The position numbers and the translations under genes are program-made. The notes beneath the pieces were generated by a model. It had not been told where the DNA came from and searched no databases. It saw nothing but the letters and a program-made list of their open reading frames with translations. Source: a candidate division WOR-3 bacterium (GTDB lineage Bacteria; Hydrothermota; Tepidihabitantia; Tepidihabitantales; Tepidihabitantaceae). Taken from it: DNA of 43,218 bases. This document shows, piece after piece, positions 1 through 43,218 of the stretch (positions are counted from its first letter, which is position 1; each line of letters begins with the position of its first letter). The DNA is taken from the NCBI GenBank assembly GCA_016867815.1, contig VGIR01000015.1, positions 1-43,218 on the forward strand, in the 5' to 3' direction.

Positions 1-330
1 TGGCGGGTGTGGTTCTGCGATCTTGTGGTGGGTGGGTTAGAGTCGAAGAACGGCAGAATCAGGCGTTGCCCGGCGGCAGAAAACCCGCCGCCCGGCGACA
101 AGGACTGTAACCCATGTCCTGACAATAAAGTGTAACCCATGTCCCGTCCGCGCCGCCCGGGGGACGACCCCTACCCTTGAATTGCGGAGCAGATGCCCGG
201 CTCCAACCTGCTGAATATTAGTCACTTAGGACCGACTCAGTGCCCGGCCCGAATCCCGGTTTCGGGCATCGACTTCGCGGCGTCAGGATGTGTGATCGCT
301 CAGGCTATTTTGGGCTATTTTGGGGACACT
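1..330. other. Left-edge non-coding stretch
   Basis: No gene is supported here. It holds two direct copies of the 14-mer TGTAACCCATGTCC at 106-119 and 131-144, spaced 25 bp apart, which look like a remnant of an insertion-sequence end. A small hairpin follows at 248-266 (CCCGAA, 7-base loop, TTCGGG). The left inverted repeat of the transposase unit begins at 318. Confidence 0.5.
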
Positions 331-1063
331 TTACTTAATTGACATGGATCGTGGCTTGGGACCTCGCTTGCCGGGGACCAGAACCCGACCGCTCTTGGCT
401 TCGAGTGTCTCAACGAATTCGGGACTGCCCAAAGGTCGCCCGCTGCGCATGTGACGACGTAGAATCTCCGTGTCGGCGCTCTCCTGCTCGGCGCTGAGGT
501 ACTCACGCCAGTCACTGACTCGGCCGAGCATCGGCTTCACCTTCACCAGCACGTCATCCCGCTTCCTCACGTGCGCTGCCGCGCTCGACCACGAGTACAG
601 CCAGGGCCGCTCGACCAGCCTCGCCCGTACCGGATTCAGCTCAGCATAGCGGACCGCGGCAAGAAGATACTGCTCGTCGAGCGGGTAGGACGAGAACCGC
701 CCCTGCCACAGATACCCGCGCCAGTTCTCGCGCTGGTTCACACGCACCGTGTACCGGCGATGGGCCTCACCAATCGCTCGGGCAAGCCCCTGCTCGTTCT
801 CGGGCACTGCCACCAGATGCACATGGTTAGACATCAGGCAGTAGGCCCAAACCTCAACCCGCTCCTGCTGACACCATGTGGCCATCAACCGCAGGTAGGC
901 CTTCTGGTCCGCCGAACTGAAGAAGACCGGCTGACGCCGGTTGCCTCGCTGCACAACATGATGCGGTACGCCTGCTGCCACTACTCGCGCGATTCTGGCC
1001 ACGAACAAGTCTACAGGGAGCTGCATCGGAGTCAACGGCGATTAAGTATTGTGTCCCCGAAAT
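318..1063. mobile_element. RAYT transposase unit with terminal inverted repeats
   Basis: Left end 318-340 and right end 1041-1063 are inverted relative to each other. Both contain GGGGACAC followed two bases later by TACTTAAT, with only a few mismatches over about 22 bp. The ends tightly enclose the transposase gene. Related arms occur at 38762-38784 (single copy) and, in shorter form, as a hairpin inside the threonine synthase gene. The unit boundaries are read from the sequence; mobility is inferred. Confidence 0.7.
331..1002 (-). CDS. REP-associated tyrosine transposase (RAYT, IS200-like Y1 family)
   Basis: Single-stranded-DNA transposase of the Y1/HUH superfamily. Members cut and join DNA at REP-type hairpins. 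Visible signatures are the N-terminal ARIARVVAAGVPHHVVQRGN block typical of RAYTs, the HUH metal motif in SNHVHLVAVP, and the region YAELNPVRARLV that carries the candidate catalytic tyrosine. I place the start at the GTG at 1002 because family members begin at this ARIARVV segment; the frame stays open to a TTG at 1035. No convincing ribosome-binding site precedes either. The stop codon lies inside the left inverted repeat (318-340), and a matching repeat sits upstream at 1041-1063, so gene and ends form one compact unit. The protein is about 223 residues, normal for the family, with a basic tail. Family assignment is confident; activity is not demonstrated. Confidence 0.9.
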   Translation of the reverse strand: MARIARVVAAGVPHHVVQRGNRRQPVFFSSADQKAYLRLMATWCQQERVEVWAYCLMSNHVHLVAVPENEQGLARAIGEAHRRYTVRVNQRENWRGYLWQGRFSSYPLDEQYLLAAVRYAELNPVRARLVERPWLYSWSSAAAHVRKRDDVLVKVKPMLGRVSDWREYLSAEQESADTEILRRHMRSGRPLGSPEFVETLEAKSGRVLVPGKRGPKPRSMSIK

Positions 1064-1218
1064 AGGAAGTTGTGCGCTTGAGCTGGCTGAGAGCTTGAGG
1101 CTAGTGCGGCGCAGTCGCCGTCCGCCAAACGTGCTTCTGAATCTACTCGGCAAAGTGAGTCCCTGCCACTCCCAAGTACCGGCACCGGGCTCGACACAGG
1201 CCGTTCGGCTAGCATCAG

Positions 1219-2919
1219 CTACCAACTCTTGCTCAGTTGCGCGGTCAGGCGCAGGTCGTTGTACTTCCCGTCGTCACCTGAGTAGGCAGCGTCACTGACG
1301 CCAACGCTGGCGTCGCATATCTTCCATATCGGGAATGACGATGTGAAACGCGCATCTATCCGTCTTGCGCCGCCAAAGGTCCCGCCGAGGCTCAGGCTGT
1401 TCGTCCACTTCTCGAACAGCGTGTACGATGGAGAAATGTCGAAGTAGATCCGGTTGTCAGATGTAGTGTCCATCACTGCCTCCGACGTGCTGTACCCGCA
1501 GCTCGCCGACAAGGACAGCGGGAACTCGAATCCCAGCCCATAGTTCAGGCTTGCGTCCCAACTCGAGTTGTCGGCCGATTCCGACACCGGGCCACGCGCG
1601 TCGTTGTAGCTGAAAGAAGCTCCGGGCGAATGCGAGACCTTGCCGGTCTGGAAGCTGTGACCTGCGCTTGCTGAAATCACGCTGCCCTCGAGTATCCTTG
1701 TCGCTGCCACGTTGGCCATTGAGTCCAGGCTGTCGCTGCTCTGGGTGTACGGGCTGTAGCTCACTTGCAGGTACGGTAGATTGGGGAACGCCAATCCCAG
1801 ACTCGCCTCCCAATTGGTGAACCGCGACGTCATGCTCTTCAGCGTGAGCACGCGCATTGCTCTGCCGAGGCCGTCTTTCACGGCCTGAGTCAGCAGGTTG
1901 TCATGTTCACTCGTGTATTCGGCCGAGAAAGAGACGGCGTTGTCCAGGAAGCTGCGCTCGATTCCGGCGCCGATGGCCATATTGTCATTGCGCAGGCCCG
2001 GCGCGCCCAGCGACTGAAAGCCCGGCCCGACAAACTCGATCTTGCCGTACACCCTCGTATCCAGCGCTTTCAGGGACGGCTTCACCTTGAATGCGTAGTC
2101 AACCGAACTCGATATCCGAGGTCTAACCGCACTCGCGGCCCAAGCCGGCATCCAGTCCCCCTTTTCGACCGGCAGCCGCTTGTCCCTGGTCATCTCACAT
2201 ACCGCGACTTCGGATTCCAGCCGAAATGCATCCTTAGCCAGGCTCAGGTTGAACTCCGCGCCCAGAACGTAGTTCTCCTGCGGCCTCACGACTTCATAGG
2301 TGTCGGTTGTGTCGTTCGGGTTCGGCTGCTTGTTGCCCGCGGGCGAGGCTGTGTCGTCCCCGGCGTACAAGGCGGTCAGGTAGAAGTGAGTCTCCTCCTT
2401 CTTGCCGAATCCGAACCGTCCGGAGTAGAGCATCCGGGCGTACGCCCCCTGGGTCGAGTCCGAAACAGGGACCCGGCGCTGAGTGCGGCCCGCTGCAGCG
2501 GCTGTATACAGGTGCCATGGAGTTAGTTCCACGGCGCCGCCCAGCACCGGCGTGCCGGACAGGGTGTATGGCGTCCACGACGGATTGCAGGAGCCCAGTT
2601 CCAACCCCTTCAGCGACCAGGCAAACCCCGACAGGTTGGTTTGGGCCTCCAGCCACTTCCTCGGGTTCAGGAAGAGCTTGAACTTGTCCAACTGCTGCCT
2701 GAGCGGGTTCTCCTGCGTACTCAAGAGCATGTTGAGACCGAGCGGTACTCCGAAGAGCGAGAGCGTGGGGTTGATGTTGAACCGCAGCTCCGGCGTTGGT
2801 TTGACCAGGCTGTCGCCCGTCACCCTGCCATACTCACTGTACATGCTGGCGGAGCCAGAGAACTGCACCGGTCCGGCGCCGAGCGAAACTGCCAATAGCG
2901 GCGCGATCAGAGTCAGCAC
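1219..2919 (-). CDS. Putative outer-membrane beta-barrel protein
   Basis: 566-residue protein that I do not recognise as a named family. A short hydrophobic N-terminus (LTLIAPLLAVSLGAG) acts as a signal peptide. The rest is built from alternating hydrophobic/polar stretches rich in Ser, Gly, Tyr and Asn (for example LQVSYSPYTQ, FSYNDARG, YGLGFEFPLSLSASCGYS). The chain ends in a terminal aromatic residue (LSKSW), as outer-membrane barrels do. It starts at GTG 2919, supported by an AGGAGG six bases upstream. It lies 60 bp behind the caspase-like gene on the same strand and is probably the last gene of that operon. Surface location is inference from composition and the C-terminal signature; no transport or binding role can be assigned. 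Confidence 0.7.
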   Translation of the reverse strand: MLTLIAPLLAVSLGAGPVQFSGSASMYSEYGRVTGDSLVKPTPELRFNINPTLSLFGVPLGLNMLLSTQENPLRQQLDKFKLFLNPRKWLEAQTNLSGFAWSLKGLELGSCNPSWTPYTLSGTPVLGGAVELTPWHLYTAAAAGRTQRRVPVSDSTQGAYARMLYSGRFGFGKKEETHFYLTALYAGDDTASPAGNKQPNPNDTTDTYEVVRPQENYVLGAEFNLSLAKDAFRLESEVAVCEMTRDKRLPVEKGDWMPAWAASAVRPRISSSVDYAFKVKPSLKALDTRVYGKIEFVGPGFQSLGAPGLRNDNMAIGAGIERSFLDNAVSFSAEYTSEHDNLLTQAVKDGLGRAMRVLTLKSMTSRFTNWEASLGLAFPNLPYLQVSYSPYTQSSDSLDSMANVAATRILEGSVISASAGHSFQTGKVSHSPGASFSYNDARGPVSESADNSSWDASLNYGLGFEFPLSLSASCGYSTSEAVMDTTSDNRIYFDISPSYTLFEKWTNSLSLGGTFGGARRIDARFTSSFPIWKICDASVGVSDAAYSGDDGKYNDLRLTAQLSKSW

Positions 2920-2979
2920 TCTTGACCTCCTGAATCGACTGGCCGTTGTAGCTGCTTCAATTCGGCTACCACCCGGCGG

Positions 2980-5502
2980 CTAGTGCTGCAGCACTATCGG
3001 CCCAGGCTGGGTGAGAGTCTTCACAACGTGTCCGTGTCCGTCGTCGAACTGGAACAGATACCAGTGTTCTCCGGCCGCGAGCGGCGTCTGGTAGACGAAC
3101 CACATCCCGGCGACCGGTTCTCCACCTCCCGGTATCATCCTTTGTTGCACACCGTCAACCACGGCCGAGTGCTCAACCGGCAAGTCTCCGTCCGGATCAC
3201 GATAGAGCACGCGATAGACGAAAGGCATCCCGGCCAGGCCGGAGTCAGGCTGCACCTGTCCTGAGTCGAGTACCGGCGCCCGGTTCTCGGCTGTGCCCGT
3301 GAACACCGGCTGGGTCAGGCGGTCGTTTCCGGGGTTGCTGTCACCCGCAAGGATGGTCTGGAACGATGCTTCGTAGCTGTTGCCCGGCCCGCCTGGAGTC
3401 CAGGCGCTGAATACCACGTCGGCCGTGACCCCGGGACCCAGGCCGTTGACGGTCCGCGTGTCGTGATACACCTGTGTTCCGGCCGAGTCCACCCGGCACG
3501 AGACAGTCAGCATGCGGATGGTATCCCGTCCGTAGTTCTCCACGACCGCTTCCGGCGCAACCGGCGTCTGGCCCGGAATTTCCAGCCGTGGGGCCAGGGC
3601 GTTCTTCACCCCGGCGTCAGCTCTCTCCTGCGGCCGGCCGGCAATCGCCAGGTTGGCGGCGTTGATGATGCTGTCGTACACCATATTCCCCGTGAAGGTG
3701 ATGTCGTGGCAGGGGGTGAACCCTTCCGGCGCTTTCCCGCCCGCCGGCCGCACCCGCACGGTCTTGCCTTTGAGCGCGGGCGGTTCGGCCACGAGCACGT
3801 CAATCCAGCCGTCGCCCGCGGCCTCGATATGCCCTTTGAGTTTCAGTTCCACGGGTCTGGCCTTGGTTACCCAGCCCGGCTGGCCAAAGCTGTCCAGCTT
3901 GATGGAATCAGGAGTAAGTACGCCCCGCACGTTGACCGTGTTGCAGGGCTTCACGAAATCCGGCAGCGGCCTGCCGGGTGGCAGCTTCCACTTCCGCACC
4001 GTGCAGAACAGCCACTCCGGATCCTGGATGTGGAACGTCACTACGCCATCCTTCACCTCGCGCACGTGTCCGCGGTAGACTAGCTTCTCGCCACGGGTGT
4101 TGATGGTTACGCCGGTCGCGTCGTAGATGCTGTCCGACAGCCGGCCCTTGAGGGATACCCACTTGCAGTAGCCGATGCCGGGCGGCAGTTTGACCCCTTC
4201 CTTCATCGTCACGCGGCGCGTGTGGCAGTACTGCCACCCCGGCCTGGTGATGTGCATCGTGAACTCGCCCTTGTCCGGGTCTGCCGACTGGACGTGACCG
4301 TAGAAGTTGACTTCGGGAGACTCCCGCTCGTCCGCTCCGCTGATGGTCGGAACCGTGTCCAGGTGGCCTTTGGTAATCGTCACCCACTTGCACTCCTGCA
4401 GCCAGTCGGGCAGCGAGTCCGGGGGCTTCCACTTGAAGGTGTAGGTGGATTCCTTCATGAAGTCCGGTCCGCCGAAGTGTACTACCACCAGGCCATTCTC
4501 CCGGTCCACGCTCTGGACGTGCCCCCACGCGCCTTCGACATTGAGTGAGACGGTGCTGCTCTTGGCCGTGTAGGTGGTATCCTTCTTCTGCACCAGGATG
4601 GTGGCGTCCGAGCAGACGTTGAGCAGGCAGAAGTCGAGTTCCTTCCTTCCCACCTTTATCCGCGAACCCGGGTTCATCACTATCTTTCGCAGCGTGCCGG
4701 TGCGGTCTTTGAGCGTCACGGTCTTGGGCCCGTTCGGCTTGGGCTGTTCCACCGCTTCCACGTGGCCGGAGAACCGCTTCCAGGTCTGGGGCTTGTCCGT
4801 CTTCTTGATGGCGTCGCTTCTCTCGCTGTCCGCGCTCTTGCCCGCCTCCTGCATTGCGTCCTGCAGGTTCGCTCCCTTTGGCACACTGGCCAGGTCTTCG
4901 TTGAATTTGGTCGGCCAGTCCCGGCCGCCCCAGGTGACGGTCCTGTTCTTCTCGTCGATGATGCCGTCGCCGCTGGCTGTCGTCCCGCCGGTGCTCGACT
5001 GGGCGATGATGACGTGCGGGTCCGCGTTGGTCACATTGTCGATGAAGTTGCCGCTGTAGCAGGAGTGGTCAACGATGATCACCTTGCAGGTGCAGAGGCT
5101 ACGCAGCCCGGCTGAGTCCAGAAACCAGCTCACCAGTTCGGACGCGGTCACCGAACCGATGTTGCCCCGCCGGCGGAACTCGAGGTTCCCGCCTGACGCG
5201 CTGCCGTGCCCGTTGTAGTAGAAGACGATGGAATCCCCGCACTTCACTCTGCCCTTGAGTCTCTTGATGGCGGCAAGCAACTCGCCTTCGGACTTGGCGC
5301 TGTCCATGTTCGTCACCCCGCGCTCGCCGACGAGCCTCGCGAATTCCCGCGCCCAGGCTTCCATCTGCGGACCCATCAGGGGATCTCCACCCGCGGCCCA
5401 GATGCCGTAGTTCTCAGCCCGCGCCGGGACCCACAGAAGGAGGACGGCCAGCAGCGCGAAACCCGCCGCCGGACCGACGTCGAATGACGGGTGCCGTCTC
5501 AT
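2980..5502 (-). CDS. Secreted caspase-like (clan CD) protein with five repeat modules
   Basis: 840-residue protein with a signal peptide (residues ~12-29). The N-terminal domain (~30-200) has clan CD cysteine-peptidase hallmarks: YYNGHG with His99 and IVDHSCYSG with Cys148, spaced as in C13/C14-type peptidases. From about residue 240 to 610 there are five copies of a ~75-residue module starting GHVEAV, GHVQSV, GHVQSA, GHVREV and GHIEAA; several carry a conserved cysteine before the closing strand. A C-terminal CARDB/Ig-like stretch follows. The start is ATG 5502, overlapping the upstream stop as ATGA and preceded by AAAGGGGG; the longer frame to 5733 is only the upstream gene read out of frame. 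The two catalytic residues are seen; proteolysis of an exported substrate is inferred. I do not recognise the GHV module. Confidence 0.8.
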   Translation of the reverse strand: MRRHPSFDVGPAAGFALLAVLLLWVPARAENYGIWAAGGDPLMGPQMEAWAREFARLVGERGVTNMDSAKSEGELLAAIKRLKGRVKCGDSIVFYYNGHGSASGGNLEFRRRGNIGSVTASELVSWFLDSAGLRSLCTCKVIIVDHSCYSGNFIDNVTNADPHVIIAQSSTGGTTASGDGIIDEKNRTVTWGGRDWPTKFNEDLASVPKGANLQDAMQEAGKSADSERSDAIKKTDKPQTWKRFSGHVEAVEQPKPNGPKTVTLKDRTGTLRKIVMNPGSRIKVGRKELDFCLLNVCSDATILVQKKDTTYTAKSSTVSLNVEGAWGHVQSVDRENGLVVVHFGGPDFMKESTYTFKWKPPDSLPDWLQECKWVTITKGHLDTVPTISGADERESPEVNFYGHVQSADPDKGEFTMHITRPGWQYCHTRRVTMKEGVKLPPGIGYCKWVSLKGRLSDSIYDATGVTINTRGEKLVYRGHVREVKDGVVTFHIQDPEWLFCTVRKWKLPPGRPLPDFVKPCNTVNVRGVLTPDSIKLDSFGQPGWVTKARPVELKLKGHIEAAGDGWIDVLVAEPPALKGKTVRVRPAGGKAPEGFTPCHDITFTGNMVYDSIINAANLAIAGRPQERADAGVKNALAPRLEIPGQTPVAPEAVVENYGRDTIRMLTVSCRVDSAGTQVYHDTRTVNGLGPGVTADVVFSAWTPGGPGNSYEASFQTILAGDSNPGNDRLTQPVFTGTAENRAPVLDSGQVQPDSGLAGMPFVYRVLYRDPDGDLPVEHSAVVDGVQQRMIPGGGEPVAGMWFVYQTPLAAGEHWYLFQFDDGHGHVVKTLTQPGPIVLQH

Positions 5503-6617
5503 CGCCCGCCCCCTTTCGTCTCCAGGAAGATGACATGCCTGTCTCCGGCCAGCTCCTCGGGCGTCACCCATATCCAGTTGCGGTTCAGGCTCGGCCACCA
5601 GTTGCGCACCTCCACGCCCAGCTCCCCGGTGGAGGCGTCCACGAAGACGTAGCGCGTCGGGCGCGCAAAGTAGGAGAGGGGCCGGTCGTTCACCCAACCG
5701 AACCAAGTCGGCTTGGAGAAGGTCTTCTGCCACGGGTTGTCGCTCGCCTCAGCCAGGGTGTCGGCCGGCCCCAGCGGCGCCCGGCCGAGAAAGGCCACGA
5801 CATCGTGGTCCAGGCTCTCCGGCTTGATGACCTGCTTCAGGATGATGGCGACGACCTCTTCGCGCGTCAGCATCCGGGCGGTCTTCCCCATGGCAAGACG
5901 CCGAGTTTCGCTTGTCCCGCCCGGGCTGCCGGTCACCTGCCAGGCAAAGTCCTCGCCGGATTCCAGCGCCTGTGCAGAACTCGGGTAGACCAGACTGGTG
6001 CCGACCATGTCCCGTTTCTCGAACCACGGCAAGTTGACGCTCATCGCCTCCTCTTTGGTCTGGCCGGGCAGCAGTTGGACCAGCTTCAGGCCAAAGGTCA
6101 CCCGGCCCGAGGGCCTCGGCACCGGTGGCGCCCAGACGAATTGAGGATACCTCGCTCTGACGGTGTCACCATCACGCGGCGAGATCAGCCTCGGCGGGCC
6201 CATCGGCTTCACTTCGAACCCGTTCGAGTCGCCGACATCGAACGGCTTCAGGACGAGTTCGAAGCTGTACCGGCCCTGAGGCAGAGTCCCCTGCCGCGTA
6301 AGGAAGGCCTCGTAGCCGGGCGCGGTCTTGGTCTCGTCAATGGTCACGCTGTGGTAGCCAAAGACCTTTGTACCCCGGGTCAGCGAGAACGTCTTCGTCT
6401 TCGCCCAGAACACCTGCCCCTGCCGCGCTTCAAGCACGAAACCTTCAAACCAGACGTTGTCGTAGGAGCTGTCGGAAACGACCGTGGCCTTCCACAGGTC
6501 TTCGATGCCGTACCGCCCCGGCGGCGGAACTGACAGTCTTACGAGTACCTGCGCGGCCGATGCAACCGCCAGCGAGATCGCTATCATCGCGGCGGCGAGG
6601 ACGGGTCTGCGTCTCAA
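5499..6617 (-). CDS. Secreted protein of unknown function, first gene of the operon
   Basis: 372-residue protein with an N-terminal signal peptide (RRRPVLAAAMIAISLAVASA). I do not recognise a named family. Visible traits are a beta-rich first half, a central PRLISPRDGDTVRARYPQFVW segment typical of Ig/fibronectin-like surface domains, and a C-terminal region rich in Trp. I prefer the TTG at 6617: AAAGGAG lies five bases upstream and the signal peptide follows at once. The frame extends to an ATG at 6653 without a ribosome site. Its stop overlaps the ATG of the caspase-like gene (ATGA), indicating translational coupling. A promoter-like TTGACG-N18-TAGAAT lies at 6730-6759. Role unknown; the coupling suggests a partner or substrate of the caspase-like protein. 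Confidence 0.65.
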   Translation of the reverse strand: MRRRPVLAAAMIAISLAVASAAQVLVRLSVPPPGRYGIEDLWKATVVSDSSYDNVWFEGFVLEARQGQVFWAKTKTFSLTRGTKVFGYHSVTIDETKTAPGYEAFLTRQGTLPQGRYSFELVLKPFDVGDSNGFEVKPMGPPRLISPRDGDTVRARYPQFVWAPPVPRPSGRVTFGLKLVQLLPGQTKEEAMSVNLPWFEKRDMVGTSLVYPSSAQALESGEDFAWQVTGSPGGTSETRRLAMGKTARMLTREEVVAIILKQVIKPESLDHDVVAFLGRAPLGPADTLAEASDNPWQKTFSKPTWFGWVNDRPLSYFARPTRYVFVDASTGELGVEVRNWWPSLNRNWIWVTPEELAGDRHVIFLETKGGGR

Positions 6618-6729
6618 CGTCTCTCCTTTCGTATCCTCGACGCAGTCAGTCACGCGCCTCGGGTGCCGGCTGCCTCGGCTTCAGTCTTCTGTGGTCAGGG
6701 AGCCCGCGTCCGGACCTTTCCGCTGCTCG

Positions 6730-6759
6730 ATTCTACAGGTTGTCGTGGAGTCGCGTCAA
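6730..6759 (-). promoter_or_regulatory. Candidate promoter for the caspase-like operon
   Basis: On the minus strand TTGACG (6759-6754) is followed after 18 bp by TAGAAT (6735-6730), about 113 bp before the chosen start. It fits the promoter form seen repeatedly in this window. Confidence 0.45.
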
Positions 6760-6972
6760 GCGAAATCTTCGGGGATGGCTTGACCTCGCTTCAAGTGCGA
6801 CGGACTAGGTGGTGTCGCTCTGGTCTTCGGCGCACTTGCCTGGCTCCGTAGGTGGTCAATTCTAGATGCGGCACGCAACCATCCCCGGATTCCTCCTCCG
6901 TGCAGGCTAGACTCAGGATCTGGCGTGGGGCGGACTGTAGGGCAACGGGCTGAGGAATCAACAGAACCGCAA

Positions 6973-7012
6973 GTGATCAGGTGACCTAGTGGTCAAGTGG
7001 TCCAGTGAGAAG
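6973..7012 (+). repeat. Octamer array, GTGGTCNA class, single arm
   Basis: Five consecutive 8-bp units in perfect register: GTGATCAG, GTGACCTA, GTGGTCAA, GTGGTCCA and a decayed fifth. No opposing arm is visible nearby, so this is a solo arm of the repeat family that brackets the four-helix-bundle genes. Confidence 0.75.
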
Positions 7013-7120
7013 AGAAGGGAGTGAGGAACGGGGTCAGAAGCTCGATGCCGGAGGCGAGAAGCGGAAGGACAGCGGTGCGAGATGTGACAAGGACCTGCGG
7101 AATACGGCGGCTTGGTCTCG

Positions 7121-9235
7121 CTATCGCTGAATGACGAGGCGGGCAGCAGTGCCCGAGCCAGCGCGGAGGAAGTAGACGCCACTCGGCGTGGCTCGCAGGT
7201 CGAGTTCCAGGGACCGCACGCCTGACGGCGCAGGAATTGCCTGTTGCACCCGCCCCGCGACATCCACAAGGGTAGCCTGCATCGGCCTCACGAGTGGGCG
7301 TGAGAACTCGATGCTGACTCGACCTCGGCACGGGTTCGGCCGGACCGCGACTCCAGCAGCCAGGTTGTAGAGGCCTTCGTATCCGCGTGCCTCATCAACC
7401 CCTATCGCCCAGTCGCCGAAGCCGAGAACCAGACCGTTCGCACCCACAGCCCAGGCATGGGTGCTGTCCAGAACGAACACATCGTAGAGGTCAGACGTGA
7501 ACTTGCTCCCGTCCCAGATCCAGGTCTGACCTCCGTCGCTCGTGCGGAGTATCAGGCCCTTCTTTCCGACAATCGCGCCATGCAGCGAGTCACAGAAGGC
7601 AATTGCCTGTAGCCCGGAGTGCACCACACCGCCATTCCAAGTCATACCGCCGGTGGTCGTCTCGAACAATTCTGAATCAGAAATGGCCCAACCGGTTGTC
7701 AGGCTGGTCATCTTCAGGCGCTTCACGCCGATACCGGTCGCGATGATGGTCCACGAATCACCGCCATCGGTGGTGCGGCGGATGTTGCTACGGGAGTCGA
7801 TTACCCACCCATTGAGCATATCAAAGAAGCTGATGTCAAACGGCTCCCCGTAGCCTCTAGTCCCGAGCGTATCCATGTCGAGCCATGTTGTGCCGCCGTC
7901 GGTGCTACGTAACGAGTTGCCATCCGGTGTCCATACACCGGGATGCCATATGTGTCGGTCGACGCGCGCAAACCGTGAGGACCCGATCGGCGATGCTCCG
8001 TAGTCAAAGTAGATGGGGTTAATTGAGGCCCACGAATCTCCGGCATCGGTCGTGAGTCCAAGCGCGAAGTGTCCGTACCACCACATATTCATAGGGTCGT
8101 ACTCGCTGTACGCTCCTGCCACGAAGGCTGCCGACTCATCAAGAGCCAGCACGTCGCTCACTGGACTTACTGGAGGTCCGGCCGACGCCGGAACCCAATA
8201 CCTTCCTCCGTCGGAGGTCCGAGCCGGCCAAAGAGCTGACGCCGCCCAACCGTGGAGGCTGTCGATGAAGTCAACGTTGCGGAGCGTCGCGCCAGACTGT
8301 GGCTTCGCTCGATCCCACGAAATGCCCGAGTCAGATGACGACCAGATTGCGCCACCGTCTCCGCAAACCCACGCGCGCTCGCCTCGCACGGCTGAGATGT
8401 CGCGAAACGCCTCTATCTGAGACGCCCCCGACCTGTGGCATAACGGTGGCTCATAGACGACCCATCCTCGTTCCTCAACTCCACACACGCGGCCTTCTGG
8501 GCCGATGTCACAGGCAACGCCGCGAGTGGTGTACCCGGTGAGAGAATCCCACGATGCGCCACCGTCAGTGGTGGCTGACCAGCCACAGACGAAGTAAGTA
8601 TGGAAGCCCGAATTGAAGGAGCTCCGCCAAGCGCAGACTCCCGTATCCTGATTGGTGAAGCCAAGGCAGTCAACCCCACCAGAGGAGTACGGAAGGGGTA
8701 CTTCGCCGACATAGCTCCAATGCTGTCCCGCATCGGTAGTACGATAGATTAGTGTCATAAGAGAGCACCATCCGTTCAGGCTGTCGGTGAACCACGAATT
8801 GTCATACGGCCGCCCCTTCAATGACCAAGTTAGCCCGCCGTCTGAACTGCGTAGATTCCTGTCGTTAATCACGACCCAGATGCAGTGACGTGTGATGAAC
8901 CGAATCCGGCCACCGACGTACTGAACGTAGGTGGAATCCCAAGTCCCGCCATTATCAGTTGTACGATAGATGATGTCACCCTCGGCCGTGATGAGGCCGA
9001 AGCTCTGGTCCCAGAACTCGACGTCAACGAGATTGCGGGTCGTGAAACGAGGCACGCGGCGCCAGCACCCGCCGTTGTCCTCGGAGTAGAAGAACAGACC
9101 GTCCTGCCCGACCGCCCAGACATGGCTGCCGACGCTTGAGATGCCGGACAGCCTGCCGCCGGACAGGTAGTGCCACTCGTCGGCGGCCGCCGTCGCCGCG
9201 ATGGCGCAGACCGCGAACAGCGCAAGTCGCTTCAT
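7121..9235 (-). CDS. Secreted Asp-box (BNR) beta-propeller protein with C-terminal sorting-like domain
   Basis: 704-residue protein with signal peptide (MKRLALFAVCAIAATAAA). It contains many Asp-box motifs of the S/T-x-D-x-G-x-T/S-W type (YRTTDNGGTWDS, SSDGGLTWS, RTTDGGDSWT, RTSDGGQTW), as in sialidase-like and Ycf48-like propellers. The last ~80 residues form a FlgD/T9SS-type sorting-like domain (PNPCRGRVSIEFS, then VDVAGRV, ending SGVYFLRAG...ARLVIQR). It is probably exported and attached or displayed outside the cell. No enzymatic residues can be named; binding or scaffolding is as likely. It starts at ATG 9235 after a GGGG stretch, with a promoter at 9259-9286. It is monocistronic, separated from the downstream operon by ~500 bp. 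Confidence 0.85.
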   Translation of the reverse strand: MKRLALFAVCAIAATAAADEWHYLSGGRLSGISSVGSHVWAVGQDGLFFYSEDNGGCWRRVPRFTTRNLVDVEFWDQSFGLITAEGDIIYRTTDNGGTWDSTYVQYVGGRIRFITRHCIWVVINDRNLRSSDGGLTWSLKGRPYDNSWFTDSLNGWCSLMTLIYRTTDAGQHWSYVGEVPLPYSSGGVDCLGFTNQDTGVCAWRSSFNSGFHTYFVCGWSATTDGGASWDSLTGYTTRGVACDIGPEGRVCGVEERGWVVYEPPLCHRSGASQIEAFRDISAVRGERAWVCGDGGAIWSSSDSGISWDRAKPQSGATLRNVDFIDSLHGWAASALWPARTSDGGRYWVPASAGPPVSPVSDVLALDESAAFVAGAYSEYDPMNMWWYGHFALGLTTDAGDSWASINPIYFDYGASPIGSSRFARVDRHIWHPGVWTPDGNSLRSTDGGTTWLDMDTLGTRGYGEPFDISFFDMLNGWVIDSRSNIRRTTDGGDSWTIIATGIGVKRLKMTSLTTGWAISDSELFETTTGGMTWNGGVVHSGLQAIAFCDSLHGAIVGKKGLILRTSDGGQTWIWDGSKFTSDLYDVFVLDSTHAWAVGANGLVLGFGDWAIGVDEARGYEGLYNLAAGVAVRPNPCRGRVSIEFSRPLVRPMQATLVDVAGRVQQAIPAPSGVRSLELDLRATPSGVYFLRAGSGTAARLVIQR

Positions 9236-9258
9236 GTTGTCCCCAAGAGGGTCGCATT

Positions 9259-9286
9259 AGTCTAGCTCTCGGCTGACCCCTGTCAA
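9259..9286 (-). promoter_or_regulatory. Promoter of the Asp-box protein gene
   Basis: On the minus strand TTGACA (9286-9281), a 16-bp spacer, then TAGACT (9264-9259), 24 bp before the start codon. This is a near-consensus sigma-70-type promoter. Confidence 0.6.
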
Positions 9287-9443
9287 GCCGTCGGCCGATG
9301 ATGCTGGACCCCGAATCCGATGTTGAGCCACGAAGACACCAGGAACGTCAAGCAGACAGAACTGTCTTCCGTCCTCACCCGCTCTATGTCTTGGAGCCTT
9401 GGTGGTGAATTCCTGTGTCGCATTCCGGGCTGAACCGGAGGCC

Positions 9444-9471
9444 TTGACCTGCGGCTGAGTTTGGGTAGAGT
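9444..9471 (+). promoter_or_regulatory. Promoter of lipoprotein paralog 1
   Basis: TTGACC (9444-9449), 16-bp spacer, TAGAGT (9466-9471), 44 bp before the ATG. Both hexamers and the spacing are identical to those in front of the second lipoprotein paralog. Confidence 0.65.
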
Positions 9472-9514
9472 GTGGCTCGTGCTTAGGCAACCGATAGCAT
9501 CTTCTGGAGGCGCG

Positions 9515-9910
9515 ATGAAAGCCCGGACCCCTTTCCTTCTCCTGCTCGGACTGCTGGTGCTCCCGCTGGCCGGAGGTTGTGGGTCCGGCCGCGACCCTGC
9601 GGCGATCAAAGGCGGGCCTAGCGACTGGTTCTGGACCGGCTTGATTGCGGTCATCTCGCTCGCCGTAGGATTCCTCATCGGCGCGACGATGTCGCGGAGC
9701 GGAGGCCTCCAACTCAGCCATCGCCGTCACCGGAGCCGACGCCGCACCGAGTCCGGCTGGAACCGAATCTCGCAGCGCATCAAGGACGGGACGAGTCAGG
9801 GGTTGGCCGACTGGCGCAACTCCGGGAGCTCCGAAAACCCGGACTGGGCCGACCTCAGCCGCAGGATTGAGGAACGTGTCATCGAGGAGATGCGCAAACA
9901 CCACGACTAG
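9515..9910 (+). CDS. Small lipoprotein with one membrane segment (paralog 1)
   Basis: 131-residue protein. Signal peptide with lipobox LAGGC (Cys at about residue 26), then a second hydrophobic segment (FWTGLIAVISLAVGFLIG), a basic stretch (SHRRHRSRRR) and an acidic/amphipathic C-terminus ending PDWADLSRRIEERVIEEMRK. The start is ATG 9515, supported by GGAGG three bases upstream in the message; an upstream in-frame start at 9461 lies within the promoter and is rejected. It is a paralog of the gene at 10215: both share lipobox, second hydrophobic segment, and the C-terminal pattern P-D-W-x-[ED]-[FL]-S-R-x-[IV]-E. The function is unknown. The shape suggests a membrane-tethered protein with a cytoplasmic or periplasmic coiled tail. 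Confidence 0.75.
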   Translation: MKARTPFLLLLGLLVLPLAGGCGSGRDPAAIKGGPSDWFWTGLIAVISLAVGFLIGATMSRSGGLQLSHRRHRSRRRTESGWNRISQRIKDGTSQGLADWRNSGSSENPDWADLSRRIEERVIEEMRKHHD

Positions 9911-10214
9911 CTCCCACCTCCGCTCCGTCCCGTAGTCACACCACCCAGGCACCGGCACTTCCTCTCCTCGTTTCTGTCCCGATCCCGTTGTCTCATCCCT
10001 TCAGCTTCGCACGCAGTGAACCCCAGATCCGCCATACGGAAGCCAACCACAAGAGCAGAAAGACGTTCGAGGGTCCGAATGGATATGTCCGGTGCATGCC
10101 TGGTGCTCTTGGCGTCTTGGCGGTTCAGTGCCGAGTTCAGGGTTGGACCGGGCACTTGACCGCCGCGTTTGGCGCGGTAGAGTATGGAGCTCGATCAAAA
10201 CCGGAGGTGTCGCT
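9911..10214. other. Intergenic region between the lipoprotein paralogs
   Basis: No gene supported. The only recognisable signal is the promoter at 10156-10183. Confidence 0.5.
10156..10183 (+). promoter_or_regulatory. Promoter of lipoprotein paralog 2
   Basis: TTGACC (10156-10161), 16-bp spacer, TAGAGT (10178-10183), 32 bp before the ATG. It matches the paralog 1 promoter exactly in both hexamers, suggesting duplication of the whole transcription unit. Confidence 0.65.
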
Positions 10215-10661
10215 ATGATGCACAATTGGTCCAAGATCCTGCTGGTCGGACTTCTGGTCCTGCTGGTCGCCGGCTGCGCGCCCGGAAACGCCAGATACAG
10301 CGTTGAGACGGGCCGACCCGCCAACTTCTGGGCCGGGCTGTGGCACGGCCTGATCATCGTCATTACGTTCATCGTCAGCCTGTTTGCGAGCGACGTCCGC
10401 ATCTACGAGGTGAACAACGTCGGCTGGGGCTACAACCTTGGCTTCATCCTCGGCTGCTGCATATCTCTCGGCGGTGGCGCCCGCAGCGTCAGGCACCGCA
10501 AGGCCAAGAAGCGCGACTGGGACGAAGTCGGCGACCGAATCGCCGCCAAGGTCCGCGCCCAGTTCGCCGACGAGATGAAACGCGATGAACCGGACTGGGA
10601 CGAGTTCAGCCGCCAGGTTGAGACCCGCATCCGGGACGAGTTCAAGAAATGGAAGGATTGA
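10215..10661 (+). CDS. Small lipoprotein with one membrane segment (paralog 2)
   Basis: 148-residue protein with signal peptide and lipobox LVAGC. A conserved block FWAGLWHGLIIVITFIVSLF follows, then IYEVNNVGWGYNLGFILG; I recall this layout from a widespread family of small uncharacterised bacterial membrane proteins. The C-terminus is charged and predicted helical (DWDEFSRQVETRIRDEFKKWKD). It starts at ATG 10215, with GGAGG at 10203-10207; a second ATG directly follows. It is a paralog of the gene at 9515. The bactofilin-like gene begins just downstream on the same strand, so the two may be co-transcribed. No biochemical role can be assigned. Confidence 0.78.
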   Translation: MMHNWSKILLVGLLVLLVAGCAPGNARYSVETGRPANFWAGLWHGLIIVITFIVSLFASDVRIYEVNNVGWGYNLGFILGCCISLGGGARSVRHRKAKKRDWDEVGDRIAAKVRAQFADEMKRDEPDWDEFSRQVETRIRDEFKKWKD

Positions 10662-10667
10662 ACTGAC

Positions 10668-11954
10668 GTGCGGTTTGGCACAGCAATGAGCGAGAAAGGG
10701 ATAAAGGGACAAAGGGATCGCGGGGCGAAGTTCCGGGACCGGGCACTCTATCCCTTTCTCCCTCGATCCCCCTGTGCCTTTGCCCTTCTCTCTTCACTCT
10801 TCACCCTTTCCTTTGCCGCCCAGTTCGTCGGCGAACCGAGCTACACGTTGCCGGCCGATGAGACGCGCATCGGCGACATCTACTTCAGCGGAACGATGCT
10901 CCGCATTGAGGGTCGGCTCGACGGTTCGGTACTGGCGGGATCCCAGACCATCAACGTTTCCGGCCCGGTCACGCGCAACCTCTTTCTCGCGGCTCAGAAT
11001 ATCGACGTGTCGGGCGCGGCGGCCGGCGACCTGGTCGCGATCGGCGCGACCCTCACCGTCAGCGGCCGCATCGGCGGTGCGGTCCGGGCCGGTGCCGGCG
11101 CGATCTACATCAACGGCGGCGTCGGTCAGGACGTGCTGGCCGGCGGCGCCGCGCTGGCCATCGGCAAGAATGCTGAGGTCCGCGGCGACGTAGTTGCCGG
11201 CTGTCAGAAGCTCGAAATCGCCGGCACGGTGCGCGGTGACGTAAAGGCGGTCGCCAATGAAGTCGTGATATCCGGCTCGATTGACGGCGATGTGGACGTG
11301 ACCGTGGCCGACAAGCTGTCACTCACTCCCGACGCCCGCGTCTACGGCAACCTGCGCTACCGCTCGAGCAAGACGCTCGATGTCGCCAACCCCGACAACG
11401 TATTCGGTAACATCGAGCACGTGCAACTCCCCACGCCAAAGGAAATCGAGGACCTCAGGCAGATGAAACCCCGACCGGGGATGCTCGTCAGGTTCTTCCT
11501 GCCGTTTACGATTCTCTCGATAGTCGGAGCGCTGGTGGTCGGGTTCCTGCTCGTGGCAATCTGGAAGCATGCCCTCAACGAAGGTCTGACTCGCTCGCTC
11601 GGTCACTGGGGCCGGACCCTCGGCTTCGGCGCCATCGGGTTCCTTATCGGCCCGATGAGCATCGTGGTGGCGTTCGCGCTCATCATAACCATTCCTGCCG
11701 GCCTCATCGCCCTGGCCGCATACATTGTCTGCCTCTACGTGGCCAAGGTGCTCGCCGGCATGTTCACCGGCCGGCTGTTGTTCCGGATCTTCGGCTCGCC
11801 CGAGGTCTCGCTCTGGTGGGCCGCTCCGGTTGGCATCGCCATCGTATTCGCCCTGTGCGCCATCCCCTACGCGGGGTGGGCATTCTGGCTCGCAAGCATG
11901 GCTGTTGGTTTCGGGGTCCTTGCCGAACTGCTCGGCATGTCCCGCACCGCCTAG
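10668..11954 (+). CDS. Bactofilin-like polymer-forming domain with C-terminal membrane segments
   Basis: 428-residue frame. Residues ~60-240 form a right-handed beta-helix-like series of short repeats (SGRIGGAVRAGAGAIYINGG, IAGTVRGDVKAVANEV, SGSIDGDVDV) as in bactofilins and related polymer-forming proteins. Residues ~270-428 contain about five hydrophobic segments. It is likely a membrane-anchored scaffold. The start is uncertain: neither the first ATG nor the one at 10686 has a ribosome site, and the first ~50 residues are encoded almost entirely by an octamer-repeat hairpin (10693-10773) that happens to give a signal-like stretch (CAFALLSSLFTLSFAA). The stop TAG overlaps the AGGAGG ribosome site of the next gene, so expression with the PLP-enzyme gene is probable. 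Confidence 0.75.
   Translation: MRFGTAMSEKGIKGQRDRGAKFRDRALYPFLPRSPCAFALLSSLFTLSFAAQFVGEPSYTLPADETRIGDIYFSGTMLRIEGRLDGSVLAGSQTINVSGPVTRNLFLAAQNIDVSGAAAGDLVAIGATLTVSGRIGGAVRAGAGAIYINGGVGQDVLAGGAALAIGKNAEVRGDVVAGCQKLEIAGTVRGDVKAVANEVVISGSIDGDVDVTVADKLSLTPDARVYGNLRYRSSKTLDVANPDNVFGNIEHVQLPTPKEIEDLRQMKPRPGMLVRFFLPFTILSIVGALVVGFLLVAIWKHALNEGLTRSLGHWGRTLGFGAIGFLIGPMSIVVAFALIITIPAGLIALAAYIVCLYVAKVLAGMFTGRLLFRIFGSPEVSLWWAAPVGIAIVFALCAIPYAGWAFWLASMAVGFGVLAELLGMSRTA
10693..10773. repeat. Octamer hairpin inside the 5' end of the bactofilin-like gene
   Basis: Left arm: three units AAAGGGAT/AAAGGGAC/AAAGGGAT at 10695-10718. Right arm: TATCCCTTTCTC at 10749-10760, the exact reverse complement of GAGAAAGGGATA at 10692-10703. 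Further CGATCCC matter pairs with GGGATCG. The hairpin belongs to the same sequence class as the one at 19049-19126. Confidence 0.75.
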
Positions 11955-11963
11955 GAGGAAAAC

Positions 11964-13373
11964 ATGGCCCATTCAACGCCGCCCTCGCCGAGCGAGGGCG
12001 TACAGAAGTACATCGACCGCGCCAACCAGGCGCTTGAGGTCCGCAAACAGGATATCGCGCGGGCGAAGAAGCGCCGCTTCGACACCATCGCGGTTCACGG
12101 CCTCTATACCGCGACCGAGGCGATTGAGAAGAACCAGGGCGCGATCATCGAGCCGGTTTTCGCCAGCTCCGGTCAGGCCTACCGCGATTCGGACGAGATG
12201 GAGGCCGCGCAGGCGGGCCAGATCCCGACCTGGGCCTACATCCGCATCCATAACCCGACGCTCGGCTACCTCGAGGACACGCTCGCCCTGCTCGAGGCCT
12301 ACGGCACCGAGGTGGACGCGGGCTGTGTGGTCTATTCATCCGGCATGGCGGCAATCGAGAACTTGACCGACACGCTGCTCGTCAAGCAGGGCAGCGACCC
12401 CATCAACTTCGTCGCCCAGTGCCAGATATACGGCGGAACCTTCCAGCAGTTCAACGTCCGCAAGATGCAGGAACGCGGCATCGAAGTGCGCTGGATTCTC
12501 GACCCGAACAACCTCGACGAGTGGCGGTCGAAGATCGACAGGAACACCCGGTTCCTGTACGGCGAGCTGCCCTCCAACCCCGGCCTGGTGTTCTTCGACC
12601 TGAAGAAGACGGTCGACCTGGCCCACGAACACGGGCTGCCGTACATCGCCGACTCGACCATCGCCACGCCCGCGCTGCTGCGGCCGCTCGCCTACGGCGC
12701 CGACATCGTGGTTCACTCGGTGACCAAGACGATGAGCGCGTCCGGCACCGGCACGGCCGGCGCCATCATCGCCCGCAAGTCGATTCCCTCGAACGTGGAC
12801 AACGACCGGATGAAGGCTGACCTCTGCACCTACCTGCGCGAGTACCCGCACCGCGACCAGGGCGGTTGCCTACACCCGTACCAGGCACTGTCGTCAATTA
12901 ATGACCTGCGCACCCTGCGCACCCGCGTGGACGTCTGGTCGCAGAGCGCGCTCAAGGTGGCCCGGTTCCTGCAGAAGCAGCCGGGAGTCACCAACGTCAA
13001 CTACCTCGGCCTCGAGGACCATCCGCTTCACCCGCTGGCGAGCAAGTACCTCTGGCTGGCCGACTCCGAGTACGACGACCGTTACGGGAAGAAGGTGAAC
13101 CGCTACGGACATCTACTCTCGTTCCGCGTGAAGGCAGGGCCCCAGGCCGCGCGCAAGGTCTTTGACCGGCTGCAACTCATCATGCGCGTAACGGACCTTG
13201 GCCGCGTGAAGTCCATCGCCACCATTCCCTCAATCTCTACTCACCTGCAGCAGGGCGAGGAAAGCCGCAAGATGGCCCACATCCCGCCCGACCTTATCCG
13301 GCTCTCGGTCGGAGCAGAGCATCCGGACGATATCGTAGCGGACTTAGAGCAGGCGTTGAGCGGAGCGAAGTAG
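11964..13373 (+). CDS. Cys/Met-metabolism PLP-dependent enzyme (trans-sulfuration family)
   Basis: 469-residue fold-type I PLP enzyme of the cystathionine gamma-synthase / methionine gamma-lyase / O-acylhomoserine sulfhydrylase family. The Schiff-base lysine is Lys255 in HSVTKTMSASGTGTAG. YSSGMAAI (~124) is the cofactor-phosphate region and ELPSNPG (~211) replaces the usual ESPSNP. The N-terminal ~45 residues are longer than in most members. It starts at ATG 11964, with AGGAGG at 11953-11958 overlapping the previous stop. It lies upstream of threonine synthase, so it probably acts on a homoserine- or homocysteine-derived substrate. Which reaction it performs (cystathionine synthesis, sulfhydrylation or gamma-lysis) cannot be decided from sequence alone. 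Confidence 0.9.
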   Translation: MAHSTPPSPSEGVQKYIDRANQALEVRKQDIARAKKRRFDTIAVHGLYTATEAIEKNQGAIIEPVFASSGQAYRDSDEMEAAQAGQIPTWAYIRIHNPTLGYLEDTLALLEAYGTEVDAGCVVYSSGMAAIENLTDTLLVKQGSDPINFVAQCQIYGGTFQQFNVRKMQERGIEVRWILDPNNLDEWRSKIDRNTRFLYGELPSNPGLVFFDLKKTVDLAHEHGLPYIADSTIATPALLRPLAYGADIVVHSVTKTMSASGTGTAGAIIARKSIPSNVDNDRMKADLCTYLREYPHRDQGGCLHPYQALSSINDLRTLRTRVDVWSQSALKVARFLQKQPGVTNVNYLGLEDHPLHPLASKYLWLADSEYDDRYGKKVNRYGHLLSFRVKAGPQAARKVFDRLQLIMRVTDLGRVKSIATIPSISTHLQQGEESRKMAHIPPDLIRLSVGAEHPDDIVADLEQALSGAK

Positions 13374-13376
13374 ATA

Positions 13377-13800
13377 GGGATCGAGAGATCAAGGGATCGA
13401 GTGATCGAGAGAAGCTCAGGAGCTACCGCGACCTCAAAGTGTGGCAGCGGAGCTACGCCACATCGCTGAAGGTGTATCGCCTGACCATCGGCTTTCCTGC
13501 AGGTGAGCTGTACGGCCTCGTGTCGCAAATGCGCCGAGCCGCCATCTCAATTCCATCGAACATCGCGGAGGGGTACGGGCGTCACAGTTCGGCCGAGTTT
13601 CTCCGGTCGCTGCGCATAGCCTATGGATCGAACTGTGAGTTGGAAACGCAGGTTATGATTGCCTGCGATCTGCGCCTGCTGACGGCCGAAGATTCCAAGG
13701 GTCTCCGGAACGACATCCACGAGGTGGAGCTAATGCTTGCCAGCCTGATGCGCACCATCAAGCGTCGCTCGATCTCTCGATCTCTGGTTCCCTCGATCTC
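13377..13800. mobile_element. Four-helix-bundle cassette 1 with inverted octamer arms (GATC class)
   Basis: Left arm 13377-13408 is exactly four octamers (form GNGATCNA). Right arm 13769-13800 is exactly four octamers of the opposite orientation (TCGATCTC, with one TGGTTCCC). The arms can pair almost throughout and enclose the four-helix-bundle gene. The left arm starts three bases after the stop of the PLP-enzyme gene; the right arm ends just before the first codons of threonine synthase. I infer an inserted unit; there is no transposase inside. Confidence 0.65.
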
Positions 13801-13813
13801 TGAAAAGAGGTGA
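13439..13813 (+). CDS. Four-helix-bundle protein, S23/IVP-like (cassette 1)
   Basis: 124-residue member of the four-helix-bundle family (TIGR02436; related to the S23/IVP proteins encoded in 23S rRNA intervening sequences and to Avd of diversity-generating retroelements). The core signature RRAAISIPSNIAEGYGR is present, followed by LRIAYGSNCELETQ. It starts at GTG 13439. The frame is open further upstream and reads SYRDLK directly before it, which matches the usual N-terminus, but no earlier start codon exists, so the 5' end may be altered. The last ~15 residues (RRSISRSLVPSIS) are encoded by the right octamer arm. The role is unknown; family members are thought to bind nucleic acid or partner proteins. 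It is the most divergent of the three copies here. Confidence 0.85.
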   Translation: MWQRSYATSLKVYRLTIGFPAGELYGLVSQMRRAAISIPSNIAEGYGRHSSAEFLRSLRIAYGSNCELETQVMIACDLRLLTAEDSKGLRNDIHEVELMLASLMRTIKRRSISRSLVPSISEKR

Positions 13814-13855
13814 CTGATCATCCTTCTCTACAGCACCAACCTACATTCCCCGGAC

Positions 13856-15241
13856 GTGGACTTGAAAGGCGCTCTTCTCCAGGGCCAGGCCCCGGACAAG
13901 GGTCTCTACATGCCGCGCGAGATTCCGAGAATCCCGCTCGACGAGATTGTCGGGTTCCGCGACAAGAGCTACCCCGAGATCGCCTTTGCCGTCCTGAAGC
14001 GTTACACCCAGGGCCTGATCCCCGATGACGAACTGGTGCGGCTGTGCGCCGAGTGCTACAACTACGACGTGCCGCTGGAAAAGGTGTACGACCGGAACTA
14101 CCTTATGCGGCTCGACCAGGGCCCGACCGCGAGTTTCAAGGACTTCGCGGCCCGGATGATGGCGCGGATGATGCGCTACTTCCTGAAAATGGGGACTGTA
14201 CCTCCTGGTGGACTGTCCCCATTTTCGAATTCGGATCGTGTCTCAGACCATTCGGACAATCTCGTCATCCTCACGGCCACCTCCGGTGACACCGGCTCGG
14301 CGGTCGCCAACGCCTTCCACAACGTGGACGGTATCTCGATGGTGGTGCTCTTCCCGATCAAGGAGGTCTCTGACCGCCAACGGAAGCAGATGACCACACT
14401 CGGCGGTAACGTCTCGGTCATCGGCGTGGACGGTCAGTTCGACGACTGCCAGGCTCTGGTCAAGCTCGCCTTTGCCGACCCGGCACTGAAGCGTATCCGC
14501 TTCTCGTCGGCCAACTCCATCAACATCGGCCGGCTTCTGCCGCAGGCGGTCTACTACCTGTATGCCTGGGCCAAGCTGCAGGAGAAGGGCGAGGCAGCGG
14601 TCATCTCGGTTCCATCCGGCAACTTCGGCGACATCTGCGGCGGCCTGATTGCCCGGCAGATGGGTCTGCCGGTCGCACGCTACGTCATCGCCACCAACGC
14701 CAACGATGAGTTCCCGAAGTTCGTCGCCACGGGCAGGTACGAGAAGATCGTACCCTCGCGCGTCTGCATCTCCAACGCGATGAACGTCGGCCACCCGTCC
14801 AATCTGCCGCGGCTCGTGGCCTTGTATGGTGGCGCGATGGATGAGCAGGGCAAGGTCTCCAAGGAGCCAGACTTTGCGGCGATACGGCGCGACATCTACG
14901 CCGTCAGCATCGACGACGAAGGAACCCGACAGGCAATCAAGGACGCCTGGGCCAGGTACAAAACGATGCTCGAGCCGCACGGCGCGGTCGGCTGGGCCGG
15001 ACTGGTCCGCTACCTGGAACCCTTGAATCCTGGAATCCTTGAATCCTCCCCTCTGGCCATCTCCATCGAAACCGCCCACCCGGCCAAGTTCCCCGAGGAA
15101 ATCCAGCGTTTGCTCAGCGTCGACCCGCCGCTGCCGCCCTCGCTCGCCGGCCTCGACACTAAGCCGGAGCACTACGAGAAGGGTCCGAATGACTACGGGT
15201 GGTTCTCCGATTTCCTTAATCGGAAGTTCCCAAGAGGTTGA
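13856..15241 (+). CDS. thrC: Threonine synthase
   Basis: PLP fold-type II enzyme converting O-phosphohomoserine to threonine. Seen: GPTASFKDFAAR (PLP lysine, about residue 95), TATSGDTGSAVA, PSGNFGDICGGL, AMNVGHPSN and the C-terminal ETAHPAKFPEEI. The GTG at 13856 is the first standard start, but the frame continues upstream as LLYSTNLHSPDV, the normal beginning of the family. The only upstream start options before the stop at 13811 are CTG 13814 or ATC 13817/13820, behind a GAGGT at 13807. So translation probably starts at a rare codon, or the start was lost when cassette 1 inserted. Two foreign-looking inserts sit in the frame: a REP-like hairpin (14185-14226) after RYFLK, and four octamers (15015-15046) after VRYL. 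The M42 peptidase gene follows after three bases. Confidence 0.93.
   Translation: MDLKGALLQGQAPDKGLYMPREIPRIPLDEIVGFRDKSYPEIAFAVLKRYTQGLIPDDELVRLCAECYNYDVPLEKVYDRNYLMRLDQGPTASFKDFAARMMARMMRYFLKMGTVPPGGLSPFSNSDRVSDHSDNLVILTATSGDTGSAVANAFHNVDGISMVVLFPIKEVSDRQRKQMTTLGGNVSVIGVDGQFDDCQALVKLAFADPALKRIRFSSANSINIGRLLPQAVYYLYAWAKLQEKGEAAVISVPSGNFGDICGGLIARQMGLPVARYVIATNANDEFPKFVATGRYEKIVPSRVCISNAMNVGHPSNLPRLVALYGGAMDEQGKVSKEPDFAAIRRDIYAVSIDDEGTRQAIKDAWARYKTMLEPHGAVGWAGLVRYLEPLNPGILESSPLAISIETAHPAKFPEEIQRLLSVDPPLPPSLAGLDTKPEHYEKGPNDYGWFSDFLNRKFPRG
14185..14226. repeat. REP-like hairpin inside thrC
   Basis: GAAAATGGGGAC (14185-14196) and GTCCCCATTTTC (14215-14226) are perfect 12-bp inverted arms around an 18-base loop. 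The GGGGAC core matches the ends of the RAYT unit at 318-1063. The insert keeps the frame open and adds residues roughly from MGTVPPGG to SPFS between two conserved blocks of threonine synthase. Confidence 0.75.
15015..15046 (+). repeat. Octamer array inside thrC (NNGAATCC class)
   Basis: Four units in register: TGGAACCC, TTGAATCC, TGGAATCC, TTGAATCC. They encode EPLNPGILES in a loop before the conserved ETAHPAKFPEEI block. Same class as the hairpin at 18505-18574. Confidence 0.75.
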
Positions 15242-15244
15242 GTC

Positions 15245-16294
15245 ATGCGCATAGATGAGAAACTGACCGAGTACGTAGTTGAGCAGGTCGTCCGGCTGGT
15301 CAAGACACCCAGCCTGGCTGGCCACACCGACCAGGCCATCAGCTACGTTGAACAAGAGCTGACCCGGTCCGGCATCAAGAACCGTCGCACCGGGCGCGGC
15401 GCGCTGCTGGCAACGCTTGAGGGCCGGGAGCCCGGCCCGCACCGGGCGCTGACCGCCCACGTAGATACATTGGGCGCGATGGTAAAGGAGGTGTCGAGCG
15501 ACGGCTCGCTCGTGTTCACACCGGTCGGCGGCTACGCACTGGGCACGGTCGAAGGTGAGTACGTGACGATCGAACCCGGCTCAGGGAAGCCCCTCCGCGG
15601 CACCATCCTGTTCGACGAGCCGTCCGCCCACGTCAGCAAGAAGATAAACGACACCAAGCGCGAGTTCGACAACATGAGAATCCGTCTCGACTCCGAGGTT
15701 CACAACGAAAAGGACGTTGCGAGGCTCGGCATCGCAGTCGGCGACTACGTTCACTTCGACCCACGCTGCGAGGTGACCGAGACCGGGTTCGTCAAAACCC
15801 GTCACCTCGACGACAAAGCCGGAGTGGCGTGTCTGCTTGGTTCTCTGAAGGCACTGGCCGATTCAGGAACGCGTCCGCGCCTGACGACGCACTTCTTGTT
15901 CAGCACGTCAGAAGAGGTCGGGTTCGGCGCCTCAGCGGGAATCCCAAACGAAGTCACGGAACTGGTCGCCGTTGACATGGGCGCGGTCGGCAAGGGTCAG
16001 GAGTCGGACGAGTACTCGGTCTGCATCTGCGCCAAGGACTCAACCGGGCCGTTTGACTACGCCTTGCGGCAGCGGCTGGTGAAACTGTGCCGCTCGAAGA
16101 AGATACCCTTCAAGGTCGACATCTACCCGTTCTACGGCTCGGACGCAGCCGTTGCCGTACGGGCCGGGTTGGATGCAGTCACCGGGCTTATCGGCCCGGG
16201 CATCAACGCATCGCACAACCTCGAACGGACTCACCGCAAGGCCCTGGCCGCAACTGTCCGGCTGATTCTCGCGTACGTCATGGGAGAGAAGTGA
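15245..16294 (+). CDS. M42 family metallo-aminopeptidase
   Basis: 349-residue M42 (glutamyl/deblocking aminopeptidase, FrvX-like) peptidase, typically a large dodecameric cytoplasmic complex that trims peptides using two metal ions. Putative ligands and catalytic residues seen: TAHVDTLG (His and Asp), RHLDDKAG (bridging Asp), STSEEVGFGA (catalytic Glu pair), VAVDMGAV (Asp) and ASHNLERTH (His near the C-terminus). Length and motif order are normal. It starts at ATG 15245, three bases after thrC and preceded by AGAGGT, so it is translated from the same operon. The stop TGA lies inside the first octamer (GTGATCAA, 16291-16298) of cassette 2, so the octamer array begins precisely at the end of this gene. 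Confidence 0.9.
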   Translation: MRIDEKLTEYVVEQVVRLVKTPSLAGHTDQAISYVEQELTRSGIKNRRTGRGALLATLEGREPGPHRALTAHVDTLGAMVKEVSSDGSLVFTPVGGYALGTVEGEYVTIEPGSGKPLRGTILFDEPSAHVSKKINDTKREFDNMRIRLDSEVHNEKDVARLGIAVGDYVHFDPRCEVTETGFVKTRHLDDKAGVACLLGSLKALADSGTRPRLTTHFLFSTSEEVGFGASAGIPNEVTELVAVDMGAVGKGQESDEYSVCICAKDSTGPFDYALRQRLVKLCRSKKIPFKVDIYPFYGSDAAVAVRAGLDAVTGLIGPGINASHNLERTHRKALAATVRLILAYVMGEK

Positions 16295-16825
16295 TCAAGT
16301 GGTCTAGTGGTCGAGTGATCTAGTGGCAGACAGAACACAGGTAAGGACCTATCAGGACTTGACCGCGTGGCAGAAGGCGTTTAACTTGTGCGCCGACGTC
16401 TATCAGGCCACGAAGCGGTTTCCCCGAAGTGAAGTCTACGGGCTCGCCGGTCAGATGCAGCGGGCCGCCGTGTCCATACCATCAAACATCGCCGAAGGCT
16501 TCGGACGACGCACGACAGCCGATTTCCTGCGCTCGCTCTACATTGCCTACGGCTCAATCTGTGAACTCCAGACCCAGGCGCTTCTAACGACGAAGCTGTG
16601 CTACCTGTCTGACAAAGAGTCTGCGCCGCTGCTTCAGTCGATTGGCGACACCGAACGTCTGACGAAGGCTCTCATCCGCGCGCTCGAGCGTAAGCTCTCT
16701 TCGCCTTCCTCCACTTGACCACCGGACCACTTTCCTCTCCCTCCCATGACCACTGGACCACTAGAACACTCGACCACTGTCCGCTCCCGTCACTTGACCA
16801 CTAGACCACTGGGCCACTAGACCAC
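16291..16825. mobile_element. Four-helix-bundle cassette 2 with inverted octamer arms (GTGGTC class)
   Basis: Left arm 16291-16322: four units GTGATCAA, GTGGTCTA, GTGGTCGA, GTGATCTA. Right arm 16715-16825: ten units of the reverse form TNGACCAC at 16715-16730, 16746-16777 and 16794-16825, separated by short degenerate stretches. The arms enclose the four-helix-bundle gene. They supply the stop of the upstream gene, the start and the stop of the enclosed gene, and end at the base before the apgM ATG. Confidence 0.7.
16323..16718 (+). CDS. Four-helix-bundle protein, S23/IVP-like (cassette 2)
   Basis: 131-residue four-helix-bundle protein (TIGR02436 type). The N-terminus TYQDLTAWQKAFNL, core QRAAVSIPSNIAEGFGR and LYIAYGSICELQTQ are all canonical. 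It is clearly closer to the copy at 26868-27239 than to the one at 13439. The GTG start at 16323 is the first three bases of the fifth octamer in the left arm, and the TGA stop (16716-16718) is part of the first octamer of the right arm. There is no Shine-Dalgarno sequence; the octamers occupy that position. The function is unknown. The position, between an M42 peptidase and apgM in the same direction, is consistent with an inserted cassette using host operon transcription. Confidence 0.88.
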   Translation: MADRTQVRTYQDLTAWQKAFNLCADVYQATKRFPRSEVYGLAGQMQRAAVSIPSNIAEGFGRRTTADFLRSLYIAYGSICELQTQALLTTKLCYLSDKESAPLLQSIGDTERLTKALIRALERKLSSPSST

Positions 16826-18043
16826 ATGCGTTATGTCGTCTTTCTCGCCGACGGCGCTGCCGACTTTCCGGTCCCCGAGCTCGGTGGAAAGACCCCGCTG
16901 CAGGTAGCAAGGAAGCCCGCTATCGACCGCATCGCCCGGCTCGGCCGCTGCGGCTCGTTCGTCACGGTTGACGAAGACATGCCGCCCGGTTCCGAGGTCG
17001 CTAACCTGACCGTGCTCGGGTACGACCCGCACGAATGCTACCAGGGCCGCGGCGTCATCGAGGCCGCTTCGATGGGCGTCAAGCTGAACGACGCCGACAT
17101 CGCGATGCGTTGTAACCTGATCTGCGTCGCGGACGGCCGAGTCAAGAACCACTCGGCCGGCCACATCTCAACCGAAGAAGCGCACAAGCTCATCCGCCAC
17201 GTTGACCGCTACATCGGCGGCGACGACGCCCACTTCTTCCCCGGCATCTCCTACCGACACCTGATGGTGCTCGACCAGGGCTCTACCGACTTCGACTGCT
17301 TCCCGCCCCACGACCATGTCGGCGAGAAGGTCGAGGACCTGATGATTGTCCCGAAGTCCGAAGAGGCCAAGCCGACGGTCGCCCGGCTGAACGACATGAT
17401 TCGTGGTTCTTGGAACCTGCTGCCGCACCACTCGGTCAACCGGGAACGGGTCAAAGCCGGGAAAGACCCGGCCAACTCCATCTGGTTCTGGTCACAGGGC
17501 CGCAAACCCAAGATGAAGACCCTGAAGGAACAGTACGGCATCACCGGCGCGGTCATCTCTGCGGTCGACCTGATCAAAGGACTCGGCGTCTACGCCGGGC
17601 TCGACGTAATCGACGTACCCGGCGCGACCGGTCTCATTGACACCAACTATGAAGGCAAAGCCGACGCCTGCCTGAATGCGCTCGCAGACCACGACTTCGT
17701 CTTTGTCCATGTTGAGGCATCGGACGAAGCAGCGCACGCCAAGGACTTGAAGCAGAAGATCCTTGCCATCGAGTATCTCGACTCGCGCCTGGTCACGCGG
17801 GTGATGAAGGGGGTTGAGGAGAAAGGCATCGCGGCCACGGTTGCGGTCCTGCCTGACCACATGACGCCGGTTGCCGAGGGCAATCACGTCCACGGTCCGG
17901 TTCCGGTCGCGATACTGACTCCGGACGTCGCACCCGACTCAGTCCAGGCGTACGACGAAGCCGCCTGCGCTTCAGGTTCCCTCGGAATGCTGCACGGCTC
18001 CGACTTCATCAGAACTGTCTTGAACCGAAACTCCGGTCGCTAG
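16826..18043 (+). CDS. apgM: Archaeal-type cofactor-independent phosphoglycerate mutase or proposed homoserine kinase
   Basis: 405-residue alkaline-phosphatase-superfamily protein of the ApgM family. Seen: LADGAADFP (metal Asp), DMPPGSEVANLTVLGYDP (nucleophile-serine region), NHSAGHIS, VHVEASDEAAHAKDL (metal Asp/His) and LPDHMTPV (Asp/His). A subgroup of this family (TIGR02535) is proposed to be a homoserine kinase in genomes lacking ThrB. The same-strand gene order with threonine synthase fits that role; glycolytic mutase activity is the alternative. It starts at ATG 16826. No ribosome site is present because octamers run right up to the ATG, so translation may be leader-dependent or coupled. 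The stop TAG (18041-18043) is the first three bases of another octamer, TAGACCAC. Confidence 0.85.
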   Translation: MRYVVFLADGAADFPVPELGGKTPLQVARKPAIDRIARLGRCGSFVTVDEDMPPGSEVANLTVLGYDPHECYQGRGVIEAASMGVKLNDADIAMRCNLICVADGRVKNHSAGHISTEEAHKLIRHVDRYIGGDDAHFFPGISYRHLMVLDQGSTDFDCFPPHDHVGEKVEDLMIVPKSEEAKPTVARLNDMIRGSWNLLPHHSVNRERVKAGKDPANSIWFWSQGRKPKMKTLKEQYGITGAVISAVDLIKGLGVYAGLDVIDVPGATGLIDTNYEGKADACLNALADHDFVFVHVEASDEAAHAKDLKQKILAIEYLDSRLVTRVMKGVEEKGIAATVAVLPDHMTPVAEGNHVHGPVPVAILTPDVAPDSVQAYDEAACASGSLGMLHGSDFIRTVLNRNSGR

Positions 18044-18064
18044 ACCACTGGGTCACTTGACCAC
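18041..18064 (-). repeat. Octamer array at the apgM/YfiM-like junction
   Basis: Three units of the reverse form: TAGACCAC (contains the apgM stop), TGGGTCAC, and TTGACCAC (contains the TTG start of the next gene). Confidence 0.75.
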
Positions 18065-18497
18065 TGCGCCCCTTCTCCTCGTCCTCGCCCTTCTCGGCCA
18101 ACCGCCACTGTCCAACATGCCCGACTCGCTGCGCCGTCCTCCGCTCGATCCCTTGATCTCTCGATCTCCTGATTCCTTTCCTCACACTCGACCACTGGAC
18201 CACTTGACCACGAGGCCGATTTCTCCTGAGCCCGACCGCTGGCTCGCTATAGACAAGTTCTGGCACTTCTCGGCCAGCTTCGTCACCGTCGGCGCGGCGT
18301 ATCACTTTGGCAGGGACCGAGTCAACCTCTCACAGCCGTTGTCCACGGGAATTGCGACGGGCGGTATCCTGACACTGGGTGTCACAAAAGAGCTCTACGA
18401 CCTGGTCGGCCCGGAAAAGCACTTCTCCTGGAAGGACCTGGTGGCCGACGCAGCCGGTATCTGCGCCGGTTACTTCGCCTTCATCCACCGCTACTGA
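18057..18497 (+). CDS. YfiM/DUF2279-like small exported protein
   Basis: 146-residue protein. An N-terminal hydrophobic stretch (PLLLVLALLG) serves as signal peptide or anchor. The conserved part starts at about residue 58: WLAIDKFWHFSASFVTVGAAYHF, then ITLGVTKELYDL-type sequence and FSWKDLVADAAGICAGY, as in YfiM/DUF2279 proteins of the envelope. The TTG start at 18057 is the beginning of an octamer unit. Between signal and domain lies a ~35-residue linker encoded by octamers (18145-18211), giving DPLISRSPDSF and PLDHLTTRP. The frame is maintained throughout, so the gene may work with an elongated linker. The function of the family is not established. Confidence 0.7.
   Translation: MTTAPLLLVLALLGQPPLSNMPDSLRRPPLDPLISRSPDSFPHTRPLDHLTTRPISPEPDRWLAIDKFWHFSASFVTVGAAYHFGRDRVNLSQPLSTGIATGGILTLGVTKELYDLVGPEKHFSWKDLVADAAGICAGYFAFIHRY
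18145..18211 (-). repeat. Composite octamer array inside the YfiM-like gene
   Basis: Units 18145-18176 are of the TNGATCNC class (TCGATCCC, TTGATCTC, TCGATCTC, CTGATTCC). Units 18188-18211 are of the TNGACCAC class (three perfect). Two octamer classes therefore meet in one array. Confidence 0.8.
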
Positions 18498-18504
18498 GGG
18501 AGTC

Positions 18505-18574
18505 GGGTTCAGGGATTCACGGGCTCCTGGGTTCCCGTGCCGGATTCGACTCAGACCCCGGAATCCGCGAACCC
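18505..18574. repeat. Geneless octamer hairpin (GGGTTCNN class)
   Basis: Left arm 18505-18536: GGGTTCAG, GGATTCAC, GGGCTCCT, GGGTTCCC. Right arm 18551-18574: TCAGACCC, CGGAATCC, GCGAACCC. The arms are largely complementary around a 14-base loop. It begins eight bases after the stop of the YfiM-like gene and could also act as a transcript-end hairpin; no U-tract follows. Confidence 0.7.
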
Positions 18575-18705
18575 CTCTGCCAGAATCAGGCGGGCGGTGC
18601 TGGGCTACTGAGCTCGACCCCGACGGCGTCCGTGAGAGGAAAAACGCCGGACAAGGAGTTCGGCACCGCCCGCCCCAATGAGAACTGCCGTGCGACGGCG
18701 ACCGC

Positions 18706-19026
18706 TCACGACTCGCTCGGGCGATTCGGACGAATCGCGACTTCGAAAGCAAGCGGTCCGAACTGCGGCCGCACAACCACCCCAGACCCGTCCGCCGAAG
18801 CGCTCTCCATCACGAAGGCGCAGTTGAACGGCAGATCAAGGCAGAAGTGGCCGGGCGTCGTCACCAACTCGTCGTTTGCCGGCGTTGCGCACCGGGCGAT
18901 CTTGAACCCGACGAGTGTCGTACCGGTCCCGACACTGAACTGCACCAACACCTGCTGCGGCTGCGGGGCGCTCGCGTAGGCCGCGCCCATTGCTGCCAGC
19001 AGCATCACTGCAGCAAAACACCTCAT
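18706..19026 (-). CDS. Small secreted protein of unknown function
   Basis: 106-residue protein with a clear signal peptide (MRCFAAVMLLAAMGAAYASA), then QPQQVLVQFSVG and a mostly beta, Cys-containing body (three cysteines). I do not recognise the family. The ATG at 19026 is chosen because GAGG lies just upstream and the signal peptide follows; the frame remains open to 19140, but that extension is encoded by the octamer hairpin at 19049-19126. It is on the same strand as the DUF4389 gene and separated from it only by that hairpin, so it may be the end of the TrmB-led operon. Confidence 0.6.
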   Translation of the reverse strand: MRCFAAVMLLAAMGAAYASAPQPQQVLVQFSVGTGTTLVGFKIARCATPANDELVTTPGHFCLDLPFNCAFVMESASADGSGVVVRPQFGPLAFEVAIRPNRPSES

Positions 19027-19048
19027 CTTCGCCTCACTTCTGAGGACG

Positions 19049-19126
19049 GGGACAAAGGGATACAGGGACAAAGTGCCGAGCACACGTCCGACACTCGATC
19101 CCTTGATCCCTTTATCTCTCGATCCC
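19049..19126. repeat. Geneless octamer hairpin (GGGAYNAA / TNGATCCC)
   Basis: Left arm 19049-19072: GGGACAAA, GGGATACA, GGGACAAA. Right arm 19095-19126: TCGATCCC, TTGATCCC, TTTATCTC, TCGATCCC. The arms are in opposite orientation around a 22-base loop, filling the gap between two minus-strand genes. It is related to the hairpin in the bactofilin-like gene; both happen to read as GIKG...LYPF peptides. Confidence 0.75.
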
Positions 19127-19136
19127 TGTCCGTATC

Positions 19137-19769
19137 TCATGCTTCAATACTGAACGGCGGATACTTGTCTGTCGCGAACAGCACCGCGTACCACACCACG
19201 CGTGCCTGCCAGCGCATCACCCCGACCACGAAATCGAACAGCGGCCGCGGATACCGGCCGGTGAAGAGGATGGCGAACCAGGCGATGATGACGCAGACGT
19301 ATGCGGCGATGTTGACGAAACAGAGGACGACGATGTGCGGGATGACGAGGAACCACTTCACCAGCGGCAGCCAGCGGTTCAGCTCGGTCTTCACCTCCGG
19401 GTAGGCGACGTCGAGGTGCACTGCCTGCTCCTCGTCGGTGGAAGGGTACTCGTCCCGCAGTAGCCCGAAGTACGCACTCACCCGGAAGACGAACCGGTTC
19501 AGGTTCAGGTTCCAGTCGAACCACCAGCGAGGGTACTTCTGCCGGAAGAGGATCATCAGCAGCGCCGGCGCGACTACGCATCCCGCTGTCGCCCACGCGA
19601 CATCTCCACCCGCGCCATCAAAACCCCATCGGTACTCGCTGCCGACGAGCAGCGCTACCAGCAACGCCATGGGGATGACCAGGATCAGCCTGAAGAACGC
19701 GGTCGCTCGGTCGCGCGGTCCCTCTTGGTAGTCAATGCTCAAACTGACCGGATACTGTTCGCTATTCAC
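19137..19769 (-). CDS. DUF4389 membrane protein
   Basis: 210-residue integral membrane protein of the DUF4389 type. It starts NSEQYPVSLSIDYQEGPRDRATAFFRL, followed by hydrophobic segments near residues 25-45, 60-75, 130-160 and 185-200, with the typical RYPRPLFDFVVGVMRW block. The family function is unknown. The start is GTG 19769, four bases after a GGAGG; an upstream in-frame start at 19814 lacks a ribosome site and the extension shows no family similarity. The GTG overlaps the TGA of a small upstream frame (GTGA), suggesting coupled translation inside the TrmB-led operon. Confidence 0.8.
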   Translation of the reverse strand: MNSEQYPVSLSIDYQEGPRDRATAFFRLILVIPMALLVALLVGSEYRWGFDGAGGDVAWATAGCVVAPALLMILFRQKYPRWWFDWNLNLNRFVFRVSAYFGLLRDEYPSTDEEQAVHLDVAYPEVKTELNRWLPLVKWFLVIPHIVVLCFVNIAAYVCVIIAWFAILFTGRYPRPLFDFVVGVMRWQARVVWYAVLFATDKYPPFSIEA

Positions 19770-19861
19770 TGGGCCTCCGTCGCCGCTTGCGCTGCCGACG
19801 GCTGCGACGCGCACCTAGACGCCCGTATCACCGCCGCTGCTGCTGCCAGAATTGCCTTCAT
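19766..19861 (-). CDS. Possible 31-residue small protein
   Basis: Short frame starting ATG 19861 with a strong GGAGG seven bases upstream. It encodes MKAILAAAAAVIRAS and an Ala/Gln-rich tail, and ends in a TGA that overlaps the GTG of the DUF4389 gene. It may be a genuine small membrane-active peptide or a leader that couples translation. Only the ribosome site and overlap support it. Confidence 0.4.
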   Translation of the reverse strand: MKAILAAAAAVIRASRCASQPSAAQAATEAQ

Positions 19862-19884
19862 ATCATTTCCTCCGCTTGCCGCTG

Positions 19885-20133
19885 CTAGTACCAGGACTCC
19901 GGGCCCGCCTCACCCAGGCTCGCCACGCTGGGCAGGGACGAAGCCCTCACGACTACCTCGGGCATCTGGTTCGCCCGGACAACGACCTCGGGCACGACCG
20001 TGGGGACGCCGGCGCCGGCCACGTCGCTGATCTCGACCGTGTAGGGCCCTTCCGCGCGCCGGGGACTGGAAAGCGCCCACGCGGCGGCCGCCACCAGGGC
20101 AACAATCGCCGCGGTGAGGAACAATGTCTTCAT
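19885..20133 (-). CDS. Small exported protein with PEVVVRA repeats
   Basis: 82-residue protein. Signal peptide or anchor (MKTLFLTAAIVALVAAAAWAL), then a short body with PEVVVRANQM repeated as PEVVVRASSL. Its ATG (20133) overlaps the TGA of the TrmB-type regulator as ATGA, so it is translationally coupled to it. I do not recognise the family. The context suggests a regulated envelope component. Confidence 0.6.
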   Translation of the reverse strand: MKTLFLTAAIVALVAAAAWALSSPRRAEGPYTVEISDVAGAGVPTVVPEVVVRANQMPEVVVRASSLPSVASLGEAGPESWY

Positions 20134-21056
20134 TTCTTCTCCTTGGCTGCCTTGCGCCGGTATGTCGCCTCCTCGCGGTCCGCCCGTCGCCTCATTTCCC
20201 TCACCTTGTCCATGTCCACCCAGGCACGCTGGACCTCGTAGAAAGTATCGTCGGTTACGTACCGGCGACTCAGGTTACGCAACTCGACTCCCAGCTCCTC
20301 TTTCGACTTGCCGGACCAGATGAGCTGCGAGGCCCGGTCGAAGATAAACTCGTGGAACGCGCCGGAAAACGCCTGCATCGCCAGATACGGGTCCTTTATC
20401 CAGACCGCGCGGTGCACGCCGGCTCCGTCCTTCTTCAGGAGCGAGTAGAGCGCCTCTCGGCTGTCCACGATTATGTTCATCCAGTCGGCCTTCCATATCT
20501 CAAGGTGGAGAGCGGGCTTCTTCGGCGCGATTACCTCGCAGCCTTTGATTTCGCCCGGCAGGTAGGTCAACGCCCAGATTTGCACTCCCCGCTTCGCCGC
20601 CGCCTCCAGGTCGCCGCGCAGGTGATCTAGCGGCGTCGGAAAGATATCAACGAGCGCGACCCTCTTCGCCTCGCGCAGCAGCGTCCGGGCCCGGCCGTAG
20701 ACCTGGTCGGGCGTAGTGAGCTGGTATATCCCGCCCTCCACCCCGCCCGCGGCAAGCCCCTTCAACTCCTCCTCGAGGTGGCCGCGCATCGTATCCAGCC
20801 TGCGCTTCATGCCGTCGAAGAACTCGCTCACCGGCAGCGCGGTGTAGGTCCGGCCGCGCCCGGTCTCATCCACGATAATCGCGCCCTTCTTGTGCAGGGC
20901 GTCCAGCGCCTTGTAGGTATTCGGCACCGGCTTGCCCGCCAGCCGCGCAATCCGGTACCCGGTCGCCTTCGGCTCCTGCAAGAGCGCCACGTACACCGCC
21001 GCCTCGGCGCCCGAGAACCCGAGCTCGGTCAAATGGTCAATCACACTTTCTTTCAT
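20130..21056 (-). CDS. TrmB-family transcriptional regulator
   Basis: 308-residue regulator. Residues ~1-75 form a winged helix of the TrmB type (LGFSGAEAAVYVALLQEPKATGYRIARLAGKPVPNTYKALDAL), followed by a helical linker (~78-105) and a C-terminal effector domain (YGRARTLLREAKRVALVDIFP) as in TrmB proteins that sense sugars or other small ligands. It leads a minus-strand operon (82-residue exported protein, small frame, DUF4389 protein, perhaps the 106-residue secreted protein). A promoter with an overlapping palindrome lies just upstream, which points to autoregulation. Its ligand is unknown; the operon content suggests control of envelope proteins rather than sugar transport. Confidence 0.85.
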   Translation of the reverse strand: MKESVIDHLTELGFSGAEAAVYVALLQEPKATGYRIARLAGKPVPNTYKALDALHKKGAIIVDETGRGRTYTALPVSEFFDGMKRRLDTMRGHLEEELKGLAAGGVEGGIYQLTTPDQVYGRARTLLREAKRVALVDIFPTPLDHLRGDLEAAAKRGVQIWALTYLPGEIKGCEVIAPKKPALHLEIWKADWMNIIVDSREALYSLLKKDGAGVHRAVWIKDPYLAMQAFSGAFHEFIFDRASQLIWSGKSKEELGVELRNLSRRYVTDDTFYEVQRAWVDMDKVREMRRRADREEATYRRKAAKEKK

Positions 21057-21090
21057 CTTCTAGTCCTTAGGTTCGTTGTCTATCACAACC

Positions 21091-21130
21091 ATTAGTAATC
21101 AAATACTACTAATGTTCTATCGGCTGTCAA
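21091..21130 (-). promoter_or_regulatory. Promoter and operator-like palindrome of the TrmB operon
   Basis: On the minus strand TTGACA (21130-21125), 16-bp spacer, TAGTAT (21108-21103). An AT-rich inverted repeat, ATTAGTA (21091-21097) with TACTAAT (21107-21113), covers the -10 region, a standard position for a repressor site. The AT-rich island stands out against the GC-rich surroundings. Confidence 0.6.
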
Positions 21131-21320
21131 CAGCTATTTTAGGGCCGGGTTAGAGGCGGAGGGGTTCTGGTCGGGAGGCCGGCGCCGGCCAGGGGTCGAG
21201 ACGGGACATGCCCGTGCTGCCCGTCAGGAGTCTCGCGGCCAATCCGGCCGGGGTTCGGATCGAGTCCCAGGCCTGCCAGGCCGGGAGGAAGTAAGATCGG
21301 CGGGCAGCTGCTCTACGGCG

Positions 21321-21497
21321 CTAGCTTGTCAGTGAGCGCAGTGCCAGAACGACACCCGCGAGGAAGGCGAAGAGACCGAGGATAAGGTCACCGGTCCGGC
21401 TCTTGGGACCGTAGCGCTGCGAGAGTGGTCGCGCGAGCAGCACGTAAGTCCCCAGCAGGGCAGAGTAGCAGGCGATCGCGAGTGTGGCCCATTTCAT
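21321..21497 (-). CDS. Small two-helix membrane protein
   Basis: 58-residue protein starting ATG 21497 (MKWATLAIACYSALLGTYVLL), with AAGGCGG just upstream; an earlier in-frame ATG lies at 21521. There are two hydrophobic segments (residues ~4-22 and ~37-55) joined by a basic loop (RPLSQRYGPKSRTG). I do not recognise a family. It stands alone between the TrmB operon and the serpin. Confidence 0.5.
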   Translation of the reverse strand: MKWATLAIACYSALLGTYVLLARPLSQRYGPKSRTGDLILGLFAFLAGVVLALRSLTS

Positions 21498-21569
21498 GCC
21501 GCCTTGGTTCAGGGTCGCCATCGCCTGACCGCGAGGGTGAGGAGGAGCGAAGTCCTGGTCGGACGGCTT

Positions 21570-21609
21570 GGGACACGATCCGAACCCTCGGCGGATTCGG
21601 TCATGTCCC
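21570..21609. terminator. Hairpin downstream of the serpin gene
   Basis: GGGACA (21570-21575) pairs with TGTCCC (21604-21609), with an inner CCGAA/TTCGG stem. It lies seven bases beyond the serpin stop on the minus strand. There is no U-tract, so it may be a REP-like hairpin rather than an intrinsic terminator. Confidence 0.35.
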
Positions 21610-21615
21610 GCGCCG

Positions 21616-22806
21616 CTACTGCTTCGGGTCGTAGATGGCGCCGAGGAAGAGAATAGAGCCGGTCACGTCGTCGCGGATGGCGCAGAGGAATGGGTGGTCG
21701 CAGATGAAGGAGAACTTCTCGTCCTGGCGCGGCATCGCCGTCGCGAGCATCTTAATCGCGGTCACTGCCGCTGCCTCGGTTCCTTCTTCGTTGACCTCGA
21801 CGAACGTCTTGTGCAGGACTTCGCTGATTGCTGCGGTCGCCGGCGGCACGACCATGCCTGAGAAGTCGGCACCGGGTGTGAAGGCGATGCCCATGCCGAG
21901 CTGAGCGAGCACCTTGTTCAGGCTCTGCTCGTACTCGAGCTTGAACCGGGGCAGGACGACCGTGCCTTTCTTTTCGCCGAACCCGGCGAAGAGCGCGGCG
22001 AAGTTCTCCGGCTTGGTCGCGTTGATGAGCTTGCCCAGACCGTCCTTGTCGCGGGGCAGGAAGATATACAGGTTGAGCCGCTCGTCGCCGTAGGGCAGGG
22101 CGACCGCCTGCATGGCGTCGTTCTCTTTGTAGCGGAACTTGTCTTCACGGTTCATCATCTGGCGCTGGACGCTGCCCGCAGCCAGGTGGAACTCGCGCGG
22201 AGCCGTGAGCTTGGGGTCGAACTTCTCCGTCCAGGTTCCCTTGAAGTAGATGGCGTTGACGAGGACGAGGATCTCCTCGGGCTTCAGCTCGCTCACTATC
22301 TGCTTGATGCGGCCGTTGGTGTTCTTGGAGCACCAGTCGTTGATGGTGGTCACTGCCGAAGGCCGGGCGAAGTCGAGCGTGGTCACCGACGCCCGGTAGT
22401 ACTTGCCGCAGTCGTCGGCGAACTGCTTGCGCAGCATCACGCCTTTGCGCAGCCAGAGCGAGTTGGCGATGCCGAGCCGGACCGCCTTGTCGGAGTTCAC
22501 CAAATCCTCGCGGAGTCGCTGGTTGCCGGCCGCGACCTCGGAGCGAGGGAGCCCGGATACCCGCATCGTGCCGGCCATCGCATCCCAGGTCGCGCCGGCC
22601 GCGCCATGCGCGGTCATCTGCAGGGCGATGGCGATGCTCAAGGGCGAGATGAAGACGTTCTCTTGCGGCCGGGCCGTGGTGAGCTGGTCGAAGACCGCGA
22701 GCCCAAACATATTGTCGGCCTCGACCAACTCCGCGGTACGGATTGCCGCCGGCTGGGCGCCGGATGCGGCCGAGCAGAAGAGAATGGCTGCGAGCAGTAA
22801 GTTCAT
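21616..22806 (-). CDS. Secreted serpin
   Basis: 396-residue serine/cysteine protease inhibitor of the serpin family, exported by a signal peptide (MNLLLAAILFCSAASGA). Seen: NVFISPLSIAIALQMTAHGA, NAIYFKGTWTEKFDP, the hinge EEGTEAAAVTA (about residues 340-350), and DHPFLCAIRDD after the reactive loop. Counting from the hinge, P1 falls near the Thr/Ala of MLATAMPR, so inhibition of elastase-like or similar proteases is more likely than of trypsin-like ones; this is inference. The start is ATG 22806 with GGAGG upstream; the longer frame (to 22902) reads through the promoter. Promoter at 22884-22912. Monocistronic. Confidence 0.93.
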   Translation of the reverse strand: MNLLLAAILFCSAASGAQPAAIRTAELVEADNMFGLAVFDQLTTARPQENVFISPLSIAIALQMTAHGAAGATWDAMAGTMRVSGLPRSEVAAGNQRLREDLVNSDKAVRLGIANSLWLRKGVMLRKQFADDCGKYYRASVTTLDFARPSAVTTINDWCSKNTNGRIKQIVSELKPEEILVLVNAIYFKGTWTEKFDPKLTAPREFHLAAGSVQRQMMNREDKFRYKENDAMQAVALPYGDERLNLYIFLPRDKDGLGKLINATKPENFAALFAGFGEKKGTVVLPRFKLEYEQSLNKVLAQLGMGIAFTPGADFSGMVVPPATAAISEVLHKTFVEVNEEGTEAAAVTAIKMLATAMPRQDEKFSFICDHPFLCAIRDDVTGSILFLGAIYDPKQ

Positions 22807-22883
22807 GGTTCCTCCAGAACGGATTGGGCACAGCCACCGTTTTCGTCCGACGATAGCGGTGGCAGTCCCCGCATTTCTTGAAC

Positions 22884-22912
22884 AGGCTAGCTGGCAGGAC
22901 ATGGCTTGTCAA
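22884..22912 (-). promoter_or_regulatory. Promoter of the serpin gene
   Basis: On the minus strand TTGACA (22912-22907), 17-bp spacer, TAGCCT (22889-22884), 78 bp before the start codon. Confidence 0.55.
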
Positions 22913-22966
22913 AGACAATCTACCGGTGGATGCGGGAGGGTATTCCGGGAAGGGGCAAGGGTACTA

Positions 22967-22998
22967 GTGGTCAAGTGGTATGGTGGTCCAGTGGTCCT
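22967..22998 (+). repeat. Octamer array, GTGGTCNA class
   Basis: Four units: GTGGTCAA, GTGGTATG, GTGGTCCA, GTGGTCCT. The array abuts the hairpin at 22996-23049. Confidence 0.7.
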
Positions 22999-23049
22999 CA
23001 CCCCAACCCTCTCCTCTGAGAGGAGAGGGAGAGCGAAGCGAGGGTGAGG
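22996..23049. repeat. Long palindromic hairpin (CCTCACCC type)
   Basis: Outer arms CCTCACCC (22996-23003) and GGGTGAGG (23042-23049); inner near-perfect palindrome CCCTCTCCTCT (23007-23017) with AGAGGAGAGGG (23019-23029). Similar CTCACCC/CCCTCTCC palindromes are common dispersed elements in many bacteria. Confidence 0.65.
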
Positions 23050-23093
23050 AGAAGACGAAGCAAGAGACCAGAAGCCAGGGGTGGGATGAGCTG

Positions 23094-23156
23094 GTGCTCT
23101 AGTGCCAGGGAAGGGAAGTGCTCAAGTGCGGGGATGGGACGTGCTCTAGTGCACGA
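23094..23156 (+). repeat. Octamer array, GTGCTCNA class
   Basis: Eight units in near-perfect register, including GTGCTCTA (twice), GTGCTCAA and GTGCACGA. Same class as the arms of cassette 3, about 3.6 kb away. It ends directly at the promoter of the first DUF362 gene. Confidence 0.75.
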
Positions 23157-23184
23157 TTGACCGGTTCATCGAAAGCAGGATAAT
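23157..23184 (+). promoter_or_regulatory. Promoter of DUF362 paralog 1
   Basis: TTGACC (23157-23162), 16-bp spacer, GATAAT (23179-23184), 75 bp before the start. The same TTGACC/GATAAT pair precedes paralogs 2 and 3. Confidence 0.65.
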
Positions 23185-23258
23185 GGTGTGTTGGCTGGCA
23201 CCTACCCCGCCTGCGCGCAGTCGTTGAAGTCGGCTCATGCCGGTCGAATGGAGGTCTT

Positions 23259-24569
23259 GTGAAGGACGTATCGAGGCGTGATTTCCTGAAGTACGTCGGC
23301 GTCGGCGCCCTCGGCCTCGTCGCGAAACCGCAGCTCCTGTCCGCGTTCGACCGCAAGCTGTGGCCGGCGCTCGACGCCAGCGACGTGGTCCAGTGCTTCC
23401 ACGATGGCGCGACCAGCGGCAGCACCATCAACGAGCCGGTCGTGCAGATGATGGTGGACGAGTCGATCATGGCCCTGGCCGGCGTCCGCAACGTCGGCGA
23501 GGCCTGGAAGTCGATCTTCCCCGGCATCACGCAGTCCAGCATAGTCAGCATCAAGGCCTGCAACGGCAACGGCGCCATCCCGACCCATCCCGCGGTCGTG
23601 CGCTGCATGATTGACGGCCTGGCCCGGATGGACGTCGGCGGCAGCAACTTCCCGAAGAACAACATCATCGTCTGGGAGGATCACGATTCGCAGTTGACCC
23701 AGGCCGGCTTCACGATCTACGACGGCAGCGACCCGGATACGGTGCGCTGCTTCGGGACTGACCATTCCGGCGTCGGCTACGACAGCGGCGTGACCCTCAA
23801 CATCAACGGCACCTCTGCGAATCCGAGCAAGATCCTCAGTCAGATGAGCGACTATGTGATCAACGCCGCGACCCTGCGCACGCACAACCTGTCCGACGTG
23901 ACAGTGAGCCTGAAGAACCACTACGGTTCGGTCAACGCCCGCCAGCACACGAACAAATGCAGTCCGGCCCTGCCGGCGCTCAGCCAGCAGATTCGGGACG
24001 TCATCACGCCCAACAACATCCAGAAGCTCTTCGTGGTGGACGGCCTGTTCGGGCTCTATTCCGGGGGGCCGAGTGGCGCGCCCAACTTCAATCCCAAGCT
24101 GCTGCTGATGACCCGGGACACGGTGGCCTGCGACGCCCAGGCCCAGAACGTGATTAACGCCGAGCGCGCGCTCCACAGCCTGCCCGCGCTCGACGCGGAC
24201 CATATCAGAGTGGCGGCAGACCCGCCCTACAACCTCGGGTCGCTCGACATCAACCTCATCGAGCTGAACAACCTCGGCGTCGGCGAGACCGGTCGACCGG
24301 CTGCCGACGACGGCCTGTTCGCTGTCTCGCCCGAGCCGGTGCGGAACCGCGCCACAGTCACTTTCACCGTCTCGCGCCCGGGCCCGGTGTCGCTGGAGCT
24401 GCTGGACGCCGCTGGCCGGACCGAAACGCGACTTTTCGCCGGCACCCTCCGCCCGGGCAGGCACAGCGTCACCTGGCACACGACCCGACAGCTGGCCGCG
24501 GGTACTCACCTGCTCCGCCTGAACGGCGCCGGCGCCATCCGGACTCGCAACGTGCTGATTGTGAAGTAG
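23259..24569 (+). CDS. Tat-exported DUF362 protein with C-terminal sorting-like domain (paralog 1)
   Basis: 436-residue protein. The N-terminus has a Tat signal (SRRDFLKYVGVGALGLVA) for export in folded form. Residues ~60-330 are a DUF362 domain (VNEAVVQ-type start, VRNVGEAWKSIFPGI, LKNHYGSV, FVVDGLFGLYSGGP). The C-terminal ~85 residues resemble FlgD/T9SS-type sorting domains (VSPEPVRNRATVTFTV, LLDAAGRTE, LAAGTHLLRL). It starts at GTG 23259 with GGAGG upstream. It is nearly identical to paralogs 2 and 3 over the first ~90 residues. DUF362 proteins are often found with iron-sulfur proteins, and a polyferredoxin lies 7 kb downstream; a periplasmic redox role is inferred, no reaction is known. 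This copy has KACNGNG where the others have KVNC. Confidence 0.85.
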   Translation: MKDVSRRDFLKYVGVGALGLVAKPQLLSAFDRKLWPALDASDVVQCFHDGATSGSTINEPVVQMMVDESIMALAGVRNVGEAWKSIFPGITQSSIVSIKACNGNGAIPTHPAVVRCMIDGLARMDVGGSNFPKNNIIVWEDHDSQLTQAGFTIYDGSDPDTVRCFGTDHSGVGYDSGVTLNINGTSANPSKILSQMSDYVINAATLRTHNLSDVTVSLKNHYGSVNARQHTNKCSPALPALSQQIRDVITPNNIQKLFVVDGLFGLYSGGPSGAPNFNPKLLLMTRDTVACDAQAQNVINAERALHSLPALDADHIRVAADPPYNLGSLDINLIELNNLGVGETGRPAADDGLFAVSPEPVRNRATVTFTVSRPGPVSLELLDAAGRTETRLFAGTLRPGRHSVTWHTTRQLAAGTHLLRLNGAGAIRTRNVLIVK

Positions 24570-24615
24570 ACACCCACAGCCGGAATCCGCCGGCATCTGC
24601 TGGCCCAGTGCTTGC

Positions 24616-24643
24616 TTGACCGGTTCCCAGGATAGGGGATAAT
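24616..24643 (+). promoter_or_regulatory. Promoter of DUF362 paralog 2
   Basis: TTGACC (24616-24621), 16-bp spacer, GATAAT (24638-24643), 67 bp before the ATG. Confidence 0.65.
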
Positions 24644-24709
24644 CCATCCCACTGTGAAAGTCGACCTGCTTTCGATTGGATCGTCCTACCCCGGTTGACC
24701 GGAGGGAAC

Positions 24710-26032
24710 ATGAAGGAAGTATCAAGACGTGATTTCCTGAAGTACGTCGGCGTCGGCGCCCTCGGCCTCGTCGCGAAACCGCAGCTCTTGTCCGCGTTCG
24801 ACCGCAAGCTGTGGCCGACGCTCGCCGCGAGCGACGTGGTCCAGTGCTTCCACGATGGCGCGACCAGCGGCAGCACCGTCAACGAGGCGGTCGTGCAGAT
24901 GATGGTAGATGAGTCGATCATGGCCCTGGCTGGCGTCCGCAACGTCGGCGAGGCCTGGAAGACCATCTTTCCCGGCATCACCGATGCCAGCATCATCGGC
25001 ATCAAAGTGAACTGCGCGAGCGGGCAGTGCCCGACGCGGCCCGAGACGGTCCGCTGCCTCTGTAACGGGCTGGCGCAGATGGACGTCGGCGGCTCGCAGT
25101 TCAAGAAGAACAACATCATTGTCTGGGAGCGGACGAACAGCGAGCTCAACGTGGCCGGGTTCACGAAGTACACCGGTTCGGATCCGGACACGGTCCGCTG
25201 TTTCGGCAGCAACGAGTCGGGCGTCGGCTTCGATACGGATACGACCCTGGTGGTCGCGAGCAGCTCAAACCAGAACCCGAGCAAGATACTGAGCAAGATG
25301 ATCGACTACGAGATCAATGCCGCGGTGCTGAAGACCCACGCGGCTGCCAAGCTGACGCTGACGCTGAAGAACCACTATGGCTCGGTCCACAACGCCTCCG
25401 GGTTGCAGCACACCAGCAGCTGCTCGCCGGCAATTCCCTCGCTCAACCAGCAGATCCGCGACGTCATCACGCCCAACGCCAAGGACAAGCTCTTCTTCAT
25501 CGACGGCCTGTTCGCGATGTACTCGGGCGGGCCGAGCGGGCCGCCCAACTTCAACCCCAAGCTGCTGTTGATGAGCAAGGACCCCGTTGCCTGCGACAAG
25601 CAGGGACAGAACGTCATCAACGCCGAGCGCGCGCTCCACAGCCTTCCGGCGCTCGACGCGCCGTGGCTACCGGTCGCGGCCGAACCGCCCTACAGCCTCG
25701 GTTCGCTCGACATCAATCTCATCGAGTTGAACAACGTCGGCGTCGGTGAGTCCGCCAGGCTGGTTACCGGTCAAGGCTTGTTCGCTGTTTCACCGGAGCC
25801 GGTGCGGGACCGCGCCACAGTCACGTTCACCGTCTTGCGCCCGGGCCCGGTGTCGCTGGAGCTGCTGGATGCCGCTGGCCGGACCGAGGCGCGCCTCTTC
25901 GCCGGCACGCTCCGCCAGGGCACGCACAACGTCAATTGGCACACGACCCGACAACTGGCCGCCGGCACTCACTTGCTCCGGCTGAACAGCGGCGGCGCCA
26001 CCCGGGTACGCAAAGTGCTGGTTGTGAACTAG
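24710..26032 (+). CDS. Tat-exported DUF362 protein with C-terminal sorting-like domain (paralog 2)
   Basis: 440-residue paralog of the preceding gene, with the same Tat signal, DUF362 domain and C-terminal sorting-like domain. ATG 24710 follows GGAGGGAAC; the frame extends back to 24695 without function. The 5' ~250 bp are almost base-for-base identical to paralogs 1 and 3, while the middle (about residues 105-240) has diverged, a pattern of gene conversion. It carries KVNCASGQCP and VRCLCNGLAQMDVGG, with more cysteines than paralog 1. It has its own promoter, so it is a separate transcription unit, convergent with tatC. Confidence 0.85.
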   Translation: MKEVSRRDFLKYVGVGALGLVAKPQLLSAFDRKLWPTLAASDVVQCFHDGATSGSTVNEAVVQMMVDESIMALAGVRNVGEAWKTIFPGITDASIIGIKVNCASGQCPTRPETVRCLCNGLAQMDVGGSQFKKNNIIVWERTNSELNVAGFTKYTGSDPDTVRCFGSNESGVGFDTDTTLVVASSSNQNPSKILSKMIDYEINAAVLKTHAAAKLTLTLKNHYGSVHNASGLQHTSSCSPAIPSLNQQIRDVITPNAKDKLFFIDGLFAMYSGGPSGPPNFNPKLLLMSKDPVACDKQGQNVINAERALHSLPALDAPWLPVAAEPPYSLGSLDINLIELNNVGVGESARLVTGQGLFAVSPEPVRDRATVTFTVLRPGPVSLELLDAAGRTEARLFAGTLRQGTHNVNWHTTRQLAAGTHLLRLNSGGATRVRKVLVVN

Positions 26033-26082
26033 GTTCAGCCGCAGGCCGGCCGCCCCCAACCGCCTCTAACGAAGCTGGCTCT

Positions 26083-26778
26083 TCAGCCCCCCGCGCTGCG
26101 GCGGGCTTTGGCCAGGTAGGAAGCGACCACGCCCAATTCGAACAGCGCGAGCAGCGGAACCGCCATCAGGATCTGGCTGAACACGTCGGGCGGGCTCAGG
26201 ATCGCAGCGGCGATGAAGACGAGCACGACCGCTATGCGCTGGTTCTTCATCAGCAGCTTCGGGGTGATAACCCCGAGCTTGGTCATGAAGAACATTATCA
26301 CCGGCAGTTGGAAGATGACTCCGCAGGCAAGCAGGAACGCGCCGACCGTGCCGACGTACTCGCTGATGGAGATCATTGCCTGCAGCTTGGGCGTCTCAAA
26401 GCCGAGCAGGAATCTCATCGATATCGGCACGACTACCAGGTAGGCGAACGCGACCCCGGCCACGAAGAGCAACGAGCAGACGCTCACCGCCGCGGAGATG
26501 TACTTCACCTCGTGCTTCTGCAGCGCCGGCCGGACGAACCGCCAGAACTGGTAGAAGATAACCGGCGCGGCGAGGAAAACGCCGGTGGTCAGGGCCACCT
26601 TGAGCTGAACGACGAATGCTTCGGCCGGGGCGAGGAACACCAGCTTCGGCACGGACCGGGTAAGCAGATCAAGCACCTGCTGCGAGAAGAAGAACGCGAC
26701 AACCGCGGTCACGCCCAGCGCGATGAGCGAGTAGAAGATGCGCTTGCGGAGTTCTTCCAGGTGGTCGAGGAAGGTCAC
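26083..26778 (-). CDS. tatC: Sec-independent protein translocase TatC
   Basis: 231-residue polytopic membrane protein, the signal-peptide receptor of the twin-arginine translocase. The N-terminal FLDHLEELRKRI motif is canonical, followed by six hydrophobic segments and conserved FYQFWRFVRPAL and LSPPDVFSQ. It starts at GTG 26778; family members begin at this MTFLDHLEEL position. There is no ribosome site, only the octamer-derived region of cassette 3 upstream. Together with tatA (27327-27521) it would form a tatAC operon, now separated by a four-helix-bundle cassette. The flanking DUF362 genes encode Tat-signal proteins, so these are likely its main local clients. Confidence 0.96.
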   Translation of the reverse strand: MTFLDHLEELRKRIFYSLIALGVTAVVAFFFSQQVLDLLTRSVPKLVFLAPAEAFVVQLKVALTTGVFLAAPVIFYQFWRFVRPALQKHEVKYISAAVSVCSLLFVAGVAFAYLVVVPISMRFLLGFETPKLQAMISISEYVGTVGAFLLACGVIFQLPVIMFFMTKLGVITPKLLMKNQRIAVVLVFIAAAILSPPDVFSQILMAVPLLALFELGVVASYLAKARRSAGG

Positions 26779-26785
26779 TAGGAGA

Positions 26786-27319
26786 GTGCTCTAGTTCTCA
26801 AGTGCACAAGTGCGAGAAGAGAAGTGCTCTCGTGTTCCGGTGCAAGGAGGAGAAGGGCACAGAGGCTCTAGAGCTGTGCGCGTTTCCGTTCCAGAGCGCG
26901 TATGAACGCCTTGGTCAGCCTCTCGACATCGCCGGCAGACTGAAGCAAGCTGACGCTCGTGTTGCTCTTGATGTACCCGAGCTCGGTGGCGAGCATAATC
27001 TGTGTCTGCAACTCGCAGATGGAGCCGTAGGCTATGTAGAGGGATCGCAGGAAATCGGGGGTCGTGCGTCGGCCGAATCCCTCGGCGATGTTCGATGGTA
27101 TTGAAACCGCAGCCCGCTGCATCTGGGCAGCAAGGCCGTAGACTTCCGACTTCGGGAAGCACTTCGTCGCACGGTAGACGTCGAGGCTGAGGGAAAACGC
27201 CTTCTGCCAGGCCCTCAGATCCCGGTACGTGTCAGCCATCTGTCAACGGACCGCACTTGCGCACTGGGGCACTCGTGCACTTCGTTCCCGCGGACTGGTG
27301 CACTCGAGCACTAGAGCAC
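26786..27319. mobile_element. Four-helix-bundle cassette 3 with inverted octamer arms (GTGCTC class), between tatA and tatC
   Basis: Left arm 26786-26847: seven units such as GTGCTCTA, GTTCTCAA, GTGCACAA, GTGCTCTC. Right arm 27249-27319: about nine units of the reverse form, such as TAGAGCAC, TCGAGCAC, TGGTGCAC, TCGTGCAC. They enclose the four-helix-bundle gene and fill the whole tatA-tatC gap. Confidence 0.7.
26868..27239 (-). CDS. Four-helix-bundle protein, S23/IVP-like (cassette 3)
   Basis: 123-residue four-helix-bundle protein (TIGR02436 type) with canonical N-terminus ADTYRDLRAWQKAFSLSLDV, core QRAAVSIPSNIAEGFGR and LYIAYGSICELQTQ. It is highly similar to the copy at 16323. It starts at ATG 27239; no clear Shine-Dalgarno sequence. 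It is oriented with the tat operon and would be transcribed between tatA and tatC. Its role is unknown; nothing in the sequence links it to Tat function, so the position is more simply explained by cassette insertion. Confidence 0.9.
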   Translation of the reverse strand: MADTYRDLRAWQKAFSLSLDVYRATKCFPKSEVYGLAAQMQRAAVSIPSNIAEGFGRRTTPDFLRSLYIAYGSICELQTQIMLATELGYIKSNTSVSLLQSAGDVERLTKAFIRALERKRAQL

Positions 27320-27326
27320 TATCGGG

Positions 27327-27521
27327 TCAGTCCGCCTTCGGCCCCTGGTCGTCCTTTTTGTCTTCTGCAGGCTCGGCTTTGTCAATCTCCTTCATTCCCT
27401 GCTTGAGCTCGCGCACGCCTCGGCCGAGGGAGCGCATCACTTCCGGGATCCGCTTGGCCCCGAACAGAAGCAGGACAATGAGGACAATGAGCAGTACTTC
27501 CTGCCAGTTCACTCCGAACAC
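27327..27521 (-). CDS. tatA: Sec-independent protein translocase TatA/TatE
   Basis: 64-residue pore component of the twin-arginine translocase. One N-terminal transmembrane helix (VLLIVLIVLLLFGAKRIPE), the hinge FGAKRIPEV, then an amphipathic helix (MRSLGRGVRELKQGM) and a charged tail, exactly the TatA/E plan. It starts at GTG 27521, nine bases after GGAGG. Promoter at 27563-27591, divergent from that of DUF362 paralog 3, so translocase and client genes are transcribed from one intergenic region. Confidence 0.95.
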   Translation of the reverse strand: MFGVNWQEVLLIVLIVLLLFGAKRIPEVMRSLGRGVRELKQGMKEIDKAEPAEDKKDDQGPKAD

Positions 27522-27562
27522 GGGTGCTTACCTCCGGGCTGTTCGCGTTCTTTCACACCAAG

Positions 27563-27591
27563 ACTATAGAAGCGCGCCCGCCGCGGGTCAA
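27563..27591 (-). promoter_or_regulatory. Promoter of tatA
   Basis: On the minus strand TTGACC (27591-27586), 17-bp spacer, TATAGT (27568-27563), 42 bp before the start. Confidence 0.65.
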
Positions 27592-27609
27592 GCTGCGGCC
27601 GAACTGCGC

Positions 27610-27638
27610 TTGACCCGGTCCGCCGGATGCGGGATAAT
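27610..27638 (+). promoter_or_regulatory. Promoter of DUF362 paralog 3
   Basis: TTGACC (27610-27615), 17-bp spacer, GATAAT (27633-27638), 67 bp before the TTG start. The -35 elements of this and the divergent tatA promoter are 18 bp apart. Confidence 0.65.
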
Positions 27639-27704
27639 CTAGTCGGTAGTGAGTCCCATACCAGTCTCGGCAGCGCCGGATCAGCCCGGTTTCACGGAGG
27701 AACA

Positions 27705-29024
27705 TTGAGAGAAGTATCAAGGCGTGATTTCCTGAAGTACGTCGGCGTCGGCGCCCTCGGCCTCGTCGCGAAACCGCAACTCTTGTCCGCGTTCGACCGC
27801 AAGCTGTGGCCGACGCTCGACGCGAGCGACGTGGTCCAGTGCTTCCACGATGGCGCGACCAGCGGCAGCACCATCAACGAGCCGGTCGTGCAGATGATGG
27901 TGGACGAATCGATCATGGCCCTGGCTGGCGTCCGCAACGTCGGCGAGGCCTGGAAGTCGATCTTCCCCGGCATCACCGATACCAGCATCATCGGCATCAA
28001 GGTCAACTGCATTAACTCGGCGCACAAGACCAATCCTGCGGTGGTTCGCTGCATCTGCAACGGGCTGGCGCAGATGGACGTCGGCGGCTCGCAGTTCAAG
28101 AAGAACAACATCATTATCTGGGACCGGACGAACAACGAGCTGACCAACGGCGGCTACACCAAGTACACCGGCTCCGACCCGGACACCGTCCGCTGCTTCG
28201 GCACCAACGAATCCGGCTACGGATACGATTCCGGGTTGACGTTCAACGTCAACGGTTCCAGTCAGAACCCGAGCAAAATCCTGAGTCAGACAATTGACTA
28301 CCTGATTGATGCAGCGGTGCTGCGCACCCACGGCTCGGCCGTGCTCACGCTCAGCATGAAGAACCACTACGGCTCGGTCCACAGCCCCGGCACTCTCCAG
28401 CACTCCAGCGGCTGCAGCCCGGCCATTCCCTCCCTGAACCAGCAGATCCGTGACCTCATAACGCCGAACAACATCCAGAAACTCTTCTTCATCGACGGCC
28501 TGTTCGCGATGTACTCCGGCGGGCCGGGCGGCTCGCCCAACTTCAACCCCAAGCTGCTGCTGATGAGCAAGGACCCGGTTGCCTGCGACAAGCAGGGACA
28601 GAACGTCATCAATGCCGAGCGCGCGCTCCACAGCCTGCCCCCGCTGGATGCGCCCCAGCTGCCCACCGCGGCGGCGCCGCCCTACAACCTCGGGTCTCTC
28701 GACATCAACTTGATCGAGCTGAACAATGTCGGTGTCGGCGAGGCGGGCCAGCCGGTCCCGGACGACGTCGCCTTCTCGGTCTCTCCCGACCCGCTGCGGA
28801 ATCGCGCTACGGTCACCTTCGGCGTGTCGCGCCGCGGCCCGGTGTCGCTCGACCTCGTGGATGCGGCAGGCCGCATCGAAGCGCGGCTGTTCGCCGGCAC
28901 GCTCCCGAAGGGCAGACACAGCGTTGACTGGCGTACCGGGCAGGGCCTGGCCCGGGGCACGCACTTCCTCCGGCTCAACCGTGCCGGCGCGACGCGTGTC
29001 CGCAAGGTAACCGTCGTCAACTAG
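27705..29024 (+). CDS. Tat-exported DUF362 protein with C-terminal sorting-like domain (paralog 3)
   Basis: 439-residue third paralog. It starts at TTG 27705, supported by GGAGG at 27696-27700 and by alignment with paralogs 1 and 2 (REVSRRDFLKYVGVG); the upstream extension to 27627 covers the promoter. Tat signal, DUF362 domain and C-terminal sorting-like domain (FSVSPDPLRNRATVTF, LVDAAGRIE, LARGTHFLRL) as in the others. It carries KVNCINS and VRCICNGLAQMDVGG. It is the first gene of a co-directional run with a lipoprotein, a fourth DUF362 protein, a polyferredoxin and a large barrel protein, with gaps of a few bases. Confidence 0.85.
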   Translation: MREVSRRDFLKYVGVGALGLVAKPQLLSAFDRKLWPTLDASDVVQCFHDGATSGSTINEPVVQMMVDESIMALAGVRNVGEAWKSIFPGITDTSIIGIKVNCINSAHKTNPAVVRCICNGLAQMDVGGSQFKKNNIIIWDRTNNELTNGGYTKYTGSDPDTVRCFGTNESGYGYDSGLTFNVNGSSQNPSKILSQTIDYLIDAAVLRTHGSAVLTLSMKNHYGSVHSPGTLQHSSGCSPAIPSLNQQIRDLITPNNIQKLFFIDGLFAMYSGGPGGSPNFNPKLLLMSKDPVACDKQGQNVINAERALHSLPPLDAPQLPTAAAPPYNLGSLDINLIELNNVGVGEAGQPVPDDVAFSVSPDPLRNRATVTFGVSRRGPVSLDLVDAAGRIEARLFAGTLPKGRHSVDWRTGQGLARGTHFLRLNRAGATRVRKVTVVN

Positions 29025-29034
29025 GAAGATGGCC

Positions 29035-29571
29035 ATGAAACTCCTGTTCGCCGGCTGCGTCGCCCTGGTCTGCCTGGCCTGTACACCTCCCGCAAACGAA
29101 CCGGTCGACGTCGTCACGCTCGTGCCCGGGGACAATGAGATCAGCGGCTGGATGCGGAGTTCGCCCATGCAAGTGGCCGAAACCGGGACCCAGCTCGAGG
29201 CCATCATCGACGGCGAGGCCGTGCCCTATGACGACAACCACTTTACCAAGTGCGCGTTTCAGAACTACACCGGAGACGTGGGGGGCTCGCAGGTCGAACT
29301 CAACCTCAGGATCTTCGACATGGGCGACACGACGAATGCGAAGAACGTGTATGCGGCAGTAACGGCCGGCACCGAGGTGCCCTGGACCGGTGATAACCCC
29401 GGTGTCGAGGCGCGCACGGACGAGAGCTTCCTCTTCGCCTACCGCGTGGAGTTCCGGGACGGCCGCTTCTACTTCCGGGCCGACATCATGGACAAGTCAT
29501 CCGCAGCCCAGGACGTGGCCAGGCTGTTCGCCCGGAACGTCTCGTCGGCCATCCGCGATACGGCCAGATAG
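29035..29571 (+). CDS. Lipoprotein, DUF6599-like
   Basis: 178-residue lipoprotein with lipobox LVCLAC. The body starts LVPGDNEISGWMRSSP and contains LEAIIDGEAVPYDDNHFTK and VELNLRIFDMGDTTNAKNVY, which resembles DUF6599-type proteins that occur next to DUF362 and 4Fe-4S proteins in other bacteria (recalled, not searched). I choose ATG 29035, with AGGA eight bases upstream; ATG 29029 is an alternative but is too close to it. It directly follows DUF362 paralog 3 and touches the next DUF362 gene. Probably an outer- or inner-membrane-anchored accessory of the exported redox locus. Confidence 0.7.
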   Translation: MKLLFAGCVALVCLACTPPANEPVDVVTLVPGDNEISGWMRSSPMQVAETGTQLEAIIDGEAVPYDDNHFTKCAFQNYTGDVGGSQVELNLRIFDMGDTTNAKNVYAAVTAGTEVPWTGDNPGVEARTDESFLFAYRVEFRDGRFYFRADIMDKSSAAQDVARLFARNVSSAIRDTAR

Positions 29572-30495
29572 ATGGGAAACGAAATGAACCGCCGCGACTT
29601 CCTCAAGACCGGGATCGGCATCGCCGCGGCTGCGCTGCTGCCCAAAGCACTGCTCGGAGCCGTCCCCGGTAAGGACGCCGGCCCGGTTGTGGCTGTGGCT
29701 CGCGGCAACAAAGCCAAGCTCGTCGGCGGAGCGCTCGACCTGCTCGGCGGGATGGGCAGGTTCGTGAAGCCCGGCGACAAGGTCTGCATCAAGCCCAACT
29801 TCTCCTTCGCCGCCAACAGCGAATGTGGCGCGACTACGAGCGCTGAAATCACCCGGCAGGTCGTGCAGCTCTGCCTCGCCGCCGGCGCTGCGCGCGTCGT
29901 CCTCTTCGACTACCCGATCCAGGAAGCGGCGCTCTGCATCGAGCGGAGCGGCATGAATTCCGCCCTGGTGGACAAGGAGAAGGTCAGCCTCCTCGCCCTC
30001 AGCAAGGAGCGCCAGTTCGCGGATACGACCATACCCTCCGGCAAGGAGCTGAAGTCCGCCCGGGTAGCCAAGGTCGTGCTCGAGTCCGACAAGTTCATCA
30101 ACCTGCCGACCGCCAAGTCCCACTCCGCGACCGGCGTCAGCCTCGGCATGAAAGGGTTGATGGGCCTGATCTGGGACCGGGGTGCTCTCCACCAGATGAA
30201 CCTGCACCAGGCAATCGCCGACCTGGCCTCGCTCGTCAAGCCTGACCTGACGATAATCGACGCTACCCGGGCCCTGACCAGCGGCGGTCCGGGAGGGCCG
30301 GGCAAGACCGTGGCTTTGGACATGGTCATCGCTGGCACCGATCCGGTAGCGGTCGACTCGTATGCCGTAGGCATCACCCAGTGGTACAACAAGTCGTTCG
30401 CCGGCAAGAGCGTCAAGCACATCGTCGCGGCGGCCGAGATGGGCCTGGGCGAGATCGACACGGCGAAGATGGACATCAAGCAGGCTACGGTCTGA
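29572..30495 (+). CDS. Tat-exported DUF362 protein (short form)
   Basis: 307-residue DUF362 protein with its own Tat signal (NRRDFLKTGIGIAAAALLP). It is closer to the general DUF362 family than the three paralogs: VKPGDKVCIKPNFSF near the start, FINLPTAKSHSATGVSLGMKGLMGL in the centre, VIAGTDPVAVDSYAVG near the end. It lacks the C-terminal sorting-like domain, so it probably stays periplasmic or membrane-associated. The first ATG (29572) follows the previous stop directly; ATG 29584 (NRRDF) with GGGAAACGA upstream is equally possible. The polyferredoxin gene follows after 28 bases, suggesting that the two form a functional pair in electron transfer. Confidence 0.85.
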   Translation: MGNEMNRRDFLKTGIGIAAAALLPKALLGAVPGKDAGPVVAVARGNKAKLVGGALDLLGGMGRFVKPGDKVCIKPNFSFAANSECGATTSAEITRQVVQLCLAAGAARVVLFDYPIQEAALCIERSGMNSALVDKEKVSLLALSKERQFADTTIPSGKELKSARVAKVVLESDKFINLPTAKSHSATGVSLGMKGLMGLIWDRGALHQMNLHQAIADLASLVKPDLTIIDATRALTSGGPGGPGKTVALDMVIAGTDPVAVDSYAVGITQWYNKSFAGKSVKHIVAAAEMGLGEIDTAKMDIKQATV

Positions 30496-30523
30496 TAGGC
30501 GGCTTCCGTCTGAAGACTGCCCT

Positions 30524-32038
30524 GTGAAGACGAAGCCGGGCTTCGCTGTCCGAGTCCTGCGCTGGCTGATACAGCTCGCGTTCCTGTTCCTATTCATTGC
30601 GCTCTTCACCCGCATCCGCTACGGTGCCTCGCCCGCCCTCTCCGACATCTTCTTCCGTTTCGACCCGCTGCTCTTCCTCGTGATCTCGATTGCGAACCGG
30701 GCGGTGCTGGCCGCAGGTCTGCTCTCCCTCGTCGTCGTCGCGGCCACCTTCCTCTTCGGCCGCTTCTTCTGCGGGTTCGTCTGCCCGCTGGGCACGACTG
30801 TTGACCTGGCCGGCGCCGTGCTCAAGCGCAAGAGCCCGCCGGCCGACGCCTGGCGCCGGGGCAAGTTCTTCACTCTCATCTTCCTCGTGGTCGCCGCCGC
30901 GGTCGGCGCATCATTTGTCGGTTTCTTCGACCCGCTGGCCATCCTCTCGCGCTCGCTCACCCTCGTCTTCTACCCCGGCACGTCGCACTTCATCGGGCTG
31001 GTCTCTGCCCTGCGCCCAGCGGTCTTCACCGAGACGCTGCTCGCCCTCGCGTCCCTGGTGTTCATCCTCGGGCTCGGTCTTGCCGCCCCGCGCTTCTGGT
31101 GCCGCAACCTCTGCCCTCTGGGCGGCCTGCTGGGGTTGATTTCCAGGTTCTCCTTCTTCAAGTTCTCGTTCCGCGGGGAGTGCAAAGCCTGCGGGCTATG
31201 CGCGAAGGCCTGCCCGACCGGCGCCATCGACTCCGGACGCGCAAGAGTCGACGCCGCCGAGTGCATCGGCTGCCTTGCCTGTCTGCACGCCTGCCCGGAC
31301 AGCGTCATCGCGTACTGCGTGAAGCCCGTACCGCAGCCCCTGGACGTTGGCCGCCGCGAGGCCATCATCGCATTGGGCTCCGGCCTGGTCGCTGCCCCGC
31401 TGGCCAGGTCCGTCGTCCACCGCAAACTGCAGGGCCGCCTGCTCCGGCCGCCGGGCTCGATACCGGAACCCGATTTCCTCAACGCCTGCATCCGCTGCGG
31501 CCGCTGCATGAAGGCCTGCCCGACCAACGGGCTCCAGCCCGCGGTCCTCGAGTCCGGGTTCGACGGGCTCTGGACCCCCCGCCTCGCACCCCGCATCGGC
31601 GCGTGCGAGAAGAACTGCAATCTCTGCGGACAGGTCTGTCCGACCGCGGCCATCCGCAACCTGCCGCTTGAAGAGAAGACTTATGCGCGCATCGGCACCG
31701 CGGTGATCGACCGGTCGCGCTGCCTGGCCTGGGAACAGGACCGCGCCTGCCTCGTCTGCGACGAGGCCTGCCCGTACAACGCCATCGATTCGCGCAACCA
31801 GACGATACTCGCCACGACACTGGGCCGGCCGTTCGTGAATGAGGCGGCCTGCGTCGGCTGTGGACTGTGCGAGTCGCGCTGCCCGATCGATGGCCCGGCC
31901 GCAATCCAGGTCTTCTCCATGGCCGCTGACCGGAAGAAGACGGGCTGGTACAAGACGCCGGAGAAGGCCCGGCTCCGCTCCTGCGGCGACGAACCGCAGG
32001 AGGATCTCCCCTCCGGTTTCATCCAAGAAGAGCAGTGA
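30524..32038 (+). CDS. Membrane polyferredoxin (NapH/NosR-type 4Fe-4S protein)
   Basis: 504-residue membrane protein. The N-terminal half has about five hydrophobic segments with NapH/MauN/NosR-type motifs FFCGFVCPLGT and FWCRNLCPLGG. A soluble part follows with 4Fe-4S motifs: CKACGLCAKACP, CIGCLACLHACP, CIRCGRCMKACP, CEKNCNLCGQVCP, CLVCDEACP and CVGCGLCESRCP. An internal RREAIIALGSGLVAAPLA segment resembles a Tat-like RR plus hydrophobic stretch between the first and second ferredoxin pair. It likely moves electrons between the membrane quinone pool and a periplasmic partner; the adjacent DUF362 protein is the obvious candidate. It starts at GTG 30524. Its stop overlaps the GTG of the next gene. 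Confidence 0.88.
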   Translation: MKTKPGFAVRVLRWLIQLAFLFLFIALFTRIRYGASPALSDIFFRFDPLLFLVISIANRAVLAAGLLSLVVVAATFLFGRFFCGFVCPLGTTVDLAGAVLKRKSPPADAWRRGKFFTLIFLVVAAAVGASFVGFFDPLAILSRSLTLVFYPGTSHFIGLVSALRPAVFTETLLALASLVFILGLGLAAPRFWCRNLCPLGGLLGLISRFSFFKFSFRGECKACGLCAKACPTGAIDSGRARVDAAECIGCLACLHACPDSVIAYCVKPVPQPLDVGRREAIIALGSGLVAAPLARSVVHRKLQGRLLRPPGSIPEPDFLNACIRCGRCMKACPTNGLQPAVLESGFDGLWTPRLAPRIGACEKNCNLCGQVCPTAAIRNLPLEEKTYARIGTAVIDRSRCLAWEQDRACLVCDEACPYNAIDSRNQTILATTLGRPFVNEAACVGCGLCESRCPIDGPAAIQVFSMAADRKKTGWYKTPEKARLRSCGDEPQEDLPSGFIQEEQ

Positions 32039-35000
32039 CCGAGCTGCTCCTCTGCCTTCTTGCCGTGACCGCGAAGGGCACGGCTGACCGTCCCATAATC
32101 CTCGACGGCGCGACTGACTCCTACGCCTCGGAGTTTCTCTTCTTCGCCACTGACTACGGCATCTACACTTTCGACCGCAATTCCGAAACCTGGAGCCGGA
32201 TTACCACGGCGAGCGGTCTGCCTTCGAACCGGGCGCTGGCACTCGGCCTCGACGAGGGCGTGCTCTGGGTCGCGACCGACTCCGGCCTCGCTTCGGCCGA
32301 CGTCCGGGTCAGCGACTGGCAGACGTACGACCTGCCCGGAACCGTACGCGCGCTCGCCTTCGACGACCGCTACGTCTGGGCCGGAGGCGACTCGGGCCTG
32401 GCGCGGTTCGACAAGTACTCGGAAACCTGGCAGCACCAACTTCTCGACACGCCGGTTCTGGATTTGCTCGCTGAGAAAGAAGGACTCTGGATAGCGTCGG
32501 ACGCCGGCGTGCTCCGCTACGACCCGAAGTTCGAGCGCATCGACCAGACCCCGGCCCCGGCCGACTCCTACGCGCGCATCATCGCCACGACCAGCCGGAT
32601 CTGGTTCGCGGGCGGCTCCCGGCTGGCCGGCTACCGGAAAGACGCCGCGTCCTGGTCCGAGCAGAGCCCCATCCGGGTCGCCGACTTCTCCACGCTCGGT
32701 GACACTGTACTCTGCGCCGTGAGCGGCAGCCCGTTCCTCTTCGACCCCGGCTCGGACCGCTGGAGCGTACCGCAGCTCATCGGCCTTCCCGAGGGCGTGA
32801 CTGATGCATTCCTGACCGCTTCGGAGATGACGTTCGCGTCCCCTGCGGGCCTGTTGGTCCTCGATACCAAGAACAACACCCGGCAGGTCTGGACCGGAAG
32901 CAACGGCCTCGAGGACGCCGCCCTCGTCCGGGTGTATACCGATCAACGCTTCATCTACGCCCTGACCGCAGGCAGCATCCAGTACTTCGACCGCCAGCAG
33001 GCGCTCTGGAAACGCGAGGAGTTCGTACCGCCGCAGGCGCGCAGGGAGCAACTCGCCTTTCTCGACGACGCGGGTGCGCACTTGAGAATTGTGCCCGGCA
33101 CCGACATTCGGCTCTCCGGGCGCGCCTACTACTCGCAGACCCGCACGTTCTCGGGCGGCGCTGTCACCACCAGCGACTTCGAGAACTTCGGCCTCAACCT
33201 TGCGGCCCAGCACCGGTCGGGCCGTACGCTCTCGCTCTTCTACGACGATTCGGACAAAGACCAGGTCGCCTACGGCCTCGGGTATCGGGGCATCGCGAAC
33301 GACCTGCTCCACCGCGCCAGCGGCGGCAAGCTGAGATCTGAATACCTCGAGTTCGACCTCATCCCGCAATTCTCCCTCTTCGGTGCGAACGCGCGCCTCG
33401 TCCTTCCCCGTTCCCCGACCCCTGACCCCCGATCCCTGGCTCTGGACCTGCAAGCCGGCCGTATCGAATCCGCGCTCCGCTCTGAATTCTTCACCGGCCG
33501 CTCGGTGGACAAGGAAGTAACCAGGCCCGACGTCAACTACGCGCGCGGTCTCTTCTACCGCATCCCCAATCGCTCATCGCTCCTCACTTCTCGCCCCTTC
33601 CTCTGGGACACTCTCTTCGCCGACGACCGCAACCCGGCGACGAATACGCCCCGCACCCGCACCGGCTTAACGGTGGGCGGCGTCATCGGCGACTTCGACC
33701 CGCTCGTCCGCGGCACGGACTACTTCGTCGACCGCGACGGCGGCGTCATCCACCTGCTCGGCGCGCGCAACCCCGACGACGCACTCGTCCTGGTGACAGA
33801 CGCGGGCGCGCAAGTCCTCCAGTCCGAGTCGGTCACCGGCAACGCGCTGAAAAACACCTACTTCTTCGGGCCGGACATCACGCCCGGGACGTTTGAACTC
33901 GTGATTACCGATACCACCGGCGCCGTCCGTGCCCTGTCCGAGTTCGGCCTCGACGACGACCGCGACGGCAGGGTCGACCCGGCATTCATCAACCACGACC
34001 TTGGATTCCTGACTCTCCCCTCGCCCATTGTCGCCGACTCCCTCTCTCCCTCGCTCTACTCCCTGCGCGCGTCATACCGTTCCCAGTCGGCCTTCTACGG
34101 CCTCAGACACGCTCCGGTCGTGCGGAACAGCGAAACTGTGCTGGTCGACGGCGTGGCGATGACCCGCGGGTCCGACTACGTGATGGACTACACCTCGGCC
34201 ATCCTCCTCTTCCTCAAGAAAGACGCGGTCACCGACTTCAGCCAGATTGACGTGCGGTATTCGTCGGTCGAAAAGCCGGAAACCTGGACGACGAAGCAAA
34301 TGCTCTTCTCGGGCCAGCCCGCCATTGCCTTCGGCCGGGGCGTGATGCTGGCACCGGGCTTCTCGCGGGTCGCAGACGAGAACATCGTCCACCTTTCGGG
34401 ACGGGCCGAGGCGGGCGCAGGCACCGACAAGAGCCTGAAGTTCGCGCCCCAGCTGGCAGTCAACACCGACGGGGCGCTGGCGCAGGACTACTCCCTGAAC
34501 GGGAACTACCGCATCTTCAGCGCCGCAGCCCAGTACCGCGGATTCGCCCCGGGGTTCGAAGAGTTCGGCGCGGGAGATCGGCGCTATGGCCAGCTCCGCC
34601 ATTCGGCCGCTGCCACGGTCGGGGTCGAGCCGCTGTCGCAGCTCCGCTTCGACGGGTCGTTCAAGCGCGAGTACCTCGCCGACACTCTCTCCAGCGCTTC
34701 GCTCCAGGCTGCGAACTACCTGTCCGGCAAGCTGAGCTACCTCAACCCGAAATACCCGAACGGCTTCGTGCTTCTGGCCAATGACCGCCTGCCGGACGGC
34801 AACAAACTCCGGGCCAAGGCAAACGCGGGCTACGAGTTCACGCTCCTAAAATCCAAACTCAAGCTGAGCGGCATAGTCCAAAACACCTCACTCGACCACT
34901 TGACCACTGGACCACTTGACCACTCCCTTGAGTACATCGCCGAGGCGACCTTCGCCCTGCCCTTCCCGGTCCAGGGCAGCGTCCGCTACCGGAACAACGG

Positions 35001-35958
35001 CCTGTCGAGCGACGGCGAAAAGACGCGCCGCGACGACGAACTGCGCGGCCAGCTCAATGTCGACGTCGTTCCCGGCCTTTTCTACACCGGCTCATACAAA
35101 CTCGAGTCCGAGGCGAGCCCGCTCGGCCCAAGCCAGGACCTCGCACTCCAGAGCTACTTCTACAACAATCTGCAGATCGCGCCCGGCCGCTGGTGGTCCA
35201 GGCTCTCGGTCGTCAACTTCTCGCTTGGCACCGGCTCCAACTTCGACGAGTACGTACGCAACCTCGACTCCGCCTACGCCCGGCCGTTCCTGCTCCTCTC
35301 TCCTCTCTCCTCCCTTCCCGGCTCGGCCGCCATCTCCTCCGCCAATGACCTCCGGACTCTCTACGGCACGGTGCAACTCCAGCCCTTCACCCGTCTCACC
35401 CTCCGCGCCAGACGCACGCTGGGCAACAACGGCACCGCCTACTACGGCCTGCCCGAGCTCAAGCCCTCGACCGAAGACGAACTTCGGGCCGAGTACGAGC
35501 CGGAGCACCTCGGCATGTTCACCGCCCTCTTCAACTCGCGCGTCGCCTCCGGCCTGCCGAAGACCACGCGCCGCAACCTCTACTTCGAGTGGAACATGCC
35601 CTGGTCGGAACTCCTCCGCACGCGACTCACCACCACCTACGGTTTCGACGCGGAGTTCTACGGCGCGGCGCTGACCCTGCACCCGCAGAGCATCACACCC
35701 AATGCCGAGGCGCTCTTCCGCTTCAACTCCCGCTCCTACGCCACCGTCGGCTTCGGCATGGCCTGCGAACAGCGGACGTTCTCGGCCACGGGTTCGGGCT
35801 GGGTCCCCGACCCCTGGAAGGTCTCCCTCCGCCCGGCCGCGGGGTTCAACCTGAACCTGCTCAAGTTCCTCTACGTCCAGCTCAACTACCAGTCCGCCTT
35901 CGTCCTCTCGGGCACGCCGACCCACACCCTCTCCGGCCGCCTCACCGCTCAATTCTAG
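32035..35958 (+). CDS. Large propeller plus outer-membrane beta-barrel protein
   Basis: 1307-residue protein. The N-terminus (LLLCLLAVTAKG) is a short signal peptide. Residues ~25-330 contain repeated propeller blades (YGIYTFDRNSETWSRIT, ALGLDEGVLWVATDSGLA, YVWAGGDSGLARFDKYSETW) as in two-component-regulator-like propellers. The remainder is beta-rich, with Tyr/Phe-girdled strands (LRFDGSFKREYLADTL, LFYTGSYKLESEASPLG), and ends in ...LSGRLTAQF with terminal Phe, a barrel signature. It starts at GTG 32035 in a GTGA overlap with the polyferredoxin gene, so it is coupled to that operon. One perfect octamer array (34892-34923) and a 7-bp array (33411-33440) are embedded in frame. The cargo or ligand is unknown. 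Confidence 0.75.
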   Translation: MTELLLCLLAVTAKGTADRPIILDGATDSYASEFLFFATDYGIYTFDRNSETWSRITTASGLPSNRALALGLDEGVLWVATDSGLASADVRVSDWQTYDLPGTVRALAFDDRYVWAGGDSGLARFDKYSETWQHQLLDTPVLDLLAEKEGLWIASDAGVLRYDPKFERIDQTPAPADSYARIIATTSRIWFAGGSRLAGYRKDAASWSEQSPIRVADFSTLGDTVLCAVSGSPFLFDPGSDRWSVPQLIGLPEGVTDAFLTASEMTFASPAGLLVLDTKNNTRQVWTGSNGLEDAALVRVYTDQRFIYALTAGSIQYFDRQQALWKREEFVPPQARREQLAFLDDAGAHLRIVPGTDIRLSGRAYYSQTRTFSGGAVTTSDFENFGLNLAAQHRSGRTLSLFYDDSDKDQVAYGLGYRGIANDLLHRASGGKLRSEYLEFDLIPQFSLFGANARLVLPRSPTPDPRSLALDLQAGRIESALRSEFFTGRSVDKEVTRPDVNYARGLFYRIPNRSSLLTSRPFLWDTLFADDRNPATNTPRTRTGLTVGGVIGDFDPLVRGTDYFVDRDGGVIHLLGARNPDDALVLVTDAGAQVLQSESVTGNALKNTYFFGPDITPGTFELVITDTTGAVRALSEFGLDDDRDGRVDPAFINHDLGFLTLPSPIVADSLSPSLYSLRASYRSQSAFYGLRHAPVVRNSETVLVDGVAMTRGSDYVMDYTSAILLFLKKDAVTDFSQIDVRYSSVEKPETWTTKQMLFSGQPAIAFGRGVMLAPGFSRVADENIVHLSGRAEAGAGTDKSLKFAPQLAVNTDGALAQDYSLNGNYRIFSAAAQYRGFAPGFEEFGAGDRRYGQLRHSAAATVGVEPLSQLRFDGSFKREYLADTLSSASLQAANYLSGKLSYLNPKYPNGFVLLANDRLPDGNKLRAKANAGYEFTLLKSKLKLSGIVQNTSLDHLTTGPLDHSLEYIAEATFALPFPVQGSVRYRNNGLSSDGEKTRRDDELRGQLNVDVVPGLFYTGSYKLESEASPLGPSQDLALQSYFYNNLQIAPGRWWSRLSVVNFSLGTGSNFDEYVRNLDSAYARPFLLLSPLSSLPGSAAISSANDLRTLYGTVQLQPFTRLTLRARRTLGNNGTAYYGLPELKPSTEDELRAEYEPEHLGMFTALFNSRVASGLPKTTRRNLYFEWNMPWSELLRTRLTTTYGFDAEFYGAALTLHPQSITPNAEALFRFNSRSYATVGFGMACEQRTFSATGSGWVPDPWKVSLRPAAGFNLNLLKFLYVQLNYQSAFVLSGTPTHTLSGRLTAQF
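33411..33440 (+). repeat. Short 7-bp tandem array inside the large barrel gene
   Basis: Units of the form ACCCCTG/ACCCCCG/ATCCCTG in tandem, encoding PRSPTPDPRS. The period is 7 rather than 8, so this may be a relative of the octamer arrays or an independent microsatellite. Confidence 0.5.
34892..34923 (-). repeat. Octamer array inside the large barrel gene (TNGACCAC class)
   Basis: Exactly four units: TCGACCAC, TTGACCAC, TGGACCAC, TTGACCAC, read in frame as LDHLTTGPLDH. The same peptide LDHLTT arises from octamers in the YfiM-like gene. Confidence 0.85.
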
Positions 35959-36009
35959 CCTCCCGCCGCCCGCTTCCGCGACTCAGAAGGCTGCTATCGC
36001 GTCACCGGA

Positions 36010-36075
36010 ACTCCTTCGGCTCGCTTGAGCTTGTGCTTGAGCTTGCGCTAGCTGGAGGCTTGTGGCTTGTGGCGG
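36010..36075. repeat. Short CTTGAG/CTTGTG tandem tract
   Basis: Degenerate 6-7 bp tandem matter (CTTGAG, CTTGTG, CTTGTGG) between the large barrel gene and the ORF6N gene. Its end overlaps the TTG start of the ORF6N frame. Period differs from the octamer family. Confidence 0.5.
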
Positions 36076-36837
36076 GTTTTCCCCAAGCCCAAGGACTCGG
36101 GCTACCTCATACCGGCCGAACGGCTGGATAACGCGATACTGGAGATACGCAGTCGCAAGGTAATGCTGAGTCACGACCTTGCCGCATTGTACGGCGTCTC
36201 CACCAAGGTCTTCAACCAGGCCGTCAAGCGTAACGCGGAGCGCTTTCCTCCTGACTTCATGTTTCAGCTCACTTGGGAAGAAACGGAGGCTTCAAGGTCA
36301 CAAATTGTGACCTTGAACGACCCCGCTCCAAGATCGCAGAATGCGACATTGAAACGCGGCAGCAACATCAAGTATCTGCCTCTTGCATTCACGGAACACG
36401 GCGCAGTCATGGCGGCAACGATACTCAACTCGCCGCGGGCAATTGAAGTGAGCGTCTTCGTAGTTCGCGCCTTCGTGCGGCTCACCCGTGCCGCCGCGGA
36501 CTATCGCCAGGTGGCGCTGAGACTGGCGGAGATCGAGGCGAAGTTCGCGTCCCATGACAGAAACTTCCAGGTCGTCTTCGCCGCCCTGCGCATGCTCATG
36601 CAGTCTGCAGAGCCCGGTCCCAGGAAGCGCCGGATAGGATTCGGTCCGGACGACGACCGAACCGGGTCTGCGTCGGACTTCATCGCCCGCGACCGTCCCC
36701 GCGACTGGGAATCATCAGGACCTCAATTCGTCGTTCGGAGTTTGGCGTTCGGAATTGGGAGGCGGCCCCGCGACTCAGGAGTCTTCTGCTGCTCCCAATT
36801 CGGCGCGCTGCGAGCGCTTCAGCAGGCGTCGGAGTAG
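36067..36837 (+). CDS. ORF6N-domain protein
   Basis: 256-residue frame. Residues ~15-115 form an ORF6N DNA-binding domain, as in phage antirepressor-like and mobile-element proteins: LIPAERLDNAILEIRSRKVMLSHDLAALYGVSTKVFNQAVKRN, FPPDFMFQLT, YLPLAFTEHGAVMAATILNSPRAIEVS. A short helical region follows. After about residue 185 the sequence becomes low-complexity and runs 63 bp into the convergent HNH gene, so the original stop has probably been lost or eroded; the region near 36725-36760 contains a short GTTCGG tandem. It starts at TTG 36067, without a good ribosome site. It marks the beginning of the accessory region. Confidence 0.75.
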   Translation: MWRVFPKPKDSGYLIPAERLDNAILEIRSRKVMLSHDLAALYGVSTKVFNQAVKRNAERFPPDFMFQLTWEETEASRSQIVTLNDPAPRSQNATLKRGSNIKYLPLAFTEHGAVMAATILNSPRAIEVSVFVVRAFVRLTRAAADYRQVALRLAEIEAKFASHDRNFQVVFAALRMLMQSAEPGPRKRRIGFGPDDDRTGSASDFIARDRPRDWESSGPQFVVRSLAFGIGRRPRDSGVFCCSQFGALRALQQASE

Positions 36838-37617
36838 TTCAATGGAGTAAGGTGGGATTCTGCGGTGCAGCATGTCGTGGCAGTTGGAGCAGACCAGAGC
36901 GATGTCCGAGAGCCTTGTGACCGAAGCCCGCGTTCGGACTCCGACCGGCTTCAGGTGATGGGCCACGATGTAGTCCCTACCTGTGTCACCGTACCGCTCT
37001 CCGTAGTGCATGCCGCAGACTTCACACCGATAGTCCGAGTGCATCTTCTTCGCGGCGATCAGGGCGCTGTTCCTTTTACGGAACTGGATCTCAGACCGAT
37101 AGACCTCACCCTCGCGGGCTTCCATAGTTCTCGACCTTGCGGTCGCTGTCCGTTCGGCTACGCCCAGAGAACGCAGCTGGCTATCATTCAGGGGGAGCAC
37201 CGTCCACTGCTCTGCGCCTAGCTTCAGCGGGATGGGCCTGAAGGTCGCATTCCATTCGACCCTTCGATAGTGATCATGCGGGTGGTCTGGATCATCCATG
37301 ACAGCTGGGTCGTACAGATACTCGCTGACGACCTTTCCCCTGCCGACTATCCGTGGGCCATTCTTCGCGTAGATGATGTCGCCGGGCTTCATCTCGTAGA
37401 TGAACCTTCTGAGGCTGACGCGAGCTGTGGTATTCTCAGGCCACTTCCTGCGCCACACGTTGTCGAAGTCGGCCACGGGCACCTCTGAGCAGTCGCCGAC
37501 GATAGGACGCATGCGGTAGCCGAAGTAGCCTATCGCGGCAACGTTCTTAGAGCGACACGTGGGCCAAAGCTCGAAGCCCTGAGACCCCCATCTGAACGCC
37601 ATGCGCCAGTAGTTCAT
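36775..37617 (-). CDS. EVE-like plus HNH endonuclease (candidate modification-dependent restriction enzyme)
   Basis: 280-residue protein. Residues ~1-135 look like an EVE/PUA-like domain (FIYEMKPGDIIYAKNGPRIVGRGKVVSEY), a fold that binds modified cytosine. Residues ~195-255 form an HNH nuclease with C198-x2-C201, the catalytic histidine pair AHHLKP (H220/H221), and C243-x2-C246-H247. This order matches EVE-HNH type IV restriction enzymes that cut modified DNA; the EVE assignment is less certain than the HNH. Its ATG overlaps the TGA of the DUF4268 gene (ATGA), so the two are translated as a pair. Target and activity are inferred. Confidence 0.78.
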   Translation of the reverse strand: MNYWRMAFRWGSQGFELWPTCRSKNVAAIGYFGYRMRPIVGDCSEVPVADFDNVWRRKWPENTTARVSLRRFIYEMKPGDIIYAKNGPRIVGRGKVVSEYLYDPAVMDDPDHPHDHYRRVEWNATFRPIPLKLGAEQWTVLPLNDSQLRSLGVAERTATARSRTMEAREGEVYRSEIQFRKRNSALIAAKKMHSDYRCEVCGMHYGERYGDTGRDYIVAHHLKPVGVRTRASVTRLSDIALVCSNCHDMLHRRIPPYSIELLRRLLKRSQRAELGAAEDS

Positions 37618-38597
37618 GTTGTCTCCTCTGTCCCCAGCTTCTTGACGCGCGGGGCGAAGACCTTGTAGAACAGCTCAACGTTCTTTCTGAGCCACTCGAA
37701 CTGCTGTGGCCACGTGGTCCGATCCATGACGTCCGCTGCCCGTCGCGTGTAGATGCGGCACGCCTGCTTGTCCTCTGGATTGTACCAGACTAGCTGTAGG
37801 CCGAGCTCACGCTCGATGTCCTCGCGCTGCTCATTGAGCTGAGCGAAGTGCCTTTTCGCGCTGCTGCCGCTCATGTAAAGGTCGACCCGAATCTCTGGGC
37901 CCGCCTTGCCACTCTCTGAATCCCAGTATGACGTAATCGACGAGAGCCACATTCCCGGCCAGCCGACGTTGTGATTGAGCCAGTGTCTCGCCGCGGGCGG
38001 TTGGCATGGAACCCTGCTCTTGGACGATGTCATGTACTCACGATACTTGGTCCAGAACTCCAACTGCGTCCGCCGGTACTCGGTCATCCCGGCCCGCTCT
38101 GCGTCTGCACGGACTACCCTGCTCCAGTCGTTGGGCTTGGCCACGATGCTGAACTTCGGGGCAGGAGGTGAGTTGCCGATCCTCCAGAGTTCGACCTCCA
38201 GACCCAGGAATGAGGTCTTCTCGTCCGTGTGCTCGTTGAGCCAGTCCAGAGCCGCGCGATGCTCCTCGGTGAACTCCGGGGCAATCCAGATCATCGTCGC
38301 CGCCTCGAGTCCGGCAGCGTATGTTAGTATCTGACCAAGGTGGGAATGGTCGGTGCGCGCCAGTTGGTTCTCTATCACCACCCATGAGTCATTGGACAAG
38401 TCCTTGCACAAGATATCGGCCATGAACCTGCCTACCGCTTTCTCCTGCTGCACCAACTCAAGCTGCATCCCCAGCGTCTCGCCCAGCAGGCGCAGATTCT
38501 CCTCTTGGGCCAGCCACGGCGTAAACTGCCCGGACTCCTCTTTCCAGACCTTGCGAAGGTCTACCTTCTCCAGTCGCCCCAGCTTGTCGTTGCTCAC
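37614..38597 (-). CDS. DUF4268 protein with degenerate PD-(D/E)XK-like domain
   Basis: 327-residue protein of the DUF4268 type. The N-terminal half contains a restriction-endonuclease-like core, RFMADILCKD (Asp61) followed by WVVIENQL (Glu76, with Gln78 where Lys is usual) and HLGQILTYAAGLEA. The C-terminal half (~165-315) is the DUF4268 domain, ending YNPEDKQACRIYTRRAADV. It starts at GTG 38597, with GGGAGGAG directly upstream, and a promoter at 38682-38709. First gene of a two-gene operon with the EVE-HNH nuclease. A role in DNA defence is likely from fold and neighbour; catalytic competence is doubtful or uses Gln. Confidence 0.82.
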   Translation of the reverse strand: MSNDKLGRLEKVDLRKVWKEESGQFTPWLAQEENLRLLGETLGMQLELVQQEKAVGRFMADILCKDLSNDSWVVIENQLARTDHSHLGQILTYAAGLEAATMIWIAPEFTEEHRAALDWLNEHTDEKTSFLGLEVELWRIGNSPPAPKFSIVAKPNDWSRVVRADAERAGMTEYRRTQLEFWTKYREYMTSSKSRVPCQPPAARHWLNHNVGWPGMWLSSITSYWDSESGKAGPEIRVDLYMSGSSAKRHFAQLNEQREDIERELGLQLVWYNPEDKQACRIYTRRAADVMDRTTWPQQFEWLRKNVELFYKVFAPRVKKLGTEETT

Positions 38598-38681
38598 AAC
38601 TCCTCCCTTGTTTTAGAACCTCGGCTTGGCGTGCCTTTGCGGAGGGCGTCTCGCGGAACCTGCGCCCGGCTCATCGGCAGG

Positions 38682-38709
38682 ATTCTAGGCCGGTGCAGGG
38701 CGGTGTCAA
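38682..38709 (-). promoter_or_regulatory. Promoter of the DUF4268/EVE-HNH operon
   Basis: On the minus strand TTGACA (38709-38704), 16-bp spacer, TAGAAT (38687-38682), 85 bp before the start. Confidence 0.6.
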
Positions 38710-38761
38710 ATGGGCGGACGGAACTGGGGCGCGTAGACTAGCCCTTGACTCGCTTCAGATT

Positions 38762-38784
38762 GAGATAAGTGATGTGTCCCCGAA
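38762..38784. repeat. Single REP-like arm related to the RAYT unit end
   Basis: ATAAGTGATGTGTCCCCGAA resembles the right end of the RAYT unit (1041-1063: AAGTATTGTGTCCCCGAA). No opposing arm is found nearby, so it is a decayed or half element. Confidence 0.55.
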
Positions 38785-39038
38785 ACTCCCCGAAAGCACC
38801 CCCTCGGAACTCGGCACCGGACCCTCAATCTTCAATCCTGAAACCTCGGTCTTGCTGCACCGCCCGACAGCACCCCGCAGGCATTCCCGGAACCTGAGCC
38901 CTGCTGCCAATCTCCCGTATAACTCGGGCCCCTTCGGGGAGCAGTAGGCGGTCCGAATGACCACCTGCACGCGCCTTGGGGCTTGGGGTCGCACGCCCGG
39001 GCTATTCAGGCACCTGCGTACTTCGTATCGCCGGTCGG

Positions 39039-39659
39039 CTAATGACGTTTCGGGAACAGGGGACGCGACACGAACGGATTGTCCTTTAGGTAGAACCGCC
39101 AACGCCAGTTGGCCGCCGCCCCCGCGTAGTCTATGTTGATACGTCTGGTTGCCACTAAGTCCCTCTTGGCACCGGGGTGCCCGGCCCTGACGAAAAGCCT
39201 CCTGCTACAAAGGTCGAGCCCATAGCTCGCCATGTCGATGCCCATTGCTTGGCATAGACGTCCCGGGCCGCTGGTCAGACTACGGAGGTCAGCGTCAGCT
39301 CCGAGTCCGCGCCTCCGGCGCATCTCGGGGATCCCGCGGCGTGGCTCCAGCGCTCTTACCAGAACGACCTCCGGCATGTCCTGTCCTTGGGTAACCACGT
39401 TGAAGCAGCAGTACATGCCGTAGATGCGGTAGACGTAGGCTCGTCCTCCTTCTTCGTACTGGACACGCGTGCGGTCGGATCGGATGCCCCTGTATGCGTG
39501 CGAGGCAGGGTCGCGGGGGCCGATGTAGGCCTCGACCTCAACGATCAGACCCGACGTCAGGCCTGCCTCTGACTTGTGGACGAGTTCACACCCGAGGAGA
39601 TCCTTGGCGACCTGTAGCGTATCTCGGAGATAGAAGGCCCGCGGGAGCGGGCCCGTCAC
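39039..39659 (-). CDS. DNA-3-methyladenine glycosylase (AAG/MPG family)
   Basis: 206-residue alkyladenine DNA glycosylase, which removes alkylated or deaminated purines in base-excision repair. Motifs: VAKDLLGCELVH, VEVEAYIGPRDPASHAYRG (catalytic Glu region), YVYRIYGMYCCFNVVT (DNA-intercalating and binding-pocket region), VLVRALEP and SGPGRLCQAMGI. Length normal. It starts at GTG 39659 in a GTGA overlap with the FAD oxidoreductase gene. It is the last gene of a four-gene minus-strand operon that also carries a dUTPase-fold protein, so a shared theme of nucleotide or DNA damage is possible. Confidence 0.93.
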   Translation of the reverse strand: MTGPLPRAFYLRDTLQVAKDLLGCELVHKSEAGLTSGLIVEVEAYIGPRDPASHAYRGIRSDRTRVQYEEGGRAYVYRIYGMYCCFNVVTQGQDMPEVVLVRALEPRRGIPEMRRRRGLGADADLRSLTSGPGRLCQAMGIDMASYGLDLCSRRLFVRAGHPGAKRDLVATRRINIDYAGAAANWRWRFYLKDNPFVSRPLFPKRH

Positions 39660-41089
39660 GGGAGGGAACGGAGAATCGACTCTGCGGCCCGAATCCCTGT
39701 GGCAGCGGCGTAGACGATGCCCTGTGAGAATCCGGCGCCGTCGCCGGCGACATACGCGCCGTCCACCCGTGTCTGCAGGTTCTCGTCAGCGTCCACGCGC
39801 GGCATCCACCACTCAATAGCGGGCGCATACAGCAGGGTGTCGTCACTCACCAAGGCTGGGTCCACGTTCGACAGCCGTCCTACGAAGTCAACCAGTTTGG
39901 CGTTGAATCCGTTCGGAAGCCCGAGTTGTGCGATATTCCCCGGGGTAGCCGTTGAGTCGGTCGGCTTGATGGAGTTCTTGGACAACCGTTCGGGCGTTGT
40001 CGCCCTGCCGCGAAGGAAATCGCCGTACCGCTGCACCAAAAGCCCGCCGCCACTGTGCATCCGGACGCGTCGCATGATACCAACACTGTCCTTCCAGGCA
40101 TAGCGGGCGTTGGGAGTGTCTCCCAGTAGTATGCTGAAATTGGCGTGCAGCGTGTCCGGTTTCTCTTCATTTGCCTCGGTGTATGGGCTGTGCCCTCCAG
40201 CAAGTGGAAGCCGGTAGTATCGCAAGGACGAGACGTGGCCATGACGGCAGTAGCAGTGCGTCTTCATCTTGGACCCATCGTCGTAGTGCCAGTAGAACTT
40301 CGGGTCCAGCGAGTACTCCGTCATCAACTCGGAGGGCTTGGTTTCCACTCTGACGCCGATGTAGGTCCTGTTGGGTTGGCTCTTGATGCCATGCCAAGCC
40401 AGGAAGCTAGTGAACCAACTCGCTCGCGAACCTTCCTTGCCTGGCGCTAGCAGTACGTTCCGTGCCAGAAGAGAATTCCTTCTGCCGGTGCCGTCGGAGA
40501 ACCGCACTCGGAAGCAGTCCTTCTCTCGTTTGATGGAAGTGACCTCGTGTTCAAAGCCGGTCTCCAGTTTGCGGCGCAGCAAATCGTGGAAGAACCGCCC
40601 GACCACCGCCCTAAGGTTCTCCGACCCCATATGCCGAACTGGTAGATGCTTGTACGTGATGCCTCGTTGCGCCATCGCGTCAGCGTAGACCTGCCACTGG
40701 CTGGCGGGCTTGTCTTTTCTTACGGAATACCCGTCGTATGCGGTAAGTACACGCTCGACGTAGCGTAGGTACTGGTTTGCCCTCTCCTCCTGCGCGAAGA
40801 CTCCGTCCAGCTTGCCCCCGGCCCTGAGAGTGAGAACCAGCTTCCCGTCAGAGAAGAGACCGGCTCCACCCGCACCGGACACCCGGTTGACGGCTTCCTC
40901 ACGGCCGTCTCGACAGTGCCTTGGCGAGCACCGCGTCGACACAGGCTTGCCTTTGTCGAGCATCACGACCCGCAGGCCGGGCGCCTCCTCAAGGCACTTC
41001 CGCGCGGCAAACATCCCGGCCGGCCCAGCACCGACGATGACAAGGTCGCAAGAAGCCAAGCTACGCGCAGGCTGGCTGTAGACGCTCAC
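39656..41089 (-). CDS. FAD-dependent oxidoreductase (COG2509-like)
   Basis: 477-residue flavoprotein. The N-terminal Rossmann motif is DLVIVGAGPAGMFAARK, followed by VMLDKGKPVSTRCSPRHC and GAGGAGLFSDGKL. The C-terminal FAD-binding motif is GAYVAGDGAGFSQGIVYAAATGIRAAE. The overall plan matches the uncharacterised FAD-dependent dehydrogenases of COG2509; it has several cysteines near residue 55 (CSPRHC) that could be redox-active. It starts at GTG 41089 in a GTGA overlap with the upstream gene, and its own stop overlaps the glycosylase start, so all three are tightly coupled. Substrate unknown. Confidence 0.85.
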   Translation of the reverse strand: MSVYSQPARSLASCDLVIVGAGPAGMFAARKCLEEAPGLRVVMLDKGKPVSTRCSPRHCRDGREEAVNRVSGAGGAGLFSDGKLVLTLRAGGKLDGVFAQEERANQYLRYVERVLTAYDGYSVRKDKPASQWQVYADAMAQRGITYKHLPVRHMGSENLRAVVGRFFHDLLRRKLETGFEHEVTSIKREKDCFRVRFSDGTGRRNSLLARNVLLAPGKEGSRASWFTSFLAWHGIKSQPNRTYIGVRVETKPSELMTEYSLDPKFYWHYDDGSKMKTHCYCRHGHVSSLRYYRLPLAGGHSPYTEANEEKPDTLHANFSILLGDTPNARYAWKDSVGIMRRVRMHSGGGLLVQRYGDFLRGRATTPERLSKNSIKPTDSTATPGNIAQLGLPNGFNAKLVDFVGRLSNVDPALVSDDTLLYAPAIEWWMPRVDADENLQTRVDGAYVAGDGAGFSQGIVYAAATGIRAAESILRSLP

Positions 41090-41892
41090 CGCTGGTTGCC
41101 CTTGGCTGGCTTCGTGGTAGTCTTCTTGCCGGAGTCTCGCGACATGCCCTGCGAACCAGGCACACGGGAGGTGTCATTCTGGTTCGAGTCACGATCTCCT
41201 GAACCTGAGAACGTATCACCCTGAGTAGGCGAGCGCTCTGGAGGCCTCTTGGCGACGCTTGGTGCAATTGTGTTGAACATGAGAATCACCGTGATCACCG
41301 CCACGGCCACACTGATGGCCGACAGGATTAATGGCAAAGCTCTGTAGAAAGTCTTCTGAAGTCCGCCTATCTCGCGGCGCAACGACAGCAGACTGCTGTC
41401 GATGGGCTCTTGCGCGAATTTCTCGATGCTGTCCAGATTCTGATACGTACCACTATAGGTGCTATCCGGCGTGTCGTCCAGTTTGCGGAATTCGATTGTC
41501 ACCAAGTGCTCGCCGCGCTTCAACTTCACGCTTTTGTTGGAGAAGTTGTACAGCAACGCCACGACCTTGCCTTTGTAGCCCGGGTCTATCTGAGACTGCG
41601 CCGCTAGAATGACGCCCTGCTTGAGGAGGCTGTGGCAGATAGACACGCTGGCAGCAGCATCGCACGGCATTGTCAGGGTTTGTTCGGTAATGACGAACGC
41701 CACCTCGTTGCTCGGTATTGAGAAGGACGCCCCTCTCTGGCCCAACTTGCCGTCCCTCTTGCCGATCCTGAACTGGTCTCCAACAGAGAGGTCATAGCTG
41801 GCGGGCTTGACAAGATTCACATCGTATGGCTCCACCAGCAGTGTCGGGGCTGCGCATAGCCTCTTGATCGTCTTGTCGGAGAAGACCGCCAT
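41086..41892 (-). CDS. Membrane-anchored dCTP-deaminase/dUTPase-fold protein, probably non-catalytic
   Basis: 268-residue protein. Residues ~1-140 match the dCTP deaminase/dUTPase fold: KPASYDLSVGDQF, CHSLLKQGVILAAQSQIDPGYKGKVVALLYNFS and LKRGEHLVTIEFRKL. Aligned by eye with dCTP deaminase, the SSxAR motif reads HSLLK (Arg to Lys) and the catalytic Glu after IDPG reads Leu. A helical linker (~150-184) leads to a transmembrane helix (ALPLILSAISVAVAVITVILMF, ~185-206) and a polar Ser/Thr/Lys-rich tail. Fusion of this fold to a membrane anchor is unusual. I choose ATG 41892 over TTG 41901. It is coupled by GTGA overlap to the FAD enzyme. A nucleotide-sensing rather than catalytic role is inferred. 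Confidence 0.75.
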   Translation of the reverse strand: MAVFSDKTIKRLCAAPTLLVEPYDVNLVKPASYDLSVGDQFRIGKRDGKLGQRGASFSIPSNEVAFVITEQTLTMPCDAAASVSICHSLLKQGVILAAQSQIDPGYKGKVVALLYNFSNKSVKLKRGEHLVTIEFRKLDDTPDSTYSGTYQNLDSIEKFAQEPIDSSLLSLRREIGGLQKTFYRALPLILSAISVAVAVITVILMFNTIAPSVAKRPPERSPTQGDTFSGSGDRDSNQNDTSRVPGSQGMSRDSGKKTTTKPAKGNQR

Positions 41893-41959
41893 TATGGGCA
41901 ATCCTGCAGCGTCTTGCGGCCCAGCCAGGGCCTAGCCGCCACCATCGAGTGTAGATTCA

Positions 41960-42163
41960 TTAGTCGTTGTAGTTCAGACGCTTCCTGAAGTCGATGAGTT
42001 CGCGACCTTTGGCGTGCCACTTCTGGCGAGGGCCTCGCTTCTCACCGCTGAGTCGCCTCGACCCCTTCTTGGCTCGGAAATAGCGTGCCACGGCGTCCTC
42101 GGTCACTTCTAGCGCGGCCGCGCACTGCTCAATTGGGTACCATTTGTCTGATTCTATCTTCAA
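41960..42163 (-). CDS. Small helix-turn-helix protein
   Basis: 67-residue basic protein. WYPIEQCAAALEVTEDAVARYFRAKKG reads as a helix-turn-helix of the MerR/excisionase-like type, followed by a basic stretch (SRRLSGEKRGPRQKWH). It starts at TTG 42163, with GGGAGG five bases upstream. It lies 67 bp before the dUTPase-fold gene on the same strand and behind a strong promoter, so it is probably the operon's own regulator. Family not recognised beyond the HTH. Confidence 0.6.
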   Translation of the reverse strand: MKIESDKWYPIEQCAAALEVTEDAVARYFRAKKGSRRLSGEKRGPRQKWHAKGRELIDFRKRLNYND

Positions 42164-42251
42164 CGCAGCCTCCCTATGTCGGCCAGCAGTGGCAACAAGT
42201 CGTCATTACCTATGACAATGTACGACAACCTCTGATTGCATCTGACGACAC

Positions 42252-42280
42252 ATGTTAGGGGGCAGCGGTCTCCGTGTCAA
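42252..42280 (-). promoter_or_regulatory. Promoter of the HTH / dUTPase-fold / FAD / glycosylase operon
   Basis: On the minus strand TTGACA (42280-42275), 17-bp spacer, TAACAT (42257-42252), 89 bp before the HTH start. Confidence 0.6.
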
Positions 42281-42394
42281 GCAGTAGGCAACAGGCAATC
42301 ATAGTATAACGTGCTGCTCCTGAAGTGTTCGTGGACGGTTCGTTCGCGAATCGTCCGCAGGTCATTCGCGGCAGTTCAATACTCCAGCCGTCCC

Positions 42395-43105
42395 CTAGTT
42401 GATGCCAATCAGCTCCTTGAGTCGCTTGTTGGTTGCCGTTACCCTGACAAAGTCGACTAGGTCTTCGCTGCAGATGACCCGGATGCGCCGCACGTTCTTG
42501 ACAAAGGACTGCAGTATGCTGCGGGGAAGAATGGACACGAACTTGTCGGTGAACGGGCTGGGGTTGCGCTGTCGCCTAGGCAACTCGCCCTCTCTGTAGT
42601 GCACCAAGATCCTCTTCAGCTGCGTTGTCTCGATCGTCCGCTTCGCGTCTGGCACGTCGATCAGTATTTCCCAGTCCTCCACCTGCCTCTGTACCGAACG
42701 CCGCGCCTGACTGCACAGTTCTTTCTCGGCGTTCTTCCGGCGGACGTCGTCGTAGAATCCCGTGAGGCTTCCTTTGAATCTGTACCCGGGAATGCTGCGC
42801 CCACGCTTGTGTAGGTGTCGCTTCATGATACGCCCAAACAAAGGGTTTCTACTTCTCTCAAGCATGGATAGGAGCTGCGTGTCGGTTTTGTCTTGGATCT
42901 TCTCTGGAGACAGTCCTTCATCCAGAACGACTCTCTTTAGCATTGCCTGTACTATCCGCACGGCGTGATGCCAGTACACATGCCTGTACATCAGGTATGA
43001 GCATGTCCCTCGGTTAGTTGAAATTCCTAGCGGCTCCCACATCACTTTAGGCAACTCTCTCTGTTGCGTCAATTTCTTTCGGTGACGCGGACCGTTCCAG
43101 TGCAC
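42395..43105 (-). pseudogene. C-terminal remnant of an HD-superfamily phosphohydrolase
   Basis: The frame is open from 43105, but recognisable similarity begins only near 43000 with YLMYRHVYWHHAVRIVQAMLKR. This block lies in the second half of COG1078-type HD phosphohydrolases (dNTP triphosphohydrolase-like), after the metal-binding HD motifs. The HD motifs themselves are missing. The first ~35 residues of the frame are the transposase sequence at 43047-43218 read in another frame. So an insertion at about 43000-43045 has cut the gene, leaving ~200 residues that end normally (RVTATNKRLKELIGIN). Probably non-functional. The assignment rests on memory of the YxxVYxH signature. Confidence 0.6.
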
Positions 43106-43218
43106 TCAGCAATGCGGGGATGTGCCGGTAGCCATCTACGCACCGGAAGTGCTGCTCGGCATGTAGCAGCCCAGCTACACACCAGCGCCAGCGCATCTCG
43201 CCAGGGCGCCAGCGCTTC
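43047..43218 (-). CDS. Transposase C-terminal fragment running off the window edge
   Basis: On the minus strand the frame entering from the right edge reads RWCVAGLLHAEQHFRCVDGYRHIPALLSALERS and stops at 43047. This resembles the C-terminal end of DDE-type transposases (blocks of the form AAGLLEAEKxFRRxxGYRxxPxLxAAL). Only the last ~56 residues are visible. Its end lies next to the broken HD gene, consistent with an insertion sequence that interrupted it. Confidence 0.55.
   Translation of the reverse strand, partial: KRWRPGEMRWRWCVAGLLHAEQHFRCVDGYRHIPALLSALERSASPKEIDATERVA

What the first reader, a model, noticed from the sequence alone, without database searches (positions are those of the whole stretch)
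16291..18064. Octamers supply start and stop codons at gene junctions
Seen: the stop of the M42 peptidase is the TGA within GTGATCAA (16291-16298). The start of the cassette 2 gene is the GTG of the next octamer position (16323), and its stop is the TGA of TTGACCAC (16715). The array ends on the base before the apgM ATG. The apgM stop is the TAG of TAGACCAC (18041), and the next gene starts at the TTG of TTGACCAC (18057). Because 8 is not a multiple of 3, three or more units show each stop and start triplet in all three frames. Inference: such arrays can close any incoming frame and reopen translation, which would let a cassette enter an operon with little harm. They also displace ribosome sites.
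Basis: partly seen in the sequence, partly recalled or inferred. Interest (0 to 1): 0.75.

Follow-up and report, generated by a model that had tools for sequence, protein, structure and literature searches.

The report
Octamer arms of mobile IVP cassettes
The eight-letter repeats at these gene junctions are the matching inverted ends of a small gene cassette (a "23S rRNA intervening-sequence protein" gene) that has spread through the operons of many bacteria, and the start and stop codons found in the repeats are mostly a side effect of where those ends sit.

Summary
The coordinates are right: stops and starts of M42, the cassette gene, apgM and the next ORF lie in or against GTGGTCNA octamers. 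The general claims fail. Codon-octamer coincidences are no commoner than placement within the same gaps predicts (stops 4 vs 3.5, starts 3 vs 2.9), and only 2 of 31 arrays carry stops in all three frames. Relatives do show at least three junctions where an array replaced a native stop, so the effect is real but incidental.

The octamers are the arms of an IVP (PF05635) cassette. Of 74 distinct IVP loci from WOR-3 and several other phyla, nearly all are flanked by inverted copies of a 7- or 8-bp array (median score 17 vs 8 for cross-pairs and 8.5 for 247 control genes). A second set of 19 loci outside WOR-3 repeats this. Repeat period follows the IVP tree (3 changes vs 18 shuffled). Arms hold about five units; the family's solved homologue is a pentameric ring. 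Solo arrays match arms of their own genome; three relatives without IVP have almost none. Orthologous operons give empty, filled, decayed and differently filled sites. Cassettes in operons are always sense (46:0).

Best reading: an IVS-like, REP/RAYT-like selfish cassette outside rRNA. Arm recognition and RNA processing are inferred.

The parts
16289..16327 (+). left arm of cassette b: five GTG-cores GTGATCAA GTGGTCTA GTGGTCGA GTGATCTA GTGG
   Evidence: pairs with 16791-16825
16323..16718 (+). IVP gene b (PF05635, E 9.6e-34; PDB homologue 2gsc, E 1.7e-22); starts on the fifth GTG of the left arm, stops in the first right-arm octamer
16707..16730 (-). first right-arm block, TNGACCAC units
16746..16777 (-). 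second right-arm block
16791..16825 (-). third right-arm block, ends on the base before the apgM ATG; duplex with left arm -49.3 kcal/mol
16826..18043 (+). apgM (PF10143/PF01676); stop TAG lies in TAGACCAC
15245..16294 (+). M42 aminopeptidase (PF05343); stop TGA lies in GTGATCAA
18041..18064 (-). octamers carrying the apgM stop and the TTG start of the next ORF
18057..18497 (+). conserved ORF with signal-peptide-like N-terminus; array start TTG also used in G001, ATG in G003
13376..13412 (+). left arm of cassette a, units GRGATCNA, five cores
13400..13813 (+). IVP gene a (PF05635, E 2.4e-33); no canonical in-frame start upstream of the domain, first at 13439, possibly decayed
13765..13801 (-). 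right arm of cassette a, units TNGATCTC
26785..26813 (.). downstream arm of cassette c, GTGCTCNA-type
26868..27239 (-). IVP gene c, 76% identical to IVP b
27252..27321 (.). upstream arms of cassette c, TNGNGCAC-type
15013..15047 (-). in-frame octamer array inside ThrC; relatives carry different octamers at the same loop, G006 and G008 none
18145..18168 (-). solo array TNGATCYC inside the ORF 18057-18497
18188..18211 (-). solo array TNGACCAC inside the ORF 18057-18497

Best explanation
The octamers are the two inverted arms of a mobile cassette that carries an IVP (four-helix-bundle, PF05635) gene in its loop. Each arm is about five tandem 7- or 8-nt units, and both arms of a cassette share one unit. 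The cassette sits in sense between cistrons of an operon. In the transcript the arms can pair into a long imperfect stem around the IVP ORF, as in 23S rRNA intervening sequences. I infer that the IVP ring recognises its own arm, roughly one unit per subunit, and so drives or regulates spread, with RNase III-type cutting of the stem in the mRNA. Solo arms and small hairpins are the non-coding members, as REPs are to RAYTs. Start and stop codons in arms arise because arms lie flush with ORF ends. Shown: anatomy, matching arms, phylogenetic tracking, insertion polymorphism, sense-only placement, co-occurrence of arrays with IVP. Inferred: binding, processing, mobility mechanism.
For: Inverted-arm score of 74 IVP loci: median 17.0 vs 8.0 cross-pairs and 8.5 for 247 control genes. 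Replication in 19 further loci outside WOR-3: 17.5 vs 8.5. RNA duplex of own arms -43.6 vs -15.6 kcal/mol for cross-pairs. Period 7 or 8 needs 3 changes on the IVP tree vs 18.1 shuffled, 0/500. Protein identity vs unit similarity, pairs under 60% identity: rho 0.165, 1/1000. Solo arrays match arms of their own genome, median 15.5 vs 10.5 for foreign arms, p 1e-6. Array density 0, 23 and 11 per Mb in genomes without IVP vs 150-320 in four IVP-rich ones; Spearman 0.75, p 0.02 over nine genomes. Empty, filled, decayed and differently filled orthologous sites; two IVP b copies in G005. In operons sense 46, antisense 0. Arm medians 37 nt (period 8) and 34-36 nt (period 7); solved relative is a homopentamer (PMC4990558).
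Against: No transposase or obligatory RT identified: own genome has no PF00078 hit. G008 carries 7 IVPs but few arrays. Unit order is only weakly matched between arms (11/63 loci p<=0.05), so selection on the exact duplex is not proven. Unit number varies, five being the mode only. Orthologues inflate counts. Three of 74 loci lack visible arms. No target duplication found. Sense bias also follows if any operon gene needs read-through transcription.
Confidence: 0.65

Rival explanations
1. The arrays are translational adaptors: they exist because their frame-shifting period lets them close any incoming frame and reopen translation, so a cassette can enter an operon harmlessly.
For: Array stops replace native stops at at least three junctions in relatives; a mild excess of stops in arms, 18 vs 12.0 and 20 vs 16.3; GTG in all frames in 23 of 31 arrays in one orientation.
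Against: Coincidences at same-gap expectation; only 2 of 31 arrays stop all frames; most IVP starts lie outside the arm; arrays pass in frame through ThrC and apgM; no overall left-right codon asymmetry of arms.
Confidence: 0.08
2. IVP is a resident RNA-binding regulator: the arms are its mRNA sites, the stem sets cistron processing or stability, and the cassette is not an active mobile element.
For: Sense-only placement in operons; strong RNA duplexes; IVP kept at M42-apgM in three species.
Against: Presence/absence and replacement by a different IVP at the same junction, decayed copies, 12-31 copies in same-genus genomes; many partial or broken copies among the 25 hits of G038.
Confidence: 0.17
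3. The cassettes are moved in trans by another machinery (reverse transcriptase or REP-type Y1 transposase), IVP being an accessory or passenger.
For: Avd, the DGR accessory protein, is an IVP-like four-helix protein (own knowledge; Avd co-occurs with DGR RTs, PMC8934634); RTs occur in six relatives that have IVP and not in five genomes with few or none.
Against: Own genome and G005 have 27 and 19 IVPs but no detected RT (drafts, 95% and 88% complete); unit tracks the IVP, as for a recognition protein.
Confidence: 0.15
4. Passive short tandem repeats made by replication slippage happen to lie near small genes.
For: Heptamer and octamer arrays are common in intergenic DNA of this genome.
Against: Control genes lack matched inverted arrays; arm lengths cluster tightly; arrays nearly vanish in relatives without IVP.
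Confidence: 0.03

Closest known systems
23S rRNA intervening sequences (IVS) encoding S23p/IVP, e.g. Coxiella burnetii (PMC4990558)
   Same: IVP ORF in the loop of terminal inverted repeats; the Coxiella IVS also has tandem heptamers GACAGAT before the ORF
   Different: here between protein genes of operons, in up to 31 copies, arms made of 7/8-nt units that differ by IVP clade; RNase III excision untested
REP elements with REP-associated tyrosine transposases (RAYT)
   Same: protein gene flanked by inverted repeats, with many dispersed non-coding copies of its own repeat in the genome
   Different: IVP is not a Y1 transposase; arms are short-period arrays, not single REP palindromes
Cyanobacterial STRR and other heptamer arrays (e.g. 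TAACTGA in Beggiatoaceae, PMC4679880)
   Same: intergenic 7-nt arrays, often next to starts; Nostoc IVP loci are flanked by GAGTGCT arrays
   Different: previously treated as repeats alone; no link to IVP genes found in the papers searched
DGR accessory protein Avd
   Same: IVP-like four-helix fold and pentamer (own knowledge)
   Different: no RT detected in the own genome; inverted arms not described for Avd

Membership tests
PF05635 23S_rRNA_IVP | profile match over the full domain | tested here: met
   E 9.6e-34, positions 1-103 of 106
PF05635 23S_rRNA_IVP | homopentameric four-helix ring | not testable with these tools
   sequence match to 2gsc (5 chains in the entry); pentamer reported in PMC4990558
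23S rRNA IVS | IVP ORF inside inverted terminal repeats | tested here: met
23S rRNA IVS | located inside a 23S rRNA gene | tested here: not met
   lies between M42 and apgM; no Rfam hit in the window, no rRNA in 20 further IVP loci
23S rRNA IVS | excision by RNase III | not testable with these tools
   only duplex energies computed
REP/RAYT | Y1 tyrosine transposase between the repeats | tested here: not met
   the gene between the arms is PF05635 only
REP/RAYT | dispersed repeats cognate to the gene's flanks | tested here: met
   solo arrays match own-genome arms
DGR (Avd) | reverse transcriptase with template and variable repeats | tested here: not met
   no PF00078 hit in the own genome; template and variable repeats not searched for
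Classical IS/MITE | target-site duplication | tested here: inconclusive
   empty and filled sites compared by eye, none evident

The most novel reading that the evidence does not exclude
IVP genes and their five-unit arms are a pan-bacterial class of selfish cassette that lives in mRNA-coding operons. 23S rRNA IVSs are its rRNA-inserted members, and many bacterial 7/8-mer arrays (including some STRRs) are its solo arms. A pentameric IVP ring reads one unit per subunit. GxxExxY genes with three-unit arms would be a parallel class.
Probability: 0.35. Interest if true: 0.87.

Novelty: new variant of a known kind. Interest (0 to 1): 0.7.

Why it matters
IVP is a widespread 'hypothetical' family known mainly from 23S rRNA insertions and through Avd. 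Tying it to a cognate flanking array gives a testable role, would explain a large class of unexplained bacterial heptamer and octamer repeats, and shows that these cassettes reshape operons: replaced stop codons, new start codons, and in-frame linkers in enzymes.

Tried and rejected
Left-right asymmetry of start or stop codons in arms: none overall. Exact unit-order match between arms, as proof of duplex selection: weak. RT as obligatory partner: not supported in the own genome. rRNA location: none. Paper searches for a prior IVP-array link found none.

Full report
What the finding describes. The coordinates check out: the M42 stop TGA is in GTGATCAA (16291-16298), the next gene's GTG (16323) lies in octamer register, its TGA is in TTGACCAC (16715), the array ends at 16825 just before the apgM ATG, and the apgM TAG and the TTG at 18057 lie in octamers. 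Comparison with relatives supports the TTG start: the N-terminus LTTxPLLLxLAL is conserved in G001, with ATG at the homologous place in G003.

Is it more than chance? I used 20 stretches of the genome plus the window (443 kb). Of 34 intergenic GTGRTCNA arrays, 4 contain a stop (3.5 expected if each array is placed at random within its own gap), 3 a start (2.9) and 1 abuts a start (1.1). Against uniform placement in all intergenic DNA the expectation for stops is lower (1.5), because arrays lie in short gaps. The frame argument fails for stops: TAG and TGA need particular bases at the degenerate position, and only 2 of 31 arrays of at least 24 nt have stops in all three frames in either orientation; GTG is in all frames in 23 of 31 in one orientation. 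The sample is small and my gene caller did not call the IVP a and IVP b genes.

What the octamers are. The gene at 16323-16718 is PF05635, 23S rRNA-intervening sequence protein, with PDB homologue 2gsc, whose family is reported as a homopentameric ring of four-helix bundles (PMC4990558). Three such genes lie in the window and about 27 in the genome. Printing their flanks showed that each is bracketed by inverted copies of a 7- or 8-mer array, with a different unit for most genes but the same unit on both sides. Scoring upstream against reverse-complemented downstream flanks for 74 distinct IVP loci gave a median of 17.0, against 8.0 for mismatched pairs and 8.5 for 247 other genes; 47 of 74 exceed the 99th percentile of control genes. 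By eye 71 have matching arms. The loci include WOR-3 genomes and genomes titled Planctomycetota, Thermodesulfovibrionia, Kuenenia, Deltaproteobacteria, Desulfobacteraceae, Anaerolineae, Nostoc/Calothrix and Omnitrophica. Nineteen further loci outside WOR-3 gave 17.5 against 8.5. The window organism is close to MAGs titled candidate division WOR-3.

Arm anatomy. Arm lengths centre on 37 nt for octamers and 34-36 nt for heptamers, about five copies of a 5-nt core (4 periods + 5 = 37 or 33). Own arms pair as RNA at a median of -43.6 kcal/mol against -15.6 for mismatched arms. Unit order between arms is only weakly matched, so selection on an exact stem is not shown. A match of five units to a pentameric ring is suggestive only; five is the mode, not a rule.

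Array and gene belong together. Period 7 or 8 needs 3 changes on the IVP tree against 18.1 for shuffled labels (0 of 500; near-copies contribute). Unit similarity rises with protein identity even below 60% identity (rho 0.165, 1 of 1000 permutations). Solo arrays of this genome resemble the arms of its own IVPs (median 15.5) more than an equal number of foreign arms (10.5, p 1e-6). Array density is 0, 23 and 11 per Mb in three relatives without IVP and 150-320 per Mb in four IVP-rich genomes, while control periods are near zero except in G007. G008, with 7 IVPs, is a low outlier (20 per Mb).

Insertion polymorphism. The operon MetY-ThrC-(M42)-apgM was compared in nine genomes. ThrC-apgM is a 12-16 bp gap in G006 and G008. 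MetY-ThrC is a 3-nt gap in G001 and G002, filled by IVP a in G000 and G003, and filled by a different IVP (about 54% identical, unit GGGTTCNG) in G004 and G005. IVP b sits at M42-apgM in G000, G001 and G005, also at ThrC-M42 in G005, and at ThrC-apgM in G007. G002, G003 and G004 have arms without a gene at M42-apgM, and G003 has a left arm followed by only the first codons of IVP b at ThrC-M42. All 46 cassettes between codirectional genes are sense.

Codons as a by-product. Array insertion replaced the native stop of MetY in G004/G005 (AAG TAG became AAG GGG TTC TAG), of ThrC in G007 (PRG-QVA-TAG) and of ThrC in G001/G003/G005 (VFK-stop). Across 64 loci the IVP stop is in the right arm in 18 of the 24 frames that enter it (12.0 expected), and an upstream stop is in the left arm in 20 of 29 (16.3 expected). 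A start lies between arm and domain in 44 of 59 loci; the arm is the only source in 11. Use of an arm GTG as start is thus a feature of some lineages such as IVP b. Arrays also sit in frame inside ThrC in six same-genus genomes, at one loop, with different octamers in each, and inside apgM in several, so an array need not close a frame.

Mechanism. I favour a selfish cassette that works like a 23S rRNA IVS placed in mRNA, with dispersed solo arms as REPs are to RAYTs, and with IVP as the arm-recognition protein. Binding, RNase III processing and the transposition step are inferred. It is not a member of the IVS class by location, nor of REP/RAYT by enzyme. I found no paper linking IVP to such arrays in the searched library, which lacks most subscription journals. 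The nearest facts are the tandem heptamers and inverted ends of the Coxiella IVS (PMC4990558).

Parallel case. GxxExxY genes (PF13366) of WOR-3 genomes also carry inverted arms, of about three units with period 8-10, which suggests the architecture is not limited to IVP.

Noticed in passing
L058, L059, L143-L168: GxxExxY (PF13366) genes are flanked by inverted arms of about three units, period 8-10, often starting AACCAC; 16 loci scored, median 17.5
   Followed up: partly
window 15013-15047 and ThrC of L135-L139: Six same-genus genomes carry in-frame octamer arrays at one ThrC loop with different units in each; G006 and G008 have none, suggesting unit turnover in place
   Followed up: partly
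window about 14170-14260 (ThrC): A second in-frame insert in G000 and G003 with an inverted repeat AAAATGGGGACTGT...GGACTGTCCCCATTTT, REP-like
   Followed up: no
window 13400-13438: IVP a of this genome has no canonical in-frame start before its domain, while its G003 orthologue uses an octamer GTG; possibly decaying
   Followed up: partly
window 34889-34924: A clean TNGACCAC array lies inside the large ORF 32035-35958
   Followed up: no
G038 (genome of L053): A Desulfobacteraceae MAG with 25 IVP hits, many partial or with stops, as in a burst of a selfish element
   Followed up: no
G005 operon, L139 reverse-complement 5460-5600: The second IVP b cassette carries about 20 bp resembling the ThrC 3' end, as if copied from the ThrC-M42 site
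   Followed up: no
G007 stretches L221-L225: Arrays of periods 10, 11 and 13 are also frequent (120 per Mb each on average), unlike other genomes
   Followed up: no
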